A stretch of 64,000 nucleotides of DNA from an uncultured Nitrososphaerales archaeon (GTDB lineage Archaea > Thermoproteota > Nitrososphaeria > Nitrososphaerales > Nitrosocaldaceae), in contig CALHIV010000007.1 of the NCBI GenBank assembly GCA_938030895.1, forward strand, positions 62,001-126,000. Direction: 5' to 3'. Below the pieces are notes generated by a model. That model was not told where the DNA came from. It saw only the letters and a program-made list of their open reading frames with translations, and did no database searches. Below are positions 1-64,000 of this stretch, one piece after another. Position numbers and translations under genes: made by a program. How positions within the stretch are numbered: the stretch's first letter is position 1; each line of letters begins with the position of its first letter.

Positions 1-864
1 TACTACAATCGTTATACCAACTATCCTTGAGAATGCTACAGTGCTCCTCATGCATGGTATAAGCCCTTCAACATCATCATACCTTGCCTTCAACGTCCTA
101 TACACCTTCAGTGCTAAGGGTAGTGCTCCAAGGCTCAAGAGTACATATGCTGGGAGAAGGCTTAACAATACACCCGTAACTATGGTAATGTATATTGCAA
201 GAGGGAATGCTATGAATAGCCTTGCTGCTCTAGCTGGACCAAGTAGTATAACAAGGGTCCTCCTCCCCCCTCTCATATCAGCCTCATAGTCTGGGAATGA
301 GTTCATGAAGAGCACTATGGATGATAACATGCCAGAGACTACTCCAGCATGTATAACTTCAGTACCAAAGGCTCCTACCTGAACATAGTAGGTGCCTATA
401 ACTATCATCATGCCCTTCAGAGCAACGAAGAGCTCCCCTAGACCTATCCTTACTATACTGGTTGAGTATAGGTAGACTGCTATGATAGCGAACCCAAGTA
501 TCATAGCTATAGCGAAACCTCTAACAGCAACGAAGTAAGAGCCGATCAATGCGCCTATAATGAGGAATGCTATACCTGCTCTATACACGCTCGATGGTGA
601 GAGCATCCCCTCTGGCAGTACCCCAGTACCCCCAGAGAATGGAGTCCTTCTAGCAACCTTGTCTATCCCTGATCTATAGTCCCAGTAGTCATTCAAGAGA
701 TCAACGCTAGCGTGGAGGCTTAGCACCCCAATGTATGTAAGAACCGCGTAGAGAGGGTCTAGAGCACTGCTCTTCCATAGTGCTATAGCAAGACCAATGC
801 TTACAGAGATTACAGAGGCTAGAAGGAACCTTACCCTTACTGCCCTAAACCATGCGTATACCAT
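1..864 (-). CDS. menA: MenA/UbiA-family prenyltransferase, partial
   Basis: Integral-membrane prenyltransferase that would attach a polyprenyl chain to an aromatic quinone precursor (1,4-dihydroxy-2-naphthoate in menaquinone synthesis). The gene reads leftward and its 3' end is cut by the window edge; 288 codons are visible. Two prenyl-diphosphate/Mg sites are seen: NDYWDYRSGID at residues 58-68 and DYEADMRGGRRT near 190, separated by hydrophobic helices. The YWDYRSGID form is closer to MenA than to the archaeal lipid enzyme, which occurs separately at 43.8 kb. The start chosen gives MVYAWFRAVRVRF. Substrate is inferred from family resemblance only. Confidence 0.8.
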   Translation of the reverse strand, partial: MVYAWFRAVRVRFLLASVISVSIGLAIALWKSSALDPLYAVLTYIGVLSLHASVDLLNDYWDYRSGIDKVARRTPFSGGTGVLPEGMLSPSSVYRAGIAFLIIGALIGSYFVAVRGFAIAMILGFAIIAVYLYSTSIVRIGLGELFVALKGMMIVIGTYYVQVGAFGTEVIHAGVVSGMLSSIVLFMNSFPDYEADMRGGRRTLVILLGPARAARLFIAFPLAIYITIVTGVLLSLLPAYVLLSLGALPLALKVYRTLKARYDDVEGLIPCMRSTVAFSRIVGITIVV

Positions 865-928
865 TGTATATGATTACCCATGCTATTACATTATAATAAC
901 CATAGCATCATCTATACTAGATGGTGTA

Positions 929-1330
929 TCATACTAGAGACTCATCGCTTACTGGCAATGGCTTTCTACCCATGAAGCCTTCATCCTTACCATGCCAGAA
1001 CCTGACATCATCCTCGCCAGACTTCCAGCATAACCATACATCCTCTCCAAACCTCTTGGCTGGAAAGTCTATCAGCCCTTCATCTATACTCTTCAGTACA
1101 ACGCCCATAGCCTCCAACTCCTCTATAGCACTATAGAGTCTTGTTAATGCAGAGTTGAGTTCTTGCTTCTTCTCTACGTATACTCGTAGGGATGCATCAT
1201 GATCAACTATATTCTGTAACTCCTCCTGCAGCTCAAGTACCCTATCCCTTAGCGCAACTATCTTGTTGAACCTCTCCCTAACCTCGCCTAGAACCCTATT
1301 GGCTTGCTGGGGCGTGAAGTACTGGAACAT
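929..1330 (-). CDS. DUF2203 family protein
   Basis: A 133-residue soluble protein matching the DUF2203 pattern: an N-terminal YFTPQQANRVL segment, a long charged helical stretch (residues 15-80, coiled-coil-like) and a C-terminal portion with DFPAKRFGEDVWLCWKSGE and a WHGKDEGFMGRKPL segment. The family is common in archaea and some bacteria and has no established function. It lies between the prenyltransferase and a tRNA methyltransferase, all on the minus strand but with wide enough gaps to be separate units. Confidence 0.75.
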   Translation of the reverse strand: MFQYFTPQQANRVLGEVRERFNKIVALRDRVLELQEELQNIVDHDASLRVYVEKKQELNSALTRLYSAIEELEAMGVVLKSIDEGLIDFPAKRFGEDVWLCWKSGEDDVRFWHGKDEGFMGRKPLPVSDESLV

Positions 1331-1399
1331 AGCAGAGAGGTAGGTTCAATCTAATTTAATCCTTATTCCTACTGCTATCAGCCTATCATACACTACATA

Positions 1400-2446
1400 T
1401 CACCTCTTCTCCCCAACGATTATATGCGCCCATAGATCTCCATGCATAACAGGTATATCCTTGGTTATAACGAAGCCTGTAGATGATAGTATGCCCTTCA
1501 TCATTCCATGCTTGAGTGTTATAATCACTATCCTACCTCCATCGACCATAGCCCTGTATGATGCTCTAGCAAAGTCTAGGTAGAGCCTTCTTATCCCTAT
1601 ACTGGGTTCCATCCTTATCCCATATGGTGGGTTTGTCACTATTCTATCAGGTGTTAGTATCATATCAAGCATCCTACAGTCATGCTGCATGAACCTTATA
1701 CGATCTCCAACCCCAGCATTCTCTGCATTTGCTCTAGCATACCTTATGTAAATGGTATTTACATCAAATCCATAGATCTCTAGTCTTGGCATGTACAGTG
1801 CTGCCTCTATTGGTATAGTGCCAGAGCCACACATTGGATCTACAAGGATATTCCCTTCACTAGGCTCTGCAAGTCTGATCATGGCGTATGCTATACTTGC
1901 CTTCAATGCTGCTGGATGATCGAACGCTCTGTAACCTCTCTTATGCAGTGAATCCCTTGTCAATGCTATGCCCACTATGCACTGCTCCCCTATAACATCG
2001 ACCCTGATCTCTACATCGTAATGCTTTAGATCGACCTTGCTTGAGAACCTGTCGACTATAGCCCTGCCTGCTGCCCTCTGCACATCTATGGATGTGAACT
2101 CATGCCTCCCAAGTCTCTCGCTTGTAACCCTGAATCTAGTACTGCTATTAAGCACACTGCATAGGTCTAGAGCAGAGATGCCCCTGTAGATCGTGTCTAG
2201 CGCATCTTTACTCCTCTCTATCTTGAACGATGTTATATACCTCATGACATGGTGTATAGAGCGCATCGAGAGTACTTTGCCGATGTAGTAAGAGTCATCA
2301 TACTCCTTGCCCTTAATCTGCAGTAGTACATGGCCCCTAACTCCCATATGCCTCTTGCTTATACTTGTGCATGGTATCTTCTCCCTTGCCTCTAACTCAA
2401 CTATATCCTCAAGGCCAGGAGGGCATGTTAGTAAGAGATCTATCAT
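1400..2446 (-). CDS. THUMP-domain RNA N2-guanine methyltransferase (Trm14/RlmL-like)
   Basis: Predicted SAM-dependent RNA methyltransferase. The N-terminal half (about residues 1-165) has the THUMP-type start LLLTCPPGLEDIVELEA. The C-terminal half is a Rossmann-fold methylase with the SAM site DPMCGSGTIP at 203-212 and the catalytic NPPYG at 272-276, the motif of N2-guanine or N6-adenine methylases. The 348-residue length and gene order fit archaeal Trm14 (m2G6 in tRNA) or Trm-G10. Which position is modified cannot be told from sequence alone. The gene is divergent from the neighbour at 2505. Confidence 0.8.
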   Translation of the reverse strand: MIDLLLTCPPGLEDIVELEAREKIPCTSISKRHMGVRGHVLLQIKGKEYDDSYYIGKVLSMRSIHHVMRYITSFKIERSKDALDTIYRGISALDLCSVLNSSTRFRVTSERLGRHEFTSIDVQRAAGRAIVDRFSSKVDLKHYDVEIRVDVIGEQCIVGIALTRDSLHKRGYRAFDHPAALKASIAYAMIRLAEPSEGNILVDPMCGSGTIPIEAALYMPRLEIYGFDVNTIYIRYARANAENAGVGDRIRFMQHDCRMLDMILTPDRIVTNPPYGIRMEPSIGIRRLYLDFARASYRAMVDGGRIVIITLKHGMMKGILSSTGFVITKDIPVMHGDLWAHIIVGEKR

Positions 2447-2473
2447 GGCTCGAAGAGTTGCTATCCTGTCATA

Positions 2474-2505
2474 TTTATAATACTGTTAGTACCATACCTT
2501 GTCCA
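2474..2505 (+). promoter_or_regulatory. TATA box and leaderless start
   Basis: TTTATAAT at 2474-2481 sits about 27 bases before ATG 2505, the spacing expected if transcription begins at the start codon. It decides for ATG 2505 rather than the in-frame TTG two codons upstream. Confidence 0.5.
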
Positions 2506-3296
2506 TGGTACTTGATCCACTCTATAAACTTGAAGAGGCGAGGTCCAAGGCATTGATACCGGAGAAGGTCTATGCTAGGGTTGTTGAACGCTACAGGTAT
2601 GTTACCGAAGGTATAGAGAGGGTTAAGAGGGCATCTGGTATAGAGTATCCAGAGTACTACGTAGAGCCGAGGATGGTTGTAGCAGATTCAGAGTATGGTC
2701 TAGGCTTGATGTTCGCTCGAACTATACCTATAGTTAAGGGAGTGAATGAAGGTATCTATGGTTATAGCGAGAGTAGCCTATCTATAGTTATACAGGTTAC
2801 CGCCCCTTTAGTTGCATATGGGTTGAAAGGGACTATACATGCAATACTTGCACATGAGTTCCTTCACTACATAGAACTACTTGCTAGGTTCATCGATATG
2901 AGTGTAATATCAGATGAGGTGACAGATAGCATATTCGAGAGTGTGTATGCTGATATGGGTAGGCTTGTGAAGCCTAACAGGGTATTCAAGAATGATAGAG
3001 CCTTGGTGAGGCTACTTGCAAAGAAGTTCAGGGATGATGGGTTGAGCGATCATAGGCTAGAGGATAAGTGTATGAAGGAGTGGATAGAGAAGGGTCTACC
3101 AACGGCAAGGATAAGGGTTGAGGATAATGTAGCAAGGGTCCCTATAGAGGCTATAGCCCTATTCAGTATAGATGATAGGTTGAAGGGCAAGATATATGAG
3201 TTTATTAATGCTAGCAGTAAGAGAAGTGGTAAGGGGAGGAGAGTGAGCGTAGAGGATGGTATCTATAGAGATGAAGGGAAGGAGCGAGGAGAGTGA
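2505..3296 (+). CDS. HExxH-containing protein, putative zinc-metalloprotease-like
   Basis: A 263-residue protein of unknown function. The recognisable element is AHEFLHYIE, an HExxH zinc-binding helix (H117, E118, H121) of the metallopeptidase type, preceded by hydrophobic stretches typical of minimal gluzincin-like folds. No signal peptide or clear transmembrane segment is visible, and a third zinc ligand is not obvious (a glutamate or histidine in the 140-190 region is possible). Its 3' end overlaps the next gene by 41 bases, so the two are translated from one transcript and may work together. Protease activity is inference from the motif alone. Confidence 0.6.
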   Translation: MVLDPLYKLEEARSKALIPEKVYARVVERYRYVTEGIERVKRASGIEYPEYYVEPRMVVADSEYGLGLMFARTIPIVKGVNEGIYGYSESSLSIVIQVTAPLVAYGLKGTIHAILAHEFLHYIELLARFIDMSVISDEVTDSIFESVYADMGRLVKPNRVFKNDRALVRLLAKKFRDDGLSDHRLEDKCMKEWIEKGLPTARIRVEDNVARVPIEAIALFSIDDRLKGKIYEFINASSKRSGKGRRVSVEDGIYRDEGKERGE

Positions 3297-5112
3297 GTAT
3301 GAGGGTGAGCATGAGAGTAGGAGGAGAGATGTTGTAGATGATTATGGAGACCATAGTTATGGTGTATTGATAAGTGTAGAGGAGAGGGATGAGTTATCAA
3401 GGATAGTCAAGGCTCTGGCAGAGGAGTATAGGTGTGAGATACTCTCATACTGCATCTACGGCTCTAAGGTTGCAGGTTATGCAAGACCAGATAGCGATTA
3501 TGATATACTCCTTGTACTGAAGGACTACAAGGATATAATCAAGTATGTTTATGTACGTAATGGGCTTAATGCCTCAGTACTAATAGTTGATGGTAAGGCG
3601 CTCCTAAGGGATGCTGAGCGTGCAATGCTTGGGGAGTTCGTCGCAGGTAGGCTCCTCCACCCATATCTCCCATTACTCAATGGTGAGTACCTGAAGGATG
3701 TTGAGACCATATACAAGAAGAGGGTTGTGATGGAGGAGTATAATACGCTTATAGCATTGAATCCTCTTGTAGGTACTGAAGAGGTTGCAATACCAGCAGA
3801 GTACTTTCTATTCTCAAAGATGAAGAAGAGGGCAAGGATATACCCCCATGCACTCTACAGTTATGTGAAGACATACACTGGCACCTACGCATCAAGGAAT
3901 ATAGAGAGAAGTAGAGAGGGCTTCATCAGGGCATTGAGAGCTTTGGAGGAGGAGGACTTGCTAGAGTTGACGCCTCTACATGGGGATGAGTGCTATCACT
4001 ATCATATAATACGCAAGTGGAGAGAGAGTGGTAAGATGATCACTATAAAGGAGATGTTAAGGGGTGCATTCGCATGGCTAGTACACTCATACGCTGCCAG
4101 AAGGTCTCTAAACTTCTTCAAGGAGGAGGCTAGATCGAAACTGAATAGGAGGAAGGAGGTGAAGGCCTACACTATACCCCCGGCATTCACAAACCCTTCT
4201 ATACTACTCAGGACTAGTGAGGGGGTAGTTGTTGATGGTGACTCTTGGCTTGATATGATAGCAAAGAATCTAGGCTTCAAAGATGGCTACTCAACAAGGT
4301 TCAGTAGAATAGGGGATAAGCATGCAGCAGCAAGCCTCTGCACCATAGAGAAGGATGATAGGAAGGAGAGTATAGTGATCAAGTACTACACAAATCTAAA
4401 GATGGCAAAGTGGATAGCGTTGAATGTATGGCTTGCAGGGATAAGGCGTTACGATGTATCGCCAGAGAAGAGGATGATGAACGAGTATATAGGAGCAAGG
4501 AGGGTTAGGGCTCTGGGCATAAATACTCCAGAGATAGTAGCAGTATCATTCGGTAAGAGGCTTATAGCATTCAGGTATGTGGATGGCATACCATTGAGCG
4601 ATATTATAAGGGATGCGCTGATAGATGATGGAAGCAAGGGATCTATAGGGGGAGGAAGTGTAGCAAGTAACCTGCTTGGATACGTTAAGAGATATGGATC
4701 CCTACTTGGTAGGATACATGCCAGTGGTCTTATACTTAGAGATACCAAGCCAAGTAACGTACTTATCCTGAACGGTAGAGGCTATACAGGTAAGTATGGT
4801 GTGGAGGGTAGCGATGATTACACGCTATACCTTACAGACTTTGAGCAGTTCTCCACCTCAGATAGCAGTTATGATGATATGGGATGGGATATAGCATGCT
4901 TCCTCTACTACTCTACGCTATTCATTAGTGCTAGGAAGGAGGAGATGGTAAGGATGTTTGTAAGGGCATTTCTAGAGGGTTACTCTCAACATGGTAGTAA
5001 GGATGCCATGGTAATGGCAGCAAAAGCCTCGTACTTCCTACCATTCTATCCAGCAATTGTGGTAGGTATGATCAAGGTTATAAGGGATGAGATCTCCTCT
5101 TTCACTAGGTAG
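3256..5112 (+). CDS. Nucleotidyltransferase-protein kinase fusion
   Basis: A 618-residue two-domain protein. The N-terminal part carries a polymerase-beta-type nucleotidyltransferase site, YGSKVAGYARPDSDYD, with G69-S70 and carboxylates D81 and D83. A middle helical region (about 190-310) follows. The C-terminal part resembles a Bud32/RIO-like kinase: a VIK lysine at K376, a catalytic-loop-like LRDTKPSNVLI with D496 and N501, and TDFE with D528 in place of DFG. The usual histidine before RD is leucine. It could nucleotidylate or phosphorylate a protein or an RNA; neither is proven. ATG 3256 overlaps the upstream gene; ATG 3271 is an alternative. Confidence 0.65.
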   Translation: MVSIEMKGRSEESEYEGEHESRRRDVVDDYGDHSYGVLISVEERDELSRIVKALAEEYRCEILSYCIYGSKVAGYARPDSDYDILLVLKDYKDIIKYVYVRNGLNASVLIVDGKALLRDAERAMLGEFVAGRLLHPYLPLLNGEYLKDVETIYKKRVVMEEYNTLIALNPLVGTEEVAIPAEYFLFSKMKKRARIYPHALYSYVKTYTGTYASRNIERSREGFIRALRALEEEDLLELTPLHGDECYHYHIIRKWRESGKMITIKEMLRGAFAWLVHSYAARRSLNFFKEEARSKLNRRKEVKAYTIPPAFTNPSILLRTSEGVVVDGDSWLDMIAKNLGFKDGYSTRFSRIGDKHAAASLCTIEKDDRKESIVIKYYTNLKMAKWIALNVWLAGIRRYDVSPEKRMMNEYIGARRVRALGINTPEIVAVSFGKRLIAFRYVDGIPLSDIIRDALIDDGSKGSIGGGSVASNLLGYVKRYGSLLGRIHASGLILRDTKPSNVLILNGRGYTGKYGVEGSDDYTLYLTDFEQFSTSDSSYDDMGWDIACFLYYSTLFISARKEEMVRMFVRAFLEGYSQHGSKDAMVMAAKASYFLPFYPAIVVGMIKVIRDEISSFTR

Positions 5113-5205
5113 ATTGCTATTGCTATTGATGTAGATTGTAGAGGTAGAGTGAGATTAGTTCGAGATTAGTTCCTGCTGTTTACCATATCCCATTTCAACA
5201 TCTAC

Positions 5206-5400
5206 TCACTTACTCTTCCTCTTCTCACTAGCCTTACGTTTGAACTCTGTATAATTACATCTTCCACATGTAACTCTATCACTATGCTCTGCCATGAAGA
5301 CTCCTCTCCCACACCTTGGACACTCCCTCCTAACCCTCTTTATCCTATCACCTTCAACTGTGTAATACCTCCATACCTGTGTATTGCTACCTTTGCCCAT
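5206..5400 (-). CDS. rps27ae: 30S ribosomal protein S27ae (eS31)
   Basis: Small zinc-ribbon protein of the archaeal 30S subunit. Starting at ATG 5400 ([18 protein letters not shown]) it has 64 residues. Two CxxC pairs, CPRCG and CGRCNY, form the zinc ribbon, and the tail is basic ([12 protein letters not shown]). A start seven codons upstream is possible but adds a non-conserved MGGWVIL. It follows S24e by 37 bases, the gene order seen in many archaea. Confidence 0.93.
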
Positions 5401-5437
5401 TAATATCACCCACCCACCCATTACTCTACCCTATTGC

Positions 5438-5779
5438 TCACTCTTTCTTATCTTTTCCTTTACCTTTATCTATCTTTTCACCAGTAAGCCTAGCTATTAT
5501 ATACCTTGGGAGTTGTGATCGTGCAACCTTCTCATCATCATATATGTAGAAGAGGCATCTAAGGTTGCTCCTACCCTTCTCGCCCATCATGTGTATAGGG
5601 ACTATGAACCTTCCAGTATAGCCCCTGCTCTCTGCTATGAGCTTTACAGCATCTTGCCTCTTCAGTCTACCATTGACAGCCTTTATTACACACTCCAACT
5701 CTACTCTGTTAAGCAATGGGTTATGCTCCTCCCTCTCCACTATTATCTGACCATCCATCATCATTATAATCCCATCCAT
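5438..5779 (-). CDS. rps24e: 30S ribosomal protein S24e
   Basis: Archaeal/eukaryotic-type 30S protein. The family signature begins IIVEREEHNPLLNRVELE and continues through a VKLIAESRGYTGRFIV core, ending in a lysine-rich tail. The annotated 113 residues include a doubtful MDGIIM lead; translation may begin at a Met in the IMMMDG run, which would match the usual family N-terminus better. Forms a two-gene unit with S27ae. Confidence 0.9.
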   Translation of the reverse strand: MDGIIMMMDGQIIVEREEHNPLLNRVELECVIKAVNGRLKRQDAVKLIAESRGYTGRFIVPIHMMGEKGRSNLRCLFYIYDDEKVARSQLPRYIIARLTGEKIDKGKGKDKKE

Positions 5780-5817
5780 CCCTTAACTCTTAATAAACCT
5801 AATGATAACTATGGCAT

Positions 5818-6411
5818 ATGCTAACAAGGTATATGATAAGGCTTGTAAACGATGGATATAAGCCAGAGGATTCAGCATCTCTCTTGAGTAGGGCTAATAG
5901 GATAACTAGAATAGATGCCGATATAGGCTTTGCAGTAGAGATTAGGGATGTTAGGGTAGCAAGGAAGCATATAGAGTTGGATGTTAGCGTTGCCCCATCT
6001 ATGCTAGATGCTCTCCTGAAAGGACTTGAGGAGATCGCACCACTACTAAGCTATACAGAGATAACTGAGAGGCATATGGATATGAAGGAGAGGATGGCAT
6101 ATGCAAGGGAACTATTCAACGCTGAACGCTACTGGGAGGCACATGAAGTACTAGAGGGGGCATGGAAGAGTAGCAAGGGTGATGAGAAGGAACTCATACA
6201 AGGAATCATACTTGTATGTGCTGCTTTGGTACATGCACAGAAGGCAGAGTATGATATATGCCTGTCTATGCTTGGGAGAGCGTTGCAGAAGTTGCAGGGT
6301 AAGGAGCTATACTATAACTACTATGGAATAGATATAGCGATGATGGTTAGACAGATGGTTGCTGCACTGGATAGTAGAGATGTTAAGACTATGCTCGAAT
6401 ATAGGTTGTAG
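5818..6411 (+). CDS. DUF309 family protein
   Basis: A 197-residue protein whose second half (about 95-180) is a DUF309 helical domain: ELFNAERYWEAHEVLEGAWK followed by LIQGIILVCAALVHAQK. The tryptophan-EAHE motif is the hallmark. DUF309 proteins are small helical bundles of unknown activity, found in archaea and bacteria. The first 90 residues are not recognisable. It converges on phosphoglycerate mutase across a GATT/GATA repeat. Confidence 0.75.
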   Translation: MLTRYMIRLVNDGYKPEDSASLLSRANRITRIDADIGFAVEIRDVRVARKHIELDVSVAPSMLDALLKGLEEIAPLLSYTEITERHMDMKERMAYARELFNAERYWEAHEVLEGAWKSSKGDEKELIQGIILVCAALVHAQKAEYDICLSMLGRALQKLQGKELYYNYYGIDIAMMVRQMVAALDSRDVKTMLEYRL

Positions 6412-6416
6412 GCTTT

Positions 6417-6490
6417 AGATTGATTGATTGGTTGATAGATAGGTAGATTGATTGGTAGATAGGTAGATAGGTAGATTGATTGATTGGTTG
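6417..6490. repeat. GATT/GATAG tandem simple-sequence repeat
   Basis: Interleaved units of gattgattggt and gataggta fill the space between two converging genes. It is a degenerate tandem array with no coding capacity. Confidence 0.85.
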
Positions 6491-6525
6491 AAGGTTAATG
6501 GTATTAGATACATAGTGGTTGCCTA

Positions 6526-7842
6526 TCAGTTATCATTGGATGAGGCTATGATGTTGAGTACCCTGCTAAGAACCTCATATCCCATTATGTAGCCTATGCT
6601 ACCCTTCTTAGCCTCACGCTCTGTGAACCTACTAAGCCCATCATCCTTGATGATTGGACTTGATACAAGGAGGGGTACTGGATCTGCGCTGTGTGCCTTC
6701 TTTATACATGGTGTAGAATGATCCCCAGATACTACTATAAACAACTCCCTAGCATTGCTACTGCTAGATCTTAGTTCACCAAAGAACTCCTCGTCTATCC
6801 CCTCTATACTCTCCTCCTTACCTCTAGCATTACCGTCATGGCCAAACTCGTCTGGGCCCTTCAAATGCACATACACAACATCGTGGTTGCTCAGTGCATC
6901 TATGGCTCTCCTCGCCTTGATCCTGTAATCTCTCATACCTCCACCATCGAGTATATCCATGCCCGTAACCCTTGCTATGCCATACTCTACAGGCATATCC
7001 ACTATGCATGCGAACCTAGCATCATACTTACTTGCTATAGGTTCGACCCTGGGCAGCATATTACCAGCATCCCTCAAGAGTATGCAGTTTGCTTCAAGCA
7101 TACCCATACTTCTCCTCCTTAGATTCACTGGATGATCTTTAAGTATGTGCATAACCTGTTCAGTAAACTCATTTACCAATCTTGCTGAGAGCGATGCGCT
7201 CTTACTCCTTATGAGAGCCTTGCATCTATTGATGCTCATGATTGCAGTATCGCTCTTTGCTACACCCATTCCTTTAACCCTCTCATATGCTGGGTCTGTG
7301 TTGCTTATCTCTGCAGCTAGACTGCTCTTTGCCCTTATCCTGAGGACTACCCTATGCCCCCTCGTATGCACCAGTTCATACTCTGCATCTGTAAGTCTTA
7401 CACCATCCTTTATAGCCTTGACCAACTCCCTCGCCTCATCATCTGTCAAGTTCCTTCCAACCCTTCTATCCACTATCCTTCCACCATCGTCTATAGTTGC
7501 AAAGTTACCCCTCATCGCAAGGTCTCCATCCCTAACATCTATCCCTGCACCTATAGCCTCTACCATACCTCTGCCAGGATAATCCTCTTCTCTAAATGTA
7601 TAGCCTAGCATGCTGAAGACTGCTATATCTGACTCTGGGGCGATATCCTTACCTACGGTATACACCATGCCCATCTTACCCTTCCTTGCTAAGGCATCTA
7701 GATTAGGTGTATGCGCAGACTCTAGCGGAGTTAGATGGTTTAGACTTGGATGGGGTAGATCTCCAACACCATCGAGTAGCACATATATTATCTTGCCATA
7801 ATAACCAGTTCCATCTCTGTTACTATCACCTTTACCATTCAT
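6526..7842 (-). CDS. apgM: 2,3-bisphosphoglycerate-independent phosphoglycerate mutase (archaeal type)
   Basis: Interconverts 3- and 2-phosphoglycerate in glycolysis/gluconeogenesis; cytoplasmic, alkaline-phosphatase superfamily. Metal-site motifs are visible: VLLDGVGDLPHP near the N-terminus, HTPNLDALARKGKMGMVYTV, PESDIAVFSMLGY containing the catalytic serine, and SGDHSTPCIKKAHSADPVPLL near the C-terminus. The 438 residues match the aPGM family plus a short non-conserved lead; the conserved part begins around residue 16. It is divergent from the GalT-like gene. Confidence 0.93.
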   Translation of the reverse strand: MNGKGDSNRDGTGYYGKIIYVLLDGVGDLPHPSLNHLTPLESAHTPNLDALARKGKMGMVYTVGKDIAPESDIAVFSMLGYTFREEDYPGRGMVEAIGAGIDVRDGDLAMRGNFATIDDGGRIVDRRVGRNLTDDEARELVKAIKDGVRLTDAEYELVHTRGHRVVLRIRAKSSLAAEISNTDPAYERVKGMGVAKSDTAIMSINRCKALIRSKSASLSARLVNEFTEQVMHILKDHPVNLRRRSMGMLEANCILLRDAGNMLPRVEPIASKYDARFACIVDMPVEYGIARVTGMDILDGGGMRDYRIKARRAIDALSNHDVVYVHLKGPDEFGHDGNARGKEESIEGIDEEFFGELRSSSSNARELFIVVSGDHSTPCIKKAHSADPVPLLVSSPIIKDDGLSRFTEREAKKGSIGYIMGYEVLSRVLNIIASSNDN

Positions 7843-8088
7843 ACTTCTTCAACCCCTATACTATAATCTATCATCCTCCCTCCTCCTACTTCTTCCTCCT
7901 CCATCATTCTTCGTCCTTCCCCTTCCTTAATCCTTGAACCCTATCCTATATATAGCCTAACATCTACTATATTTATAAACAATTGTATCATCCCGTGTTA
8001 ACTATTCTTGAAGGTAAGATTTAGATAAAAGCGCATGGTAGCAAGTCGAATAGTATGAAGATGGGTAGGATAAGGGGGTGTATATTAG

Positions 8089-9111
8089 ATGGTCCAGTTA
8101 AGGAAGGATAGCATGCTGGATAGGCTAGTTATAGTGAGTGATGGTGATTATAGTGATAGCAATGCAAGAGATAATAGAGATGGGTATGAAGATAGATGCA
8201 TATACTGTCCTGGAAATGAACATCTAACCAAACCAGCTGTTCTTGCACTGGTACAGAAGGAGGGGATGATGAGGAGGTTAGCAGATGCAGAGGATAACCA
8301 TATAGATGACTGGTGCGTAAGGATAGTGCCAAGTAGCAAGCCATTGGTTAGCATATCTGCAAATGGTACATATAGCAACAAACCATTCTATAGTGAGCCT
8401 GCGTATGGCTACCATTACATACTAGTTGCTAGCAGGGAGCACTGCAAGCCATCATCAATACCAGCAGAACAGTGGTCGAACGTACTCGTAGCATTACAGG
8501 ATAGAGTGAAGTGGCTATATGCACAAAAGGGTGTCAGTTATGTTGCCATCTACATGGATTATAATGCTACTAAGGAGTGGCATCCTCACATCAACATAGT
8601 TACCTTCCCTTACATGCCTCCACTTATAGAGCAGGAGGTTGAGTACGTAAACAGGTATATAAACGAGTCTGGCTCATGCCCACTATGCAACATAGTAAGC
8701 ATGGAGGATAAGAGCCCTAGACATCTAATAAGCATGGATAACTTCGCAGCATTCTGCCCTTGGGCCCCAACACATCCATATGAGTTCTGGATAGTGCCAA
8801 AGAAGCATGCTATACAACTGCTTAGGATGACCCAGAAGGAGATGGACGAGCTTGCTACAATGCTTAGGGTCATGCTTGGAGGCCTATATAATACTCTAGG
8901 CGATGTTAGGTTCAGCATGATAGTACATGCATCGTCTGAGAAGAGTAGGAAGCAGTTGCACTGGCATATAGAGGTCCATCCTAGACTGGTTGATAGTAAT
9001 GGGTTAGAGGATGGGTTTGGTGTACATTTCCTAGGTGTATCCCCAGAGACTGCTGCATCTAAACTGAGTTCTGCCTCAAGGAGGGAACTGGCTAGGATAG
9101 TTGGTGTATAA
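8089..9111 (+). CDS. Galactose-1-phosphate uridylyltransferase-like (HIT superfamily)
   Basis: A 340-residue protein of the GalT branch of the HIT superfamily, which transfers nucleotide monophosphates between sugar phosphates. Two pseudo-repeats are visible: CIYC (37-40) with HPH (165-167, the catalytic HPH triad of GalT), and CPLC (197-200) with HWH (291-293). Cys pairs probably bind zinc. The exact sugar is unknown; many archaeal members act as ADP- or UDP-sugar pyrophosphorylase-like enzymes. A purine-rich AAGGGGGTG lies about ten bases before ATG 8089 and supports this start. Confidence 0.8.
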   Translation: MVQLRKDSMLDRLVIVSDGDYSDSNARDNRDGYEDRCIYCPGNEHLTKPAVLALVQKEGMMRRLADAEDNHIDDWCVRIVPSSKPLVSISANGTYSNKPFYSEPAYGYHYILVASREHCKPSSIPAEQWSNVLVALQDRVKWLYAQKGVSYVAIYMDYNATKEWHPHINIVTFPYMPPLIEQEVEYVNRYINESGSCPLCNIVSMEDKSPRHLISMDNFAAFCPWAPTHPYEFWIVPKKHAIQLLRMTQKEMDELATMLRVMLGGLYNTLGDVRFSMIVHASSEKSRKQLHWHIEVHPRLVDSNGLEDGFGVHFLGVSPETAASKLSSASRRELARIVGV

Positions 9112-9147
9112 TTTGACTGATATAATTTGACTGATATAATTTAACTA
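9107..9147. repeat. 14-base tandem repeat at a stop codon
   Basis: Two exact and one partial copy of a 14-base unit (tataatttgactga) begin at the stop codon of the GalT-like gene. Probably replication slippage. Confidence 0.8.
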
Positions 9148-9251
9148 AGATAGAATAAATCAACTATACTGCTCTCCTATTTCTATCAACTCTCTGCTAG
9201 GCTAATGGTAATAAATATCTTGCATCTACCAGCAAACAATTTATTTTACGC

Positions 9252-9755
9252 ATGGAGAGTATACTCATGCCTATACCTATGCGTTATGATACATGGATGG
9301 CCATAGCATCTTTAGCGTTACACGTTATGTTCGTCATCTACATCAACTCACTATACATGGCACTAACCAGACCGCTTGCTATAGGTGCTACGATAGCACA
9401 GCCATGGAATATGATGATCATAGGGATGTTCCTATTCGGCCTACCTGGATTTGGGTTAGCGGGTGTAGCATACCTACTTGCTAAAGATTTGGCAAAGAAA
9501 TCTGGTGTCAGGAGGGCTACTAGCATGATAATAATAGTACAGGGCATTATACTCCTTCTAGGGATGATCAATGCCAGTAGTGTAGAGAAGGCTATGAACG
9601 ATTACTATATAGAGACACTAACTAATAGAGGTGAGATACATCTATTCAACACCATCCCTCAACTCTTCATGATGGGATCTATACCGTTGATGGGTGTTGG
9701 GGCATACCTCTATACAGTAAAACCCAAGACAGAGAGGTTCAAGAGTAGTCTCTAG
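9252..9755 (+). CDS. Four-helix membrane protein, unknown
   Basis: I do not recognise this protein. It has 167 residues with hydrophobic segments near 17-37, 50-76, 88-104 and 134-156, and a short positively charged tail (KPKTERFKSSL). There is no signal peptide or catalytic motif. An AATAAATATC box lies shortly before the start. It precedes another small membrane protein on the same strand 62 bases downstream, which has its own TATA box. Confidence 0.65.
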   Translation: MESILMPIPMRYDTWMAIASLALHVMFVIYINSLYMALTRPLAIGATIAQPWNMMIIGMFLFGLPGFGLAGVAYLLAKDLAKKSGVRRATSMIIIVQGIILLLGMINASSVEKAMNDYYIETLTNRGEIHLFNTIPQLFMMGSIPLMGVGAYLYTVKPKTERFKSSL

Positions 9756-9817
9756 CAACAGGTTGATCTATTCACTTCATTTATATACTTAGTTTGTGTC
9801 TATAGTGTAGAGGATAT

Positions 9818-10420
9818 GTGGAAATGATAACTGTGAAGAGGAGGGCTCCAGAGTTCATACTTTCATTCCTAGCAGGGCTTATAATACTTGCTCAAGGGCT
9901 AACCTTCATTGCAGGGATCTTTATAGGCCTCCCTCAGGATGATATGCTCAACAACCTAAGGGATATGCTTGGAGAGGATGGGTTCAGGTTCATGCTTATG
10001 CGTGCCGGAATAGCAGGGGCATCAACAGGGGCTATGATAATACTTCTAGCAGTGCTTATAGAGAGGAGGAGTGAGGAGAGTAAGAGATGGGGTGTCATGA
10101 TAATAATACTCTGCATAATAAGCGTATTGGGTGTAGGGTTCATAAACATAGGCATGCTCCCTGGCCTGATCCTCGGGCTCATAGGTGGTGCACTAGCAGT
10201 GAAGAAGGGTAAAGGCAGTGTATTTGCCGATGCAACAGGAGAGAGGAGCCTGCAGGTTGGTAAAGAAAGTGAGGAGAGGAAGAATGGTATTGGGGTAAAG
10301 GTAGAGGGTCCAGGTGTAGGTTCAGACACGATGATATACACTTGTGCAGAATGTAACCTAGAGTTTGCTAGTGATGAAGAACTGAGAAGGCATGCACTAA
10401 CCATACACCTTGATAAGTGA
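9818..10420 (+). CDS. Membrane protein with C-terminal C2H2 zinc finger
   Basis: A 200-residue protein. Four hydrophobic segments (about 12-36, 60-80, 91-108, 109-128) are followed by a charged linker and one classical C2H2 finger, YTCAEC...HALTIH, with C176, C179, H192 and H197 (C-x2-C-x12-H-x4-H). Fingers of this kind bind DNA, RNA or protein; on a membrane anchor the finger would face the cytoplasm if the linker does. The start may be GTG 9818 or ATG 9824. A CATTTATATACT box at 9778-9789 gives an almost leaderless transcript. No function is known. Confidence 0.7.
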   Translation: MEMITVKRRAPEFILSFLAGLIILAQGLTFIAGIFIGLPQDDMLNNLRDMLGEDGFRFMLMRAGIAGASTGAMIILLAVLIERRSEESKRWGVMIIILCIISVLGVGFINIGMLPGLILGLIGGALAVKKGKGSVFADATGERSLQVGKESEERKNGIGVKVEGPGVGSDTMIYTCAECNLEFASDEELRRHALTIHLDK

Positions 10421-10463
10421 ATGGTGAGTAGTTAGTAGTGATGATGGTTAGGAGGCTAGGATC

Positions 10464-10967
10464 ATGGTCGATGTGACTATAAGGGCTATGGTTGAAGAGG
10501 ATGTACCGTCAGTAGCAAGGATATACCTTGAGAACTTCAATGGTATGAGAGAGTATAACGATGCTGTAAGATGGATAGCACTCAAGCATAACAGTAAACC
10601 TATATGCATGTACTATGTGGCATTTGCATCTGATGAACCAGTGGGATACATACTCTGGACTGAACATGGGGGATTCAGGAGGAGGAGTGTTATAGAGCTT
10701 GAGCAGATAGCAGTTGCAAAGAGGTATCAGGGTAAGGGTATAGGGAGCATCCTAGTGAAAGAGTCTCTAAGGGATGTGTGTAGATACTTGCATGCTAGAG
10801 GTTCAGAACTGAAACTAGTACTTATTACAACATCAATCAGCAACATCAGTGCGAAGAGGTTCTATGAGAACACTCTTAATGCTAGAGAGGTAGCGTTACT
10901 ACATGATATATATGGAAGTGATGAGCTCGTGATGATGGCAAAGGGGGAAGATATACCATTCCTGTAA
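10464..10967 (+). CDS. GNAT-family N-acetyltransferase
   Basis: A 167-residue acetyl-CoA-dependent acetyltransferase. The fold signature runs from IRAMVEEDVPSVARIYLENF at the start to the CoA-binding loop IAVAKRYQGKGIGSILVKES (Q/R-x-x-G-x-G), then SNISAKRFYENTLNAREV typical of the last strand-helix. The acceptor (protein N-terminus, amino acid or antibiotic) cannot be told. It converges with the dipeptide-ABC ATPase genes. Confidence 0.85.
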   Translation: MVDVTIRAMVEEDVPSVARIYLENFNGMREYNDAVRWIALKHNSKPICMYYVAFASDEPVGYILWTEHGGFRRRSVIELEQIAVAKRYQGKGIGSILVKESLRDVCRYLHARGSELKLVLITTSISNISAKRFYENTLNAREVALLHDIYGSDELVMMAKGEDIPFL

Positions 10968-10976
10968 TAGATGGTA

Positions 10977-12005
10977 TCATTTGTAGAGGAAGCAACTCAC
11001 ATAATGCCCTCTCTTCACCTCTAGCATCATAGGCTCATACTTGCACTTATCCATTGCGTATGGGCATCTAGCATAGAACCTACACCCACTCTCATCATAT
11101 ACATCCATGGTGAATCTTATCCTTATAGACTTGTCCCTCAACCTGCTCGAAGGGTCTGGCTCTGGTATAGCATCTATCAATGCTTGGGTGTATGGATGTA
11201 ATGGTTCATTGATAACATCATCTATATCACCGCTCTCAACTATTCTACCCTTGTATAGTATTGCTATCCTATCACCAAAGTACCTAGCGGTGGAGAGGTC
11301 ATGCGTAATGTACATATATGTTATGTTATGCTTGACCTTCAGGTTCTGCATCAGTTCAAGTATCTCAGCCCTAACAGATAGGTCTAGCATGGATACAGGT
11401 TCATCAGCAACTATTAGCATAGGCTTCAATACAAGTGCCCTTGCTATAGCAACCCTCTGCCTCTGCCCGCCAGAGAGCATATGAGGATATCTGTATGCTA
11501 TCTCATCTACTGGCTCTAGCCTAACCTCCTCCAGAGCCTTCAAGACGATCTCATCCCTCTCCTTCCTATCCTTGATACCATGAACCTCCAGAGGCTCCCC
11601 AACTATAGAGATGATCCTCATCCTAGGGTTAAGTGATGAGTAAGGGTCTTGGTGGATCATCTGTACATTCCTCCTGAACCACATCAACCCCTTCTTATCT
11701 AGCGAGAGGATATCTCTGCCAGCGAACCTTATACTTCCTTCATCCGGCTCTATTGCCCTAAGGATTAGCCTTGCTATGGTACTCTTGCCAGACCCAGACT
11801 CTCCAGCAAGTACGAGTGTAGAGCCTCGCCTTATACTGAAACTTACACCATCTACAGCCTTTACTACACTAACCTGCCTCCCCTGTAGTATCTCTATTAT
11901 GGATCTCTTTACCCTGAACCACTTCCTTAACCTATCAACCTCTAGCAGGTTATCACCATCCTTACTATCAGTGCTTTGAGTAGAGCCAGCATCTAACATA
12001 GCCAT
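10977..12005 (-). CDS. Oligopeptide/dipeptide ABC transporter ATP-binding protein (DppF-like)
   Basis: Cytoplasmic ATPase of a peptide-type importer. Walker A is GESGSGKST, the signature is LSGGQRQRVAIARAL, Walker B is LIVADEPVSMLD and the switch is THDLS. The C-terminal oligo/dipeptide extension has a four-cysteine motif (GCRFYARCPYAMDKC then C near the end), a pattern linked to an iron-sulfur cluster in DppD/DppF relatives. ATG 12005 or 12020 are plausible starts; both overlap the upstream ATPase. No permease or binding protein is adjacent. Confidence 0.9.
   Translation of the reverse strand: MAMLDAGSTQSTDSKDGDNLLEVDRLRKWFRVKRSIIEILQGRQVSVVKAVDGVSFSIRRGSTLVLAGESGSGKSTIARLILRAIEPDEGSIRFAGRDILSLDKKGLMWFRRNVQMIHQDPYSSLNPRMRIISIVGEPLEVHGIKDRKERDEIVLKALEEVRLEPVDEIAYRYPHMLSGGQRQRVAIARALVLKPMLIVADEPVSMLDLSVRAEILELMQNLKVKHNITYMYITHDLSTARYFGDRIAILYKGRIVESGDIDDVINEPLHPYTQALIDAIPEPDPSSRLRDKSIRIRFTMDVYDESGCRFYARCPYAMDKCKYEPMMLEVKRGHYVSCFLYK
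11044..11084. repeat. 41-base exact direct repeat, copy 1 (of 12047-12087)
   Basis: The stretch encoding the FYARCPYAMDKCK segment in the DppF-like gene is identical over 41 bases to 12047-12087 in the DppD-like gene. The surrounding sequence differs. Gene conversion or recent exchange between the paralogues is likely. Confidence 0.9.
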
Positions 12006-12918
12006 CTTTATAACCACCATCCAATGCTGGAGGATCCTCCTCTTTACACTTATCCATTGCGTATGGGCATCTAGCATAGAACCTACAGCCCCTAGGTATA
12101 TTAAGCAGATCTATAGGACTGCCTTTTATATAAGTGAGCCTCTTCTCTCCTCTCAACCTTGGTATCGATTGGAGGAGTGCTTGTGTGTATGGATGTTTAG
12201 GCTCTCTATATACATGATCTATGCTCCCAAACTCAACCATCTGACCAGCATACATGATCCCTATCCTATCTACAACCTCTGCTATTATCGAGAGGTCATG
12301 TGTTATGAGCATTATCATGAGCCCTTCTTCCCTCTTCAGCCTCTTGAGGAGGTTTATTATCTGTGCTTGCACTAGAACGTCAAGCGCTGTGGTAGGCTCA
12401 TCTGCTATGAGTAGTGATGGCTTCATGAGCAGTGCCATTGCTATGACTACTCTCTGCTTCATCCCCCCTGATAACTCGTGAGGATAACGCTTTAATACAT
12501 CCTCATCAAGTCCAACCTGCCTTACAGCACTACTCATCAATTCGTATGCGTTGCCCTCAACATATCCATGGTATCTGAGTAGTTCCTCCATCTGCTCCCC
12601 TATCCTGTATACAGGGTCCAGTACGTTCATTGCTGCTTGGAATACCATTGCTATACTCTTCCACCTTATCTTTGTATTGAACTCATGCTCATCCATAGCC
12701 AATATATCTATGCCATCAAGCATTATCTTACCATCAACGACCTTACCAGGGGGTTGTAACATCCTTAAGATCGATAGAGCAAGGGTACTCTTACCAGAGC
12801 CAGACTCCCCTGCTATACCAACAGACTCGTTGGTGTAGAATGTAACATCATCGACTGCCTTGACTACACCTTTGCCTGTGAAGTAGTATGCCTTTAGGTT
12901 ACTAACCTCCAGCCTCAT
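11968..12918 (-). CDS. Oligopeptide/dipeptide ABC transporter ATP-binding protein (DppD-like)
   Basis: Partner ATPase to the DppF-like protein. It has Walker A GESGSGKST, signature LSGGMKQRVVIAMAL, Walker B LLIADEPTTALDVL, and the same GCRFYARCPYAMDKC cysteine extension near the C-terminus. The start MRLEVSNLKAYY at 12918 is preferred over an ATG five codons upstream. It is first in a two-gene operon and its 3' end overlaps the partner. The transporter's membrane parts must be encoded elsewhere, or the pair serves another complex. Confidence 0.9.
   Translation of the reverse strand: MRLEVSNLKAYYFTGKGVVKAVDDVTFYTNESVGIAGESGSGKSTLALSILRMLQPPGKVVDGKIMLDGIDILAMDEHEFNTKIRWKSIAMVFQAAMNVLDPVYRIGEQMEELLRYHGYVEGNAYELMSSAVRQVGLDEDVLKRYPHELSGGMKQRVVIAMALLMKPSLLIADEPTTALDVLVQAQIINLLKRLKREEGLMIMLITHDLSIIAEVVDRIGIMYAGQMVEFGSIDHVYREPKHPYTQALLQSIPRLRGEKRLTYIKGSPIDLLNIPRGCRFYARCPYAMDKCKEEDPPALDGGYKDGYVRCWLYSKH
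12047..12087. repeat. 41-base exact direct repeat, copy 2
   Basis: Second copy of the repeat described at 11044, in the cysteine-motif region of the DppD-like gene. Spacing between copies is about 1.0 kb. Confidence 0.9.
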
Positions 12919-12986
12919 CATATACCATATCAATCTGATGGTATGTACCCTTTAAAGGTTAGCAGTAGCATCTCATGTACCATCAC

Positions 12987-13019
12987 AGTATAATATAGTA
13001 TAATATAGTATAATATAGG
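12987..13019. repeat. AGTATAATAT tandem repeat
   Basis: Three 10-base units (agtataatat) lie between the DppD-like gene start and the 3' end of the ABC-2 permease gene. Each unit resembles a TATA element, so it could influence the minus-strand dpp promoter, but placement 70-100 bases upstream of the start makes that unsure. Confidence 0.7.
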
Positions 13020-13104
13020 ATGAGTATTAGAGTATTAGGTATGCTCTAATTGCATATATGAAACGATATAGGATGTAAGATGATCTATCTGAGATAAGCG
13101 TGAA

Positions 13105-14484
13105 CTACTCCTTCCATCTTGTTAGGTATGAACCTACGAGTATGAATGCGCCAGTAAGTACTGCTAGTATAGAGGTTGATTGTAATACATTAAGCATGCT
13201 GGATGAGTACATGCTAGCGTGTAAAGCGTCAACAAAGTATGTTAGAGGTAAGACATGTGCTATATTCTGCATATACTCAGGCATGCTATCTAGAGGCCAG
13301 AATACACCTGAGAGGAACATCATGGGGAATGCTAGAGCATTACTTGCACCAGTTACTGCATGAGGCTCCTTCAATGCTCCGGCAATAAGCATACCTAGAC
13401 CTGTGAAGCATAACGCACCTATAGCAAGGACAACTATGCTAATAGCATTCGGAGGAGATGTGTTGAATGCTATCACTGCTATTGATATCATCATTGATGC
13501 AAGTATAAGAGCAAGCACTGTCTGTGTCAGCATATTTGCAACTATCCATTGCGATCTACTCAATGGAGTACTCATCAACCTCTTGAGCATACCCTTCCTC
13601 TTGAACTCTGCTGCTATTCCACTAGTGCCTAGAACACCGTTGGTCATTATGAATGCAGCAAGTACAGCAGGGAGGTAGTAGTTTGCTTTACCTGATACTG
13701 GTTTAATATCGCTAACATCATCCACATCTATAGCAAGTATCTCTGGAGCATCAATTGCACTCTGCTGGAACCTAAGCAGTATACTCATCAATATGCTCTG
13801 TACCTGCTCATGCCCTCTATCCCTGCTAGAGTCTGCTACAAGTAGTAACCTTGGAACTGAGCTATTATAGTTATAGTTATAGTTACCATTCCTAAGAGCA
13901 TCGAGCCTCTTATCTAACCCTTCTCTCCCAGGGACTATTACACCTGATCTTGCATCATTATCATTATAACTATCATTATCAGTATAATTATCATTATCAT
14001 TATCTGTTGGAGACTGCTCTTGCAAGAGATCTAGGGTTGATAACATGACCATCATCCTAGCCTCGATACTCTTAGCCCTTAGCGAAGCATCGAAACCATC
14101 TGGTATCACAAGTACTCTCTTGCTTGAGTGTTTCACATACTCGTCCACATCTACATCTTTAGAGATATGCTTTATGTGAAGTACACTGGATTCTAGTGTA
14201 GTGATAAGGGCATTGGAGAGTTCCGTAGGAGTTCCATCGTTATTAACATCATTATTCTGAATATACAGATCTATATCGTTATCATCTTCAAATACAAGTG
14301 TCAGTATGCTCATGAGCATTATCGGGAAGAGTATTGTAAAGAATACTCCAGTCTTGCTCCTTAACCAGTCAAGTATGAGTGCTCTAGCAAGTGCTATTAC
14401 TGCTCTTGCTGTTACTACTGCTATTGCTATAGATACTACACTATTGTTATTGTTATTGTTATTGTTATTGCTCATCTCCATCAT
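13105..14484 (-). CDS. ABC-2 type transporter permease with Asn/Asp-rich tracts
   Basis: Membrane component of an ABC exporter (drug, lipid or polysaccharide type). One N-terminal helix (about 37-63), a large extracytoplasmic region (65-275) and five or so C-terminal helices (from 282) follow the ABC-2 layout, with FKRKGMLKRLMSTPLSRSQW before the helices. Unusual features are a poly-Asn run near residue 6 and Asp/Asn-rich runs in the external loop, all encoded by microsatellites. It sits 6 bases downstream of its ATPase. Confidence 0.85.
   Translation of the reverse strand: MMEMSNNNNNNNNNSVVSIAIAVVTARAVIALARALILDWLRSKTGVFFTILFPIMLMSILTLVFEDDNDIDLYIQNNDVNNDGTPTELSNALITTLESSVLHIKHISKDVDVDEYVKHSSKRVLVIPDGFDASLRAKSIEARMMVMLSTLDLLQEQSPTDNDNDNYTDNDSYNDNDARSGVIVPGREGLDKRLDALRNGNYNYNYNSSVPRLLLVADSSRDRGHEQVQSILMSILLRFQQSAIDAPEILAIDVDDVSDIKPVSGKANYYLPAVLAAFIMTNGVLGTSGIAAEFKRKGMLKRLMSTPLSRSQWIVANMLTQTVLALILASMMISIAVIAFNTSPPNAISIVVLAIGALCFTGLGMLIAGALKEPHAVTGASNALAFPMMFLSGVFWPLDSMPEYMQNIAHVLPLTYFVDALHASMYSSSMLNVLQSTSILAVLTGAFILVGSYLTRWKE
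14436..14470. repeat. GTTATT microsatellite encoding poly-Asn
   Basis: A run of (attgtt) units inside the permease gene encodes nine consecutive Asn residues near the N-terminus. Copy-number change in threes would lengthen the tract without frameshift. Confidence 0.9.
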
Positions 14485-14490
14485 TCACCA

Positions 14491-15447
14491 TCATATCTGC
14501 TCAGTCCTACTATCAAGCAACCTACCCTCATCATCCATCCTCCCAACTAGCCTAAGGAATGCATCCTCCAGCGAAGGGTTCCTGAACTGTACCTCCAACC
14601 CATCCCTAATCGCTATATCTACTATCTCTGTTATTGGTATACTGCTTTTATTACTGCTATACTCATCCATGTTCAGTATAAGAGCATCTCCAACAGTATT
14701 GTTAGAATCCGCAAGTTCAGTAAGAGCCCTTGATCTTGAATAGCCCTTGATGACCAATCTTCTACCAGTACCGTATCTGCTTGCTATATGGTAAGGGCTT
14801 CCCATTGCAACTATCCTGCCTTTGCTCATCACTGCAACCTCATCTGCAAGGTGCTCAACCTCCTCCATATAGTGTGATGTGAGCACTATCGTCTTACCAG
14901 AGTTCTTCAACCTCTTCACCATATCCCATATCTGCTTCCTTGATGCTGGATCCAAACCTGTTGTAGGCTCATCTAGGAAGAGTATCTCTGGATCGTTTAT
15001 GGTAGAGATCGCTAAGCCTAGCCTCTGCCTCAGCCCTCCAGAGAGTCTCTCGAACCTTACATTGCTATACTCCTCGATATCAAACTCCTTGAGCACCTCA
15101 TCTATACCTCTATGCCTATCATAGAATTTTGAGAATAACTCTATATTCTCTCTAACAGTGAGTTTGTCCAGTGCCCTAAACTCTTGGGGCATCATGCCTA
15201 TCCTCCTCTTTATCTCCTTCTCATCCCTTCCATCCCCTACCCTATATCCAAGTACATACACGCTACCTGATGTGAGTGTTCTAAGACACTCGATTATCTC
15301 TATAGTTGTTGTCTTCCCTGCACCATTCGGGCCTAGTAATGCAAATACTATACCCCTTCTGACACTGAACGATATGCCATCAACAACATTCCTGCTAGAG
15401 TACCTCTTCACCAGATTAAACACCTCTATAGCATATTCCATATTCAA
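14491..15447 (-). CDS. ABC transporter ATP-binding protein (DrrA/CcmA-like)
   Basis: ATPase driving the ABC-2 permease encoded just downstream. It has Walker A GPNGAGKTTT, Q-loop MPQEF, signature LSGGLRQRLGLAIS, Walker B ILFLDEPTTGLDP and the switch H in TSHYMEE. The C-terminal 80 residues form the variable domain seen in DrrA-type proteins. Starts at Met1 or Met3 are equivalent. First gene of a two-gene operon; transported substrate unknown. Confidence 0.92.
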   Translation of the reverse strand: MNMEYAIEVFNLVKRYSSRNVVDGISFSVRRGIVFALLGPNGAGKTTTIEIIECLRTLTSGSVYVLGYRVGDGRDEKEIKRRIGMMPQEFRALDKLTVRENIELFSKFYDRHRGIDEVLKEFDIEEYSNVRFERLSGGLRQRLGLAISTINDPEILFLDEPTTGLDPASRKQIWDMVKRLKNSGKTIVLTSHYMEEVEHLADEVAVMSKGRIVAMGSPYHIASRYGTGRRLVIKGYSRSRALTELADSNNTVGDALILNMDEYSSNKSSIPITEIVDIAIRDGLEVQFRNPSLEDAFLRLVGRMDDEGRLLDSRTEQI

Positions 15448-15592
15448 TCATACGATCCTTGATATAAAGATCTTATAAAATGCTTCTTATCATAACATTA
15501 GCACTACCGCTACCTGATAGTCACTAACACCTTATCTCTTACTACACGATCTTTACTATACGGTAAGATGGATATGACTACATAGTAATGAC

Positions 15593-15621
15593 TTAATAAC
15601 ATCTAGCAGTAGATCTCTGCA
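15593..15621 (+). promoter_or_regulatory. TATA box of aspS
   Basis: TTAATAA at 15593-15599 lies 25 bases before ATG 15621, implying a leaderless mRNA and supporting this start. Confidence 0.5.
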
Positions 15622-16907
15622 TGGAGAGGGTATATGCGAACCAACTCAACGAGTCTATGCTAGGCAAGGATGTAGAGGTCGCAGGATGGGTAGAGGATGT
15701 AAGGGAGTTAGGTGCAATAAACTTCATAATAGTCAGGGATGTGAGTGGAGGAGTACAGGTTGTTGTTGAGCCATCCATGCTCGTTAGCAATGGTATCAAG
15801 GTTACAAGGCAGAGTTCGATCAAGGTTAGAGGCAGAGTACAGAGGAGTAGATCCGTCAACTACCCATTTGAGATAAGGGCTGAGTCACTCCACACATACT
15901 CTATAGCAAAGCATCCATTACCCATAGATCCTACAGGTAGGGTGAGTGCATCTCTAGATGCTAGGCTGGATGCTAGAGCGCTAGATCTTAGGAACCCTCG
16001 TGTAGCAGCCATATTCAAGTTGAGGCATAATACACTGCAGATAATAAGGAGATTCCTTGTGGAGAAGGGTTTCATAGAGGTCAATACGCCAAAGATAATA
16101 GGGAGTGCGAGCGAGGGAGGGGCAAACCTATTCAAGTTCAGTTACTTCAACAACAGACAGGCTTACCTTGCACAGAGCCCACAGCTCTACAAGGAGCAGT
16201 TGACCCTTGCCCTAGATAGGGTATTTGAGATAGCCTCATACTACAGGGCAGAGAAGTCCCATACGACTAGGCACTTGAATGAGTTTGTAAGCGTAGATAT
16301 AGAAGCAGCGTACATGGATGCCGATGATGTTATGGGTATTGCTGAAGAGCTTATACATAACCTAATAAGGGAACTCAAGAGCAAGTGTAGCAAAGAGTTG
16401 AGTCTAGTAGGCTCAGATATAGATGTGCCAACACTGCCATTCCCAAAGGTAACCTACACACAAGCAGTAGAGATGCTAAAGAAGGAGTATAATATGAGCA
16501 TAGAGGTTGGGGATGATCTTAGCGATCATGCACTAAGGTTACTTGGGGAGAGGATGAAGAGCTTCTACTTTATAGTCGATTGGCCCACTGCCCTAAAGCC
16601 ATTCTACATATATGAGAGGGACGATGATCCAAGGTTCTCATACTCATTCGACCTCCAGTATGGGGCATTGGAACTTGCGTCTGGGGGGAAGAGGCAGCAT
16701 GATGCATCAAGGTTGAGGAAGAGGCTTGTAGAGCAGGGCTTGAATCCAGAGGAGTTTAGAGATCATCTGAAGGTATTTGAGTGGGGTATGCCTCCCCACG
16801 CTGGATGGGGCCTAGGCCTTGATAGGCTTATGATGGTCATATGCAATGTAAAGAACGTTAGAGAGGTTGTACTCTACCCTAGAGATACTGAGCGTTTGAG
16901 TCCATAG
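15621..16907 (+). CDS. aspS: Aspartyl-tRNA synthetase, archaeal type
   Basis: Class IIb aminoacyl-tRNA synthetase charging tRNA-Asp; 428 residues, the archaeal length lacking the bacterial insertion. The N-terminal OB-fold anticodon-binding domain (about 1-100) includes EVAGWVEDVRELGAINF. The catalytic core shows motif 2 around YRAEKSHTTRHLNEF and motif 3 GWGLGLDRLMMVI near the C-terminus, ending VVLYPRDTERLSP. The residue after GWV, which helps separate discriminating from non-discriminating archaeal AspRS, is glutamate here and matches neither standard form, so tRNA-Asn charging cannot be judged. Confidence 0.93.
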   Translation: MERVYANQLNESMLGKDVEVAGWVEDVRELGAINFIIVRDVSGGVQVVVEPSMLVSNGIKVTRQSSIKVRGRVQRSRSVNYPFEIRAESLHTYSIAKHPLPIDPTGRVSASLDARLDARALDLRNPRVAAIFKLRHNTLQIIRRFLVEKGFIEVNTPKIIGSASEGGANLFKFSYFNNRQAYLAQSPQLYKEQLTLALDRVFEIASYYRAEKSHTTRHLNEFVSVDIEAAYMDADDVMGIAEELIHNLIRELKSKCSKELSLVGSDIDVPTLPFPKVTYTQAVEMLKKEYNMSIEVGDDLSDHALRLLGERMKSFYFIVDWPTALKPFYIYERDDDPRFSYSFDLQYGALELASGGKRQHDASRLRKRLVEQGLNPEEFRDHLKVFEWGMPPHAGWGLGLDRLMMVICNVKNVREVVLYPRDTERLSP

Positions 16908-17009
16908 TCTAGTTGAGCGAACAAACAAGTAGAATCTCTAACTATAACTCACTCTTTTCAATCTCTTCAATAGCATAAACGTTATTATCAACTTATACAT
17001 TATTAATTC

Positions 17010-17345
17010 ATGCCTTGTGCTATATGCGGTGCAAGGTTCGCTGAGCATACATGTGTCTACTGCAAGAAGACGGTATGCTCTGGATGTGTAGATGATGAGG
17101 CTAGGAAGTGTGTAAGGTGTAAGCATCTAAAGTCTATACCATTGGCAGTATTTGTGAGAAGGAACCTTTACCTCTTCGCTCTCATAGCACTTGCATGGCT
17201 ATTCATGGTATTCCCATACCCGTTCCTATTTGGTTATGAGCATTCGTTGCATTATGCTGTACTTATGCCTATAATAGTGGCAAGCGTAGCGATGATAATA
17301 CCCCTTGTATTCCTCTTTAGATCATGGAAGAGAAGCGGAGAATGA
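17010..17345 (+). CDS. Small zinc-finger membrane protein
   Basis: A 111-residue protein with four CxxC-like pairs in the first 40 residues (CAIC, CVYC, CSGC, CVRC), enough for two zinc sites of a B-box or RING-like fold, followed by two transmembrane helices (about 53-72 and 83-104) and a basic tail. I do not recognise a named family. The soluble zinc head probably faces the cytoplasm and recruits a partner. It stands alone, and a TATA-like CTTATACA lies just upstream. Confidence 0.65.
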   Translation: MPCAICGARFAEHTCVYCKKTVCSGCVDDEARKCVRCKHLKSIPLAVFVRRNLYLFALIALAWLFMVFPYPFLFGYEHSLHYAVLMPIIVASVAMIIPLVFLFRSWKRSGE

Positions 17346-17660
17346 GCAAATAAATATCAATCTATTAGTATATTGGAATGGTGGATTGTACTGAGGTGTT
17401 GTACAGAGTTTGTGAAAAGCATTTATTATATTAGAGGATATCAATAAATCTTGTCTTATATATGTTAACAACATTATATTCGCTTACTAGTAGATATGGT
17501 CAAAAAGAACAACGGATTAGAGTACAATCGAGATGAACTGTAAAGGTGTAGCAGTACCAACCTATGCTAAGGCTGCTCATTCTGTTAGGTAAAGAGATGA
17601 GATTGTTGGGTAGAGTATTTCTATTCCTGCAAAGGAACAATGGAGCAAGATCAAAATATC
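17346..17660. other. 315-base gene-free spacer
   Basis: Lies between the zinc-finger membrane protein and the 3' end of the aminopropyltransferase gene. It is AT-rich with stop codons in all frames. I see no tRNA, box C/D pattern, hairpin terminator or repeat. Confidence 0.6.
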
Positions 17661-18596
17661 TCATAGGGGGAAGGTTACAGGTCTGTCTCTTGTAGATATC
17701 TCGTTGAGACTCTTGATATCCTTCCTTATGTACTTGGGGAGGATGAAGTAAGATATATGGATATCGGGATCATATGCGTAAAGTGACTCTTTAGCTATTC
17801 CTCTAGTATTTAACCTGTTCTCTATCTCCTCCTTACTTACAGATGATGGATCGTACTCCTTCGATCCTATTATGAAACCTATCAGGTTAGCATAAGATGG
17901 GATGTATGTTACATACCCCCTAACTATCTTGAATGCCCGCATCAACGTGTTATGTATAATTACAAATGCCCTTGAAGATGGATAAAGCAGAGTTGCCTGA
18001 GTTACAAATATCCCATCGTCTTTAAGTATCTCATGTACGGCCTTGAAGTATTCGAGTGTATAGAGCATGACAGATGGACTATCCTTCTGGGGATCTGTTA
18101 GATCCTGTATTATCACATCGAAGCGTCTACCTTCATTAACGCATCTGCGTACATACTCAATGGCATCATCTATTACAAGGGTTACACGTGGGTCATTATA
18201 TGAGTGGTCATGCATGCTAAGAAGATGCTCTTTGCTCAAAGAGACCACCTCTTCATCTATTTCTACCATAACAACACTCTTTACTGTGTTATGTCTTAAT
18301 ACCTCTCTAAGGGATGCGCCCTCTCCTCCTCCCAGTATAAGCACATCCCTCGGTTTTGGATGTGTTATCATAGCAGGATGAACTATAGCCTCATGATAAT
18401 AGCGCTCATCCTTCTCTGATGACTGAATCAACCCATCTATGATAAGCATCTTGCCAAAGTTCACAGTATCTGCAAGTTTTATCTCTTGCCATCTAGTACG
18501 TTTTACAAATACGCTACGACCTTCCAGCACCTTATGGCTTATCCTGAATCCTGGATACGTCTCCTCAGTTACCCAGAACCCATCATCTGTACTCAT
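17661..18596 (-). CDS. speE: Polyamine aminopropyltransferase (spermidine synthase family)
   Basis: Transfers aminopropyl groups from decarboxylated SAM to an amine acceptor (putrescine, agmatine or a longer polyamine). Family features include the N-terminal WQEIKLADTVNFGKMLIIDG, HPAMITHPKPRDVLILGGGEGASLREVLRH for the nucleotide site, MVEIDEEVV, and IIQDLTDPQKDSP at the active site. Length (311) is standard. The start overlaps the stop of the AdoMet decarboxylase gene by 14 bases, so enzyme and co-substrate supplier are co-translated. Acceptor specificity is not decidable by eye. Confidence 0.92.
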   Translation of the reverse strand: MSTDDGFWVTEETYPGFRISHKVLEGRSVFVKRTRWQEIKLADTVNFGKMLIIDGLIQSSEKDERYYHEAIVHPAMITHPKPRDVLILGGGEGASLREVLRHNTVKSVVMVEIDEEVVSLSKEHLLSMHDHSYNDPRVTLVIDDAIEYVRRCVNEGRRFDVIIQDLTDPQKDSPSVMLYTLEYFKAVHEILKDDGIFVTQATLLYPSSRAFVIIHNTLMRAFKIVRGYVTYIPSYANLIGFIIGSKEYDPSSVSKEEIENRLNTRGIAKESLYAYDPDIHISYFILPKYIRKDIKSLNEISTRDRPVTFPL

Positions 18597-18957
18597 GCCT
18601 TAACAGCCTACCTCTCTCTATGCTATCTGTGTGAACCTTTATTGGTTTTAACTTTTCTATAATGTAATTAAGCGATTCATATGGTCTGCTATTACAACCA
18701 CATATGAATATGTCCACTGACGCAAATGAATGCTCTGGCCAAGTATGTATTGCTAGGTGCGATTCCTTAACCACTACTATACCACTAATACCCTGTGGCG
18801 TATATCTATTAAAGACCGTTCTGACTATTCGCATGTTACCTTTCTTGGCAGCTCCTTCCATTACAGCACGTAGATACTCGACATCATTCAGTATGCTAGA
18901 ATCACATCCATACATATCAGCAAATATGTTGTAACCAACTACCCCCAACCCCTTCAT
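18583..18957 (-). CDS. speH: S-adenosylmethionine decarboxylase proenzyme
   Basis: Makes decarboxylated SAM for polyamine synthesis. The pyruvoyl precursor cleaves between E65 and S66 in VVVKESHLAIHTWPEH, which also holds the catalytic histidine; a later CGCNSRP supplies the conserved cysteine. Starting at ATG 18957 gives 124 residues, the normal short prokaryotic class length. An open frame extends 19 codons further upstream but runs through the TATA element. Operon with the aminopropyltransferase. Confidence 0.93.
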   Translation of the reverse strand: MKGLGVVGYNIFADMYGCDSSILNDVEYLRAVMEGAAKKGNMRIVRTVFNRYTPQGISGIVVVKESHLAIHTWPEHSFASVDIFICGCNSRPYESLNYIIEKLKPIKVHTDSIERGRLLRHEYR

Positions 18958-18996
18958 TCTTATAAAGGAGAGACCTTTTAGTATTTCTATCATAAT

Positions 18997-19010
18997 ATTT
19001 TTAAATATAA
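18997..19010 (-). promoter_or_regulatory. TATA element for the speH-speE operon
   Basis: On the minus strand TTATATTTAAAAAT spans this site. A start about 25 bases downstream gives a roughly 20-base leader before ATG 18957 and argues against the longer open frame. Confidence 0.5.
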
Positions 19011-19480
19011 TCACGCCATTAATATCTAATTAATGATAAAATAGGATGATATCTGGATACTTTATGTATGAAATCCTGTCAGGATAATATTTTTATACCA
19101 ATTATAAGAGGTATAGGATATGGTCATCTGGTCATCTCCTTATAATGCTAACATATAGCCTAACCATCAAATATTCATAGTAAGGGGCTATGTAAGTAAG
19201 TAAGTAAATAAATAAATACTCTACAAAGATCTTGTGTAATTATATGGGTATTAATTAGATGGATATCCTTTATACATCATTTAAGGAGTGCATTGAACCT
19301 ACAGGTAGTTATACTATAGCGCAACAGCATATGTTGAAGTAAGTAACATAACAGAATGTCTTTAGCTTAATGTATCACATAAGGGCTATTCTTCTAAGGA
19401 TGAGGATTATAAGGAACCGTTAAGACAAAAAGGTAGTAATGAACAATGAATGGATAAGAGTCTAATTCCATAACCGATAT
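19011..19480. other. 470-base gene-free spacer
   Basis: Between leuB (ends 19481) and the speH promoter. It holds a perfect dyad ATCCTgtcAGGAT at 19073-19085 followed by a T-rich tract, and a (taag)/(taaa) tetranucleotide run at about 19191-19218. No open frame or RNA gene is evident. The dyad could be an operator or processing hairpin; I cannot decide. Confidence 0.5.
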
Positions 19481-20509
19481 TCATTTCTGCTTTTTTATCT
19501 CTTCAACTATTGCATATGCTACATCCTCTGTACTGCTCCTACCCCCTAGATCTCTTGTCATTATCCCTTTACTCAATACATTGCTTACACTAGCCTCTAT
19601 GAGCCTTGATGCTTCAATACACCTCCCATCACTATACCTTCTTGCAAGCCACTCATACATCATCCCTGATGAGAGTATAAGGGATAGTGGGTTAGCTATA
19701 CCTCTACCTGCTATATCTGGAGCAGAGCCATGTGCCGGCTCAAATATGGCATACTCATCTCCTACATTTGCTGATGGTGCTATACCTAGGCTCCCAACCA
19801 CCTGGGCTGCCTCATCAGATAGTATATCGCCATACATGTTCATAGTGACTATGACATCGAACTCCTCTGGGTTTCTTATAAGGTTCATTGCACATGCATC
19901 AACGTAGAGTTGTGCAAACCTTATGCTAGGATACCTTGATGCAACCTCTCTGCAGCATGAGGCGAAGAGCCCGTCTGTCTTCCTTAACAGGTTTGCCTTG
20001 TGGACAGCAACAACACTCCTCTTCCCATTTCTTGCATCGGCAAGCCTGAATGCATACTCTGCTATCCTCATACATGCCCTTCTGGTTGTAACCTTTATAG
20101 CAATCTTTGCATCATCCCCTATATCATACTCTAAGCCAGAGTATATATCCTCAGTATTCTCCCTAACTATTACTAGATCTATACCATCCTTCAATCCTCT
20201 CACCCCTGGATACGTCTTTGCTGGTCTTATGTTTGCGTATAGGTCGAGTAACCTCCTAAGGTATACTATAACATCTGCTGCACTCTCACCTATTGGTGCC
20301 TTTATGCACGCATCTGAGTCCCTTATAATCTCGAGGCTCTCCTCTGGAAGTGCTCTACCATACCTTGATAGGGCCGAGTCACCGGCCTCAACATCCATGA
20401 AGACCATACTTATCCCTAGCCTTGTATTGACTGCATTGAGCACTAGCCTTGTTGCCCTGCTTATCTCAGGCCCTATACCATCCCCCTCTATGAATGCTAC
20501 TTTATACAT
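19481..20509 (-). CDS. leuB: 3-isopropylmalate dehydrogenase family (IPMDH/HICDH)
   Basis: NAD-dependent beta-decarboxylating dehydrogenase, 342 residues. It has VAFIEGDGIGPEI at the N-terminus, the substrate helix YLRRLLDLYANIRPAK, RENTEDIYSGLEY, and the Mg/NAD regions NMYGDILSDEAA and EPAHGSAPDIAG. The hydrophobic substrate helix plus position as last gene after leuA indicates leucine synthesis. The RENTEDIYSG form is also found in homoisocitrate dehydrogenases, so it may also serve the lysine pathway at 30-36 kb, where no such gene is present. Confidence 0.85.
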   Translation of the reverse strand: MYKVAFIEGDGIGPEISRATRLVLNAVNTRLGISMVFMDVEAGDSALSRYGRALPEESLEIIRDSDACIKAPIGESAADVIVYLRRLLDLYANIRPAKTYPGVRGLKDGIDLVIVRENTEDIYSGLEYDIGDDAKIAIKVTTRRACMRIAEYAFRLADARNGKRSVVAVHKANLLRKTDGLFASCCREVASRYPSIRFAQLYVDACAMNLIRNPEEFDVIVTMNMYGDILSDEAAQVVGSLGIAPSANVGDEYAIFEPAHGSAPDIAGRGIANPLSLILSSGMMYEWLARRYSDGRCIEASRLIEASVSNVLSKGIMTRDLGGRSSTEDVAYAIVEEIKKQK

Positions 20510-20532
20510 ATGCCATTAAATATAGGAATGGA

Positions 20533-22113
20533 TTATACTGTATAGCCTTGAACCTCTCCCCTATTGCTATCCTTATCTACCGTCCTCTTCATCATTATCT
20601 TGTTTATTCCATTTATCATAGCCTGAACACTAGCAACCACTATATCCTCTCCAGTGGCTCTAGCGGATGATACCTTGCCATTATTATCCTCAACCTTAAC
20701 ACTAACCTCTGCTAGAGCATCTGAGCCTCCACTTATTGCTTCAAGTCTGAACTCACTGAGCCTTATGCTTGCTATCCTATCTGTTATCTTCTGTATCGCC
20801 TTTAGTGCAGCATCAACAGGCCCAACACCGGTCTCAGCAACTATATACTCCTTCCCATCTATTATGAGCCTTACAGAGGCTGTAGGTACCACATTTATAC
20901 CTGTAGTAACAACAAAGTCCATCAGCTTAACATGCTCAACCAAGTTCTGCTGGTTCATTACCTGTGATGCTATTGCTATAAGATCAGCCTCTGTAACATG
21001 CTTGCCCTTATCCCCTAACTCCTTGACCCTTGCAACTATATGCTTCAACTGCTCACTATCTGGCCTTACACCATACTCAGCGAGCATGGCTGCTATACCA
21101 TGTGTACCAGCATGCTTCCCTGCCTCTAACCACCTCTTCCTCCCTACAAGTTCAGGGCTTATAGGTTCGTAGCATAAGGGGTTAGAGAGCACCCCATGTG
21201 TATGTATCCCAGACTCGTGACCGAATGCATTCTCACCAACTATGGCCTTGTTTGGCTGTACTATTATCCCTGTGAGGCTTGCTACGAGTTTAGAGGTCTC
21301 ATAGAGCAGTCTGGTGTTTATCCTCGTCCTCTTGTTGTAGAGGCAGTGAAGGGCCATGACAAACTCCTCTAACGAGGCATTGCCTGCCCTCTCCCCTAAC
21401 CCATTAATGGTTACATGGGCACATTCAGCCCCTGCCTCTATGGCTGCTATCGAGTTTGCTACTGCTAGACCAAAGTCATCATGGCAGTGTATGCTTATTG
21501 GAACGTTAACAGTGCTCTTCAACTCGCTTATCAGTGAGTATATGTACTTTGGTGTCGCATACCCTACAGTATCTGGGACATCTATTCTATCTACACCAGC
21601 ATCGACTACAGCCTTGTACACTTGCTTAAGGTACTCCCTATCACTCCTAGTAGCATCCTCTGCAGAGAACTCAACGTATAGACCATGGGCCTTACAATAC
21701 TCTACAGCCTCTACAGCCTTTCTTAGAGCCTCTTCCCTTGATATCTTCAACTTGTACTGCAGATGGATGTCAGATGTTGCTATGAACGTATGTACATACT
21801 TTACATCACAGTCTATGGCAGCATCTATATCGCGCTTATCTGTCCTTGCTAGAACAGAGATCTCGCTCTTCAGACCATGCTTAACTATCATCTTTACAGC
21901 ATCCCTCTCGCCTTGGGATACTATAGGGAACCCAGCCTCTATAACATCTACGCCCAACTTATCAAGTTGTATAGCGATCAGTAATTTGTCCTCTGGCGTT
22001 AATGTCACGCCTGGGGTCTGCTCCCCATCCCTGAGCGTCGTATCGTATATCCTTACGTAATCTATACCATCGCTACTACTGCTGTGACCCTTACTACTAC
22101 CATCGCTACTCAT
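20533..22113 (-). CDS. leuA: 2-isopropylmalate synthase
   Basis: First committed enzyme of leucine synthesis: acetyl-CoA plus 2-oxoisovalerate. The TIM-barrel motif YDTTLRDGEQTPGV, the metal-site SIHCHDDFGLAVAN and INGLGERAGNASLEE are present, and the C-terminal LeuA regulatory domain (about 400-515), with VGPVDAALKAI, implies leucine feedback. ATG 22113 overlaps the ilvN stop by 8 bases and is preferred to an upstream ATG that would add 14 residues. A serine-rich lead precedes the conserved core. Confidence 0.92.
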   Translation of the reverse strand: MSSDGSSKGHSSSSDGIDYVRIYDTTLRDGEQTPGVTLTPEDKLLIAIQLDKLGVDVIEAGFPIVSQGERDAVKMIVKHGLKSEISVLARTDKRDIDAAIDCDVKYVHTFIATSDIHLQYKLKISREEALRKAVEAVEYCKAHGLYVEFSAEDATRSDREYLKQVYKAVVDAGVDRIDVPDTVGYATPKYIYSLISELKSTVNVPISIHCHDDFGLAVANSIAAIEAGAECAHVTINGLGERAGNASLEEFVMALHCLYNKRTRINTRLLYETSKLVASLTGIIVQPNKAIVGENAFGHESGIHTHGVLSNPLCYEPISPELVGRKRWLEAGKHAGTHGIAAMLAEYGVRPDSEQLKHIVARVKELGDKGKHVTEADLIAIASQVMNQQNLVEHVKLMDFVVTTGINVVPTASVRLIIDGKEYIVAETGVGPVDAALKAIQKITDRIASIRLSEFRLEAISGGSDALAEVSVKVEDNNGKVSSARATGEDIVVASVQAMINGINKIMMKRTVDKDSNRGEVQGYTV

Positions 22114-22597
22114 ATACAACGCCTCTTGGAAGTGCACATACCCCAGTTCTAGCAAGCTGTATTATACCATAGTGCTCAACCAATGCTTTGAATGCATCTA
22201 TCTTATCTGGGGTTCCAGTTATCTCCACCATCATAGATCTCTTGCTTATATCAACAACCTTCCCCCTAAAAACATTTACTAGATTCATTATCTCTAACCT
22301 GCTTGTTGGCTCCTCAGCCTTCAACTTTATCAGTGCCAACTCTCTATATACGCTATTATCCAGAGGTAGTCTTGTAACATCAACAACATCTATTATCTTC
22401 TTCAGTTGCTTCACCAACTGCTCTGTAGTATGCTCATCACTGTTTATCGTTATAGTTATCCTTGAGAGATCCTGCTCTTCAGTTGGGCCAACAGAGAGTG
22501 ACTCTATGTTGAAACCCCTTGCTCTGAACATATTAGATACCCTGAAGAGCACGCCAGGCTTATTCTCAACCAATGCAGATATTATACGCCATGTCAT
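22106..22597 (-). CDS. ilvN: Acetolactate synthase small (regulatory) subunit
   Basis: Regulatory subunit of acetohydroxyacid synthase, 163 residues. The N-terminal ACT domain starts RIISALVENKPGVLFRVSNMF and includes RGFNIESLSVGPTEE; the C-terminal half contains the ALS-ss domain. It confers valine feedback and activates the large subunit encoded 33 bases upstream. Confidence 0.93.
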   Translation of the reverse strand: MTWRIISALVENKPGVLFRVSNMFRARGFNIESLSVGPTEEQDLSRITITINSDEHTTEQLVKQLKKIIDVVDVTRLPLDNSVYRELALIKLKAEEPTSRLEIMNLVNVFRGKVVDISKRSMMVEITGTPDKIDAFKALVEHYGIIQLARTGVCALPRGVVYE

Positions 22598-22630
22598 ATC
22601 TATCTATACACCTCTCCCCTCTTGCTTATA

Positions 22631-24331
22631 CTATGCTGCCACTATGGTATCCTTCAACCCCTTGCCTGGAGGCATGAACGGGAATACATTCTCCTCAGGG
22701 TCTATAGGTATATCTATCACAGTCGTTACATCGCTCCTTAGCGCTGCTCTTATAGCCTTCTCAACCTCATCCATGCTCTCAGCCCTTATACCTTGTGCAC
22801 CATATGCTTCAGCAACCTTGACAAAGTCAGGCATGCCTTTTAGATCAACACCTATCATCCTCCTGTTGTAGAATAACCTCTGCCACTGAGCAACCATCCC
22901 TAGTGAGTAGTTGTTGAGCAGGAATACTATGACTGGAATATTCTCAAGCACTGATACTGCTAATGAGTTCTCCGTCATGTTGAAGCTCCCATCGCCAGCG
23001 ATATCAACTACAGGTAGATCGGGCCTTGCAACCTTTGCACCTATGGATGCTGGGAACCCAAAGCCCATAGTCCCTAGACCGGTTGAACTGAAGAATGTCC
23101 CAGGGGTTATCACATCAAAGTATAGGGATGTCCACATCTGGCATTGACCTACCTCAGTGGTGACTATAGCATCTGCTGGAAGTATCTCCCTCAACTTCTT
23201 TATTGCTTTCATTGCGGTAACCTCCCTCGGATGATCCTTTACAATACTCCTATAGTACTCCTTGACCTCCCTTACATGCTTGAGCCATTGGTTATTCTCC
23301 CACTCCCCCTCCCCCTTCCTTATAACCCTGTTAGCAAGCATCTTGAGCATTATCTTTAGGGATACCTTGACATCACCAACTATCCCGATATCAACCTGCT
23401 TATTCTTCCCTATCTCTGCAGGATCTATATCTATATGCACTATCTTCATATCCTTACCGAACTCATCGAACCTACCAACTGAGCGGTCTGAGAACCTTGA
23501 GCCTATCGCAAGGAGCACATCTGCCTCTGTAACCAACTTGTTAGCCTCTGCATGACCATGCATCCCTATAGGCCCTAAAGATAGTGGGTGGTTCTCTGGG
23601 AATACACCCTTGCCCTTGAATGTTGTAACAACAGGTATCATGAGCATCTCTGCCAATGCTTGCAACTCAGCGAATGCTCCAGATATATGGACTCCTCCAC
23701 CAGCCATTATCATAGGCCTCTCTGCATTGAGCAGTAGATCTATAGCCTTTGCAACCTGGACCACATCAGGCTCTATATGTGGTGAGTAGCCTCTTATCTT
23801 CACTATCTCAGGGAATACCATATCAGCGCTCTCTTGCTGTACATCCTTAGGCACATCTATGAGCACTGGTCCTGGCCTACCACTCTCTGCTATATAGAAT
23901 GCTTTCTTCACGGTCTCAGGGATCTCCCCACTCTTAAGGGGCTGGAAGCAGTACTTTGTTATCGATGCGCATATACCAACTATATCACACTCCTGGAATG
24001 CATCCTTGCCAATCATTGCTTTAGGCACCTGCCCTGTAACAGCCACTATTGGGCTTGAGTCCATGTAAGCAGTTGCTATCCCTGTAACAAGGTTTGTTGC
24101 CCCAGGTCCAGAGGTAGCAAAGCATACACCTGCCTTGCGCTTTATCCTTGCATAGCCATCTGCCATATGCGCAGCAGACTGCTCGTGCCTTACAAGTATA
24201 TGCCTTATATTACTTGAGTACAACTCATCGTATATAGGGAGGTTTGCCCCCCCAGGCATCCCAAATACAACCGTCACACCCTCTCTCTCGAGGGCCTGTA
24301 TGAGGGCCTTTGCGCCAGACATCTCAACCAT
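22631..24331 (-). CDS. ilvB: Acetolactate synthase large (catalytic) subunit
   Basis: ThDP- and FAD-dependent enzyme making acetolactate or acetohydroxybutyrate for valine, leucine and isoleucine. The catalytic glutamate E50 lies in VRHEQSAAHMADGYAR, the ThDP/Mg motif is GDGSFNMTENS...LNN, and the 566-residue length is standard. It heads the operon ilvB-ilvN-leuA-leuB. Threonine deaminase (ilvA, 52.4 kb) supplies the 2-oxobutyrate substrate from elsewhere in the window. Confidence 0.95.
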   Translation of the reverse strand: MVEMSGAKALIQALEREGVTVVFGMPGGANLPIYDELYSSNIRHILVRHEQSAAHMADGYARIKRKAGVCFATSGPGATNLVTGIATAYMDSSPIVAVTGQVPKAMIGKDAFQECDIVGICASITKYCFQPLKSGEIPETVKKAFYIAESGRPGPVLIDVPKDVQQESADMVFPEIVKIRGYSPHIEPDVVQVAKAIDLLLNAERPMIMAGGGVHISGAFAELQALAEMLMIPVVTTFKGKGVFPENHPLSLGPIGMHGHAEANKLVTEADVLLAIGSRFSDRSVGRFDEFGKDMKIVHIDIDPAEIGKNKQVDIGIVGDVKVSLKIMLKMLANRVIRKGEGEWENNQWLKHVREVKEYYRSIVKDHPREVTAMKAIKKLREILPADAIVTTEVGQCQMWTSLYFDVITPGTFFSSTGLGTMGFGFPASIGAKVARPDLPVVDIAGDGSFNMTENSLAVSVLENIPVIVFLLNNYSLGMVAQWQRLFYNRRMIGVDLKGMPDFVKVAEAYGAQGIRAESMDEVEKAIRAALRSDVTTVIDIPIDPEENVFPFMPPGKGLKDTIVAA

Positions 24332-24476
24332 AAAGATCTACCTACTGATCTGCTTATTTATGCAACTAGGCTAACTACGAGCCTATGCTTAAGCCCAAGT
24401 GAGCCTATACCAACGGTCGCTACAGCATCATACCCTACCTGCTGATACAACATCTATGGATGAGAGTTCATGATAA

Positions 24477-24509
24477 TTATAAATATTTTACTTATGGAGT
24501 TATAGAGCA
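24477..24509 (+). promoter_or_regulatory. TATA box, leaderless start
   Basis: TTATAAATATTTTA at 24477-24490 is centred about 26 bases before ATG 24509. Confidence 0.5.
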
Positions 24510-24937
24510 TGAGCAGTAAGAAGGGTAGCGATGATGTAAGCGCTATAGAGGATCTCATCCATAGGGCATTCTACATAGGGAAGAGCAAGGAACTCTCAAC
24601 CATAAGGGAAGTGCATCATAAGATGCTTACAAAGTTCAGTGATACACCTCCATATCATATCATGGATTATGAGGAGGCATGTCTGCATGAGGAGATGTTC
24701 TTCGCTAATGTCTCAGACTATGAGTACTCTATAGAGGATCTTAGAATAACCATGCTTGATTCTGACTCTTCAATAGCATTAGCAACCTTCATCCTTGAGC
24801 ATAAAGGCATTGTAGTTGATGACTATAGCTTCACTGGTCAGGTTATAAAAGGCAAGGTGAGATGCAGCATGGTATGCAAGAAGTTTGGTAGCAAGTGGTA
24901 TATAGTCCATGAACATCTATCAAACACAAGTATATAA
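24509..24937 (+). CDS. NTF2-like (SnoaL-type) small protein
   Basis: A 142-residue protein with the NTF2-like cone fold pattern: an N-terminal helix (IEDLIHRAFYIGKSKELSTI), alternating strands, and the ending CSMVCKKFGSKWYIVHEHLS, typical of SnoaL/ketosteroid-isomerase-like domains. Such proteins bind small hydrophobic ligands or act as isomerases; no catalytic residues can be assigned. Monocistronic with its own promoter. Confidence 0.7.
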   Translation: MSSKKGSDDVSAIEDLIHRAFYIGKSKELSTIREVHHKMLTKFSDTPPYHIMDYEEACLHEEMFFANVSDYEYSIEDLRITMLDSDSSIALATFILEHKGIVVDDYSFTGQVIKGKVRCSMVCKKFGSKWYIVHEHLSNTSI

Positions 24938-24970
24938 ATTGCTAGTAAACTAGATTAGGAGCAAAATTAA

Positions 24971-25004
24971 TTATATATAAAGTGTTAACTAACGCTATTT
25001 GGCA
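24971..25004 (+). promoter_or_regulatory. TATA box of the CorA-like gene
   Basis: TTATATATAAA at 24971-24981 is centred 28 bases before ATG 25004, giving a leaderless transcript. Confidence 0.55.
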
Positions 25005-25957
25005 TGAATACATTGGAGCATATCAATTCTGTGGATAATAATGGGCTTAGGTGGATAGATGTCAGCGAGCCTAATAGAAGTGTGTTAACAACTTTGGTAG
25101 AGGCTTATAACCTTCACCCATTGAATATAGAAGACTGTTTATCGAAGATACAGGTACCAAAGATGGACAAGTATAGTAATAGTGTGTTCATAGTCATACA
25201 CTATCCCTTGTACGGCAATGGTGTACCAAAGAACGTCCAACTCTCAATATTCATGGGTTTCAACTTTCTCATAACCGTTCACAAGGGTGAGATAAAGCCT
25301 ATAGCAGATCTATTCAACACATGCAAGGCTGATGAGAAGCATAGGAGAGCCATAATGGGTAACTCCCCAGCCTTCCTCCTACACAAGATAATGGATGCTA
25401 TAATAGATGATTTACTGCACATATTGATAAAGATAGAAGGTAACATAGAGGATATAGAGGATCTCGTCTTTGCTGAAAATGTATCTGCAATAAGGGCCAT
25501 AACCGATATAAGAAGAGAGATACTAGCGCTAAGGAGGATAATACTGCCTTTGAGGAGGATAGTTACAGATGTTGCTAGGGAATCGCAACAGTTCTCAAAT
25601 AACGATCTAACACCATATTGGAACGATGTCAAGGATCACCTTGAGAAGGCTATAGAGGTGCTTGATACTGCTAATGAGACCATAAACATATACAAGGATA
25701 CGGATTTTATACTGAGTACAGAGAAGACGAACAAGATACTAGCGGTACTAACCATAGTATTCACACTCTCTATACCAGCAACGCTCATAGGTACATTCTA
25801 TGGTATGAACGTCATACTCCCTGGGGGCGTAGAGGATGAGCCATGGCTCTTCCTAGGTAAGTACACAACATTGATAGTAATAATAGCCATCTCTATAGCA
25901 AGCGCATTATTCATGCTCTACTACTTCTACAGACGTGGATGGCTATACGAGAAGTGA
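25004..25957 (+). CDS. corA: CorA-family divalent cation transporter
   Basis: Pentameric Mg2+/Co2+ channel-type transporter, 317 residues. A large cytoplasmic N-terminal domain with long helices (VFAENVSAIRAITDIRREILAL region) leads to two C-terminal transmembrane helices, with the selectivity motif YGMN at 266-269 after the first and a basic end (RRGWLYEK). All hallmarks are intact. No neighbouring gene suggests a specific cation. Confidence 0.92.
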   Translation: MNTLEHINSVDNNGLRWIDVSEPNRSVLTTLVEAYNLHPLNIEDCLSKIQVPKMDKYSNSVFIVIHYPLYGNGVPKNVQLSIFMGFNFLITVHKGEIKPIADLFNTCKADEKHRRAIMGNSPAFLLHKIMDAIIDDLLHILIKIEGNIEDIEDLVFAENVSAIRAITDIRREILALRRIILPLRRIVTDVARESQQFSNNDLTPYWNDVKDHLEKAIEVLDTANETINIYKDTDFILSTEKTNKILAVLTIVFTLSIPATLIGTFYGMNVILPGGVEDEPWLFLGKYTTLIVIIAISIASALFMLYYFYRRGWLYEK

Positions 25958-26133
25958 CTCGCTATTATATTTGATTCGCTATTATATCTGATACTCTATT
26001 AGCCATGCTATGCGCTCACATCACATACACATTATACATAATACATGATGGATTATGGATTAATCAGATCTAGCCTGTAATTAACCATTCTTACATAATA
26101 ACCGATTTTAAGAGTAGCCTACAAGTCAATTAC

Positions 26134-27594
26134 ATGATGATGGAGTTGAAGGTAAGGGATGCATTCGAGCGTATATTCAAGCCATTCATGGATATAGAGC
26201 CTGTAGCACTACTGATAAGAGGTCTACCTGGTGCAGGGAAGACTACTCTAGCGCTAGAGCTGATGAGGAGTGTTAAAGATAAGTACAACTGCTTCTACAT
26301 CTCAACTAGGGTATCATACAATAAGTTAAGGAAGCAACTGCCTTGGGTTGAGGATATACTTGATGATAGCAGTGCATTACAGTTCGTACCAGATTATGCT
26401 GGAAGGAGTATCAAGAATGGTGATGCAAACAAGGCAGATAGCATAGATCTAAGGTTGAGCAGTGCCGATACCCTACTCAACCTTGTTGTTAATAAACTGA
26501 TAAGTAACAAGAGGGCCTTTATAGTCCTCGATAGTTGGGATGCGTTAGCAAAAGAGATACCCCTAGATGAGAGGCTCAAGATGGAGAAGAGTATGCTTGC
26601 TATGGCCGATGCAAATGATGGTATGCTTGTATTCATAAGTGAGGAGCCAGAGATGAATACACTAGCTTACCTTGTAGACTGTGTAGTAACCCTTGGGAGG
26701 GATGAGAGGCACGGTGTATGGTTGAGAACCATGTGTATAGATAAGATGAGAGGGGTAGCGATAAGGAAGAACAAGTATGTATATACATTAGATGGAGGAC
26801 ACTTCAACATAGCAGAGAACGAGAAGAAGGTAGAGTATGTATCATCACTATTCCCACCATTGGCAAGTAAGAATGGTTACATATCAACAGGGAGCAGGGA
26901 TATGGATTATGCGTTAGATCATGGGATAAGGGAAGGGAGCGTTGTAGTGCTTGAGGTTGATAGCAATGTTAACATGCACTATGCAAGAATAATTGCGGCT
27001 AGCACTGTCCTTAATAATATAAGGAGCAATAGGCCAGCGATGGTGGTATGTGGGCAGGATGAGCCATTGGTTAAGGTCCTGAGGAAGATAGTACCTCACT
27101 GCACATCACACGATCTGAACAGGCTCATGGTATTCTCAAGCCCATCACGTATACATGAGCAGGAGTATGCTACAGCGTACAGGGAGTTAAGTACCTATGA
27201 TAAGGAGAGCCTAAATGAGGAGATGGTTCTGAACCTTACAGGTGATCCTGAGGAGAACCTTGCACTGCTAGTAGACAGTTACATAAAGTTGAAGGAAGAA
27301 GGGAAGAGTCTACTCCTCTACGCAAATCTCATATGGGAAGATCTAGAGGATGTTAAGGACAGCATTGTGTATGGTGCGAAGGTTGCTAGGAACAACAGGG
27401 ATGTGTTGATCATAACAGTTAAGAGTGGCACAGAACTTGCAGTATCTGCAAGCATGCTCGCTGATGTTCATATAAAGCTTGTAAAGTATAACGATGTGCA
27501 TATCCTATCCATAGTAAAGCCTTATGAGAGGATCTATGCTATGGTGCTTGATGATAATGGTTACCCTACATACTCTCTACTACCATTGCTATAA
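26134..27594 (+). CDS. KaiC/RecA-like ATPase with degenerate second domain
   Basis: A 486-residue protein of two RecA-like lobes in the KaiC arrangement. The first has an intact Walker A, GLPGAGKT (30-37), and a Walker B-like AFIVLDSWDAL near 130-140. The second lobe begins GSVVVLEVDSN, where a P-loop would be expected, but the GxxGxGKT residues are gone. Single-active-lobe KaiC relatives act as signal-responsive ATPases in archaea. TATA-like GATTTTAAGA lies about 25 bases before the start. Partner and signal unknown. Confidence 0.7.
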   Translation: MMMELKVRDAFERIFKPFMDIEPVALLIRGLPGAGKTTLALELMRSVKDKYNCFYISTRVSYNKLRKQLPWVEDILDDSSALQFVPDYAGRSIKNGDANKADSIDLRLSSADTLLNLVVNKLISNKRAFIVLDSWDALAKEIPLDERLKMEKSMLAMADANDGMLVFISEEPEMNTLAYLVDCVVTLGRDERHGVWLRTMCIDKMRGVAIRKNKYVYTLDGGHFNIAENEKKVEYVSSLFPPLASKNGYISTGSRDMDYALDHGIREGSVVVLEVDSNVNMHYARIIAASTVLNNIRSNRPAMVVCGQDEPLVKVLRKIVPHCTSHDLNRLMVFSSPSRIHEQEYATAYRELSTYDKESLNEEMVLNLTGDPEENLALLVDSYIKLKEEGKSLLLYANLIWEDLEDVKDSIVYGAKVARNNRDVLIITVKSGTELAVSASMLADVHIKLVKYNDVHILSIVKPYERIYAMVLDDNGYPTYSLLPLL

Positions 27595-27639
27595 TCTGCT
27601 CTGCTATTACTCTCTATTAGATCCCTTCTATTTATTATG

Positions 27640-27705
27640 TAATCGATGCGGTGCAATAATATAATAATGCAATAATGTAATAATATAATAATGATACTAT
27701 ACAAA
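27640..27705. repeat. ATAATAATGCA AT-rich repeat
   Basis: Degenerate trinucleotide (aataat) repeat in the spacer between the KaiC-like gene and the converging purM gene. Confidence 0.7.
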
Positions 27706-27756
27706 CAGAGGGAGACTACTAACCTCAATATTGGTTATTGAAATCACTTACTTGCC

Positions 27757-28911
27757 TCATACAAGCCTTACATCGTTGATATAAACTCCTTTACCCTCCT
27801 CTACCTTGCCTATAACGTAAGCATCCATATCATGGCTCTTGCATATTGAGATTATAGCATCTTCATCACCCTTTGCTGCTATAACACACATACCTACTCC
27901 CATGTTGAACGTTGAGTACATCTCCACATCATCTATACCCGCATGCTCTTTTATCAGCCTGAATATTGCTTGAGGCTCTGGCATGGAATCGAGTAGGAAC
28001 TTGACGTTGCTGTTAAGCCTTGTTAACTTCCTGAATGCCCCTCCTGTTATATGCGCTATTCCATGCACATCTATCCTCTTTATAATATCCATAATGGGTT
28101 TGACGTATATCCTTGTGGGTTTAAGCAACTCATCCTCTAGAGTTGAGCCTAACCCATCTATCCTCCCGTCAAGCCTGTACCTACTCAAGAGTACATGCCT
28201 AGCAAGTGTATAGCCATTGGCATGTAAGCCATTGCTTGCTATACCAACTATAACATCCCCAGCACTTATACTCTCGCCTAGGATGAGTTCGTCCTTCCTT
28301 GCTATTCCTATCACTGTTCCAGCAAGGTCGAATACATTGTCTACTACTAACTTATTAACATCCTTACCTCTACCCCTTTTAGTCTTACCTCTACTAACTT
28401 CGATACCAAACTCATCAGCGAGTAGATCTGGGAGCACTGCCAACTCCCCTCCCACTATAGATAGGTTGGCTTCCATTGCACCTTTTGTAAGACCCTTCAT
28501 TATCTCTTCTATCATATCTGCATCTAAGAACTTGACTGCTAGATAGTCTACAAATGCTAGAGGCTCTGCACCAACACATACAACATCATTTGCATTCATC
28601 GCTATGCAGTCTATGCCTATGGTATCGTACCTCTTTGCTAGAGAGGCTACTATGACCTTGCTACCAACCCCATCTGTATGCATAGCTAACACTCTCTCAT
28701 CATCTATACTTATGAGTCCAGCATAGTGCCCATAACCAGAGATCACATGCTCGCCATGTGTACCTGCTATCATGCTTCCTATGGTATGGTGTATCTTGCC
28801 TATCTTCGCTGTATCGATACCAACATCCTTGTAGGTTACACTCTGCTTCTTGTTACCTTTACTACCCTTCCTGCTGGTACTCCTCTCACTCTTACCTTTA
28901 GACCTAGCCAT
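27757..28911 (-). CDS. purM: Phosphoribosylformylglycinamidine cyclo-ligase (AIR synthetase)
   Basis: ATP-dependent ring closure forming 5-aminoimidazole ribotide in purine synthesis. Recognised by TYKDVGIDTAKIGKIHHTIG, HTDGVGSKVIVASLAKRYDT, GIDCIAMNANDVVCVGAEPL and IVGGELAVLPDL. The 384 residues include a non-conserved Lys/Ser-rich lead of about 24 residues before the usual start of the family. The gene stands apart from other pur genes here. Confidence 0.93.
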   Translation of the reverse strand: MARSKGKSERSTSRKGSKGNKKQSVTYKDVGIDTAKIGKIHHTIGSMIAGTHGEHVISGYGHYAGLISIDDERVLAMHTDGVGSKVIVASLAKRYDTIGIDCIAMNANDVVCVGAEPLAFVDYLAVKFLDADMIEEIMKGLTKGAMEANLSIVGGELAVLPDLLADEFGIEVSRGKTKRGRGKDVNKLVVDNVFDLAGTVIGIARKDELILGESISAGDVIVGIASNGLHANGYTLARHVLLSRYRLDGRIDGLGSTLEDELLKPTRIYVKPIMDIIKRIDVHGIAHITGGAFRKLTRLNSNVKFLLDSMPEPQAIFRLIKEHAGIDDVEMYSTFNMGVGMCVIAAKGDEDAIISICKSHDMDAYVIGKVEEGKGVYINDVRLV

Positions 28912-29194
28912 ACCTTCTTATATATCTACTATACTGCGTACTATAAAAACCATGATGAATTATAATCCATGTATAGAAATAAATGATGACTCTTACAGTA
29001 CTAACATATATTGCGCTACATTGCATATAGTAGATATGTTAACCTAACATAGGCTAGAGTGTATAACCAAATCATTATAATGAATAGACTTATCGTTGCT
29101 AGAAGATTGTATATCTTACCATCTACCTTAATACTATTATGTCATCTGAGAGTCATCTAACATGAATATCGGTATCGTGCCTCAAGTTGATCTC

Positions 29195-29848
29195 TTATCC
29201 TAAACCTGCCCATTCATATATTTGCGCCTCCTTCTTACTACTGCTACCTCTCTTCTTCCTCATAAAGAGTATAGTACCAGCAATAAGAGTAATAATAACC
29301 AATATTGCTACCCCTGCAGTTGCTCCCCCATATCCACCATCTGGTAGTGTGTCTCTAACAGGCTCCAATCCTATCCCATCACTATATGAACTCTCTACCC
29401 GCTTGAATACAAAGGTTCTCTCTATACTACTAGAATCGGCAGTCACTACAAGTCTATACACGCCTTCAGGATCATTTGTAGTGAACCGCTTAACCTTCAC
29501 ATAGAAGCCATTATCACTACTCCACTCTCTACGCTGTACACCCTCTTCAGTAAGATAATAAGAGTATCCCTTCACATAACCTAGCATCTTATCCATACTG
29601 AACCATATAGAGTCATCTGGTGCAATAACCTTTATACTTACGCTCTTGGCTGAGCCAGATACAGAGCCTCTAACCGTAAGAGTATCACCAATCCTGTAGT
29701 ACTGCTCCTTACCGTCTGTGTAGTAACCATCTATACCAACTATCATGAGGTTAAGATAATCACTCATCCCTACCCTCTCCTTTTGTGCATTGACAGGTAA
29801 TATAGAGAATAGTACCATTAAGATGCAAATATAGCCTAATTTATTCAT
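29195..29848 (-). CDS. Secreted, membrane-anchored beta-sandwich-like protein
   Basis: A 217-residue protein of unknown function. It has an N-terminal signal peptide (hydrophobic 5-20, likely cleavage near VNA-QK), an extracytoplasmic domain with Ig/beta-sandwich character (DTLTVRGSVSGSAKSVSIKV and GVYRLVVTADSS) and one C-terminal helix (about 172-193) with a basic KKRGSSSKK stop-transfer. This architecture is frequent in archaeal surface proteins. It sits between purM and the homocitrate synthase gene but is probably independent. Confidence 0.65.
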   Translation of the reverse strand: MNKLGYICILMVLFSILPVNAQKERVGMSDYLNLMIVGIDGYYTDGKEQYYRIGDTLTVRGSVSGSAKSVSIKVIAPDDSIWFSMDKMLGYVKGYSYYLTEEGVQRREWSSDNGFYVKVKRFTTNDPEGVYRLVVTADSSSIERTFVFKRVESSYSDGIGLEPVRDTLPDGGYGGATAGVAILVIITLIAGTILFMRKKRGSSSKKEAQIYEWAGLG

Positions 29849-29921
29849 ATGAAGGTTAAGATACCGGTTATAGATAACTCTTTCTGTAATAGATCATGAA
29901 TCATGGATCTGAGTGAAAAGT

Positions 29922-31169
29922 TTAAGATCTGTTCATCTGCTTTATCCTCTCCTCTATAGCATCATCAAGGTACATCTCTAGAACGTCCCCTAACCTTAGA
30001 TCCTTCAAGCCCTTTGCTAGCCTCTCAGCCTTCGATGCATCTACATCGAGCCCTAGTATGCTGAGCAGGAATGCTGCACCATTCTTACCTGCAAGTTCCC
30101 CAAAGACTATCCTCCTCCTATTCCCTACTGCTCTAGGCTCTATTATCTCATAGGCCCTTGGATCTCTTAGCACCGCTGCAAGATGTGTCCCTGCTTTATG
30201 CTTGAATGCGCTATCCCCAACTATCGGCTTGCTCTCTGGGGTTGCTATACCAGTGTACTGCTCTATAAGCCTCGAGAGGTCCTTGAGCATATCAAGCCTA
30301 AGATCGTTTCTACATCTGTAGAGCATTGTAAGGATGACAGCAACCTCAGCAAGAGCAGGGATACCATTCCTCTCCCCTATACCATCTATCGTAGTATGGA
30401 TCTGGTCTGCACCTGCATCTACCCCTGCCAGTGCATTTGCTAATGCTAAGCCAAGATCGTTGTGGCAGTGCAGATCCAGCATTGTCTTGTTAGTATCTAT
30501 ACTTGCCTTAACCATGTTAACTAGCCTATACATCCCCCTAGGTAGCATTATACCTACTGTATCAGGGATGCTTATCCTATCTATCCCCGCATTGCTTATG
30601 TCTCTGGCAATCCTTGAGAGGAACTCAGGCTCTGCCCTACTTGCATCCTCTAGCGTGAACCTTGCCTTTAGATCATGGGCCTTTATGTAATCAACAACAT
30701 CCATAGCTCTAGCATATGCCTCTTCCCTCCCTATCTTCAGTTTGGATCGTAACTGCACATCAGATACACTCATATAAGTTGCTACCCATTCAGCATCGCA
30801 TGCAATTGCAACATCTATATCCTGCTTTATGGCTCTACAATGAACAACTATATCAGCGCTCAGACCAGCATCTATTATCATCTTTGTTGCCTGTCTATGA
30901 TCCTCAGAGATCACAGGACTTATCTCGATCTGATCTACACCAAAGTAATCAAGCATCCATGCTATCTGTACTCTCTGCTTCACCGTGAATGCTACTCCTG
31001 GATGCTGCTCCCCTTCTCTCAATGTGCTATCCAATATATTCACTCTTCCGATACTGCTGTTACTACCATTGCTTGAAGATAGTAGATTATTGTACCTTTC
31101 ATCCACCACCATGCCATTGTATAGCATGGCATAATAGTTTGGATCCCTCTCATCTATAACGTAATGCAT
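29922..31169 (-). CDS. Homocitrate synthase (lysine pathway)
   Basis: Condenses acetyl-CoA with 2-oxoglutarate to homocitrate, first step of the alpha-aminoadipate route to lysine. The DRE-TIM barrel begins ILDSTLREGEQHPGVAF. LDLHCHNDLGLALAN, IDGIGERNGIPALAEV and SAFKHKAGTHLAAVL are typical of homocitrate rather than isopropylmalate synthases. It lacks the C-terminal LeuA regulatory domain, and 45 non-conserved residues precede the barrel. Closeness to lysM and the LysW cluster supports the assignment; citramalate synthesis is the main alternative. Confidence 0.82.
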   Translation of the reverse strand: MHYVIDERDPNYYAMLYNGMVVDERYNNLLSSSNGSNSSIGRVNILDSTLREGEQHPGVAFTVKQRVQIAWMLDYFGVDQIEISPVISEDHRQATKMIIDAGLSADIVVHCRAIKQDIDVAIACDAEWVATYMSVSDVQLRSKLKIGREEAYARAMDVVDYIKAHDLKARFTLEDASRAEPEFLSRIARDISNAGIDRISIPDTVGIMLPRGMYRLVNMVKASIDTNKTMLDLHCHNDLGLALANALAGVDAGADQIHTTIDGIGERNGIPALAEVAVILTMLYRCRNDLRLDMLKDLSRLIEQYTGIATPESKPIVGDSAFKHKAGTHLAAVLRDPRAYEIIEPRAVGNRRRIVFGELAGKNGAAFLLSILGLDVDASKAERLAKGLKDLRLGDVLEMYLDDAIEERIKQMNRS

Positions 31170-31365
31170 ATCAACACATACAAGGATACTATATATACAG
31201 ATTTCGTTATGATATTAGTATTTTACGCCACCACATAGTACTAAAGTTGTAGATAATTATAATTGTATGTCTGGATTCAGTATCATTCTATATGTATTAT
31301 GCCGTAATCAGTAAGCATTGTAGCACTTAGTAAAGGATAAAGACCGGTTGATTGAACCAATTTTG

Positions 31366-31860
31366 CTATGTTACTATCCTCAATATTATTACTGTATTCG
31401 TATCATCAACACCATCTATCCTCCTAACATCATCTATACACTTGTTTATCTCCCCAATACTTGGTGCGCTTATTATCGCTGCTATATCATACTGACCAGT
31501 TATCTCATAGACTACCTCAACGCCTCTCAATGCCTTGAGCCTCTCAGATACCTTTGCTGTATCCACAGATGGCTTGACGGATATCAGGGTTATAGCGCTG
31601 GTCCTATTACTCAGGCCCAACTCTACTGTGAACCTCTTTATTATACCAGAGTCTAGTAGATGCTTTATCCTCCTCCTTACTGCAGACTCTGATAGTCCTA
31701 CTACCTTTGCGATATCGACGTATGATCTCCTACTATCCTCCTTGAGTATGTTTATTATCCTCTCATCTATACTGTCCAGATACACAGGTTTGTTGCTATC
31801 GTTGGCATTGTTGTTATTGCTATTGTTGCTATTCAATCTTCCACCACTCCTCTCTTTCAT
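31366..31860 (-). CDS. lysM: Lrp/AsnC-family regulator, LysM-like
   Basis: A 164-residue transcription factor: winged HTH at about 28-75 (DERIINILKEDSRRSYVDIAKVV, LSESAVRRRIKHLL) followed by a RAM ligand-binding domain with VYEITGQYDIAAII. Embedded in a lysine-synthesis cluster it matches the role of Sulfolobus LysM, which senses lysine at the lysW promoter; that role is inferred from context. An Asn-rich tract at 11-22 comes from a microsatellite. It lies 18 bases after lysJ. Confidence 0.85.
   Translation of the reverse strand: MKERSGGRLNSNNSNNNNANDSNKPVYLDSIDERIINILKEDSRRSYVDIAKVVGLSESAVRRRIKHLLDSGIIKRFTVELGLSNRTSAITLISVKPSVDTAKVSERLKALRGVEVVYEITGQYDIAAIISAPSIGEINKCIDDVRRIDGVDDTNTVIILRIVT
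31795..31850. repeat. Microsatellite encoding Asn-rich tract of the LysM-like protein
   Basis: Imperfect (attgtt)-type units encode the segment NSNNSNNNNANDSN before the HTH domain. Confidence 0.85.
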
Positions 31861-31878
31861 GCTCCCACCTTACTATAC

Positions 31879-33099
31879 CTAGACTCCTCTCCTCATCTCC
31901 TCTCTAGCAAGCAAAGTATCGAGTATAGATAATGCTTTGGATGCTATACCCTCATCTATAAGGAGAGGGGGTAATAGCCTTATGATATTCCTTCCAGAGT
32001 AGAGCATGAGTAATCCATGGCTAATACCATCCATCAATACATCCTTGACATCGAACCTTAACTCTACACCTAGCATGAGCCCTAGACCTCTCACATCCCT
32101 TACCACTCTATGCCTATCCTTCAAGGTTAGTAGTCCATCCTTCATGTACTTGCCGATTCTATCTGCATTCCCTACAAGATCATCCTCGATTATGCATTCT
32201 AACGTTGCCTTTGCAGCAGCACAGGCGAGTGGGTTACCACCAAACGTGTTGGAATGCTCCCCAACCTTCAGAGCATCCATAACATCCCTTCTTGCTAATA
32301 CAGCGCCCATAGGTACACCCCCAGCAATACCCTTTGCGATACACATGATATCTGGTGCAACATTCCAATGCTCAGATGCCCATAACCTTCCTGTCCTCCC
32401 GAGCCCTGACTGGATCTCATCAAATATAAGCAGTATACCGTATCTATCGCATAGCTCCCTAACCCTTGTAAGATAGCCATCCGGTGGCACGTTTATCCCA
32501 CCCTCACCTTGTATGGGTTCAAGGATAACTGCGCCTATGCTAGCTCCGCTACCACTTAGCAACTCCTCAAGCTTATCTGCATCACCATATGGGACAAAGT
32601 TAACCCCTTCCAGTAACGGCTTGAATGGCTCTCTATACTTGCTGGCATAGGTTATTGATAGTGCACCCATGGTCTTGCCATGGAATGAGTTCATAGCAGC
32701 AACTATACCATGCTTCCTAGTGTACTTCCTTGCGATCTTTATCGCTGCTTCACATGCCTCTGCACCACTATTGCATAGGAATACCTTGCTGAGACCTTTA
32801 GGCGCTATACTTGCAAGTAGCCTTAGAAACTCGAGTCTGACATCATTGTAGCATGAGCAGTGACAGGTTATCAGCCTCTCAGCCTGGGCCTTTATAGCAC
32901 TCACAACCTTATCGTTGGAATGCCCAACCAGTGCAACGCCATACCCAGCCATGAAGTCTATATACTCTTTGCTGTTGCTATCCCATACATACGCTCCTTT
33001 CCCTCTAACAAGTTCTATTGGGTAGCGTTGGAATACATTGGCAAGGTACGAGTCCTCCTCCCTCATCCTCTCACTTATGTTTATAGTCTCTCTCTGCAT
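31879..33099 (-). CDS. lysJ: LysW-semialdehyde aminotransferase (LysJ/ArgD)
   Basis: PLP-dependent class III aminotransferase converting LysW-aminoadipate (and probably LysW-glutamate) semialdehyde to LysW-lysine (-ornithine). The PLP lysine is K256 in CIAKGIAGG; D227 in IFDEIQSGLGRTG binds the pyridine nitrogen; SGAEACEAAIKIARKY and GVNFVPYGD are further family motifs. Length 406. It follows lysZ, separated by an 85-base CCATA-type repeat spacer. Confidence 0.9.
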   Translation of the reverse strand: MQRETINISERMREEDSYLANVFQRYPIELVRGKGAYVWDSNSKEYIDFMAGYGVALVGHSNDKVVSAIKAQAERLITCHCSCYNDVRLEFLRLLASIAPKGLSKVFLCNSGAEACEAAIKIARKYTRKHGIVAAMNSFHGKTMGALSITYASKYREPFKPLLEGVNFVPYGDADKLEELLSGSGASIGAVILEPIQGEGGINVPPDGYLTRVRELCDRYGILLIFDEIQSGLGRTGRLWASEHWNVAPDIMCIAKGIAGGVPMGAVLARRDVMDALKVGEHSNTFGGNPLACAAAKATLECIIEDDLVGNADRIGKYMKDGLLTLKDRHRVVRDVRGLGLMLGVELRFDVKDVLMDGISHGLLMLYSGRNIIRLLPPLLIDEGIASKALSILDTLLAREEMRRGV

Positions 33100-33184
33100 G
33101 GTTCACACCCATACCCATACATATCCATACCCATACATATCCATATCCATATCCATACATACCCATACCCATATCCATACATAT
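33100..33184. repeat. CCATAC/CCATAT hexamer tandem repeat
   Basis: About a dozen hexamer-like units (cccata, catatc) fill the spacer between lysZ and lysJ, inside the operon. The region has no stable dyad visible to me. Confidence 0.85.
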
Positions 33185-33994
33185 CTACTGTTTACCATGG
33201 CTTATAACTGTACAGTTGAGATGCTTTAGCGCACTGCTTATAGGATTCTCAACCTTGCCAGATGCTATTATTGCCTCCTTTACGCCCATGCTAAGTGCCT
33301 CAGTGCATGCAAGAACCTTCTTCTCCATACCATATCCTATCCTTGGGAGCATCCTCTTCGCCTCATCGAGGGTTAGATGCTCAACCAATCTGCCATCCAT
33401 CATAAGCCCGTTAACATCCGTCATGAAGAGTACTCTATCTGCCTTCAATGCACCAGCAACGTACGCTGCTGCCCTATCCCCATCAACATTGAGCATCTCA
33501 TACTCATCCCCTATGGCTACTGGTGCTATGACTGGAGTATATCCTGATTCTATGAGCATGCCCAATAACGATGTATTGACACTGCTTATCTTCCCTGTGT
33601 ATCCCCCATCTATAGCAACCTTCCTACCCCTCTCATCTATTATTATCAACCTCTTCTTCCTCTCAGCAGTTATCATGCTAGCATCTATGCCAGATAGACC
33701 TACAGCCTTTACCCCATGCTTGAGGAGCATGCTGACTATCTCTTTGTTTACCTTCCCGGCCATCACCATGGTGAATATCTCTATAGTCTCCTTATCTGTA
33801 TACCTGCTCCTTATCCCTCCAGGGGATACCACAAAGCGCTGCTCCTTACCCAGTCTGCCTGCTATCCTCGTCACTTCTTTGCCTCCACCATGGACTATAA
33901 CAAGTTTATCATTGCTTAACGTATTCTGTATATCCTGTATGGTACTAGCATGCAATCCATCAACTATGCTCCCTCCTATCTTTATTACTAGCAT
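33185..33994 (-). CDS. lysZ: LysW-aminoadipate/glutamate kinase
   Basis: Amino-acid kinase family enzyme, 269 residues, related to N-acetylglutamate kinase but acting on the LysW-bound substrate. Features are MLVIKIGGSIVDG, VIVHGGGKEV, the GLSGIDASMI segment, AAAYVAGALKADRVLFMTDVNGLM and a C-terminal GMEKKVLACTEAL. It lies 57 bases downstream of lysY. Confidence 0.9.
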   Translation of the reverse strand: MLVIKIGGSIVDGLHASTIQDIQNTLSNDKLVIVHGGGKEVTRIAGRLGKEQRFVVSPGGIRSRYTDKETIEIFTMVMAGKVNKEIVSMLLKHGVKAVGLSGIDASMITAERKKRLIIIDERGRKVAIDGGYTGKISSVNTSLLGMLIESGYTPVIAPVAIGDEYEMLNVDGDRAAAYVAGALKADRVLFMTDVNGLMMDGRLVEHLTLDEAKRMLPRIGYGMEKKVLACTEALSMGVKEAIIASGKVENPISSALKHLNCTVISHGKQ

Positions 33995-34051
33995 GGTATT
34001 ACACCTTTAGTAGTGTGGAAGATGATACTCATGTATGCACACCATAAAAGA

Positions 34052-35152
34052 TCAGACTGGGGTCAGGGGTGTTATAAGCAGCCCTTCAGCCTCATTGAAC
34101 CCATACATCACATTCATGCACTGTACAGCAGAGCCAGCAGCGCCCTTCATGAGGTTATCACTAGCAGATAACGCAACTACCCTGTTGTTCCTCTCATCTA
34201 TATCGAAGCCAACATCGCAGAAGTTCGAGCCAACTACGAACTTTGGGTCTGGGTACTTGTATAGACCTTTGGTATCCCTAATCAGTCTAACGAATGGTTC
34301 GTTCCTATACATGCCTCTATACGCTCTCCACAACTCCTGTATGGTTGTACTCCTCTTCAGGAATGCATGGTTTGTGCATAGTATGCCTCTAACTATGTTT
34401 ACTGCATGGGGGGTCATGCTAACACTAACCCTCCTCCCTGCTATGATACTCATCTCCTGTTCAATCTCTGCTGTATGCCTATGCTTGACCGGCTTGTATG
34501 GCCTAACAACACCGTAACGCATGGCATGATGTGTACCAGATGATGGCTTACCACCAGCGCCAGATGAGCCTATCTTGCTATCAACTACTATATGATCGAG
34601 ATCTATCAGATCGTGTTTTGCCAATGGGGCAAGTGCTAGAAGCGATGTTACAGCCATGCATCCAGGACATGATACAAGCCTTGCGTTCCTTATCTCATCC
34701 CTGTGGAGTTCAGGTATGCCATATACAGACTTGCTCAAGAGGTCTGGGTATGGATGTGACCAGCCATAGTAGTACTTGTATGCTTCAGGGTCCTTGATCC
34801 TGTAATCTGCGCTCAGATCTATAACCCTTACACCTGTATCGTACAACCTCTTGACTATCTCAACGGCCTTGCCATGTGGTACTGCTGTAAATACAAGATC
34901 ACAGTTACTGCTTAACTTATCTATATCAAGAGGGGAGAAGGTTATCTCTGTGAACCCTCTGAGGCCTGGATGTATCCTATGTACATATTCCCCAGCATAC
35001 TGCCTAGATGTTACCATCGCTAACTCAACCCTAGGATGTGTAACAAGTAATCTTAGTAGTTCGCCTCCAACGTAGCCTGATGCCCCAATAACCCCAACCC
35101 TTATCTTCTCTCTCCCTCCATCACCCATGCTCATGCTCATACTCATGCTCAT
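34052..35152 (-). CDS. lysY: LysW-aminoadipate/glutamate phosphate reductase (LysY/ArgC)
   Basis: NADPH-dependent reductase turning the LysW-acyl phosphate into the semialdehyde. It has VGVIGASGYVGGELLRLL, the catalytic cysteine C165 in SCPGCMAVT, and SSGAGGKPSSGT. ATG 35152 overlaps the lysX stop as ATGA, giving translational coupling. The N-terminus is MSMSMSMSM, from a hexamer repeat that also offers three alternative in-frame ATGs. Confidence 0.9.
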   Translation of the reverse strand: MSMSMSMSMGDGGREKIRVGVIGASGYVGGELLRLLVTHPRVELAMVTSRQYAGEYVHRIHPGLRGFTEITFSPLDIDKLSSNCDLVFTAVPHGKAVEIVKRLYDTGVRVIDLSADYRIKDPEAYKYYYGWSHPYPDLLSKSVYGIPELHRDEIRNARLVSCPGCMAVTSLLALAPLAKHDLIDLDHIVVDSKIGSSGAGGKPSSGTHHAMRYGVVRPYKPVKHRHTAEIEQEMSIIAGRRVSVSMTPHAVNIVRGILCTNHAFLKRSTTIQELWRAYRGMYRNEPFVRLIRDTKGLYKYPDPKFVVGSNFCDVGFDIDERNNRVVALSASDNLMKGAAGSAVQCMNVMYGFNEAEGLLITPLTPV

Positions 35153-35157
35153 GCTCT
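35125..35157. repeat. CATGCT hexamer repeat across the lysX/lysY junction
   Basis: Five hexamers (catgct/catact) straddle the lysX stop and the lysY start. Each unit adds one Met-Ser pair and one possible start codon. Confidence 0.9.
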
Positions 35158-36087
35158 AACCACCTTCATCGCATAACTAACTATCTCTTGCGCTATATCA
35201 ATGCTACTCACGCTTGCTGCACCTCTAAACTCTACTGTATTGTTGACCTCATGCACAAGCAGACCTCTAGCCTCATCCTCCATCAGATCTATGCCTAACA
35301 CTCCTCCCCCTACAGCTTCAGCAGCCCTCAGGCATGTATCCTCCAACTCCTTGCTTATTGGGCATGGTTCTGCCTTGCCTCCCCTTGCTATATTTGTCTT
35401 CCACTCTCCCTCTGCTGCATATCTGTACACTGCTGTTATCACCCTATCCCCAACGACTATGGCCCTTATATCCCTTGGTGGTCTCCTGATGTATTCCTGT
35501 AGATAGTATATCTTGCTCAAAGGGTTTGGCGTCTCCTCCCTCATCTCAACTATACTCTCCATCATCTCCCTATCCTTCACAGGTATCACAAGCCTCCCCC
35601 AGCTCCCTACTATTGGTTTGAAGACTATAGGGTAGCCTAAGTTATTTGCTATCTCTATAGCCTTCTCAGCACTGAACGCAAAATATGTGCTAGGTGTTGG
35701 CACATTGTACCTTGCCAATGCTAGAGAGCAGAGCAGTTTATTCCCACACGTCTCAGCAACACTGTATCTATTTATTGTAGGTATGGCAAGGGACTCTAGG
35801 CATGCGGTTATGTACAATCCTCTATAATGGCTTATACACCTCTGGATAACAACACCGCCAAAATCTATACCGTTAAGCATTCCATTAGCATCCAGATGGA
35901 TACGTCTCTTCATAACAGCATTGGTGTTGAATACAAGGTCTTTTGCATCGATAAGTTTTGCGTTGTAACCAAGTTTTAATGCCTTATCGAGTAACTCCTT
36001 CTCCTCCCATCTTAGCCTATCAAATACTATTGAGATCGATGCACCATTACTACTACTACCATTACTACCTTTCATGATACTGCTCAT
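35149..36087 (-). CDS. lysX: LysW-aminoadipate/glutamate ligase (LysX, ATP-grasp)
   Basis: RimK-type ATP-grasp ligase, 312 residues, attaching the substrate amino group to the C-terminal glutamate of LysW. The ATP-grasp core is seen as YPIVFKPIVGSWGRLVIPV, the loop YIRRPPRDIRAIVVGDRVI, and the metal site GIDLMEDEARGLLVHEVNNTVEFRGA. It starts 6 bases after lysW. Whether it prefers aminoadipate (LysX), glutamate (ArgX) or both cannot be read with certainty; argG in the same operon suggests both. Confidence 0.9.
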   Translation of the reverse strand: MSSIMKGSNGSSSNGASISIVFDRLRWEEKELLDKALKLGYNAKLIDAKDLVFNTNAVMKRRIHLDANGMLNGIDFGGVVIQRCISHYRGLYITACLESLAIPTINRYSVAETCGNKLLCSLALARYNVPTPSTYFAFSAEKAIEIANNLGYPIVFKPIVGSWGRLVIPVKDREMMESIVEMREETPNPLSKIYYLQEYIRRPPRDIRAIVVGDRVITAVYRYAAEGEWKTNIARGGKAEPCPISKELEDTCLRAAEAVGGGVLGIDLMEDEARGLLVHEVNNTVEFRGAASVSSIDIAQEIVSYAMKVVRA

Positions 36088-36093
36088 GCTCTA

Positions 36094-36267
36094 CTACTCA
36101 CCCCAATCCTCTCCAACACTCTCCGCAGGTTTCAAGGTTATCTTCCCATCCATATGAGTAACCTCATAGTTTGCTCCACAATCTGGGCATGTAACTATCT
36201 CGCCATCCACAGCATCATCTGGTATATTCAGATCCTTATCGCACTCTGGGCATCTAACCTTAACCAT
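36094..36267 (-). CDS. lysW: LysW amino-group carrier protein
   Basis: A 57-residue acidic carrier that protects and carries intermediates of lysine and arginine synthesis. A zinc ribbon is formed by CPEC (6-9) and CPDC (27-30), and the C-terminus is EDWGE, the conserved tail whose last glutamate is the attachment point. Start MVKVRCPEC at 36267 lies 9 bases after argG. It is the defining gene of the cluster and easily missed because of its size. Confidence 0.96.
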   Translation of the reverse strand: MVKVRCPECDKDLNIPDDAVDGEIVTCPDCGANYEVTHMDGKITLKPAESVGEDWGE

Positions 36268-36276
36268 ATCCTTGCC

Positions 36277-37497
36277 TCACCCCTCCATCCTCATGATTGT
36301 ACTCCTAACCCTGTTTGCAACTATGCTCTGAAGCCCCCAGAGCTCAACGAATCCCCTTGCTAGGCTCTGATCGAATGTTGAACCCTTGCTGTAAGTTGCC
36401 AACCCTTCATCGTATAGAGAATAAGGTGAGGATCTTGCAACGACTCTGAATGCACCCTTGTACATCTTTACAGTTACCTTACCATTGACATACTCTTGAG
36501 TAGATTCTATGAACCTATCAAGATCGGATCTCAATGGCTCTAGCCAGAGACCGGAGTATGTTAGCATACTCCACTGCTGCTCTACGATCTGCTTGAACCT
36601 GAGTTGGTGGCTCGTCAGAACGAGCTTCTCCAACTCTTTATGTGCCTCTATAATAGTCAGGGCAGCTGGTGCCTCATACACCTCTCTAGACTTTATGCCC
36701 ACAACCCTATCCTCTATATGATCAACTATACCAACACCATACTTGCCAGCCTTCTCATTAGCATACTCTATCATCTCCACAGCCCCCTTCCCATTGCTAC
36801 CTATCCTGAGATCATCGACAGCAACAGGCAGACCATGCTCAAACTCTATATGCATATAGGTAGGATCATCTGGTAGGAGGCTTGGGTCTACATTAACCCA
36901 TCTGAATGCATCAGCATCAGGCTCCCTATCTGCATACTCTAGGCTCCCTCCCTCTATGGCTCTCCCCCACAGGTTCTGGTCTATACTATACCTCTTCGCT
37001 TCAGATGCTATCTCTATCCCTTCCTTCTTTGCAAACTCCAACTCCTCATCCCTGGTCATGTTCATATCCCTTATCGGTGCGATTATGGTACACGAAGGCA
37101 TCAGCGCCCTCATAGTTATATCGAATCTAACCTGATCGTTACCCTTGCCAGTGCATCCATGTGCAAGTATCTCTGTACCTTCCTTCCTTGCTATCTCAAC
37201 CACCTTGCTTGCTATCAATGGCCTTGCAAGTGCAGTGGCAAGAGGATACTTCCCTTCATAGAGACCATTAGCCTTTATACATGGCATAACGTAGTTCATA
37301 GCGAACTCCTTTCTCGCGTCTATGGTGTAATGCTTCGCAACACCTATAGCCTTCGCTCTATCCTCTATAGCCTTGAGGTTATCACCTTGACCAACATCTA
37401 CAGTAACGGTAACAACATCATAACCATACTTAACCTGTAACCATCTTATCGCTACAGATGTATCGAGTCCACCAGAGTATGCTAGCACAGCCTTCAT
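36277..37497 (-). CDS. argG: Argininosuccinate synthase
   Basis: Joins citrulline and aspartate using ATP, the penultimate step of arginine synthesis. The N-type ATP site AYSGGLDTS (5-13), HGCTGKGNDQVRFD and YEAPAALTIIEAHKELE are characteristic; 406 residues. It heads the operon containing lysW, so arginine synthesis probably shares the carrier. argH and argF are not in the window. Confidence 0.95.
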   Translation of the reverse strand: MKAVLAYSGGLDTSVAIRWLQVKYGYDVVTVTVDVGQGDNLKAIEDRAKAIGVAKHYTIDARKEFAMNYVMPCIKANGLYEGKYPLATALARPLIASKVVEIARKEGTEILAHGCTGKGNDQVRFDITMRALMPSCTIIAPIRDMNMTRDEELEFAKKEGIEIASEAKRYSIDQNLWGRAIEGGSLEYADREPDADAFRWVNVDPSLLPDDPTYMHIEFEHGLPVAVDDLRIGSNGKGAVEMIEYANEKAGKYGVGIVDHIEDRVVGIKSREVYEAPAALTIIEAHKELEKLVLTSHQLRFKQIVEQQWSMLTYSGLWLEPLRSDLDRFIESTQEYVNGKVTVKMYKGAFRVVARSSPYSLYDEGLATYSKGSTFDQSLARGFVELWGLQSIVANRVRSTIMRMEG

Positions 37498-37525
37498 AGG
37501 GTGTAATCTGCAGATAACGCTACAT

Positions 37526-37533
37526 TTATATTT
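37526..37533 (-). promoter_or_regulatory. TATA box of the argG-lysW operon
   Basis: On the minus strand AAAAATATAA is centred about 32 bases before the argG ATG at 37497, giving a leader of a few bases. The divergent gene at 37571 begins 73 bases away, so both share this short control region. Confidence 0.5.
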
Positions 37534-37570
37534 TTTGGTCTTAGATTACCAATATAGGTGGTAATGCCTG

Positions 37571-38257
37571 ATGTTGGTCAGACAGAACATAACCAAAACG
37601 GTTAAGGCCATAATCGATAACGATCTTGCCTTTCAAGATGCGCTACAAAGGGGTTACGGTAACTTTAGTGCAATAGCGAGGATGATCAAACCTAGTGTAG
37701 ATGCTGTGCTGAACAGGGATGTGAGCATAGACAGCATAGTTACAGCATTGAAGAGGATAAGGCATAACTATACACTCCCTAGCAGGAGCATAGAGGCTAT
37801 AATAGCAGATAGTAAGATAAATGTGAGGACCGATGTTGCAAAGATATCCATAGCAAAGAGTAAGAGTACTATAGAGAAGGTATCACTGCCTTTGAAGGAG
37901 CATTACGATTCGTTCATAAGCGTATCTGAGGGTATAAACTCTGTAACCATGATATTCGATGATATAATACTGGAGAGGATGAAGGATATATTCAATGAGT
38001 ACTTGCTGGAGGTTGAGGACGAACTTGCTGCTATAATAGTGCAGAGCCCAGAGGAGATAATAAAGACCCCAGGTTGTGCACTCGTATTCTACAATCAACT
38101 TGCAAGGCGAAGGATAAACATAGAGGATACAGTCAGTTGCTATACAGATACTATAATAATAGTGAAGATGGAGGATATTGCCAGAGCATTCAACGCCTTA
38201 ACAGAGCTCATAGCAGAGAGCAGGAGGCATGCTGCAAAGATCGCTCAGGAAATATAA
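37571..38257 (+). CDS. ACT-domain protein, putative regulator
   Basis: A 228-residue protein, not assigned to a named family. The N-terminal 80 residues look like a helical DNA-binding or dimerisation region (FSAIARMIKPSVDAVLN). The last 65 residues (EEIIKTPGCALVFYNQLARRRINIEDTVS, then DTIIIVKMEDIARAFNALTELI) have the beta-alpha-beta-beta-alpha-beta pattern of an ACT domain, which binds amino acids. GGTGGT 8 bases before ATG 37571 is a good ribosome-binding site. Being divergent from argG it is a plausible amino-acid-sensing regulator; this is inference. Confidence 0.65.
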   Translation: MLVRQNITKTVKAIIDNDLAFQDALQRGYGNFSAIARMIKPSVDAVLNRDVSIDSIVTALKRIRHNYTLPSRSIEAIIADSKINVRTDVAKISIAKSKSTIEKVSLPLKEHYDSFISVSEGINSVTMIFDDIILERMKDIFNEYLLEVEDELAAIIVQSPEEIIKTPGCALVFYNQLARRRINIEDTVSCYTDTIIIVKMEDIARAFNALTELIAESRRHAAKIAQEI

Positions 38258-38264
38258 CCAATAA

Positions 38265-38293
38265 TTCCCCTTGGAAGGGAAAAACCTAAATAC
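38265..38293 (+). promoter_or_regulatory. Dyad and TATA box before the TPR gene
   Basis: TTCCCcttggaaGGGAA (38265-38281) ends just before the TATA-like CCTAAATACT (38285-38294), which lies about 26 bases before ATG 38316. The dyad may be an operator, or a terminator of the upstream gene, whose stop is 8 bases before it. Confidence 0.4.
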
Positions 38294-38315
38294 TTTACCG
38301 CTATTACTACTATAA

Positions 38316-38855
38316 ATGAATTATAGTAGAGAGGATGTGAAGGGAGGATACACTAAAGTTAACATGTTAATAGAATCTGGTAAGTTCGAAGATGCCCTAG
38401 CCTATATCGATAAGGCTATAGAGATGGATGGTAGCAATAGTATGATATGGAACCTCAAGGGCTTCGTCCTATACGCTCTAGGTAGATTTAAAGACTCGCT
38501 GATATGCTTCGATAAGGCTATAGAGATGGATGGTAGCAATGCGAAGGCATGGTACAACAAGGGTGTAGTGTTACTTGAGATGAAGATGTTCCATGATGCT
38601 ATAAAGTGCTTCGATAAGGCTATAGAGATATATGATAGGGATGCTGGGGTATGGAACAACAAAGGGGTAGCACTCTACAACTTGAAGATGTTCCATGATG
38701 CTATAAAGTGCTTCGATAGAGCATTGAGGATAAACCCTAGGGATGCGAAGGCGTGGAGGAACAAGTGTAATACGCTTGTAGAGTTAGGTATGCTGAATGA
38801 GGCTGTGAAGTGCTTCAACAAGGTTATAGATATAGCTAATGATGATGGAAGATAA
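38316..38855 (+). CDS. Tetratricopeptide-repeat protein
   Basis: A 179-residue protein made of about five 34-residue TPR units with the consensus W-x2-G-x3-AL-x-A-x2-CFDKAIE. The DNA of successive units is nearly identical (102-base period: 38407 and 38509 blocks; 38588 and 38690 blocks), showing recent duplication. TPRs act as protein-binding scaffolds; no catalytic domain or membrane segment exists. Leaderless, its own promoter. Confidence 0.9.
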   Translation: MNYSREDVKGGYTKVNMLIESGKFEDALAYIDKAIEMDGSNSMIWNLKGFVLYALGRFKDSLICFDKAIEMDGSNAKAWYNKGVVLLEMKMFHDAIKCFDKAIEIYDRDAGVWNNKGVALYNLKMFHDAIKCFDRALRINPRDAKAWRNKCNTLVELGMLNEAVKCFNKVIDIANDDGR

Positions 38856-38966
38856 CAGAAGCATAGCATAGGCTATCCAATGACTATGCTATTCAATAAC
38901 TACTAGTAAAAGATGGCCATGCTTGGCTAGGTTAACATTATTAACCGCTCCAACGTAGCATTAGAC

Positions 38967-40103
38967 GTGCAGATACTGCATATATCTGATACCCATCTAG
39001 GATGTGTACCTCTCAACCTAAAGGAGAGGGAAGAAGATGTATATGAGGCGTTCAATGAAGCAGTAGATACTGCAATAAAGGATAGAGTTGATGCTGTAAT
39101 ACATGCTGGAGATATATTTCATACACCAAAACCATCTGGCACAGCAATAAACAGACTAGGTGAGGCTGTTAAGAGGCTTAACGAAGATGGTATAAGGTTC
39201 TTCTTCACACTAGGAGAGCATGATATAAGCAGGGTAAGGGATACCCCTTCTCCATACCTCTTCCATAGACTTGGGATGGCAACGTACATAGGCGATGGCA
39301 AGCCCTACATCTATAAGGATAAGGATACGCTACTCATAGGCTTCCATAAGCATAGGAGGAGTGAGTGCTATGAGCTCGTGGAGAAGTTAAAGGCTATAAA
39401 TCCTCCCCATGATGTGAAGAGGAAGGTACTTGTACTCCATCAAGGGTTGGGAGAGTTCCACCCTTATGCATACGAGTTGAGCATAGACCATCTCCCCCCT
39501 AACTTCAACTATTATGCCATGGGTCATCTACATGACCATGCTATGAAGAGTTATGGTAATGGCATAATATGCTACCCTGGATCTATAGACCCAACGCCAA
39601 ATGAAGGTATAAAGGAGTTCAGGAAGGGCTTCTGTATGGTGGATCTATCTGGGGATGAGGCTAAGGTTGATTTCGTACAGATAAGATCATCGAGGAGGCA
39701 TATGCGTTATACCATAGAGTATGAGAGGCTAGATGAACTCGTGAGAATTGTTAAGGATAGTATAATAGGGCTTACAAAGAAGCCAGTAATAGAGGTAAGG
39801 ATAAATGGGAGGGATGGAGTAGATAGGGCAAGGATAGCAAACATACTCTCCAAGATCAGCGATCTCTGCCTCTACTATAGTTGGGAGGTTGATCTTGTAA
39901 GGAGTGATAAAAGCCTTAGGCTATATGAGGATAAGCCGGATATAGAGAGGGTGCTGCTTGAATCAGCAGCAGAGGTACTTGGAGATCATGCTACTGCTAG
40001 TTTTGCAATAGATGAACTACTACCTCTACTTAATAATGGCGATGTGGATAGTGTAGTGGACCTTGTATGGAAAAAGTTTGAGGACTCTCTCAAGAATACA
40101 TGA
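38967..40103 (+). CDS. mre11: DNA double-strand break repair nuclease Mre11
   Basis: Mn-dependent 3'-5' exo/endonuclease subunit of the break-repair complex, 378 residues. Phosphoesterase motifs are DTHLG (8-12), HAGDIFH (46-52), GEHD (83-86) and GHLHDH. In most family members the third motif is GNHD; here the metal-ligand asparagine is glutamate (E84). Start is GTG 38967, with the protein beginning directly at the first beta strand. rad50 begins 13 bases after the stop. Confidence 0.92.
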   Translation: MQILHISDTHLGCVPLNLKEREEDVYEAFNEAVDTAIKDRVDAVIHAGDIFHTPKPSGTAINRLGEAVKRLNEDGIRFFFTLGEHDISRVRDTPSPYLFHRLGMATYIGDGKPYIYKDKDTLLIGFHKHRRSECYELVEKLKAINPPHDVKRKVLVLHQGLGEFHPYAYELSIDHLPPNFNYYAMGHLHDHAMKSYGNGIICYPGSIDPTPNEGIKEFRKGFCMVDLSGDEAKVDFVQIRSSRRHMRYTIEYERLDELVRIVKDSIIGLTKKPVIEVRINGRDGVDRARIANILSKISDLCLYYSWEVDLVRSDKSLRLYEDKPDIERVLLESAAEVLGDHATASFAIDELLPLLNNGDVDSVVDLVWKKFEDSLKNT

Positions 40104-40116
40104 GGGGTGTATCTCA

Positions 40117-42612
40117 ATGCTTGAGGGCATAAGGCTTATAGACTTCATATCACACAGGGATACAGACATAAGGTTCGGTGACGGTATCACGGTCTTCGTG
40201 GGCAGAAATGGTTCTGGCAAGTCATCTGTTATAGATGCCATAACATATGCGCTTTACAACGAGCATACCAGGAGCGACAACAAGAGCCTAGTAAGATATG
40301 GTGCACAGAGGTCCTCGGTTGTGCTGGAGTTCTCTATCAACAAGAAGAGGTACAGGGTTGAGAAGAGATTGAATAGAGGGCAGTTAGAGTCTGCAGTGCT
40401 ATATGAGTTGAATGATGGTTCATGGAGGGCACTGGCTGCTGGGGAGAGGAAGCAATTCGGTGAGTCAATAAGCAATGAGATAGCAAGGATACTAGGCTTA
40501 GATTATGATAAGATGAGGGTTGCTGCAATAATACAGCAGGGCGAGATAGGTAGCATAATCGAGTCTAGCCCAAAGGAGTTCAAGGACCTAATAAACAGTG
40601 TAATTGGTATAGGGATGCTAGATAATGCATATACGCTTATGAAGGATGTTATAGATGGCTTCAGAACGAAGCTCAGACAGAACTATGGATATGATGATAC
40701 AAGCAAGGATACACTCTTGAATGATGTGAATAGATACTCTCATGAGATAGAATCGTTAAGACAGATGCTTGATAGGGCAGAGGATGAGAGGAGGAGGGTT
40801 GCGGAAAGGAAGGCTATACTAGAGAAGGAGTATAAGGAGATGAGAGTGAAGAAGGAGAAGTTTGAGAGCATGAAGGTTCTCATCACAAACCTGCTTAACT
40901 ACATAGGCGAGAGGAAGAGAGCAATAGAGAGTGATGTTGCAGATCTCAGATCTACAATATCAAAGGCGGAAGAGTGCTTCAGGTTGGTGGAAAGGGAAGA
41001 GGGTGTCAGAGCAGCCCTTGCTGATGCAGAGGAGATGCTCAAGGCGCTTGATGAAGAGATGGATGGTCTGAAGCAGAGCAGTACAAGGCTTGAGTCATTG
41101 AAGAAGATACTGGTAGAGAAGGAGATTATAGCAAGTAAGGCTAGGGAGCAGATGGGCATAGTTGATAGGCTTAAGTATGTGCCAGATGAGCTCTCAACAC
41201 TTAGAGCGAGACTGGTGCAGATCAATAACGAACTCTCTACCATGAATATGGAGATGGGCAGGCTTAACGGTATGATCGAGTGCGCATCAAGGCTCGAGTT
41301 CAAGGACAACATATGTCCAGTCTGTGGTAGCAAGGTGGAGAGCATAAATCCATTATTCGATAAGCATGTCCTAAGAGGAAAGGTTGAGGATATCTCCAAC
41401 AGACTCAAGAGACTAGATGATGAGAAGTCATCTCTAGAGAATAGGATATCCAAGTTGGAGAGGGATAATGAGCGTCTTCAGCAGGCTAAAGGGTTCCTTG
41501 AAAGCTGTAGAATAGTAAGCATGGACGACCTCCTCGCACTTGAGAATGAAATAAATGTGTTGAGGAGAGAGGTTGAGGGTGCAGATGCGATAAGGAGAAG
41601 GCTGAATACAATAACAACAGAGAGGAACTCTACCTTAAAGAGGGTTGAGGAGCATAGAAGGGAGATGGAGGCTATAAACAAGGCAAGGGCATTCCTCGAT
41701 GCAAAGGGTATAAGTGATAGAAGTGAACTGAAACGGTTCAATGACGATCTGAGGGAGCGTGAGGAAGTACTTGCAAGGCTTAACAGGCTCTTGAATATCA
41801 ATATTAATGCCCATACAATAGCCTCATCCCTAAACACATACAACATTATGGATTATGCGATCGATAAGTACTCAACGGACCTTGTAGATGGTATAAAGGC
41901 TCTTGCTGATGAATGTAGAGGATTCTCCCATGATAAGTACTCTAAGCTCGAGAATGAACTTAATACGGTTGCGAGGGAAGAGATGGAGAAGGAGAGAGAA
42001 CTCTCTAAGCTTAGGGGAAGGTTGGATGATATCAACAATGATCTAACTAGACTTAGGGGTATACTGAAGATACTTGACCATGCATCAAACCATATAACTA
42101 TGCTGGATGATATAAGGAGTAAGGTATTCCATAGGGATGGTAGGGTTGCAAGGAGCCTAAGGTATTGGGCACTACAGCATATATCTGAGAAGGCATCGGA
42201 GTACGCTAGAACCTTTGCCATGGGAATATCTAGGATAGAGTTGAGTGAGGCTAAGGATGCAGAGAGGGGTGGTGTAAATATGCTATGCTATGGTACAAGA
42301 GGTACCATAGATATAACATCTATGAGTGGAGGGGAGAAGGTTGCTGTAGCGCTAGCGTTGAGGTTTGCTATAGCCTATGTCATGGGTGGATACAGACTAG
42401 ACTTCATAATAATGGATGAGCCTACAGTGCATCTGGATGAGGAGAGGAGGGTATCTATGGTTGAACTCATAAAGCTATTTGCTGAGAGCTCTGCGCTCAA
42501 GCAGATAATCATCATAACGCATGATAGTGAGATATTCGAGGATGCTAATGTGGATCATCTATACAGGTTTGAGATGACCGATAATGGTACACGTGTAAGT
42601 AAGGTTGGATGA
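40117..42612 (+). CDS. rad50: DNA double-strand break repair ATPase Rad50
   Basis: SMC-like ATPase partner of Mre11, 831 residues from ATG 40117. Walker A is GRNGSGKS (29-36); two long coiled coils flank the zinc hook CPVC (C400, C403) at the centre; the C-terminal lobe carries the signature TSMSGGEKVAVALALRF and Walker B FIIMDEPTVHLDEE. An in-frame ATG 54 bases upstream lies within mre11 and is not needed. Operon order mre11-rad50 is typical of archaea; herA-nurA are not in the window. Confidence 0.95.
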   Translation: MLEGIRLIDFISHRDTDIRFGDGITVFVGRNGSGKSSVIDAITYALYNEHTRSDNKSLVRYGAQRSSVVLEFSINKKRYRVEKRLNRGQLESAVLYELNDGSWRALAAGERKQFGESISNEIARILGLDYDKMRVAAIIQQGEIGSIIESSPKEFKDLINSVIGIGMLDNAYTLMKDVIDGFRTKLRQNYGYDDTSKDTLLNDVNRYSHEIESLRQMLDRAEDERRRVAERKAILEKEYKEMRVKKEKFESMKVLITNLLNYIGERKRAIESDVADLRSTISKAEECFRLVEREEGVRAALADAEEMLKALDEEMDGLKQSSTRLESLKKILVEKEIIASKAREQMGIVDRLKYVPDELSTLRARLVQINNELSTMNMEMGRLNGMIECASRLEFKDNICPVCGSKVESINPLFDKHVLRGKVEDISNRLKRLDDEKSSLENRISKLERDNERLQQAKGFLESCRIVSMDDLLALENEINVLRREVEGADAIRRRLNTITTERNSTLKRVEEHRREMEAINKARAFLDAKGISDRSELKRFNDDLREREEVLARLNRLLNININAHTIASSLNTYNIMDYAIDKYSTDLVDGIKALADECRGFSHDKYSKLENELNTVAREEMEKERELSKLRGRLDDINNDLTRLRGILKILDHASNHITMLDDIRSKVFHRDGRVARSLRYWALQHISEKASEYARTFAMGISRIELSEAKDAERGGVNMLCYGTRGTIDITSMSGGEKVAVALALRFAIAYVMGGYRLDFIIMDEPTVHLDEERRVSMVELIKLFAESSALKQIIIITHDSEIFEDANVDHLYRFEMTDNGTRVSKVG

Positions 42613-42660
42613 GTAAGGAAGTAATGGAGGAATGGAGGAATGAAGGAAGGAAGGAAGTAA
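42613..42660. repeat. GGAAGGAATG purine-rich repeat
   Basis: Degenerate (ggaa)-type repeats, all purine on the plus strand, between the converging rad50 and DsrE-family genes. Confidence 0.8.
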
Positions 42661-42702
42661 TTGGATGAGCAGAAAAATAACAGGTTAGATAGGCAGACAG
42701 GG

Positions 42703-43134
42703 TTAGAGGAAGACTATCATACCTCCCTTCTTCGCTGCCGGTAGTGCTTCGTTCAAGAAGCCTATAACGTCCTCGAACTCAATCCCCTCCTCGAGAGTAT
42801 CCTTCTTTATACCCATCTGGATTAGCATCTCCTTGCTTGGGCCACATGCAGTAACCTTAACCCCTGCTGCTATAGCATCCTTTAGGTACTTCTCCAGGGG
42901 CGGTGCACCAGGGAGTGTTATCTTCGCTGCTCCTCCCTTCTTGACTATCTCTAATGCATCCATGGTGCAGTAGACCTTGCATTTAGCGCCCATTGCTACA
43001 CTGCCTAGAGCAAGTACTAGTGCAGGATATGCCCTGCTAGGCTCCTTGGATACAAGCACTATATGCACTTCTTGCTGCTCCTCCTCTACCTCGTTCCCAT
43101 CACTCCTATCCATCCCTTCCGTGCTCATTAGCAT
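42703..43134 (-). CDS. DsrE/DsrF-like family protein
   Basis: A 143-residue protein of the DsrE superfamily. HIVLVSKEPSRAYPALVLALGSVAMGAKCKVYCTMDAL leads, and the middle shows AAGVKVTACGPSKEMLIQMG with a conserved cysteine. DsrE proteins often carry sulfur on this cysteine or serve as small-molecule carriers. An acidic lead of 20 residues is not part of the family. Start may be Met1, Met3 or Met8. Role here unknown. Confidence 0.8.
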   Translation of the reverse strand: MLMSTEGMDRSDGNEVEEEQQEVHIVLVSKEPSRAYPALVLALGSVAMGAKCKVYCTMDALEIVKKGGAAKITLPGAPPLEKYLKDAIAAGVKVTACGPSKEMLIQMGIKKDTLEEGIEFEDVIGFLNEALPAAKKGGMIVFL

Positions 43135-43268
43135 CCCTTCCCTCTCCCACTCTTATGTCATGTATGTACTATGGTTTATACACAGTATCCTTTTAAATAT
43201 TCGCTCTCTATCTATTCTAGCGTAACTATTATAGATAAATCTTATCAAAATGGGAATAATAGGTTTTC

Positions 43269-43290
43269 ACCTACTGTTAGTAGGTTTAAA
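43269..43290 (+). promoter_or_regulatory. Perfect dyad abutting the TATA box: candidate operator
   Basis: ACCTACTgttAGTAGGT (43269-43285) is a 7-base inverted repeat that runs straight into the TATA element TTTAAA (43285-43290). This is a classic position for an archaeal repressor that blocks TBP. The gene it controls encodes a winged-helix protein, so autorepression is the simplest reading. Confidence 0.5.
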
Positions 43291-43307
43291 CAATATTTTT
43301 CACCCCT

Positions 43308-43619
43308 ATGTGTATATACTATGGTATGCACTACAAGCGTGAAGGGCTAGATATAATGATGATGATGCTAAGTAACCTTAAGGAGAAGAGTACTATCACA
43401 CAGATAATGTATGCTGCAAGGCTGGATACAAGGACATCAAGCAAGTATATACAGATGCTGCTTAAGAAGGGGCTAATAGAGAGAGTAGATGATGGAGGCA
43501 ATGTATACTATACTATAACTGAGAAAGGTTCTAGATTATTATTCCTATGCGAGGAGCTGAAGAGTATGCTGAGGGAGAATGTTGGTGAAGAGAAGGATAT
43601 AAGCCTAATCTACATCTGA
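43308..43619 (+). CDS. Winged-helix transcriptional regulator
   Basis: A 103-residue single-domain wHTH of the archaeal HTH_45 type: LKEKSTITQIMYAARLDTRT is the recognition region, then SSKYIQMLLKKGLIERVDDGGNVYYTITEKG forms the wing. ATG 43308 is the first start, and ATG 43326 (MHYKREGLDIM) fits the TATA spacing about equally well. Likely a DNA-binding repressor regulating itself through the dyad just upstream. Confidence 0.8.
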   Translation: MCIYYGMHYKREGLDIMMMMLSNLKEKSTITQIMYAARLDTRTSSKYIQMLLKKGLIERVDDGGNVYYTITEKGSRLLFLCEELKSMLRENVGEEKDISLIYI

Positions 43620-43719
43620 TATGCTATAGCATGCTATAACAGACTGATAGAACTAGTAATAAATGGTAGTTATACGGGTGAAGATTAGTGATCTTATGCT
43701 ATAGAATGCCGTAAAAATA

Positions 43720-43733
43720 CCCCTAAAAAGGGG
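43720..43733. other. Perfect hairpin CCCCT-AAAA-AGGGG
   Basis: Five-base arms with a four-base loop lie 100 bases after the wHTH stop and about 57 bases before the ubiA start. It could be a terminator, since A/T-rich sequence follows, or an operator for ubiA. Confidence 0.4.
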
Positions 43734-43790
43734 AATAAAGTAAAATCTTTCCAAAGAATAGTTTTTACGTAAGTGTAAGTCAATAATATT

Positions 43791-44639
43791 ATGAACAGGT
43801 ATATTAAAGCGTTTATTCGCCTAATCAAGGCAGAAGATCAGATAGGCAATGCGATAGCGTTCTTCACAGGCTACATATACGCTTCAGGACTCAATATACA
43901 TGAAGATCTGCTCCCTGCATTTACAGCCACATGCCTAGGCCTAATGGCTGCTAATGCCCTCAACCAGTGCACAGATGCTGATACAGATGCTATAAACAAG
44001 CCTGATAGACCTATACCCTCTGGCATGATATCCTTAAGGGAAGGGTATGCTATAGTTGCTATGCTTTATGCTGCAACATTGGTACTCGGTGCACTTGTAA
44101 GCATAGAGTTCTTTACCTTAATAGGGGTAGCGGTCTTCCTGGGTGTAGCATACTCTATAAGGCCCTTCAGGTTCAAGGACAGGTTCATAGTATCTAACCT
44201 CTCTATTGCCATAGGGTATGGTGCTGTTAACTTCATGCTTGGATGGAATGTTACCATGTCATTGGATGCTACACCATTGCATATACTGCTCTTCCTTACA
44301 GCATTCGACTTCTTTGCAAATATAAGCAAGGATTACAGGGATATTGAGGGGGATAGAGTATATGGAGCAAGGACTATGCCCATAGTACTTGGAAGGAGTA
44401 GATCTATCATGATCCAGTTCTCAGCACTATACATAACATTCGCCATGCCAGTACTCTTCATACTACTCTCCTGCGTAAATACAACATTCATGCTTGTAAG
44501 TGCGATAGGCATGCTCTTAGTGATGCAGGCACATAGGGATCTCTTGAGTAATAGGGATGTTGTATGCTACAAGAAGATGATGCTGCTATACATAGCGGTA
44601 AGGTTGATGATAATAGTATCTGTATTTCTGTATTGGTAG
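43791..44639 (+). CDS. Digeranylgeranylglyceryl phosphate synthase (UbiA family)
   Basis: Membrane prenyltransferase forming the second ether bond of archaeal lipids. Predicted eight helices. The diagnostic NQCTDADTDAINKPDRPIPSG (only the DxxxDxxxxPxRPIPSG pattern is conserved) and a second aspartate cluster near KDYRDIEGDRVYGARTMP fit DGGGP synthase rather than MenA. In many family members the first site begins ND; here it is NQ. Length 282 is normal. Monocistronic. Confidence 0.88.
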   Translation: MNRYIKAFIRLIKAEDQIGNAIAFFTGYIYASGLNIHEDLLPAFTATCLGLMAANALNQCTDADTDAINKPDRPIPSGMISLREGYAIVAMLYAATLVLGALVSIEFFTLIGVAVFLGVAYSIRPFRFKDRFIVSNLSIAIGYGAVNFMLGWNVTMSLDATPLHILLFLTAFDFFANISKDYRDIEGDRVYGARTMPIVLGRSRSIMIQFSALYITFAMPVLFILLSCVNTTFMLVSAIGMLLVMQAHRDLLSNRDVVCYKKMMLLYIAVRLMIIVSVFLYW

Positions 44640-44704
44640 CATTAGTTGCATGGTACAGTAGCATAGCAGTAATCTTGCATAATATAGCTAGCATAGCCTC
44701 TCTA

Positions 44705-45604
44705 TTATTCTAGATTATGCATATCGCTATCAGCTAACCTATTCAGATCTATATCTAATGCTCTTGACCATAGATCCTCAAATATCCCATAGAACTCATC
44801 CACTATAACCTTCTTATCTGTAACCAATGTTACAATGTACATGCTCTTCTTTGGTGACTGGACTGAGAACCCTACCTTCTCTCTATCGAATATGCCAAAC
44901 GGTGTGACGTTGATTAGATCACTAGCCCTAATAGATACAAGATCACTGTACATATTGCATGCTCGGAAGAGTTTTAATAGCAGCGCCTTCTTCTCTATGG
45001 CCTCTTCTCCATCGAATGTTAAGAGTGAGTCGAGGCTGTCAAGTGTTATTATGGACTTGAATACTACACCCCTCTCTATATCCTTTATAACCTCATCGAT
45101 GAACCTCTCGTTGATAGTATTTATTATATTCCTCCCAACTATTATAACCTCCTCATTGGCATTACTGATGAGTGCTGGTATTAGATTCTCATACACTTCT
45201 TGTTCAGAGTCATACAGTACCCATCCCGAATAGTTCGTTGAGTTGGCAGTATCTATGGTTATCCTCTTCATCTCCTCAACCCACTGCTCAAGCATTGCAA
45301 TCTCCTCATTAATCTGCATCTTCTTCTTGTTGAGCAAGAGCGTCAACGAGTATGCGGGATCGTTGAGGTAGTACTTGACAGGCTTGCTTAACTTGTTCTT
45401 GGTTACAAGGCACTTCTCCTCCAATGCCTTCATCACATCGTAAACCCTGGTCAATGGTATACCCGTGCTCTTGCTTATATCCTTGGCAGATAACCCATTA
45501 CCCATGGTGAAGAAGCATATGTATGCCTTGGACTCAAATGCAGATAATCCAAGCTTCTTAGTCAATAAGTACAGGTTATCCCTTGCAACGGAGTTCGAGA
45601 CCAT
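44705..45604 (-). CDS. TrmB-family transcriptional regulator
   Basis: A 299-residue regulator. The N-terminal winged helix (about 14-85) reads GLSAFESKAYICFFTMGNGLS, then IPLTRVYDVMKALEEKCLV; a short coiled segment (90-115) and a phospholipase-D-like or sugar-binding effector domain follow. TrmB proteins repress or activate transport and metabolism genes on binding sugars or other ligands. It is divergent from the MTH1187-family gene, a possible target. Confidence 0.85.
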   Translation of the reverse strand: MVSNSVARDNLYLLTKKLGLSAFESKAYICFFTMGNGLSAKDISKSTGIPLTRVYDVMKALEEKCLVTKNKLSKPVKYYLNDPAYSLTLLLNKKKMQINEEIAMLEQWVEEMKRITIDTANSTNYSGWVLYDSEQEVYENLIPALISNANEEVIIVGRNIINTINERFIDEVIKDIERGVVFKSIITLDSLDSLLTFDGEEAIEKKALLLKLFRACNMYSDLVSIRASDLINVTPFGIFDREKVGFSVQSPKKSMYIVTLVTDKKVIVDEFYGIFEDLWSRALDIDLNRLADSDMHNLE

Positions 45605-45743
45605 CTATTTTGTATACTAAGGAGATAGTAATAAAGTTTTCTCCAATTAAATATAAATTAAGAAACTAGTATATTGAAAGATTGATTAATAGTCATGAGT
45701 ATGATACACGACAAGCTTTTAAGCACTGTAGAGGAGTAATCTT

Positions 45744-46061
45744 ATGGTTAAGAGTTGCTTGCATGCTGAGATCAGCATAGTGCCAATAGGTCTTCCTTCT
45801 ACTAGTCTAAGCAAGTATATTGCTAGTGCTATCGGAGCGATAAGGGATAGCAAGGGGATAAGGTATCATGAGGTTACAGGAATGGGTACGCTAGTTGAGG
45901 CTGAGGATATTGACGCTCTCTTTAGAGCAGTCAAGGCTGCAAGGGATGCTATGCTTGAGCATGGTATTAAACGTATAGAGATCCTTGTAAGGATAGATGA
46001 GAGGTTTGATAAAGAGAAGAGCCTAAAGGAGAAGGTGGAGAGTGTACAGAAGTATAGATAA
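45744..46061 (+). CDS. MTH1187/YkoF-like (thiamine-binding-like) protein
   Basis: A 105-residue ferredoxin-like protein of the MTH1187 (DUF77) family: HAEISIVPIG at the start, KYIASAIGAIRDSKGIRYHEVTGMGTLVE, and IKRIEILVRIDERFDKEKSLKEKVESV at the end. Members form tetramers and some bind thiamine or its pyrimidine. CTTTTAAGC about 27 bases before ATG 45744 fits a leaderless mRNA. Confidence 0.85.
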   Translation: MVKSCLHAEISIVPIGLPSTSLSKYIASAIGAIRDSKGIRYHEVTGMGTLVEAEDIDALFRAVKAARDAMLEHGIKRIEILVRIDERFDKEKSLKEKVESVQKYR

Positions 46062-46131
46062 CCAACTCTACTACAAGATACCGTTCAAATTTCAGATTAT
46101 GTAGTGCAAGTTATATAACTGCTAGTATATA

Positions 46132-46680
46132 ATGATGAATATGATGTTTAAGTTACAGAATCCTTTAATATTAGGATGTGAAATCTTGTTTATGGCAGAT
46201 GGTACGGGGCTTAGGACAACAGGAATAGTCACCGGTTTAGCGTTATTATTGCTCTTGCTGTTTCAACCATATAATGGGAGTAACCAGTCTATAATAGAGA
46301 ATACAGTACAGTATAGCACTGATGAGGAAGCTAGCACGGGTGATGATAATAGTGATGATATTACAGATGATAGGCTAATTCTTGGTGAACCTAGCGATAC
46401 AGGGCCAAGCAACGGTAATGGTGATGAGGAAATAAAGGATATAGATGATGAAATTGATGATGGAACTGGTGCTAGATCAGGATCTGGTTCAGATGATGGT
46501 TCTAACGGATCTGGTTCAGGGTCTGGTAGCGGTTCTGGTTTAGGGTCTGGCGACGGTGATCTTCCCGATGGTGGTTTCATGGTAGTTCCAGAATATATGG
46601 CTGGTGCACTCCTTATGGTACTTACATTCATAGCCGTCTCTGCTGTATATATGCTCAGACTCAGGCCTAAGATGCAGTAG
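46132..46680 (+). CDS. Ser/Gly/Asp-rich membrane-anchored protein
   Basis: A 182-residue protein with no recognised family. An N-terminal hydrophobic segment (about 29-44) may be a signal anchor. It is followed by an acidic, low-complexity region (48-145) with SGSGSGSG-type repeats, and a C-terminal helix (about 152-172) with a short basic end. TTATATAA at 46111-46118 gives a start near 46132-46144, where several Met codons lie in a row. It precedes pspA, so a cell-envelope role is plausible but unproven. Confidence 0.55.
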   Translation: MMNMMFKLQNPLILGCEILFMADGTGLRTTGIVTGLALLLLLLFQPYNGSNQSIIENTVQYSTDEEASTGDDNSDDITDDRLILGEPSDTGPSNGNGDEEIKDIDDEIDDGTGARSGSGSDDGSNGSGSGSGSGSGLGSGDGDLPDGGFMVVPEYMAGALLMVLTFIAVSAVYMLRLRPKMQ

Positions 46681-46784
46681 GTGCATCTTCTCTGCCCTGC
46701 TTATTTATTTCTAACCATCTTTTCTTTTTGTTCCCCATATTCAATTTCATAACTCTTATAATCCAGTCAGCTATTATACATAAT

Positions 46785-47558
46785 ATGGGTTTAACTAGAA
46801 GGATATCTATGCTTGTGAAGCAGAAGGTTAACTCTCTACTCAACAGGTTCGAGGATCCAAAGGAAGCACTAGATTACTCATACCAGAAGCAGACAGAACT
46901 CATGATAAAGTTAAGGAGGGATATAGCAGATGTTGTAGCAGCAAAGAAGAGGCTTGAGATGCAAAAGGCAAAGCTCAAGGAGAATATATACAAGTTGGAG
47001 CAGCAGGCAAGGAGCGCATTAGAGATGAATAGAGAGGACCTTGCTAGACTTGCATTGGAGAGGAAGAATATGAATATACAGCAACTGCTAGACGTTGAGA
47101 AGCAGATAGCAGATATGGAGAAGGAGCAGGTTAGGCTAGAAGAACTTGAGAGGAGGTTATCAGCCAAGGTAGAGCAGTTCAAACTACAGAAGGAGATAAT
47201 AAAGGCAAAGTATACGGCTGCAGAGGCTGAGGTTAGGATAAAGGAGAGCGTTACAGGTATCTCTGAGGAGATGGCTGATGTTGGCATGGCCATACAAAGG
47301 GCTGAGGAGAAGACTGAGCGTATGAAGGCTAGAGCCATGGCTCTAGATGAGTTGATGGAGAGTGGTGTGCTAACAGATTACACAACAAACAAGGATATGA
47401 TAGAGAGGGAACTGCAGGATGTGATGATGAAGGATGCTGTAGAGAAGGAACTGGAGAGATTGAAGAAGGAGATGGGCAAGGGAGAGGTGAAGGAGGTACA
47501 GAGGTCTAGGAAGGGGAGGAAGGGTTCAGAGGCTACTGCTGAGACGAGTCAGGAGTGA
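46785..47558 (+). CDS. pspA: PspA/IM30-family membrane-stress protein
   Basis: ESCRT-III-like protein that assembles on stressed membranes to preserve the proton barrier. From ATG 46785 (MGLTRRISMLVKQKVNSLLNRFEDPKEALDY) it has 257 residues, nearly all helical coiled coil, beginning with the amphipathic membrane-binding helix and the typical FEDPxEALDYSY. A lysine/arginine-rich tail ends the protein. A TATA-like CTTATAATC lies about 26 bases upstream, supporting this start over an ATG 19 codons earlier. Its stop overlaps the pspAA start. Confidence 0.9.
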   Translation: MGLTRRISMLVKQKVNSLLNRFEDPKEALDYSYQKQTELMIKLRRDIADVVAAKKRLEMQKAKLKENIYKLEQQARSALEMNREDLARLALERKNMNIQQLLDVEKQIADMEKEQVRLEELERRLSAKVEQFKLQKEIIKAKYTAAEAEVRIKESVTGISEEMADVGMAIQRAEEKTERMKARAMALDELMESGVLTDYTTNKDMIERELQDVMMKDAVEKELERLKKEMGKGEVKEVQRSRKGRKGSEATAETSQE

Positions 47559-47953
47559 TATCGATGGCTAGGAGAAGAGGATCTCCCAAGGATAAGGTAA
47601 AGAGGAAGAGAGGGAGGGTCAGAGGTAGAAGCAAGGAAGATAAGAGGGTCGTGAGGCTTATGGGTGAAGGTCAATACTATGTGGATGAGGATACCTTGAA
47701 GGAGATAAATGCGATAGATAACAGGATGGTTAGACTGCTCGAGGGTACTACTATAGTTGATGAGCAGGTTATAAGGGAGAGTATAGCAGGGATGCGTATG
47801 CTTGTAAAGAGCAAGGGCAAGAGGGTAAGGGATGATACCATAATCCCCTCACATATAATAATCCCTAGCATAGATATAACTCTGGAAGAGGCTAGAGAGA
47901 TATTCAAGGGCGAGGGTCTTGTGCCAGAAGATATACTAGATATACTAGATTAG
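47555..47953 (+). CDS. pspAA: PspA-associated protein PspAA
   Basis: A 132-residue protein with the PspAA domain (about 32-130): RLMGEGQYYVDEDTLKEINAID and HIIIPSIDITLEEAREIF then EGLVPEDIL. It follows a 30-residue basic lead. PspAA is a small alpha-beta partner found next to pspA in archaea and actinobacteria. Start is GTG 47555 (overlapping the pspA stop) or ATG 47564. Confidence 0.82.
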   Translation: MISMARRRGSPKDKVKRKRGRVRGRSKEDKRVVRLMGEGQYYVDEDTLKEINAIDNRMVRLLEGTTIVDEQVIRESIAGMRMLVKSKGKRVRDDTIIPSHIIIPSIDITLEEAREIFKGEGLVPEDILDILD

Positions 47954-47991
47954 CCTACCAACCAACAAGCCAAAATGCAGGATCGCTTCTA

Positions 47992-48528
47992 TTAGAACGG
48001 TATGTCCCATATAGGATACCACTTGGTCTTATCATTCTCAAATGCTAGTTCGTGTTTGAGGAGCGAGTATATTAGAAATTCAGATTCCACATCCCTTGCT
48101 CCAGCAGATGATGGCATGAACGGGTAGAATCTATTACTCCTATGATTGTATATTAGGTAGAACCTACCTCTCTTCTCAGCAAACGCAAACACACTTGCAA
48201 GTATCTGCCCCTTGAACCCATGATCTATGAAGGTATCTGCTATAGCATCGAGTGCAACAACAGCACTCTCAATCATATCAGTGCTGATGATGAACCATAT
48301 GTAACCATACCTATCCCTCTCTACCCTATACGATATATCACTGCTAACATCAAGAAATCCTTTAGCATAGTCGAGCACTGAACTGAATATACCTGAAGCC
48401 TCCTTAACACATAGGGCAGCGTTACCAGTGAACCTAGCCCCTAACTTCACATCAAGAGTTATGTATGCTTGGGTCAGTGCGAATAGTGAAGTATCATCAC
48501 TCCTGCCTTTACTTCTCCTAAATATCAA
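47992..48528 (-). CDS. pspAB: PspA-associated protein PspAB
   Basis: A 178-residue protein matching the PspAB pattern: SLFALTQAYITLDVKLGARFTGNAALCVK, then RDRYGYIWFIISTDMIESAVVALDAIADTF and RFYLIYNHRSNRFYPFMP, ending in DKTKWYPIWDIPF. PspAB genes are usually paired with htpX, as here, where the two overlap by 4 bases. Role is unknown beyond association with membrane-stress control. Confidence 0.82.
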   Translation of the reverse strand: MIFRRSKGRSDDTSLFALTQAYITLDVKLGARFTGNAALCVKEASGIFSSVLDYAKGFLDVSSDISYRVERDRYGYIWFIISTDMIESAVVALDAIADTFIDHGFKGQILASVFAFAEKRGRFYLIYNHRSNRFYPFMPSSAGARDVESEFLIYSLLKHELAFENDKTKWYPIWDIPF

Positions 48529-49412
48529 TACATGGATGCCTCCATATCCATGAGCCTTCTTATCCTCTCCTCTACAGGGGGATGGGTCGAGAATAACCTG
48601 CTTAATGTATCTCCAGAGAGTGCTGGTATTATGAAGAATGCGTTCATGGACTCTACCTCTCTAAGGTCCCTGCTTGGTATCCTCTTCATAGTCCCACTTA
48701 TCTTCATAAGGGCGCTAGCTAACCTACTTGGCTTACCTGTAAGCAATGCGCCATCCCTATCTGCAATATACTCCCTGTACCTTGATATCGCTCTTATTAT
48801 GAGGAAGCTTACAAACCACGTTATTGCTGCTATTATTATGGCAAGTATGAGCCCCCCAGCCTGGTCCCTGCTTCTATAGCCATATACGCCATACCAGCCA
48901 TAGTGCATCATATACCATGCTATGGTTGAGAATATGCTTGCTAGGGTTATCGCAAGGACATCCCTGTTCTTTATATGTGCAAGCTCATGCGCTATTACAC
49001 CCTCCAACTCCTCATCGTTCAGTAGACGCATCAAGCCTGTTGTTACAGCAACTACAGAACTCCTCTTACCTTTACCTGTCGCAAATGCGTTTGGCACGTC
49101 AGTATACATGACAGCAACCCTCGGCTTTGGTAGCCCTGCTCTAACAACCAACCTGTCAACTATCGCATGGAGCCTAGGATACTCATGCTCGCTAACTATC
49201 TTTGCACCAGTACTCCAGAGCACTATCCTATCTGAGAAGAGGTACTGCATTATAATGAAGAATGCTCCAAGGAAGATCAGTGGTATCATCCCTACACCAA
49301 GATACGCAAGAACAGAGAGGAATACAAAGTAGAGTACTGCTAGAACCGTAAAGCATAGCATCAATCTCATTGTTATACCCATATCCCTCCTCTTCCATTC
49401 GTACCTCTGCAT
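48525..49412 (-). CDS. htpX: HtpX-like membrane zinc metalloprotease (M48)
   Basis: Degrades misfolded membrane proteins. The zinc site is HELAH (H142, E143, H146) with a downstream EYIADRDGALLTG glutamate ligand; membrane helices are at about 17-40, 41-58, 153-170 and 187-210. 295 residues, standard for the family. Co-translated with pspAB and converging on pspA-pspAA, it forms one quality-control module. Confidence 0.92.
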   Translation of the reverse strand: MQRYEWKRRDMGITMRLMLCFTVLAVLYFVFLSVLAYLGVGMIPLIFLGAFFIIMQYLFSDRIVLWSTGAKIVSEHEYPRLHAIVDRLVVRAGLPKPRVAVMYTDVPNAFATGKGKRSSVVAVTTGLMRLLNDEELEGVIAHELAHIKNRDVLAITLASIFSTIAWYMMHYGWYGVYGYRSRDQAGGLILAIIIAAITWFVSFLIIRAISRYREYIADRDGALLTGKPSRLASALMKISGTMKRIPSRDLREVESMNAFFIIPALSGDTLSRLFSTHPPVEERIRRLMDMEASMY

Positions 49413-49444
49413 AGTGTTATTATAGAGAAGAGGAGATTAATACT

Positions 49445-50562
49445 TTATTGTGTTAGGAGCCTGCTTATTGTATCTGCAGCCTTTACTGCTCCATCACTAC
49501 CTCTTACCTCTCTCCTCTCATATGCTAGATATTTAATGATGAGGTCTTGCCTCTCTACATCATTATGGGAGAAGCCATGGTTCTTAGCATTATACTCCTG
49601 CTCAAAGTGTTGATTTTTAGATATGGGTAGTGCTGGCATGCCATAAACTCGCCTCATACATGCTAGACCTGCCTGCTAAAGAGATGAGGAGGTCAGCAGC
49701 ATAGATCACCTCATGCCATATCCTTGACGTAGTCATGCATCTCTATTGTATGCATCCTCCCTTTATTATTGTGATAGTCTAGTCATTGCCTATCTTGCGT
49801 ATATCTATTGCTGATCCACAGACTACAACCATCTTTGTAGGTATGTTAAGCCTATCAGCTATCTTCATATACGAATCTATAGCCTTCTCTATTAGGAACG
49901 TACCTGATGGCGTGCCTCCAACCGATACAAGTACAGTCTTATAACCATGGAACCCGAATACTCTCCTTAACTCATCCCTGTCCTTGCTTACCTTCCTTAC
50001 TATTGGTCCAACGTAGGTTATGATGGTGTTACTTTCCATACTAGTGTGTACATGCTTATGCTCATCCTTGTACATGGGAATTATAACCATATCTGCTCCT
50101 CTAATTACATCCCTTGGATGCCTGTTAAGAGACCTCTCTACAAGTGATAACTGATCGTATAGGAATCTGCTCTCAAGCACGTCTGCTATAAGCACATTCT
50201 TTCTTTACGCCTCGCATCCTTGCCACTGCTATACTTGCAAAGTCTTCATCAGATACTATCAGCTCTGCTCTATACTCATCTATAAGAGAAGAGGCTATGC
50301 TTTTGCACTTTCTATAGCATGATATATAATCGAGTAGCGATAGTAGTCTATTACTGAATATGCTATTACTTGCATTAATGCTCTTCCCTCTGTAAGCCTC
50401 TACAACATTATAACCATGATTCTTTATATGCTGATATGCCACAACGCCAGTAAAAGACTATTTCGTCCATGCCTATGCCTACTCGTACAAGTTCATCTAC
50501 AATAGCAAATCCCTGCTGGTATGACCAAGACCTATAGGACTTTAGAGGAGTATTCTAGCCAT
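49445..50562 (-). pseudogene. Decayed family-28 (MurG-like) glycosyltransferase
   Basis: Remnants in several frames collectively spell one GT28-type glycosyltransferase. From 50562: MARILL, then a TAA at 50542-50544, then SPIGLGHTSRD, the GxGH start motif. Next, in shifted frames: FAIVDELVRVG; VAYQHIKNHGYNVVEAYRG (50442-50173); VLESRFLYDQLSLVERSL up to VVVCGSAIDIRKIGND (50195-49779, stop); ADLLISLAGRSSMYEA (about 49712-49660); and YGMPALPISKNQHFEQEYNA (49657-49445), the conserved C-terminal donor site. At least four frameshifts and one or two stops are needed, so the gene is dead. Confidence 0.85.
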
Positions 50563-50584
50563 TTAGCTAACAGATGAACAGGAT

Positions 50585-50647
50585 TTTTGTTTATTTGTTT
50601 ATTATTTATTATTTGTTTATTATTTATTATTTATTTATTATTTATTC
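50585..50647. repeat. TTTATTATTTA AT-rich repeat
   Basis: A run of tttatta/tttgttta units separates the pseudogene's 5' end from the converging membrane-protein gene. It overlaps the last codons of the latter. Confidence 0.85.
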
Positions 50648-51482
50648 ATCTATTCTCCTTCTGCCACTCCTTAATCATCCTATCCTTACTGAATACGAAG
50701 AACCTGTTATGCCAGAAGAGTGCACCAATTATACATATGTACTGTGCACTAAAGAATACATCTGCAGGCCACGTCTCGCCCTCATGTACTATAGCATATC
50801 CATATATCATATCTGCAACCATTCCTATCAATAGTGATGATGTGAGAAAGAAGAATGTTACTGATGCCAACTCACCGTTCCACAAAGTCCACAGTATAGC
50901 AAGTATGAATGTAAGAAGGAAGAGATCTAGCAGTATGTATGTTATGGCTACTGTTGTAGCATCATCAATACCTTCCATACTAAATCCATTGAGGAGCGAG
51001 TTGAGCATGAATATGCCTAGCATACCTATGAGCATGCCTATGATGGCCATAGTCCTCTTCTCCATCTGCCTGCAGTAGAATATGTAGAGCCTAAGAACAT
51101 AGTATATGAATGGACCGTAACCAGCAAGCCATAGAATATCTGCAATACCCATCGAGGGTATATCTTCACCTAACACTATCTCATGGTAGCCCCATGATAA
51201 CTCAGCAGCAAACCATAGTAATAGGCCAGAGGCAAATACAGCATATGATATACCATTAACACCATCAAACCTCTGCCTAAGCACTATCATTATTGCGTAG
51301 AAGCATGCTACTCCAGATGCTACTATAAGGACTAGATCGCTAACATAGTTATTCTTCAAGCCTAACGAGTCAGCATAGAGGATTATAGATGATGTTAATA
51401 CTAGTAAAGGTACAAGCGTTGCAACTATCTTCATGCGTATTCTATAGACTTCACTACCCTTACTCTTGAGTATCATCACCAT
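50646..51482 (-). CDS. Polytopic membrane protein, unknown
   Basis: A 278-residue protein with about eight hydrophobic segments. The motif GIADILWLAGYGPFIYYVLRL resembles the membrane sensor halves attached to histidine kinases in Nitrososphaerota, but no kinase domain follows and no catalytic motif is present. It may be a stand-alone sensor module or truncated relative. The end overlaps an AT-rich repeat. Not otherwise recognised. Confidence 0.6.
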   Translation of the reverse strand: MVMILKSKGSEVYRIRMKIVATLVPLLVLTSSIILYADSLGLKNNYVSDLVLIVASGVACFYAIMIVLRQRFDGVNGISYAVFASGLLLWFAAELSWGYHEIVLGEDIPSMGIADILWLAGYGPFIYYVLRLYIFYCRQMEKRTMAIIGMLIGMLGIFMLNSLLNGFSMEGIDDATTVAITYILLDLFLLTFILAILWTLWNGELASVTFFFLTSSLLIGMVADMIYGYAIVHEGETWPADVFFSAQYICIIGALFWHNRFFVFSKDRMIKEWQKENR

Positions 51483-51564
51483 CTTCTCCTAAACTATAAA
51501 GAAAAGACTTTGTGTGTAATTCATGCTACATATAGTAAGTATAGATGATGAATTAATATGTGTA

Positions 51565-52302
51565 TCAAGAGTAGCAATGAAGATCATCTACGCCTTCTCT
51601 ACCATCGTATATGCTGTTAGCAGTGATCATGCTATGATATACTCTACCACATCTAGGGCAGTGTATTGTTAGCATCATGCTTTTACTTTTGCTTTTACTC
51701 TTGCTACTACATGTACATCCTTCCTTTACATCTATGCTTACCAGCCTTGGGAGTTCATAACCGCATGTACAGAAGATTGTTGCATGTGCTACCCTAGTAA
51801 GGGATGATAGCATGTATAGTCTCTCCTCTATATCTGTGGTTATGCAGTGTAATATGCTCTTAATATGGTATTTGAGTTGTTCACTATTATCATTAAGAGC
51901 AAGGTATTCGCCATCACTATCATCATTATTCCCCTCATAATATTCAATATAATCATGAGTAATACTATGGCTCAGACTCTTCTCTATGCGCAGGATAGTA
52001 CTCAGCAGGTTGAGTATGCCATCTCCATCTACATGGTTTATATTTATAGGTATACTACTGCTATCTATACAAGATACCGTCTCATACATACTCTTATCCT
52101 TTAACTTAGATAGCACCTCCCCTAGCACTACGACATTCTTGTATGTATCAAAGATGAGATAGTTAATAACTGTCATAAACGCATCTAATATGGGCTCATG
52201 ACCATCGTTGTTGCTAACCTTCTGCACTACACTACAATATATCCTGTTCATACTGCACTCCCTAGAATAGTAGCCTTTCAACAAGCGGAGAAGCCTATCC
52301 AT
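51565..52302 (-). CDS. Hypothetical protein with C-terminal zinc-ribbon-like region
   Basis: A 245-residue protein I do not recognise. The body (1-180) is helical and soluble. The C-terminus contains FCTCGYELPR, a GCTCSSKSKSKSKS linker encoded by a (cttttg/cttttactt) microsatellite, and HCPRCGRVYHS: four cysteine pairs suggesting a zinc ribbon interrupted by a low-complexity insert. A DNA- or RNA-binding role is possible. It is divergent from ilvA. Confidence 0.55.
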   Translation of the reverse strand: MDRLLRLLKGYYSRECSMNRIYCSVVQKVSNNDGHEPILDAFMTVINYLIFDTYKNVVVLGEVLSKLKDKSMYETVSCIDSSSIPININHVDGDGILNLLSTILRIEKSLSHSITHDYIEYYEGNNDDSDGEYLALNDNSEQLKYHIKSILHCITTDIEERLYMLSSLTRVAHATIFCTCGYELPRLVSIDVKEGCTCSSKSKSKSKSMMLTIHCPRCGRVYHSMITANSIYDGREGVDDLHCYS

Positions 52303-52375
52303 AACTTAGGCTAGCCTAATCATATATTTAAACCCTGTGCAAGGTTATTATTAGAGTTAGTAGTCTAACCTGTAA

Positions 52376-53587
52376 ATGCTTAGCATGCTTGATATAAGCA
52401 AGGCAAAGGAGATGCTCAAAGGGGTTATACATAGAACGCCTCTAGACTACTCGAACACATTCAGTAGACTCTCAGGATGTAATGTCTATCTGAAGATGGA
52501 GTGCTTCCAGAAGACTGGTTCATTCAAGGTTAGGGGTGCATACACAAAGTTATGTACATTAAGTAAGGAGGAGAGGAGGAGAGGTGTTGTAACAGCATCT
52601 GCTGGGAACCATGCACAAGGGGTAGCATATGCAAGCAGGATGCTTAATGTGCCGTGCACAGTTGTTATGCCCCTTAACGCCTCTCCAGCTAAGGTCTCTG
52701 CTACTAGAGCTTATGGTGCTGAGATAACATTCCACGGTAGCATATACGATCAGGCATGGGAGAAGGCCATGGAGATAGCTAGAGAGCAGGGTAGGGTATT
52801 CGTTCATGCATTCGATGATGCTGATGTTATAGCAGGGCAAGGGACCATAGGTCTAGAGATAATGGAGGATATGCCAGATATAGATGCTATAATAGTGCCG
52901 GTAGGTGGTGGAGGCCTAGCTGCAGGGGTAGCACTAGCAGTTAAGAGCATCAAGCAAAATGTGAAGATCATAGGTGTACAATCGAAGGCATTCTCAGCCA
53001 TGAAGGAATCGCTAGAGCAGGGTAGGATAGTAGAGGTGAGTAATGGTTCTACCATAGCGGATGGCATATCCGTTAGAAAGCCTGGAGAGTTGACCCTTGC
53101 TATCCTGAGGGAGTACATGGATCATATAGCAACGGTAGATGATGATGCTATACTCAAAGCAATGTTCCTTCTGATGGAGAGGGCAAAGGTTGTAGTTGAA
53201 CCAGCTGGGGCAGTAGGTTTGGCATATCTGCTTAACACTCCAGATACTGATCTGAAGGGTAAGAATGTTGCGGTTGTGCTTAGTGGAGGGAATGTGGATA
53301 TGTTCCTGCTAGGCCAGATAGTGCACAAAGGCTTGGTAGGTATAGGGAGGTTGGTAAGGATAAGTGTGCAGTTGGTAGATAGACCTGGTGAGTTCAAGAG
53401 GGTTGTCGATACTATAGCTGCAAGCAGAGTCAATATAGTAGATGTCATACATGATAGACTTGGGCAGGATGTTAAGGTTGGGAATGCAAAGGTGATCCTA
53501 AGCCTTGAGGCTGAGGATATGGAGCATGCTGAGAGTCTGATGATGATGCTTAAAGAGCAAGGTATAAAGTATGAGTTACTATCCTAA
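52376..53587 (+). CDS. ilvA: Threonine ammonia-lyase (threonine deaminase)
   Basis: PLP enzyme making 2-oxobutyrate, the first step to isoleucine, for acetolactate synthase at 22.6 kb. The PLP lysine is K51 in GSFKVRGAY; the phosphate loop GGGGLAAG and SGGNVDMFLLG are intact. A C-terminal ACT domain (about 325-403, RLVRISVQLVDRPGEFKRVVDTI) follows. 403 residues, like biodegradative-type archaeal enzymes. Confidence 0.93.
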   Translation: MLSMLDISKAKEMLKGVIHRTPLDYSNTFSRLSGCNVYLKMECFQKTGSFKVRGAYTKLCTLSKEERRRGVVTASAGNHAQGVAYASRMLNVPCTVVMPLNASPAKVSATRAYGAEITFHGSIYDQAWEKAMEIAREQGRVFVHAFDDADVIAGQGTIGLEIMEDMPDIDAIIVPVGGGGLAAGVALAVKSIKQNVKIIGVQSKAFSAMKESLEQGRIVEVSNGSTIADGISVRKPGELTLAILREYMDHIATVDDDAILKAMFLLMERAKVVVEPAGAVGLAYLLNTPDTDLKGKNVAVVLSGGNVDMFLLGQIVHKGLVGIGRLVRISVQLVDRPGEFKRVVDTIAASRVNIVDVIHDRLGQDVKVGNAKVILSLEAEDMEHAESLMMMLKEQGIKYELLS

Positions 53588-53590
53588 ACG

Positions 53591-53619
53591 TTAAATACCC
53601 ATACTATCAATCAGATATA
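53591..53619 (+). promoter_or_regulatory. TATA box of the ATPase-nuclease operon
   Basis: TTAAATA at 53591-53597, immediately after the ilvA stop, is 25 bases before ATG 53619. The three downstream genes therefore have their own promoter. Confidence 0.5.
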
Positions 53620-54872
53620 TGCAGTTAACTAGGTTATACGTAAAGAACTTTGGGCCTATAAAAGAGGCTGATATTGAGTTAGGGGATCTTACAGTTATAA
53701 CAGGGGCACAGAACTCTGGGAAGAGTTATCTTGCAACACTGATATATGCACTATCGAATGATCTTACTAATAAGTTGTATTCTCTACCCTCAGAAATAAT
53801 GAGAGAGCTTGGAGTAGTATATGATGTTAACACATTACGCAGTGTAGTAGAAGAGAAACGAGATGTTATCAATAAATACCTTGATGATAGTAAGTTCATA
53901 TCAGATCATGTTGGAATTGAATCCATCCTAAAGAGGCATTTCTTAAGAGAAGATATTATTAGAGTATCTTCCAAGAGTATGGAAATTATGGCAGAATATG
54001 CTAATGGTGTTAGATATAAGGTTGAGATAAGAAAAAGGAAAAGAAGGGGGAAGGAGAAGGAGAGGGAGAAGGAATCTGTAGAATTAATCGAGTATAATGC
54101 ACTTGAAGGTAAGAAAGATAATCTTATCTCTGAATGGATAAATAATCCTATTACTTATCCCACTTTTACTACTCGTACACCTTATGTTCTATTCATACCA
54201 GTAGAGCGAATGCTCATTCTATCACTCTTTGCACTTACTGTATCGCTTATCCTTGAATACTTGGTTAAATATAGCGAGATATTCACTATAAAAGCACATA
54301 TCTCATCCTATTTGCAAGTATTACAAGGTATACTAGCAAAGCCATCCCACTATGAAATTCTTCATATAGGTTCTCTATCTATTGAGAAGGGAGAGAAGTT
54401 GCCTCTTACTACTCTATATTTCTATGATAAAGAGAGGAATGTTACTCTGCCATTACATGCGGCAGGTTCAGGGATCATACAACTTGCTGGTATAATATTA
54501 CCGCTCTCTTTCTCTTTAAATCGTGTTAGTTCAGCCTCAAACCATATTAGTTCAGAGTTAGTAATAATAGAGGAGCCAGAGGTCAACCTGCACGCTGATA
54601 TGCACCTAAAGGTTGCTGATTACATAGCAGATAAGATAGCAGAGGGAAGGAAGATGGTGATAACAACACATAGCGAATATCTACTTGCAAGACTTGCCCA
54701 GTTGTATGCTGGAGGGAAGATAAAGGATATGAAAGTTTACTATATAGATAGAAGAGATAGGGTAGAGAGACTTGATATAGATGAAGAGAGAGGTGAGATA
54801 GAGCTACCAGAAGGGATAAGAGATGCAATAGATACACTCGCAAGAGATGCATTAAACCTGATAAAAGTATGA
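53619..54872 (+). CDS. SMC/OLD-like AAA ATPase
   Basis: A 417-residue ABC/SMC-like ATPase of the AAA_21 type. It starts QLTRLYVKNFGPIKEADIEL; Walker A is GAQNSGKS (29-36); Walker B is VIIEEPEVNLH (315-325); the switch histidine H351 is in TTHSEYLLARL. There is no TOPRIM domain after the ATPase core, so it is not an OLD or GajA nuclease. Between about 125 and 175 it has a charged insert. By eye its codon choice is more AT-rich than its neighbours. The stop overlaps the next gene by 4 bases (ATGA). Similar ATPases are effectors or sensors in phage defence; substrate unknown. Confidence 0.75.
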   Translation: MQLTRLYVKNFGPIKEADIELGDLTVITGAQNSGKSYLATLIYALSNDLTNKLYSLPSEIMRELGVVYDVNTLRSVVEEKRDVINKYLDDSKFISDHVGIESILKRHFLREDIIRVSSKSMEIMAEYANGVRYKVEIRKRKRRGKEKEREKESVELIEYNALEGKKDNLISEWINNPITYPTFTTRTPYVLFIPVERMLILSLFALTVSLILEYLVKYSEIFTIKAHISSYLQVLQGILAKPSHYEILHIGSLSIEKGEKLPLTTLYFYDKERNVTLPLHAAGSGIIQLAGIILPLSFSLNRVSSASNHISSELVIIEEPEVNLHADMHLKVADYIADKIAEGRKMVITTHSEYLLARLAQLYAGGKIKDMKVYYIDRRDRVERLDIDEERGEIELPEGIRDAIDTLARDALNLIKV

Positions 54873-55261
54873 ATACTAACATATCCTTTCCAGACAAGGA
54901 AAGAGGAAAGGGATGCGATATACTGATTAAATATAAAGATCGAGGATGCAAAGATTCATATGCCGTGGTTGAAGTCAAGAGTTGTAATTTAAACAGAAAC
55001 GATTTCTCTAAGGCTAATAAGCAATTTGAAACAACTACTCATGATTACAGGATAAATAAGGAACCGATTAAGATAATCTTGCATGAAGGTAAGAGGTGTA
55101 AAACAAAATCATTATTTGTTGAAGGTATCAAGAGCCATAATATAAAACTGATCTATCTGGATGGTATAGAAAAGACAGATTCTAGTAGGGATACACTATA
55201 TGATTTAATAATAGAAGACTATAGAAAGTGGAAGAATAGCCATAAAAATAAGCAGATATGA
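54869..55261 (+). CDS. Small PD-(D/E)XK-like putative nuclease
   Basis: A 130-residue protein with no family I can name. It has a D-x17-ExK arrangement: D17 in GCDILIKY and E35-V-K37 in YAVVEVKSCN, the core of restriction-endonuclease-like folds. A QFETTTHD motif (53-60) may supply the following helix. Small size means it would act as a subunit, probably with the ATPase it is translationally coupled to. Nuclease activity is inferred from three residues and context. Confidence 0.5.
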   Translation: MNTNISFPDKERGKGCDILIKYKDRGCKDSYAVVEVKSCNLNRNDFSKANKQFETTTHDYRINKEPIKIILHEGKRCKTKSLFVEGIKSHNIKLIYLDGIEKTDSSRDTLYDLIIEDYRKWKNSHKNKQI

Positions 55262-56010
55262 ACAAGGAATACTATAGAAGGCTTGTATGGAATAGGCTTG
55301 AGAGCGAGGATGTTGCTCTACCACCATACCCTGTGCATGGAAGGATACCAAACTTCCTTAATGCTGAGAAGGCTGCGTCATTGCTAGCAACGTTAGATGA
55401 GTGGAAGAATGCTAAGGTTATCAAAGTCAACCCAGATAGCCCGCAGAGATGGGTGAGGATGAATGCGTTAAGGGAGGGCAAGGTTCTTATCATGCCAACC
55501 CCAAGGATAAGGGATGGATTCCTTGCTCTTGAAGGTGTTGATGCAGTAAAGGCATCAACCATCAAGGGTGCATTCATACATGGGAGAAGGCTAAGAAGCA
55601 TAGATGAACTGCTCACAAACATCAAGCGTATAGATCTTATAGTTGAGGGTAGCACTGCTGTAAATCCATGGGGAGAGAGGTTAGGCAAGGGTGAAGGTTA
55701 TGGCGAGTTGGAGTTTGCCATCCTGAAGGAGTTGGGGATTGTTGATGCTGCTATACCTATTGCAACTACGGTACATGATCTACAGGTCCTCAACGATAGA
55801 TTGCCTCAAGATCCATACGATGTACAGATAGATATCATAGCAACCCCTACAAGGGTGATAAGAGTAGATAGGATAAGAGATAGACCTTCTGGCATAATAT
55901 GGGATATGTTGAGTAGGGAGAAGTTGATGAGCATACCTTTACTTCAGGAGCTGTTCTACAGGAGTGGAATGGCATATAATAAGAATATAGATGGAAGAAA
56001 TCACCTCTGA
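55258..56010 (+). CDS. 5-formyltetrahydrofolate cyclo-ligase-like protein
   Basis: A 250-residue protein of the 5-FTHF cyclo-ligase/NagB-like superfamily: an N-terminal RRLVWNRLESEDVALPPYPVHGRIPNF, the helix SLLATLDEWKNAKVIKVNPDS, and the phosphate-site RLGKGEGYGELEFAIL. Such proteins handle folate or methenyl-cofactor derivatives. Its start overlaps the putative nuclease's stop by 4 bases. It is probably an ancestral gene downstream of which the ATPase-nuclease pair was inserted, rather than a system component. Confidence 0.75.
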   Translation: MNKEYYRRLVWNRLESEDVALPPYPVHGRIPNFLNAEKAASLLATLDEWKNAKVIKVNPDSPQRWVRMNALREGKVLIMPTPRIRDGFLALEGVDAVKASTIKGAFIHGRRLRSIDELLTNIKRIDLIVEGSTAVNPWGERLGKGEGYGELEFAILKELGIVDAAIPIATTVHDLQVLNDRLPQDPYDVQIDIIATPTRVIRVDRIRDRPSGIIWDMLSREKLMSIPLLQELFYRSGMAYNKNIDGRNHL

Positions 56011-56081
56011 AAGAGCATAATTGTTACATAACTTGCATTACATAACACATCCTACACAAACTAGAATTATTAGTACAACTA

Positions 56082-56300
56082 TTGAATGATATGGGAGATA
56101 TGGTGAAGGATATACTGGGGATTCTCTCGCATAAAGGCGAGGTTAGATTGGTTGAACTTATGGCTATGCTTAATGCATCTGAGGAGAGGGTTAGAAGCAT
56201 AGTGAGCATGCTAGAGAGCATGGGGCTTGTAGATGTTGAGAAGTGCAACGATCTCAGCATAAGGCTGAGTGATGAGGCTAGGAGGCTACTTGAGCGATAA
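56082..56300 (+). CDS. Small winged-helix DNA-binding protein
   Basis: A 72-residue protein consisting of one wHTH: VKDILGILSHKGEVRLVELMAML, NASEERVRSIVSMLESMGLVDV, then a short wing. It is likely a transcription factor, possibly for the radical-SAM genes 100 bases downstream on the same strand; that link is unproven. Start ATG 56082 or 56091. Confidence 0.7.
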   Translation: MNDMGDMVKDILGILSHKGEVRLVELMAMLNASEERVRSIVSMLESMGLVDVEKCNDLSIRLSDEARRLLER

Positions 56301-56399
56301 ACTCCTGATGTTAAGTATCATTATACTTCTATATCATATCATGTTAATTGATATCGTTTAACCGTTACATTCAGAGTTATTCTAGAAAGATTTAAAATT

Positions 56400-57989
56400 A
56401 TGACTAATAAATTATTAGATAGGATGGGCAAGAGGATAGTGCTGACAAATGATAGAACGTTGACAAGTGAGTATAGGAGTATACCGCTCTTCGACTTTCT
56501 TAGCTGTGCACCATCTGAGAGAGTTCCAGATAGGCTCTTTGAGTTCCTAGCACCAAACGTGAAGATGCATAATGGTGTACTGAGCAAGGCACCTTATGGG
56601 CTGAGGAAGATAGAGGCTGGGCTACTCAAGGGCTACAGCAGGGATGAGGTTGCTGTAGTGCATCCTGAGCATCTGCATGAGTACATAGATGAGGATACAA
56701 GGGTTGTGGGCATATATGCGATGGATCCATTGGGGCTTGCCCCTGTAAGCATGATGTTCACTGGAGGGCAGGTGTACTTCACACCAATAAACCAGAAGTA
56801 CTTCATCGATCTTGCAAGGATGTTAAAGGAGATGCGTCTAAAGAATGGCTACAGGTTCAAGGTTGCGGTTGGGGGTCCTGGAGCATGGCAGTTCGAGTTC
56901 AGGGTTGAGCAGCAAGAGGATCTCATGGTAGATCATGCAATAATAGGGGAAGCGGATCATGTTGCTGCAGATCTCTTCCATGATATAGAGCATGGAAGTC
57001 TTCAACCAAGGGTAAGGGTTGGGAGACAGCCAAGGATAGAGGAGATACCGGATATAGTTGGTGCAAGCATACATGGTGTTGTAGAAGCAATGAGAGGCTG
57101 TGGCAGGAACTGTGAGTTCTGTGAGCCTAACCTTAGGATAGCAAGGTTCATGCCCTATGATAAGGTCAAGAGGGAGATAAGCGTTAATGTCTCATCTGGA
57201 ACCCATAAAGTATGGTTACAGAGCGATGATATATTCCTGTACGGGCTTGAGGATAAGAAGGGGTTCATGCCCAACAGGGATGCGATAATCGATCTCTTCA
57301 CTGCTGTGATGTCTGTAAAGGGTGTAAGAAGGGCACAACCAACCCATGGTACTGTATCAGCAGTGGTAGCAGATCCAGATATGGTTAGAGCAGTCTCTCA
57401 AGTGATAAGAGCAAGCGCAGACAACATAATAGGGATACAGCCTGGGCTAGAGACTGGTTCTTCAAGGCTGATCAAGCGCTACATGCCGTTCAAGGCAAAG
57501 CCATTCTCTCCAGAGGAGTGGCAAGATGTGATATTCCATGGTACGAGGATACTCAACGAGAACTACTGGATACCTGCATATACGCTTATACTTGGTCTTC
57601 CTGGGGAGACCGATGAGGACTGTTGGGATACTGTAAGGCTTATAGATAGGATGGAGAGGGAGCTGCCAGAGCGCATAGGGAGTAAGGCGCACTTTACCGC
57701 AACGCCTCTAACCTTCGTACCGATAGGAGTGCTCAAGGGTGATGAGTTCTTCAATGCAGATAACATAAGTGAAGGGCATTACGCTGTAATATACAAGAGT
57801 TGGAGGCATACAATATACGAACTCTACAGTCTGCCTCCCTCTGTTATAAGACTCAACCCATTCCTGAAGTTTGCACTGATGAGGTTCTTCAAGTGGGGCG
57901 TTAAGATGATCCTCAGAGTTATAGAGGACTGGGGCAGGAAGCTAGGCTATGATCCAGAGAAGGTACTACTTGTAAGGCATGCGAACTAG
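56400..57989 (+). CDS. Radical SAM protein with N-terminal B12-binding-like domain (1)
   Basis: A 529-residue radical SAM enzyme. The N-terminal 210 residues form a Rossmann-like cobalamin domain, KIVLTNDRTLTSEYRSIPLF style start (RIVLTNDRTLTSEYRSIPL), with DPLG instead of the usual DxHxxG. The [4Fe-4S] motif CxxxCxxC is at C234, C238 and C241 in RGCGRNCEFC. The C-terminal 130 residues may be membrane-associated (hydrophobic LKFALMRFFKWGVKMIL). The closest known archaeal examples are GDGT ring synthases GrsA/GrsB, an inference from architecture and from its tandem partner. Confidence 0.75.
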   Translation: MTNKLLDRMGKRIVLTNDRTLTSEYRSIPLFDFLSCAPSERVPDRLFEFLAPNVKMHNGVLSKAPYGLRKIEAGLLKGYSRDEVAVVHPEHLHEYIDEDTRVVGIYAMDPLGLAPVSMMFTGGQVYFTPINQKYFIDLARMLKEMRLKNGYRFKVAVGGPGAWQFEFRVEQQEDLMVDHAIIGEADHVAADLFHDIEHGSLQPRVRVGRQPRIEEIPDIVGASIHGVVEAMRGCGRNCEFCEPNLRIARFMPYDKVKREISVNVSSGTHKVWLQSDDIFLYGLEDKKGFMPNRDAIIDLFTAVMSVKGVRRAQPTHGTVSAVVADPDMVRAVSQVIRASADNIIGIQPGLETGSSRLIKRYMPFKAKPFSPEEWQDVIFHGTRILNENYWIPAYTLILGLPGETDEDCWDTVRLIDRMERELPERIGSKAHFTATPLTFVPIGVLKGDEFFNADNISEGHYAVIYKSWRHTIYELYSLPPSVIRLNPFLKFALMRFFKWGVKMILRVIEDWGRKLGYDPEKVLLVRHAN

Positions 57990-57991
57990 GG

Positions 57992-59713
57992 ATGGTGAGA
58001 GATATGCTGGGAGATGGTAAGAGTGATGGCAAAGGTTACAAGATAGTGCTAACGGGTGACAAGTGTGCAATAAGCAACTATAGAGGATTCAACTGGATAG
58101 GGTTCATAGGCTGCATACCATCCAACTACCCAAAGATGCCATGGAATAGAAGGATAATGGAGGATCTATTCTTTGCAACCAAGAGTTACGATGGTGATGG
58201 TAATGGCAAGGATGATGGAAGGCTAATCATTGCTCCATATGGCATAAGGAAGGTTGAGGCCGCACTCCTAGAGTATGGTTTCGATGAGAAGGATGTTATA
58301 GTTGCTGATCCACGCAAATTACACAGGGTCATAGGCCCAGAGACCAAGGTTATAGGCTTAACTGTACACGATCCAATGGGCTACGCTGCTGTATCCCAAC
58401 TTGTAGCGTGCATGTTCAGGTTGATAAACTGGTGGCCGGCAAGATCATACACAGCGATGGCATTCAATGATCTCATAACGAACCCATTGCTGAAGAGGTA
58501 TGGTTCAAGGCTGATAGTTGGAGGGCCAGGGATATGGCAGTTGGAGGAGCATCCGGAGAAGATCATGGCATGGGGTATAGACTGCCTAGTTGATGGGGAG
58601 GCAGAGGGTATAGTAGGTAAACTATTCGATATGGCCGTTAGAGGAGAAGATTTGCCATCAAAGGCAAGGGGCATGCCCATGAGTAGCGATAGCATTCCTC
58701 TAATAAGGAACCCATCATCGAGCGGGATAATAGAGATAACTAGGGGATGCGGGAGGGGATGCCAGTTCTGCTCCCCTGATCTGCTCATGTTCAGATCTAT
58801 ACCAAAGGAGAGGATACTGAAGGAGGTTGAGATTGAGGTTAGACATGGGCTAAGGAATATAACACTTCACTCAGAGGATGCACTATTCTATGGAAGGAGG
58901 CTAGGCAGTTTTGAGGTGAACCATAATGCTATAGTTGATCTATGGGAGAGTGTTAAGAGCTTCCCTGGGGTAAGGAGTGTAGGTACCGACTTCTTCTCAT
59001 GTGCAAGTGTAAAGTCAAGCCCTAGAACGCTAAAGGCTATAGCAGAGATCATGGAGTTGGATGAGAAGAGCCCTGGGTTTGTAGAGACTGGACTGGAGAC
59101 TGTAAGCCCTGAACTCGTTAGGATGATAATGCCTGGGAAGGTCAAACCATATACTATAGAGCAGTGGCCAGATGTTATAGATGATGCCCTAAGCATACTT
59201 GATGATAACCACTGGTTCACCATAGCATCTATGATGACCGGTCTGCCTAGAGAGAGTGAGAGAGATGTGCTTAGATGCCTTGAGTTCATAGACAGGATAA
59301 AGCACCATAACGTATTCATCTGGATGTTCCCACTCATGCCATTGCGCTCTATGCGTAAGCAAGCAGCAAAGTGGATGCCAGAGTATACACCTTTGAGGCA
59401 GCAGCTCATACTTGAGGCTACAAAGCATTCAGTAGGGATGATAAACAGGTATGCATGGACATTGCTGAAGCCATTACCTGCGCATCTACGCTTCATAGCA
59501 TACAACTTCCTCAAGTATGTATCTGCTAAGATGCTTGAATACCTGAAGGAGGCTGAAGATGCAATAGAGCGTAATCGTGAGGATAGGCTGATGCTCTACA
59601 AGGACCTGGAGGTTGAAGTTAGCGATGAGGGCGAGGCTGTGATGCATATAGCAGAGATGGTGAATGAGCTTACAAGCCTACAGAGGTTTAACAGCAAGAA
59701 GGAGGAAGAGTAA
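57992..59713 (+). CDS. Radical SAM protein with N-terminal B12-binding-like domain (2)
   Basis: A 573-residue homologue of the preceding protein, starting just 2 bases after its stop. N-terminal Rossmann domain with HDPMG at the cobalamin-motif position; [4Fe-4S] cysteines C253, C257, C260 in RGCGRGCQFC; partner glycine-rich region FVETGLETVSPEL. Downstream C-terminal helices and a coiled coil ending in KKEEE differ from the first protein. The two form an operon and probably act on the same lipid or a pair of related positions. Confidence 0.75.
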   Translation: MVRDMLGDGKSDGKGYKIVLTGDKCAISNYRGFNWIGFIGCIPSNYPKMPWNRRIMEDLFFATKSYDGDGNGKDDGRLIIAPYGIRKVEAALLEYGFDEKDVIVADPRKLHRVIGPETKVIGLTVHDPMGYAAVSQLVACMFRLINWWPARSYTAMAFNDLITNPLLKRYGSRLIVGGPGIWQLEEHPEKIMAWGIDCLVDGEAEGIVGKLFDMAVRGEDLPSKARGMPMSSDSIPLIRNPSSSGIIEITRGCGRGCQFCSPDLLMFRSIPKERILKEVEIEVRHGLRNITLHSEDALFYGRRLGSFEVNHNAIVDLWESVKSFPGVRSVGTDFFSCASVKSSPRTLKAIAEIMELDEKSPGFVETGLETVSPELVRMIMPGKVKPYTIEQWPDVIDDALSILDDNHWFTIASMMTGLPRESERDVLRCLEFIDRIKHHNVFIWMFPLMPLRSMRKQAAKWMPEYTPLRQQLILEATKHSVGMINRYAWTLLKPLPAHLRFIAYNFLKYVSAKMLEYLKEAEDAIERNREDRLMLYKDLEVEVSDEGEAVMHIAEMVNELTSLQRFNSKKEEE

Positions 59714-59789
59714 TAGAAGTGAACTACGCCTAGCGTCTAACAGAAGATCTAACTACAATTCTTTCCATACCTGTAAATCTGTGAGTAGC

Positions 59790-60728
59790 CTACTCTCTAT
59801 ACTCCTCAACATCATACAGGCTTAATCCCTTGCTGCTCTCTGCTATACTCCATCTAGAGCCTATAGGCTTTGTATAGAATGGATAGAGGATGTATGCCAA
59901 TGCAAGCATGAACAAGCCTATAGGATCTGCCATTGCTGCCTTGAGGCCCTCAACCAGCATATCCTTCCTAGATAACCTCATATCCAGCCTATCTATGAAG
60001 TGCTCCAACTCTCTATGCCCAACAACTGCTCTCTTCACCTGCGATATGAACTCCTCTATACTCTCAACAGGCTTGAACCAGACTACAGCATCATCCCTAT
60101 ACCTAACCTGATAGCCCCTCTCAATGGTTATACACTGCATGTATAGGTCTATTGCTATAGTGTTGCTTGGTATCCTAGTTGCCTTTGCTATATTGCTCCT
60201 AACTGCCATAGCTCTACCCATTGCTATGTACTGGTTCATACCTAGAAGCCTAACCCTTCTAAGCCATGAGGAGGTGAATATATCTGCCCTCTCTGCTATA
60301 CTCCATCTCTTATTATAACCTTGCCTGCAATTGCTATTATATAAAGGCAAGGGCATGGGGTTTCCTGCACATAATCCTGCATGCTCATCATCCATGATCG
60401 ATCTTGCTAATAGCATGGTAGTGCATCTTGCAGGTATAACATCTGCATCATAGAGCACTATAACATCGCTCTTACCACTTGCATTAGCAAATATCTCATT
60501 CCATGCACTTGCAGCGCCCCTCCTCTCATCATGATGCATTACAACTATATTCAGCATACTCTTGCATGAGAAGTCTTTGATCATCTCTGGCGTTGCATCG
60601 CTCGAGTCATCTGAGATTATAACCTCTACTATCTCACCAGAGTTAAGATGCTGCATCTCCAGCGCTTTGAGCAGTGCCAGTATGCTATCCTGCTCATTGT
60701 AACTTGGTATACCAACGCTTATCCTCAA
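59790..60728 (-). CDS. Family 2 glycosyltransferase
   Basis: A 312-residue GT-A-fold enzyme. ISVGIPSYNEQDSILALLKAL begins the nucleotide-sugar site, EVIISDDSSDATPE and IVLYDADVIPA (the DxD) follow, and a membrane-proximal C-terminal part (GLFMLALAYILYPFY, about 275-290) suggests lipid-linked or surface glycan synthesis. The start is TTG 60728: a stop codon lies three codons upstream and no ATG or GTG fits. Divergent from tRNA-Tyr. Confidence 0.8.
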   Translation of the reverse strand: MRISVGIPSYNEQDSILALLKALEMQHLNSGEIVEVIISDDSSDATPEMIKDFSCKSMLNIVVMHHDERRGAASAWNEIFANASGKSDVIVLYDADVIPARCTTMLLARSIMDDEHAGLCAGNPMPLPLYNSNCRQGYNKRWSIAERADIFTSSWLRRVRLLGMNQYIAMGRAMAVRSNIAKATRIPSNTIAIDLYMQCITIERGYQVRYRDDAVVWFKPVESIEEFISQVKRAVVGHRELEHFIDRLDMRLSRKDMLVEGLKAAMADPIGLFMLALAYILYPFYTKPIGSRWSIAESSKGLSLYDVEEYRE

Positions 60729-60776
60729 CTCACTTTAAGTATTTAACTAAGGTTACTACTATTAATAGATGCGGGT

Positions 60777-60907
60777 CCCGCGGTAGCTCAGCCTGGTAGA
60801 GCTTCCGGCTGTAGTGGTTGGCCTTATCTGGCTAACCTGTCCAGCCCTACTAGGCAACAGAACCCATAGAGACCGGAGTGTCGGGTGTTCAAATCACCCC
60901 CGCGGGA
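60777..60907 (+). tRNA. trnY: tRNA-Tyr (anticodon GTA) with intron
   Basis: A complete archaeal tRNA-Tyr in 131 bases. The acceptor CCCGCGG (60777-60783) pairs with CCGCGGG (60900-60906) and the discriminator is A60907, with the C1-G72 pair specific to archaeal Tyr. D-arm GCTC...GAGC, anticodon stem TCCGG/CCGGA, anticodon GTA at 60811-60813, T-arm GGGTG...CACCC. An intron at 37/38 is given separately. CCA is not encoded. Confidence 0.96.
60815..60871 (+). other. BHB intron in tRNA-Tyr
   Basis: A 57-base intron between positions 37 and 38. A canonical bulge-helix-bulge is visible: exon CTGT (60809-60812) pairs with intron ATAG (60866-60869) as the 4-bp central helix (one G-U); the bulges are AG|T and AG|A, cut after the second base. 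The inner helix is short and imperfect. Length is above the usual archaeal tRNA intron. Confidence 0.85.
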
Positions 60908-60976
60908 CTATTCTATCTTATGATAGATGGATACTGATGTCTATGGTTAATATATGTAGAATGGGAGGGCTAGCCA

Positions 60977-61034
60977 CAAATACATGCATAAATGCATACA
61001 TACATGCATACATGCATACATGCATACATGCATA
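60977..61034. repeat. TACATGCA 8-base tandem repeat
   Basis: Roughly seven units of catacatg-type sequence, each able to form ATGCAT palindromes, lie between tRNA-Tyr and the EF-2 promoter. Confidence 0.9.
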
Positions 61035-61040
61035 GCAAAG

Positions 61041-61072
61041 AATTAAATACTCTATGGGAAGTGCATTACACA
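61041..61072 (+). promoter_or_regulatory. TATA box of the EF-2 gene
   Basis: AATTAAATAC (61041-61050) is centred 26 bases before ATG 61072. It fixes that upstream ATG as the real start and not the later in-frame ATG 61219. Confidence 0.6.
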
Positions 61073-63306
61073 TGCCTAGATTCAAGACGGTTCAAGAGGC
61101 ATTGAAGATAATAGGGCAGAAGGACCAGATTCGAAAGGTATGGAGTTTGCACTGAGTTTATGCTCCATACCCGAATGATTTTGGTGTCATAGCCCATGTA
61201 GACCATGGCAAGACTACGATGAGTGATAGCCTGCTAGCTGCTACTGGGATGATAAGCCCTAGCGTTGCTGGGGAAGCGCTTGCATTGGATTACTGGGACC
61301 TTGAGCAGCAGAGGCAGATGACCATCAAGGCTGCTAATGTAACGCTCTACTACGAGCATGATAACAGACCATACGTCATAAATATGATAGATACACCAGG
61401 GCATATAGACTTCACAGGAAGGGTCACTAGAAGTCTCAGAGCTATAGATGGTGTATGTGTTGTATGTGACTCAGTGGAAGGGATAATGACACAGACTGAG
61501 ACAGTAACTAGACAGGCGTTGGAGGAGAGGGTTAGGCCAGTGCTCTACATAAACAAGATAGACAGGCTTGTGAAGGAGTTAAGATTAACGCCAGATAAGA
61601 TGCAGGAGTGGCTTGCTAGAATAATAGCAGACTTTAATAGGCTCATCGATATATATGCTGAGCCAGAGTTCAAGGATAAGTGGAAGGTTAGCATCCAGAA
61701 CGATAGTGTTGCGTTTGGTTCAGCAAAGGACAGATGGGGTATAACAGCAAGCATAGCAGCAAAGAAGGGCTTCAAGTTCAAGGATGTATACGATGCATAT
61801 ATGAGCCCAGATGGTGCAAAAGGGCTTGCAGAGAGGGTCCCATTACATGAGGCCATACTAGGCATGGTTGTTAAGCACCATCCTCCTCCTCACGTTGCTC
61901 AGAGGTACAGGATACCAAAGATATGGAAGGGCGATCTGGAGTCTGATGTTGGAAGAGCGCTCCTAGAGTGTGATGAGAATGGTCCAGCGGTGATGATGGT
62001 TACAAATGTTGTTGTTGATCCTCAAGCGGGTCCTGTTGCTGTAGGGAGGCTATACTCTGGAACCATAAGCGATGGTGATCAGGTCTACCTTGTAGGGAGC
62101 AAGAGGACGGAGAGGGTTCAGTCAGTCACCATGTTCATGGGTCCATACAGGGAGATAGTTGGTAGTTTGACAGCAGGTAATATACCTGCGCTTCTAGGTT
62201 TGGAGCATGCTAGGGCTGGGGAGACTATATCAAGCATAAAGGATATAGTACCATTCGAATCGATAAGGTATGTATCAGAGCCAGTGGTTACAGTAGCGAT
62301 AGAACCAAAGCACCCAAAGGACCTACCGAAGCTCGTTGAGGCGCTAAGGAGGATAAGCATAGAGGATCCAAACCTAGTTGTGAAGATAAATGAGGAGACT
62401 GGAGAGATGCTTATGGCTGGGATGGGTGTGCTCCATCTAGAGATAGCAACCACGCTTCTACAGCAGCAAGGGTTAGAGATCGTAACATCTAAACCATTGA
62501 TAAACTACAGGGAATCGATAAGGAGCAAGGCCGGTCCTATAATGGCAAAGTCTCCAAACAGGCATAACAAGGTGTATGTTAGGGTTGAGCCATTGAGCAG
62601 TGATGTTATAGATATGCTTGTAACAGGGAAGATAAACGAGAATATGGATAGGAAGCAGATAGCAGCAGTATTGAGGGAGAAGGGCTGGGATGCTGATGAG
62701 GCCAAGGGTATAGTGGCCATAGAGGGTAGCAATCTCTTCGTTGATGCAACCAAGGGTGTCCAATACCTGCAGGAGTCGATGGACTCTCTACGCTCAGGGT
62801 TCACTGATGTTATGCTCGCTGGCCCACTCGTACAGGAGCAGTGTAGGGGTATCAAGGTTATACTCCACCACTTCGTACCCCACGAAGACCCAGCGCATAG
62901 AACCCTTGCTCAGCTACTCCCAGCAGCAAGGAGAGCGATAATGGGTGCTATGCTGAGCGCTGATCCCGTAATATTAGAACCTATACTTGGTATAGAGATA
63001 AGGTGCCCTGCAGAGATGATAGGTACAGTTGCTGGAGTACTCTCAAGCAAGAGGGGTAAACTGCTCAACATAGACCAGAAGGGTGTGATAGCGATAATTC
63101 AAGGTGAGATACCTGCAGCAGAGACCTCTGACCTCTCAGAGGTTATGAGAGGGGCAACAGCAGGCAAGGCGATGTGGAATACACACTTTAAGATGTGGCA
63201 GGCAGTACCAGCATCACTCACACAGCAGTTGATAGCAGAGATTAGGAAGAGGAAAGGGTTGAGCCCAGAACCGCCAAGGGCAGATGAGTTCATAGACAAG
63301 GAATAA
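61072..63306 (+). CDS. fusA: Translation elongation factor 2, interrupted by a BHB intron
   Basis: Ribosomal translocase GTPase. The coding sequence is two exons, 61072-61135 and 61178-63306, giving 730 residues, the archaeal EF-2 norm. Exon 1 reads MPRFKTVQEALKIIGQKDQI then R; the junction codon is A|AT (Asn); exon 2 continues FGVIAHVDHGKTTMSDSLL with the complete P-loop. The G2-G3 region IDTPGHIDF, NKIDR and the domain IV diphthamide loop HHFVPHEDPAHRT follow. Without splicing the frame hits TGA at 61153, and a start at 61219 would lose the P-loop. Confidence 0.93.
61136..61177 (+). other. Bulge-helix-bulge intron in the EF-2 gene
   Basis: A 42-base insert containing an in-frame TGA (61153-61155). 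Central helix TTCG (61130-61133) with CGAA (61172-61175), 5' bulge AA|A (61134-61136), 3' bulge TG|A (61176-61178), inner 9-bp helix GGTATGGAG (61137-61145) with CTCCATACC (61163-61171), and a 17-base loop. The outer helix CCAGA with TTTTGG is weaker. Cleavage after the second base of each bulge restores QIRNFGVIAHVDHGKTT exactly. Confidence 0.9.
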
Positions 63307-63587
63307 CTAACTATAGAATGGAATAGAATGGAATTCTGAATAATGGAGGATAGCATAGGATGGGATAGCGGTGATCGTAGCTGTAGTAACAATCGCAGAT
63401 ACGGCAAGTGTAACTCCATACTTTATTATATATCACAAATCCATTGGTAATCCTCATCGTAAGTAGAATTGGATGTTATGGTAGTGTAAATACTCATGGA
63501 TCGATACGCTATTAACCTGCTACGCTTAAGATAGCCCCTTATAGGTTAACATAAGACTTAATTCTACCATCCACATTATATAGTGCA

Positions 63588-64000
63588 ATGGGCAAGGAGT
63601 ACGATGAGAGTGATAGTGGTAATGGTGGTAATAGTGATGGGAATGATTATGTACTTGCAAGTATAAGCGATGTTGGGTTCGTTGATCCATATGGGATAGA
63701 GGGTGCGTTGGTGCTAAGATCAGATGATGGGAAGGTATTTCACATGCGTGCCTTCTCTGGCGAGGTTGCAAGGCATATAGATAGATTCAGGCAAGGTGAC
63801 AAGAACAGCATGCCTACCATATACAATCTTGTGAATGAGATAGCAGAGTTGGAGGATCTACTATTGACTGAGGTGAGGGTATATCCAAGTGGCTCAGCAC
63901 TGAGAGCAAACCTCTACTTCAAGGGCAAGAATAAGAGTATCATACTGAGGAACTATAGGGCATCAGACTCTATAGCCCTAGCTGCATACTACGATATACC
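63588..64000 (+). CDS. Bifunctional nuclease (BFN/DUF151) domain protein, partial
   Basis: The N-terminal 137 codons of a gene cut by the window edge. After a Gly/Asn/Ser/Asp-rich lead (residues 5-19) comes a BFN domain: DVGFVDPYGIEGALVLRSDDGKVFHMRAF, MPTIYNLVNEIAEL and NYRASDSIALAAYYDI, the last being the family hallmark. BFN proteins hydrolyse RNA and DNA in plants and bacteria; archaeal function is not established. Confidence 0.82.
   Translation, partial: MGKEYDESDSGNGGNSDGNDYVLASISDVGFVDPYGIEGALVLRSDDGKVFHMRAFSGEVARHIDRFRQGDKNSMPTIYNLVNEIAELEDLLLTEVRVYPSGSALRANLYFKGKNKSIILRNYRASDSIALAAYYDI

Follow-up and report, generated by a model that had tools for sequence, protein, structure and literature searches.

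Two adjacent Grs-family radical SAM genes of a Candidatus Nitrosocaldus species, putatively accessory enzymes of membrane lipids

Two adjacent genes in the window considered here (the whole stretch of 64,000 nucleotides that was analysed) encode radical SAM proteins that, judged by sequence, belong to the Grs family, one on each side of the split between GrsA and GrsB. The reading we favor, with a probability of about 0.55, is that they are accessory Grs-family enzymes directed at membrane lipids, gene 1 closing cyclopentane rings and gene 2, a divergent variant, acting on the same class of lipid.

The TEX86 temperature proxy is built on crenarchaeol and related lipids, and as late as 2026 the literature still listed the cyclohexane-forming enzyme as unknown (PMC12909067). 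The analysis removes a tempting pair of candidates and moves the focus to two paralogues whose occurrence goes with ammonia oxidation. It also points to Nitrosocaldus and N. gargensis as carriers of extra enzymes of the Grs type, and the lipids that these produce merit a search.

The gene pair and its surroundings

56082..56300, plus strand: small winged-helix-like protein of 72 aa, the gene next upstream of the pair, kept in Nitrosocaldus
56400..57989, plus strand: gene 1 (P0001), 529 aa, Grs-family radical SAM protein, GrsA-side clade
56724..56735, plus strand: DPLG of gene 1 (D109-G112), where DxHxxG would stand, without the His
57099..57122, plus strand: CxxxCxxC of gene 1, C234-G-R-N-C238-E-F-C241 (CGRNCEFC), presumed 4Fe-4S ligands
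57345..57347, plus strand: His316 of gene 1, a family-wide His (82/83 members outside the gene 2 clade)
57992..59713, plus strand: gene 2 (P0002), 573 aa, divergent Grs-family radical SAM protein, GrsB side
58367..58381, plus strand: HDPMG of gene 2 (H126-G130), compare HDPYG/HDPFG in GrsB
58748..58771, plus strand: CxxxCxxC of gene 2, C253-G-R-G-C257-Q-F-C260 (CGRGCQFC)
58985..58993, plus strand: T332-D333-F334 of gene 2, aligned with H316 of P0001, where nearly all other members have His
59790..60728, minus strand: glycosyltransferase family 2 protein, downstream of the pair and convergent with it

An earlier, sequence-only reading of this DNA had described two homologous open reading frames of 529 and 573 residues, 2 bases apart, each with a CxxxCxxC motif. 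Both observations hold, the cysteines being C234/C238/C241 and C253/C257/C260. The two proteins are 32% identical across 428 residues (E 5e-69), and each matches Pfam Radical_SAM above the cut-off, with no other Pfam domain found in either (E up to 1). Since the order and spacing of the two genes are conserved in other Nitrosocaldus genomes and in G007, which belongs to another family, the arrangement is not a matter of chance, and from the spacing the genes would appear to form one operon.

The source genome (1.37 Mb, 98.7% complete) is that of a Ca. Nitrosocaldus species, an ammonia oxidizer of hot springs with an archaeal amoA, and gene 1 is 92-96% identical in its closest named relatives, also Ca. 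Nitrosocaldus species. The gene order around the pair is identical in G001, a complete genome (1,577,284 bp) of the same genus. The source genome has its own Tes (L001, on G000:C11), which matches the solved GDGT/macrocyclic archaeol synthase at E 7e-132, and tetraethers are accordingly the expected substrate.

Upstream of the pair lie a gene for folate cyclo-ligase and the gene for the winged-helix-like protein, the latter a possible regulator of the pair by virtue of its position. The glycosyltransferase gene is the only other neighbor found to be kept beside the pair in G007 (47-50% identity); the remaining neighbors differ. Its best match outside is in G026; that genome also carries gene 2, though on a different contig, and genomes without the pair have weaker matches. 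A connection between the pair and polar head groups is thus possible but only suggested. No gene in the neighborhood proves a link to lipids, and this counts against the favored reading.

Farther downstream, the EF-2 gene (61072-63306, plus strand) has an apparent 42-nt bulge-helix-bulge intron at 61136-61177, with a central helix of TTCG/CGAA and bulges of AAA and TGA. Predicted splicing restores DQIRNFGVIAHVDHGKTT and an EF-2 of 721 aa; left unspliced, the frame runs into a stop. In L106, L145, L146, and L179, this site appears to be occupied by introns of 37, 63, 37, and 49 nt, respectively, and after splicing the first 60 residues of their EF-2 would be the same. Few archaeal protein genes contain introns. 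On the other side of the pair, at 53619-55261 (plus strand), is a two-gene module encoding an AAA_15 ATPase and a 130-aa protein, intact in the window. It was not found in L106, and there is only a short ATPase fragment in L145 and ATPase fragments with the small protein in L146. The module looks like a cassette that was gained and is decaying, possibly one related to defense.

Family membership, predicted fold, and conserved positions

Reference members from the Sulfolobales were found by profile search, and GrsA and GrsB were taken from a complete genome of 2,225,959 bp. Its two clear members, at 199 kb and 1,354 kb, are unlabelled; they fit Saci_0240 (GrsB) and Saci_1585 (GrsA) of Sulfolobus acidocaldarius DSM 639, which we take them to be. 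The names and ring-synthase activities of the two enzymes are from the literature (PMC8473941, PMC10465181). Both window proteins align with GrsA and GrsB from end to end, including the N-terminal domain. The identity of gene 2 to either is only 29-31%, which counts against the favored reading.

A maximum likelihood tree of 61 proteins (IQ-TREE, LG+C20) is split by a branch supported at 98/96: on one side are GrsB, gene 2, and two deep relatives, on the other GrsA, gene 1, and every remaining type. A quick tree with an outgroup agrees with this placement of the pair. Gene 1 is sister (96/96) to proteins of Ca. Terraquivivens-like archaea, outside the GrsA clade, and these are also its closest relatives beyond its own orthologues (54-58% identity). 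The sequence-only reading had proposed that the pair might be GDGT ring synthases and named a phylogeny with GrsA, GrsB, and Tes as one means of finding out. That phylogeny puts both proteins within the Grs family and not far from it. The proposal thus survives as regards family, though not, given the distribution described in the next section, as regards being the synthases of crenarchaeol.

Closer relationships were considered and set aside. Neither gene is an orthologue of GrsA or GrsB, as neither falls within the clade of the Sulfolobales enzyme. Gene 2 as the exclusive sister of GrsB is rejected (p-AU 1.8e-4 under the model, long branches being involved), and so is the idea that the pair arose by recent duplication in tandem (p-AU 4.6e-42).

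Membership in the family is not in itself new, since Grs homologues in Thaumarchaeota were already reported by Zeng et al. 2019, as that work is described in PMC8473941. In the open-licence papers searched, we found no report of six Grs paralogues in Nitrosocaldus, of two of them tracking amoA, or of the altered positions in gene 2.

Modelling with AlphaFold2, for which no sequences other than those of the window and the loci were used, gave pLDDT values of 78.5 (gene 1) and 85.6 (gene 2). The predicted structures match B12-domain radical SAM enzymes nearly end to end, which lends support, at the level of prediction, to the N-terminal Rossmann domain claimed earlier. The closest solved structure is MgmA (9ccb), with Z of 21.8 for the gene 1 model and 22.8 for the gene 2 model, followed by AprD4 (6fd2; 18.8 and 17.7), OxsB (17.8 and 16.6), and TsrM (about 16). 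A phmmer search of the PDB with gene 1 gave only weak radical SAM matches, and solved Tes (7tol) was not among them.

One might suppose from the structural matches to MiaB, RimO, and MgmA, and from NCBIfam matches to the same proteins, that the pair methylates or methylthiolates RNA or protein. We give this almost no credence. The NCBIfam matches fall far under the cut-off (best 52 bits vs 251), a separate MiaB-like protein, named by sequence only, is present in the genome (L002), and the tree groups the pair with Grs.

The replacement of DxHxxG by DPLG in gene 1 and HDPMG in gene 2 had raised a doubt about the use of cobalamin. The replacement is real, and neither protein matches Pfam B12-binding at E up to 1. 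It does not, however, separate the pair from the characterized enzymes: at the same place, GrsA has HHDYFAFGP and GrsB has AHDPYGLNP. Since both of these also lack the motif, its loss says nothing against membership in the family. Nor does its absence settle the matter of cobalamin, because some enzymes bind the cofactor without DxHxxG. AprD4 and MiaB/RimO, which rank high among the structural matches, use no cobalamin, so use of the cofactor is only a possibility for the Grs family as a whole.

The two genes differ in what they have kept. Gene 1 retains every family-conserved position, including N263, H316, and T395. Outside the gene 2 clade, these residues (in gene 1 numbering) are found in 83/83, 82/83, and 83/83 proteins, respectively; within that clade, they are E or Q, F, and S. 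H316 is likely to be near the active site, lying just after a barrel strand in the gene 1 model. All three cluster cysteines are retained by gene 2. Deeper relatives of gene 2, namely L032 (of G013), L241 (of UBA164), and L240 (of Conexivisphaerales), also have T-D-F at the position of H316, with N263 and T395 kept.

Perhaps the pair modifies lipids or isoprenoids in some other way: by C-methylation, cross-linking of chains, or setting the stereochemistry of rings, or by acting on quinones or polyprenols. The closest solved structure is, after all, a methylase (MgmA, Z about 22), radical SAM enzymes of lipids are versatile (for example Gms, PMC11186832), and the changed positions of gene 2 fit such a role. 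Gene 1, however, has kept all that is conserved in Grs. Moreover, Gms is a SPASM-domain protein, and no SPASM domain was found in either window protein (Pfam, E up to 1); and the occurrence of chain-bridged GMGTs is linked to anaerobes (PMC11186832), while Nitrosocaldus lives aerobically. Modification of this sort is possible but, to our minds, doubtful.

Distribution and the rings of crenarchaeol

The source genome has six Grs-family paralogues: gene 1, gene 2, and four that lie outside the window.

G000:C6:81003-82550: L016, Grs-family paralogue tracking amoA
G000:C13:72743-74467: L023, Grs-family paralogue tracking amoA
G000:C13:37912-39429: L011, further Grs subtype
G000:C13:59677-61194: L014, further Grs subtype

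Types were assigned by tree and identity. The gene amoA was scored with an AmoA protein sequence as query, as Pfam PF02461 matched nothing, even in control genomes, and was found in 15/41 genomes of the order. The L016 type is present in 15/15 of these and in 0/26 of the rest, and the L023 type in 14/15 at an identity of at least 72% (draft G007 being the one where it was not found) and in 0/26, with best matches of at most 51% in these genomes without amoA. The counts come from a single lineage and so are not independent.

The window genes are distributed otherwise. Among the same 41 genomes, gene 1 occurs in the six of Nitrosocaldus and in G007, and gene 2 in those seven (77% identity in G007) and in G026 (66%). 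Two of 70 Nitrososphaeraceae have gene 2: G026 (66%) and G361 (71%). We take G361 to be N. gargensis, G360 N. evergladensis, and G377 N. viennensis. N. gargensis has L016, L023, an L011-like protein (L255), and gene 2, with gene 1 absent; N. viennensis has L016, two copies of the L023 type, and neither window gene; and N. evergladensis has only L016 and L023. Some 56 Nitrosopumilaceae-like genomes (f9) in the phylum sample have two members each (three in one case, owing to a partial gene). Neither gene 1 nor gene 2 occurs in Nitrosopumilaceae, where all members are of the two shared types, and both are missing from G006, a sister genus within the family of Nitrosocaldus and probably Ca. Nitrosothermus. 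Metagenome-assembled genomes of Ca. Nitrosothermus come from springs of 69-75 C (PMC7819960). Thermophily is therefore weak as a full explanation for where the pair is found, G006 lacking both genes.

Among the other paralogues, the L011/L014 subtype is found in Nitrosocaldus, G007 (L113), and N. gargensis (L255), the L011 form at 67-74% identity, and not in N. viennensis or N. evergladensis, a distribution resembling that of gene 2. The second L023-type copy of N. viennensis (L263, in G377) has diverged, with 75% identity to the L023 proteins of Nitrososphaeraceae.

The sequence-only reading had offered the pair as the ring synthases of crenarchaeol or as a ring-forming enzyme together with one that forms cyclohexane. 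If so, the pair would be the crenarchaeol machinery itself, one enzyme for the cyclopentanes and one for the cyclohexane, and membership in the Grs family, the tandem arrangement, and the production of crenarchaeol by Nitrosocaldus (PMC3755460, PMC3615187) all fit. This notion does not withstand the distribution, and we consider it very improbable. Crenarchaeol and its isomer make up 80% of the core lipids of N. viennensis (PMC4129164), and Nitrosopumilales also make crenarchaeol (PMC6805073). Since these organisms do so without the pair, four cyclopentanes and a cyclohexane can be formed in its absence. N. evergladensis, too, has neither gene, and gene 1 is missing from N. gargensis, itself a maker of crenarchaeol. 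The types shared by ammonia-oxidizing archaea, L016 and L023, fit the distribution of amoA and would be the better candidates for forming the rings of crenarchaeol, the cyclohexane included.

The distribution bears also on the relationship between the two window proteins. Gene 2 might be a non-catalytic or stabilizing partner of gene 1 in a heteromer, as the 2-base gap, the tandem arrangement kept in G007, and the altered positions could be taken to suggest. This is unlikely, as gene 2 has all three cluster cysteines and is found without any orthologue of gene 1 in N. gargensis, a complete genome, and in G026. A more speculative and rather improbable idea is that gene 2 and its deeper kin (G013 L032, UBA164, Conexivisphaerales) form a Grs subfamily, with T-D-F for His, that carries out a C-H reaction on GDGTs other than cyclopentane closure and was kept in Nitrosocaldus, N. 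gargensis, G007, and G026, the crenarchaeol rings being left to the two paralogues common to ammonia-oxidizing archaea, one of which would form the cyclohexane.

Proposed roles and comparison with known enzymes

Family, motifs, predicted fold, position in the tree, and distribution, with the absence from some makers of crenarchaeol, are results of the analysis; substrate, reaction, order of action, and co-expression of the pair are all matters that we infer. According to the favored reading, a 4Fe-4S cluster on CxxxCxxC would cleave SAM, and the resulting 5'-deoxyadenosyl radical would abstract hydrogen from an unactivated carbon of a GDGT biphytanyl chain. Gene 1 would close cyclopentane rings as GrsA does, a role suggested by its having kept all family-conserved residues. 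Gene 2 would act on the same lipids, perhaps at a different carbon (as with GrsB) or in a related C-H reaction; its role is less sure because of the changed positions. In Sulfolobus, GrsA acts at C-7 and then GrsB at C-3 (PMC10465181, PMC8473941). The pair would work in addition to the two paralogues that ammonia-oxidizing archaea have in common, and not in their stead. Two further considerations weigh against the favored reading. Ring formation by a Grs member outside the Sulfolobales was not found in the open-licence papers searched. Also, we know of no lipid that is found in Nitrosocaldus and missing from other ammonia-oxidizing archaea.

Compared with L016 and L023, from the same family and genome (about 39% and 43% identity to gene 1, respectively), the window pair differs in that those types track amoA in the sampled genomes and it does not. 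The likeness to MgmA, AprD4, TsrM, and OxsB is one of overall fold (Z 16-23), with 12-21% identity and other substrates. Tes (the MJ0619 tetraether synthase) is a radical SAM enzyme whose substrates, as is presumed for the pair, are lipid chains of archaea, but the families differ. With GrsA and GrsB of S. acidocaldarius, the pair shares full-length homology, CxxxCxxC, the GG and GxETGS-type motifs, and an N-terminal B12-like domain without DxHxxG. It departs from them in three respects: neither window gene is nested in the clade of either enzyme; grsA and grsB are 1.15 Mb apart in S. acidocaldarius, whereas the window genes are adjacent; and the His that GrsA and GrsB have in common is missing from gene 2.

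Follow-up and report, generated by a model that had tools for sequence, protein, structure and literature searches.

The window, a 64,000-nucleotide stretch of DNA, corresponds to positions 62001-126000 of contig C7 in the genome of a Nitrosocaldus-like archaeon, which is 1.37 Mb in size and 98.7% complete. The host is a heat-loving, ammonia-oxidising archaeon, with Archaeon HR04, Ca. Nitrosocaldus schleperae, and Ca. Nitrosothermus koennekii as its nearest named relatives. The gene for EF-2 was located at 61072-63306 on the forward strand and was interrupted by an insert of 42 nucleotides at 61136-61177, which reads AGGTATGGAG...CCCGAATG and contains an in-frame TGA, at which the unspliced frame from the start codon ATG at 61072 ends. 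The first exon (61072-61135, 64 nucleotides), as delimited by its translation and conservation, encodes MPRFKTVQEALKIIGQKDQIR and provides the first base of an Asn codon, whereas the second exon (61178-63306), identified by Pfam matches, encodes NFGVIAHVDHGKTT and continues through the rest of the GTPase domain and the later domains to the stop codon. The insertion site, here called site A, thus splits the Asn codon as A|AT (phase 1) just 5' of the P-loop.

Removal of the insert in silico at both cut points of a predicted bulge-helix-bulge (BHB) structure yielded a sequence of 2,193 nucleotides and a protein of 730 amino acids with one terminal stop and the junction QIR|NFGVIAHVDHGKTT (ATTCGAA|ATTTTGG in the nucleotide sequence). 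The preliminary description of a TGA-containing insert in EF-2, and its claim that cutting at the standard points rebuilds the frame, were both borne out by the reading frame and the conserved protein. The rebuilt protein was matched by the Pfam domains GTP_EFTU, EFG_III, EFG_IV, and EFG_C, and an alignment to the EF-2 protein of PDB entry 8hl1 contained no gap at the junction. The tryptic peptide NFGVIAHVDHGK of the predicted spliced protein begins with the Asn that is encoded across both exons. A single copy of the EF-2 gene was identified in the host genome, and likewise in the closed genome of a genus-mate.

A TATA-like element, TTAAATA, was located at 61043-61049 on the forward strand, about 23 nucleotides 5' of the ATG, and was also present upstream of the EF-2 genes in the genus-mates; its position suggests that the mRNA may be leaderless or near-leaderless. 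Further upstream, we noted a gene for tRNA-Tyr with an intron of 57 nucleotides at 60777-60908, which was missed by ARAGORN at default settings, and a tandem repeat of the ATGCATAC type at 60980-61036, between the tRNA gene and the EF-2 promoter, which gave spurious Rfam microRNA matches. The intron-bearing tRNA-Tyr gene was located upstream of the EF-2 gene in all six members of the genus, at variable distances, and was not found within the EF-2 flanks fetched from genomes G006 and G007. A link to the EF-2 intron was considered but not adopted, and the tRNA gene is regarded as a neighbour.

Structure of the insert and comparison with related genes

The predicted fold consists of a central helix of 4 base pairs between UUCG in the Ile-Arg codons of exon 1 (61130-61133) and CGAA close to the 3' end of the insert (61172-61175), flanked by two 3-nucleotide bulges at the exon-intron borders. 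The 5' bulge AA^A (61134-61136) has its predicted cut after 61135 and the 3' bulge UG^A (61176-61178) after 61177. The inner helix pairs 61137-61146 with 61162-61171, while the outer helix is short, with either 3 base pairs and a 3' bulge of 3 nucleotides or 5 base pairs (CCAGA/UUUGG) and a 3' bulge of 4 nucleotides. The structure corresponds to the hBHBh' motif, and the central helix and bulges agree with the hBHBh fold proposed previously; the inner stem had been given as 9 base pairs and was found to be 10 (9 Watson-Crick and 1 GU). The minimum free energy had a z-score of -4.9, and none of 200 shuffled sequences folded equally well. A scan of the entire 64 kb for a central helix of 4, an inner helix of at least 9, and at least 4 of 7 outer pairs around an insert of 15-70 nucleotides gave 3 matches on the forward strand and 1 on the reverse, with the EF-2 insert as the top match on the forward strand and the only one that coincides with an interrupted conserved gene. 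Group I or II introns were rejected, since their catalytic core requires hundreds of nucleotides, as compared with the 42 observed here, and no Rfam intron family was identified in 60500-61400. An intein was rejected because of the short length of 42 nucleotides and the stop codon.

Several hundred genomes were searched, and insertion sites were determined in the EF-2 loci retrieved from them. This identified 54 distinct inserts of 16-63 nucleotides, all of which restored the conserved protein when removed at a BHB-type structure by cuts between bulge positions 2 and 3, as in the window gene. Four sites within about 10 codons were occupied, with 37 distinct insert sequences at site A, 12 at site B, 1 at site C, and 4 at site D. 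All six genus members and a family-mate carry an insert at site A, which splits the Asn codon ahead of FGVIAHVDHG, and site A is also occupied in families f2, f11, f12, f17, and f18; the insert in genus-mate G001 has 37 nucleotides. In families f3 and f4, the inserts were located one base later, and their central helix (CAGG/CCUG) was unrelated. The P-loop Lys codon is interrupted at site B (f6, f10, f14, and f43) and the Asp codon of HVDHG at site C (f10), while the inserts at site D follow AH and precede VDHG (f32). The preliminary description had proposed a search for the same insert in related genomes, and inserts at this site were indeed found, spread over many families and also over other classes. 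An assembly error was rejected because inserts of different sequence and length were present at the same site in every genus- and family-mate examined.

Outside the class, a covariance model, built without the five introns from f3 and f4 that were misregistered by MAFFT, retrieved inserts from 12 genomes; every match was in EF-2 and every protein was restored. One additional intron from outside the class (L367) was found by a protein search, and one (L329) was identical in sequence to the intron of Bathyarchaeota archaeon B24 (L166). At least two deep lineages of archaea contain such predicted EF-2 introns, and the site used in the window gene is itself occupied in other classes, Bathyarchaeota archaeon B24 included. 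The shortest, of only 16 nucleotides at site A in the Nitrosothermus genome G006 (L013), is very short for a BHB intron, and three others (L115, L118, and L396) had weaker, relaxed structures. Most insert lengths were not multiples of 3 (25 of the 37 in the first-found set). Such lengths would be intolerable in the protein, which implies that the inserts are removed at the RNA level or skipped by the ribosome.

Covariation provided further evidence for the fold. Introns with their own arms formed 199 contiguous inner pairs, as compared with 53 when the arms were swapped between species, and none of 5,000 swaps was as good. In a set of 17 site-A sequences, both sides varied in 7 of the 14 pairs, and the covariation score was 0.311 versus 0.139 for shuffled alignments and no more than 0.116 when the register was slid. 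Of the 25 distinct introns at site A, 23 had the bulge AA^A. Furthermore, the Arg codon before the site was CGA in 20 of 25 intron-bearing genes as compared with 14 of 113 intronless genes, a preference that may be explained by the central helix, the pairing of which would require CGA.

A second gene with an intron and the splicing machinery

The closed genome of genus-mate G001 (1.577 Mb) was scanned for BHB structures capable of reconnecting two reading frames. The genes for EF-2 and aIF5A ranked clearly above all other candidates, and no other convincing protein-coding BHB intron was identified among the 99 relaxed candidates. One of these, in a gene resembling glycyl-tRNA synthetase, was rejected as a probable chance match, since the start of the gene itself seems to lie inside the putative intron. 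It was also noted that contig C1 of G001 contains candidate non-canonical introns on the reverse strand in the genes for tRNA-Ala(GGC), near position 7 (at about 746278), and for tRNA-Lys(CTT), in the D-loop (at 1381503).

The predicted aIF5A intron in G001 (949929-949960, 32 nucleotides; L297) splits the codon for the hypusine lysine (SKPG-K-HGSAKARVV), and the same codon is split by an intron of 35 nucleotides in the host genome (contig C4, about 13117-13151; L304). The intron was present in all sampled genomes of families f1 and f2, with lengths of 17-40 nucleotides, the shortest being that of G006 (L321). Three genomes from other classes, G416, G423, and G444, likewise had inserts in this Lys codon, although the BHB structure in G444 was weak. 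Judging from three genes only, including cbf5, archaeal protein-gene BHB introns tend to split codons for functional residues in genes for translation and RNA modification.

The host genome contains genes for both an endonuclease and an RNA ligase: two paralogues of the PF01974 splicing endonuclease (C4:76293 and C14:11639) and one RtcB (C4:72119). The two paralogues would fit a hetero-oligomeric EndA of broad specificity, a subunit type that is read from the paralogue count only. The intronless relatives examined likewise had two endonuclease genes, so the distribution of the introns cannot be accounted for by enzyme type alone.

Interpretation of the insert and rival explanations

Based on these comparisons, we conclude that 61136-61177 is very probably a BHB pre-mRNA intron that would be spliced out in the cell. 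In the EF-2 transcript, UUCG of exon 1 would pair with CGAA at the 3' end of the intron, the archaeal splicing endonuclease would cut behind the second base of each 3-nucleotide bulge, and RtcB or another archaeal ligase would join the exons. This would rebuild the Asn codon A|AT before the P-loop to yield full-length EF-2, and all functional EF-2 would come from spliced mRNA. The earlier proposal that the intron is removed by the tRNA machinery is thereby strongly supported by the same-site introns, frame-breaking lengths, covarying helices, and intact proteins, and further by the single EF-2 copy, the two EndA paralogues, and RtcB. The intron of aIF5A and those at the remaining EF-2 sites of the relatives would be accounted for in the same way.

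Known translational bypassing elements have a stable hairpin between coding parts, and the hairpin in EF-2 is similarly placed, which would be compatible with a ribosome that bypasses the insert or shifts frame on an unspliced RNA. We consider this very improbable, since no matched pair of take-off and landing codons restores the correct frame (from the repeated CGA, reading would continue with ATG ATT TTG rather than AAT TTT GGT), and since the inserts of 16-63 nucleotides, with any remainder modulo 3, are spread over four EF-2 sites and are found in a second gene as well. Moreover, bypassing needs neither a central helix between exon and intron nor BHB-type bulges, yet both are always present. 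That the gene is simply broken, with a functional EF-2 starting at the downstream ATG at 61219 or encoded elsewhere in the genome, is hardly credible. The frame from 61219 is open for 695 amino acids, but this form lacks the P-loop and matches GTP_EFTU from profile position 20 rather than 2, there is a single EF-2 gene in the host and in its closed genus-mate, and exon 1 is conserved in all relatives. A functional start elsewhere, as raised in the preliminary description, gained no support.

A spliced intron could in addition serve as a switch, with retention lowering EF-2 synthesis when tRNA splicing is limiting, as implied by the earlier suggestion of a control point. Both clear cases in the scanned genome are translation factors, and splicing would tie both EF-2 and aIF5A to the tRNA endonuclease. 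We nevertheless regard a switch as unlikely, since large lineages lack the intron, the intron in cbf5 has no known function (PMC7714728), and the loop varies freely in sequence and length (16-63 nucleotides), such that the splice structure alone is conserved; the suggestion of a control point gained no support.

Relation to known introns and evolution

According to a survey of EndA substrates from 2020, cbf5 is the only archaeal gene known to have a BHB intron in its coding sequence (PMC7714728), in agreement with the earlier statement that such introns are rare. Previously, Yokobori (2009) had reported no confirmed pre-mRNA splicing beyond cbf5, although other putative introns were predicted (PMC2738675). 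No reports of introns in EF-2 or aIF5A were found in the open-access library searched. Like the cbf5 introns of Desulfurococcales and Sulfolobales (Watanabe 2002; Yokobori 2009, PMC2738675), the EF-2 introns are short and lie inside a coding gene (in phase 1 in the window gene), have a predicted cut between bases 2 and 3 of the bulge, would be linked to EndA, and seem to show lineage-specific losses; a codon for a functional residue is also split in cbf5, namely that of the catalytic Asp (PMC2738675). They differ in gene and lineage, in occupying four sites rather than one, in being as short as 16 nucleotides, and in being known from the genes alone. The distribution of the EF-2 introns is unusually rich. 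The BHB intron of HVO_1309 in Haloferax volcanii, newly reported in the 2020 survey, is likewise in an mRNA substrate of EndA but is located in the 5' UTR, outside the coding region (PMC7714728). The BHB introns of archaeal tRNAs and rRNAs share the motif and presumably the enzymes, whereas the substrate here would be an mRNA.

An origin from tRNA introns was also considered, as the context of site A is T-loop-like and that of the aIF5A site D-loop-like. This gained no support, as the exon context was no more tRNA-like than random coding sequence: the best 12-mer matches to tRNAs were 8/12 for site A and 10/12 for aIF5A, and 231 of 3,000 random coding 12-mers (about 8%) reached at least 10.

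In a tree of 94 EF-2 sequences, inferred without the insert region from a sample enriched for introns, intron presence changed at least 11 times, with 7 changes for site A and 7 for site B, and gains were not separable from losses. Genus g11 contained closely similar EF-2 genes with an intron at site B, at site C, or with none, indicating that turnover continues. The EF-2 proteins of other lineages (G010 and families f19 and f20; intein loci L057/L113, L105, L107, L111, L121, and L122) contain inteins at GK|TT. Those in G010, f19, and f20 end directly before the TT of GKTT, where site B lies, and the two tested contained LAGLIDADG and splicing domains. Such inteins, of which the window gene has none, are removed from the protein rather than from the RNA. 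Different kinds of insertion, as predicted from the genes, are thus seen to converge on the P-loop of EF-2. One tentative scenario, which we consider possible rather than probable, combines an old pre-mRNA intron in the EF-2 gene of the common ancestor of the Bathyarchaeota-type lineages and Nitrososphaeria with active, repeated insertion, for example by reverse splicing followed by conversion, into codons for functional residues, such as the P-loop Lys and HVDHG in EF-2, the hypusine Lys in aIF5A, and the catalytic Asp in cbf5.

EF-2 is a standard marker gene, and ordinary annotation would lose the N-terminus with the P-loop or call a frameshift in these lineages. With four intron sites, the P-loop inteins, and the second intron gene aIF5A, comparisons can be used to test how archaeal pre-mRNA introns are gained and lost, and since relatives of Nitrosocaldus are culturable, a direct RNA test is feasible. 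For the organism itself, it appears that the gene for the essential EF-2 can be read only after the tRNA splicing machinery has acted, and essential translation factors would thus have been made dependent on the enzymes of tRNA splicing.
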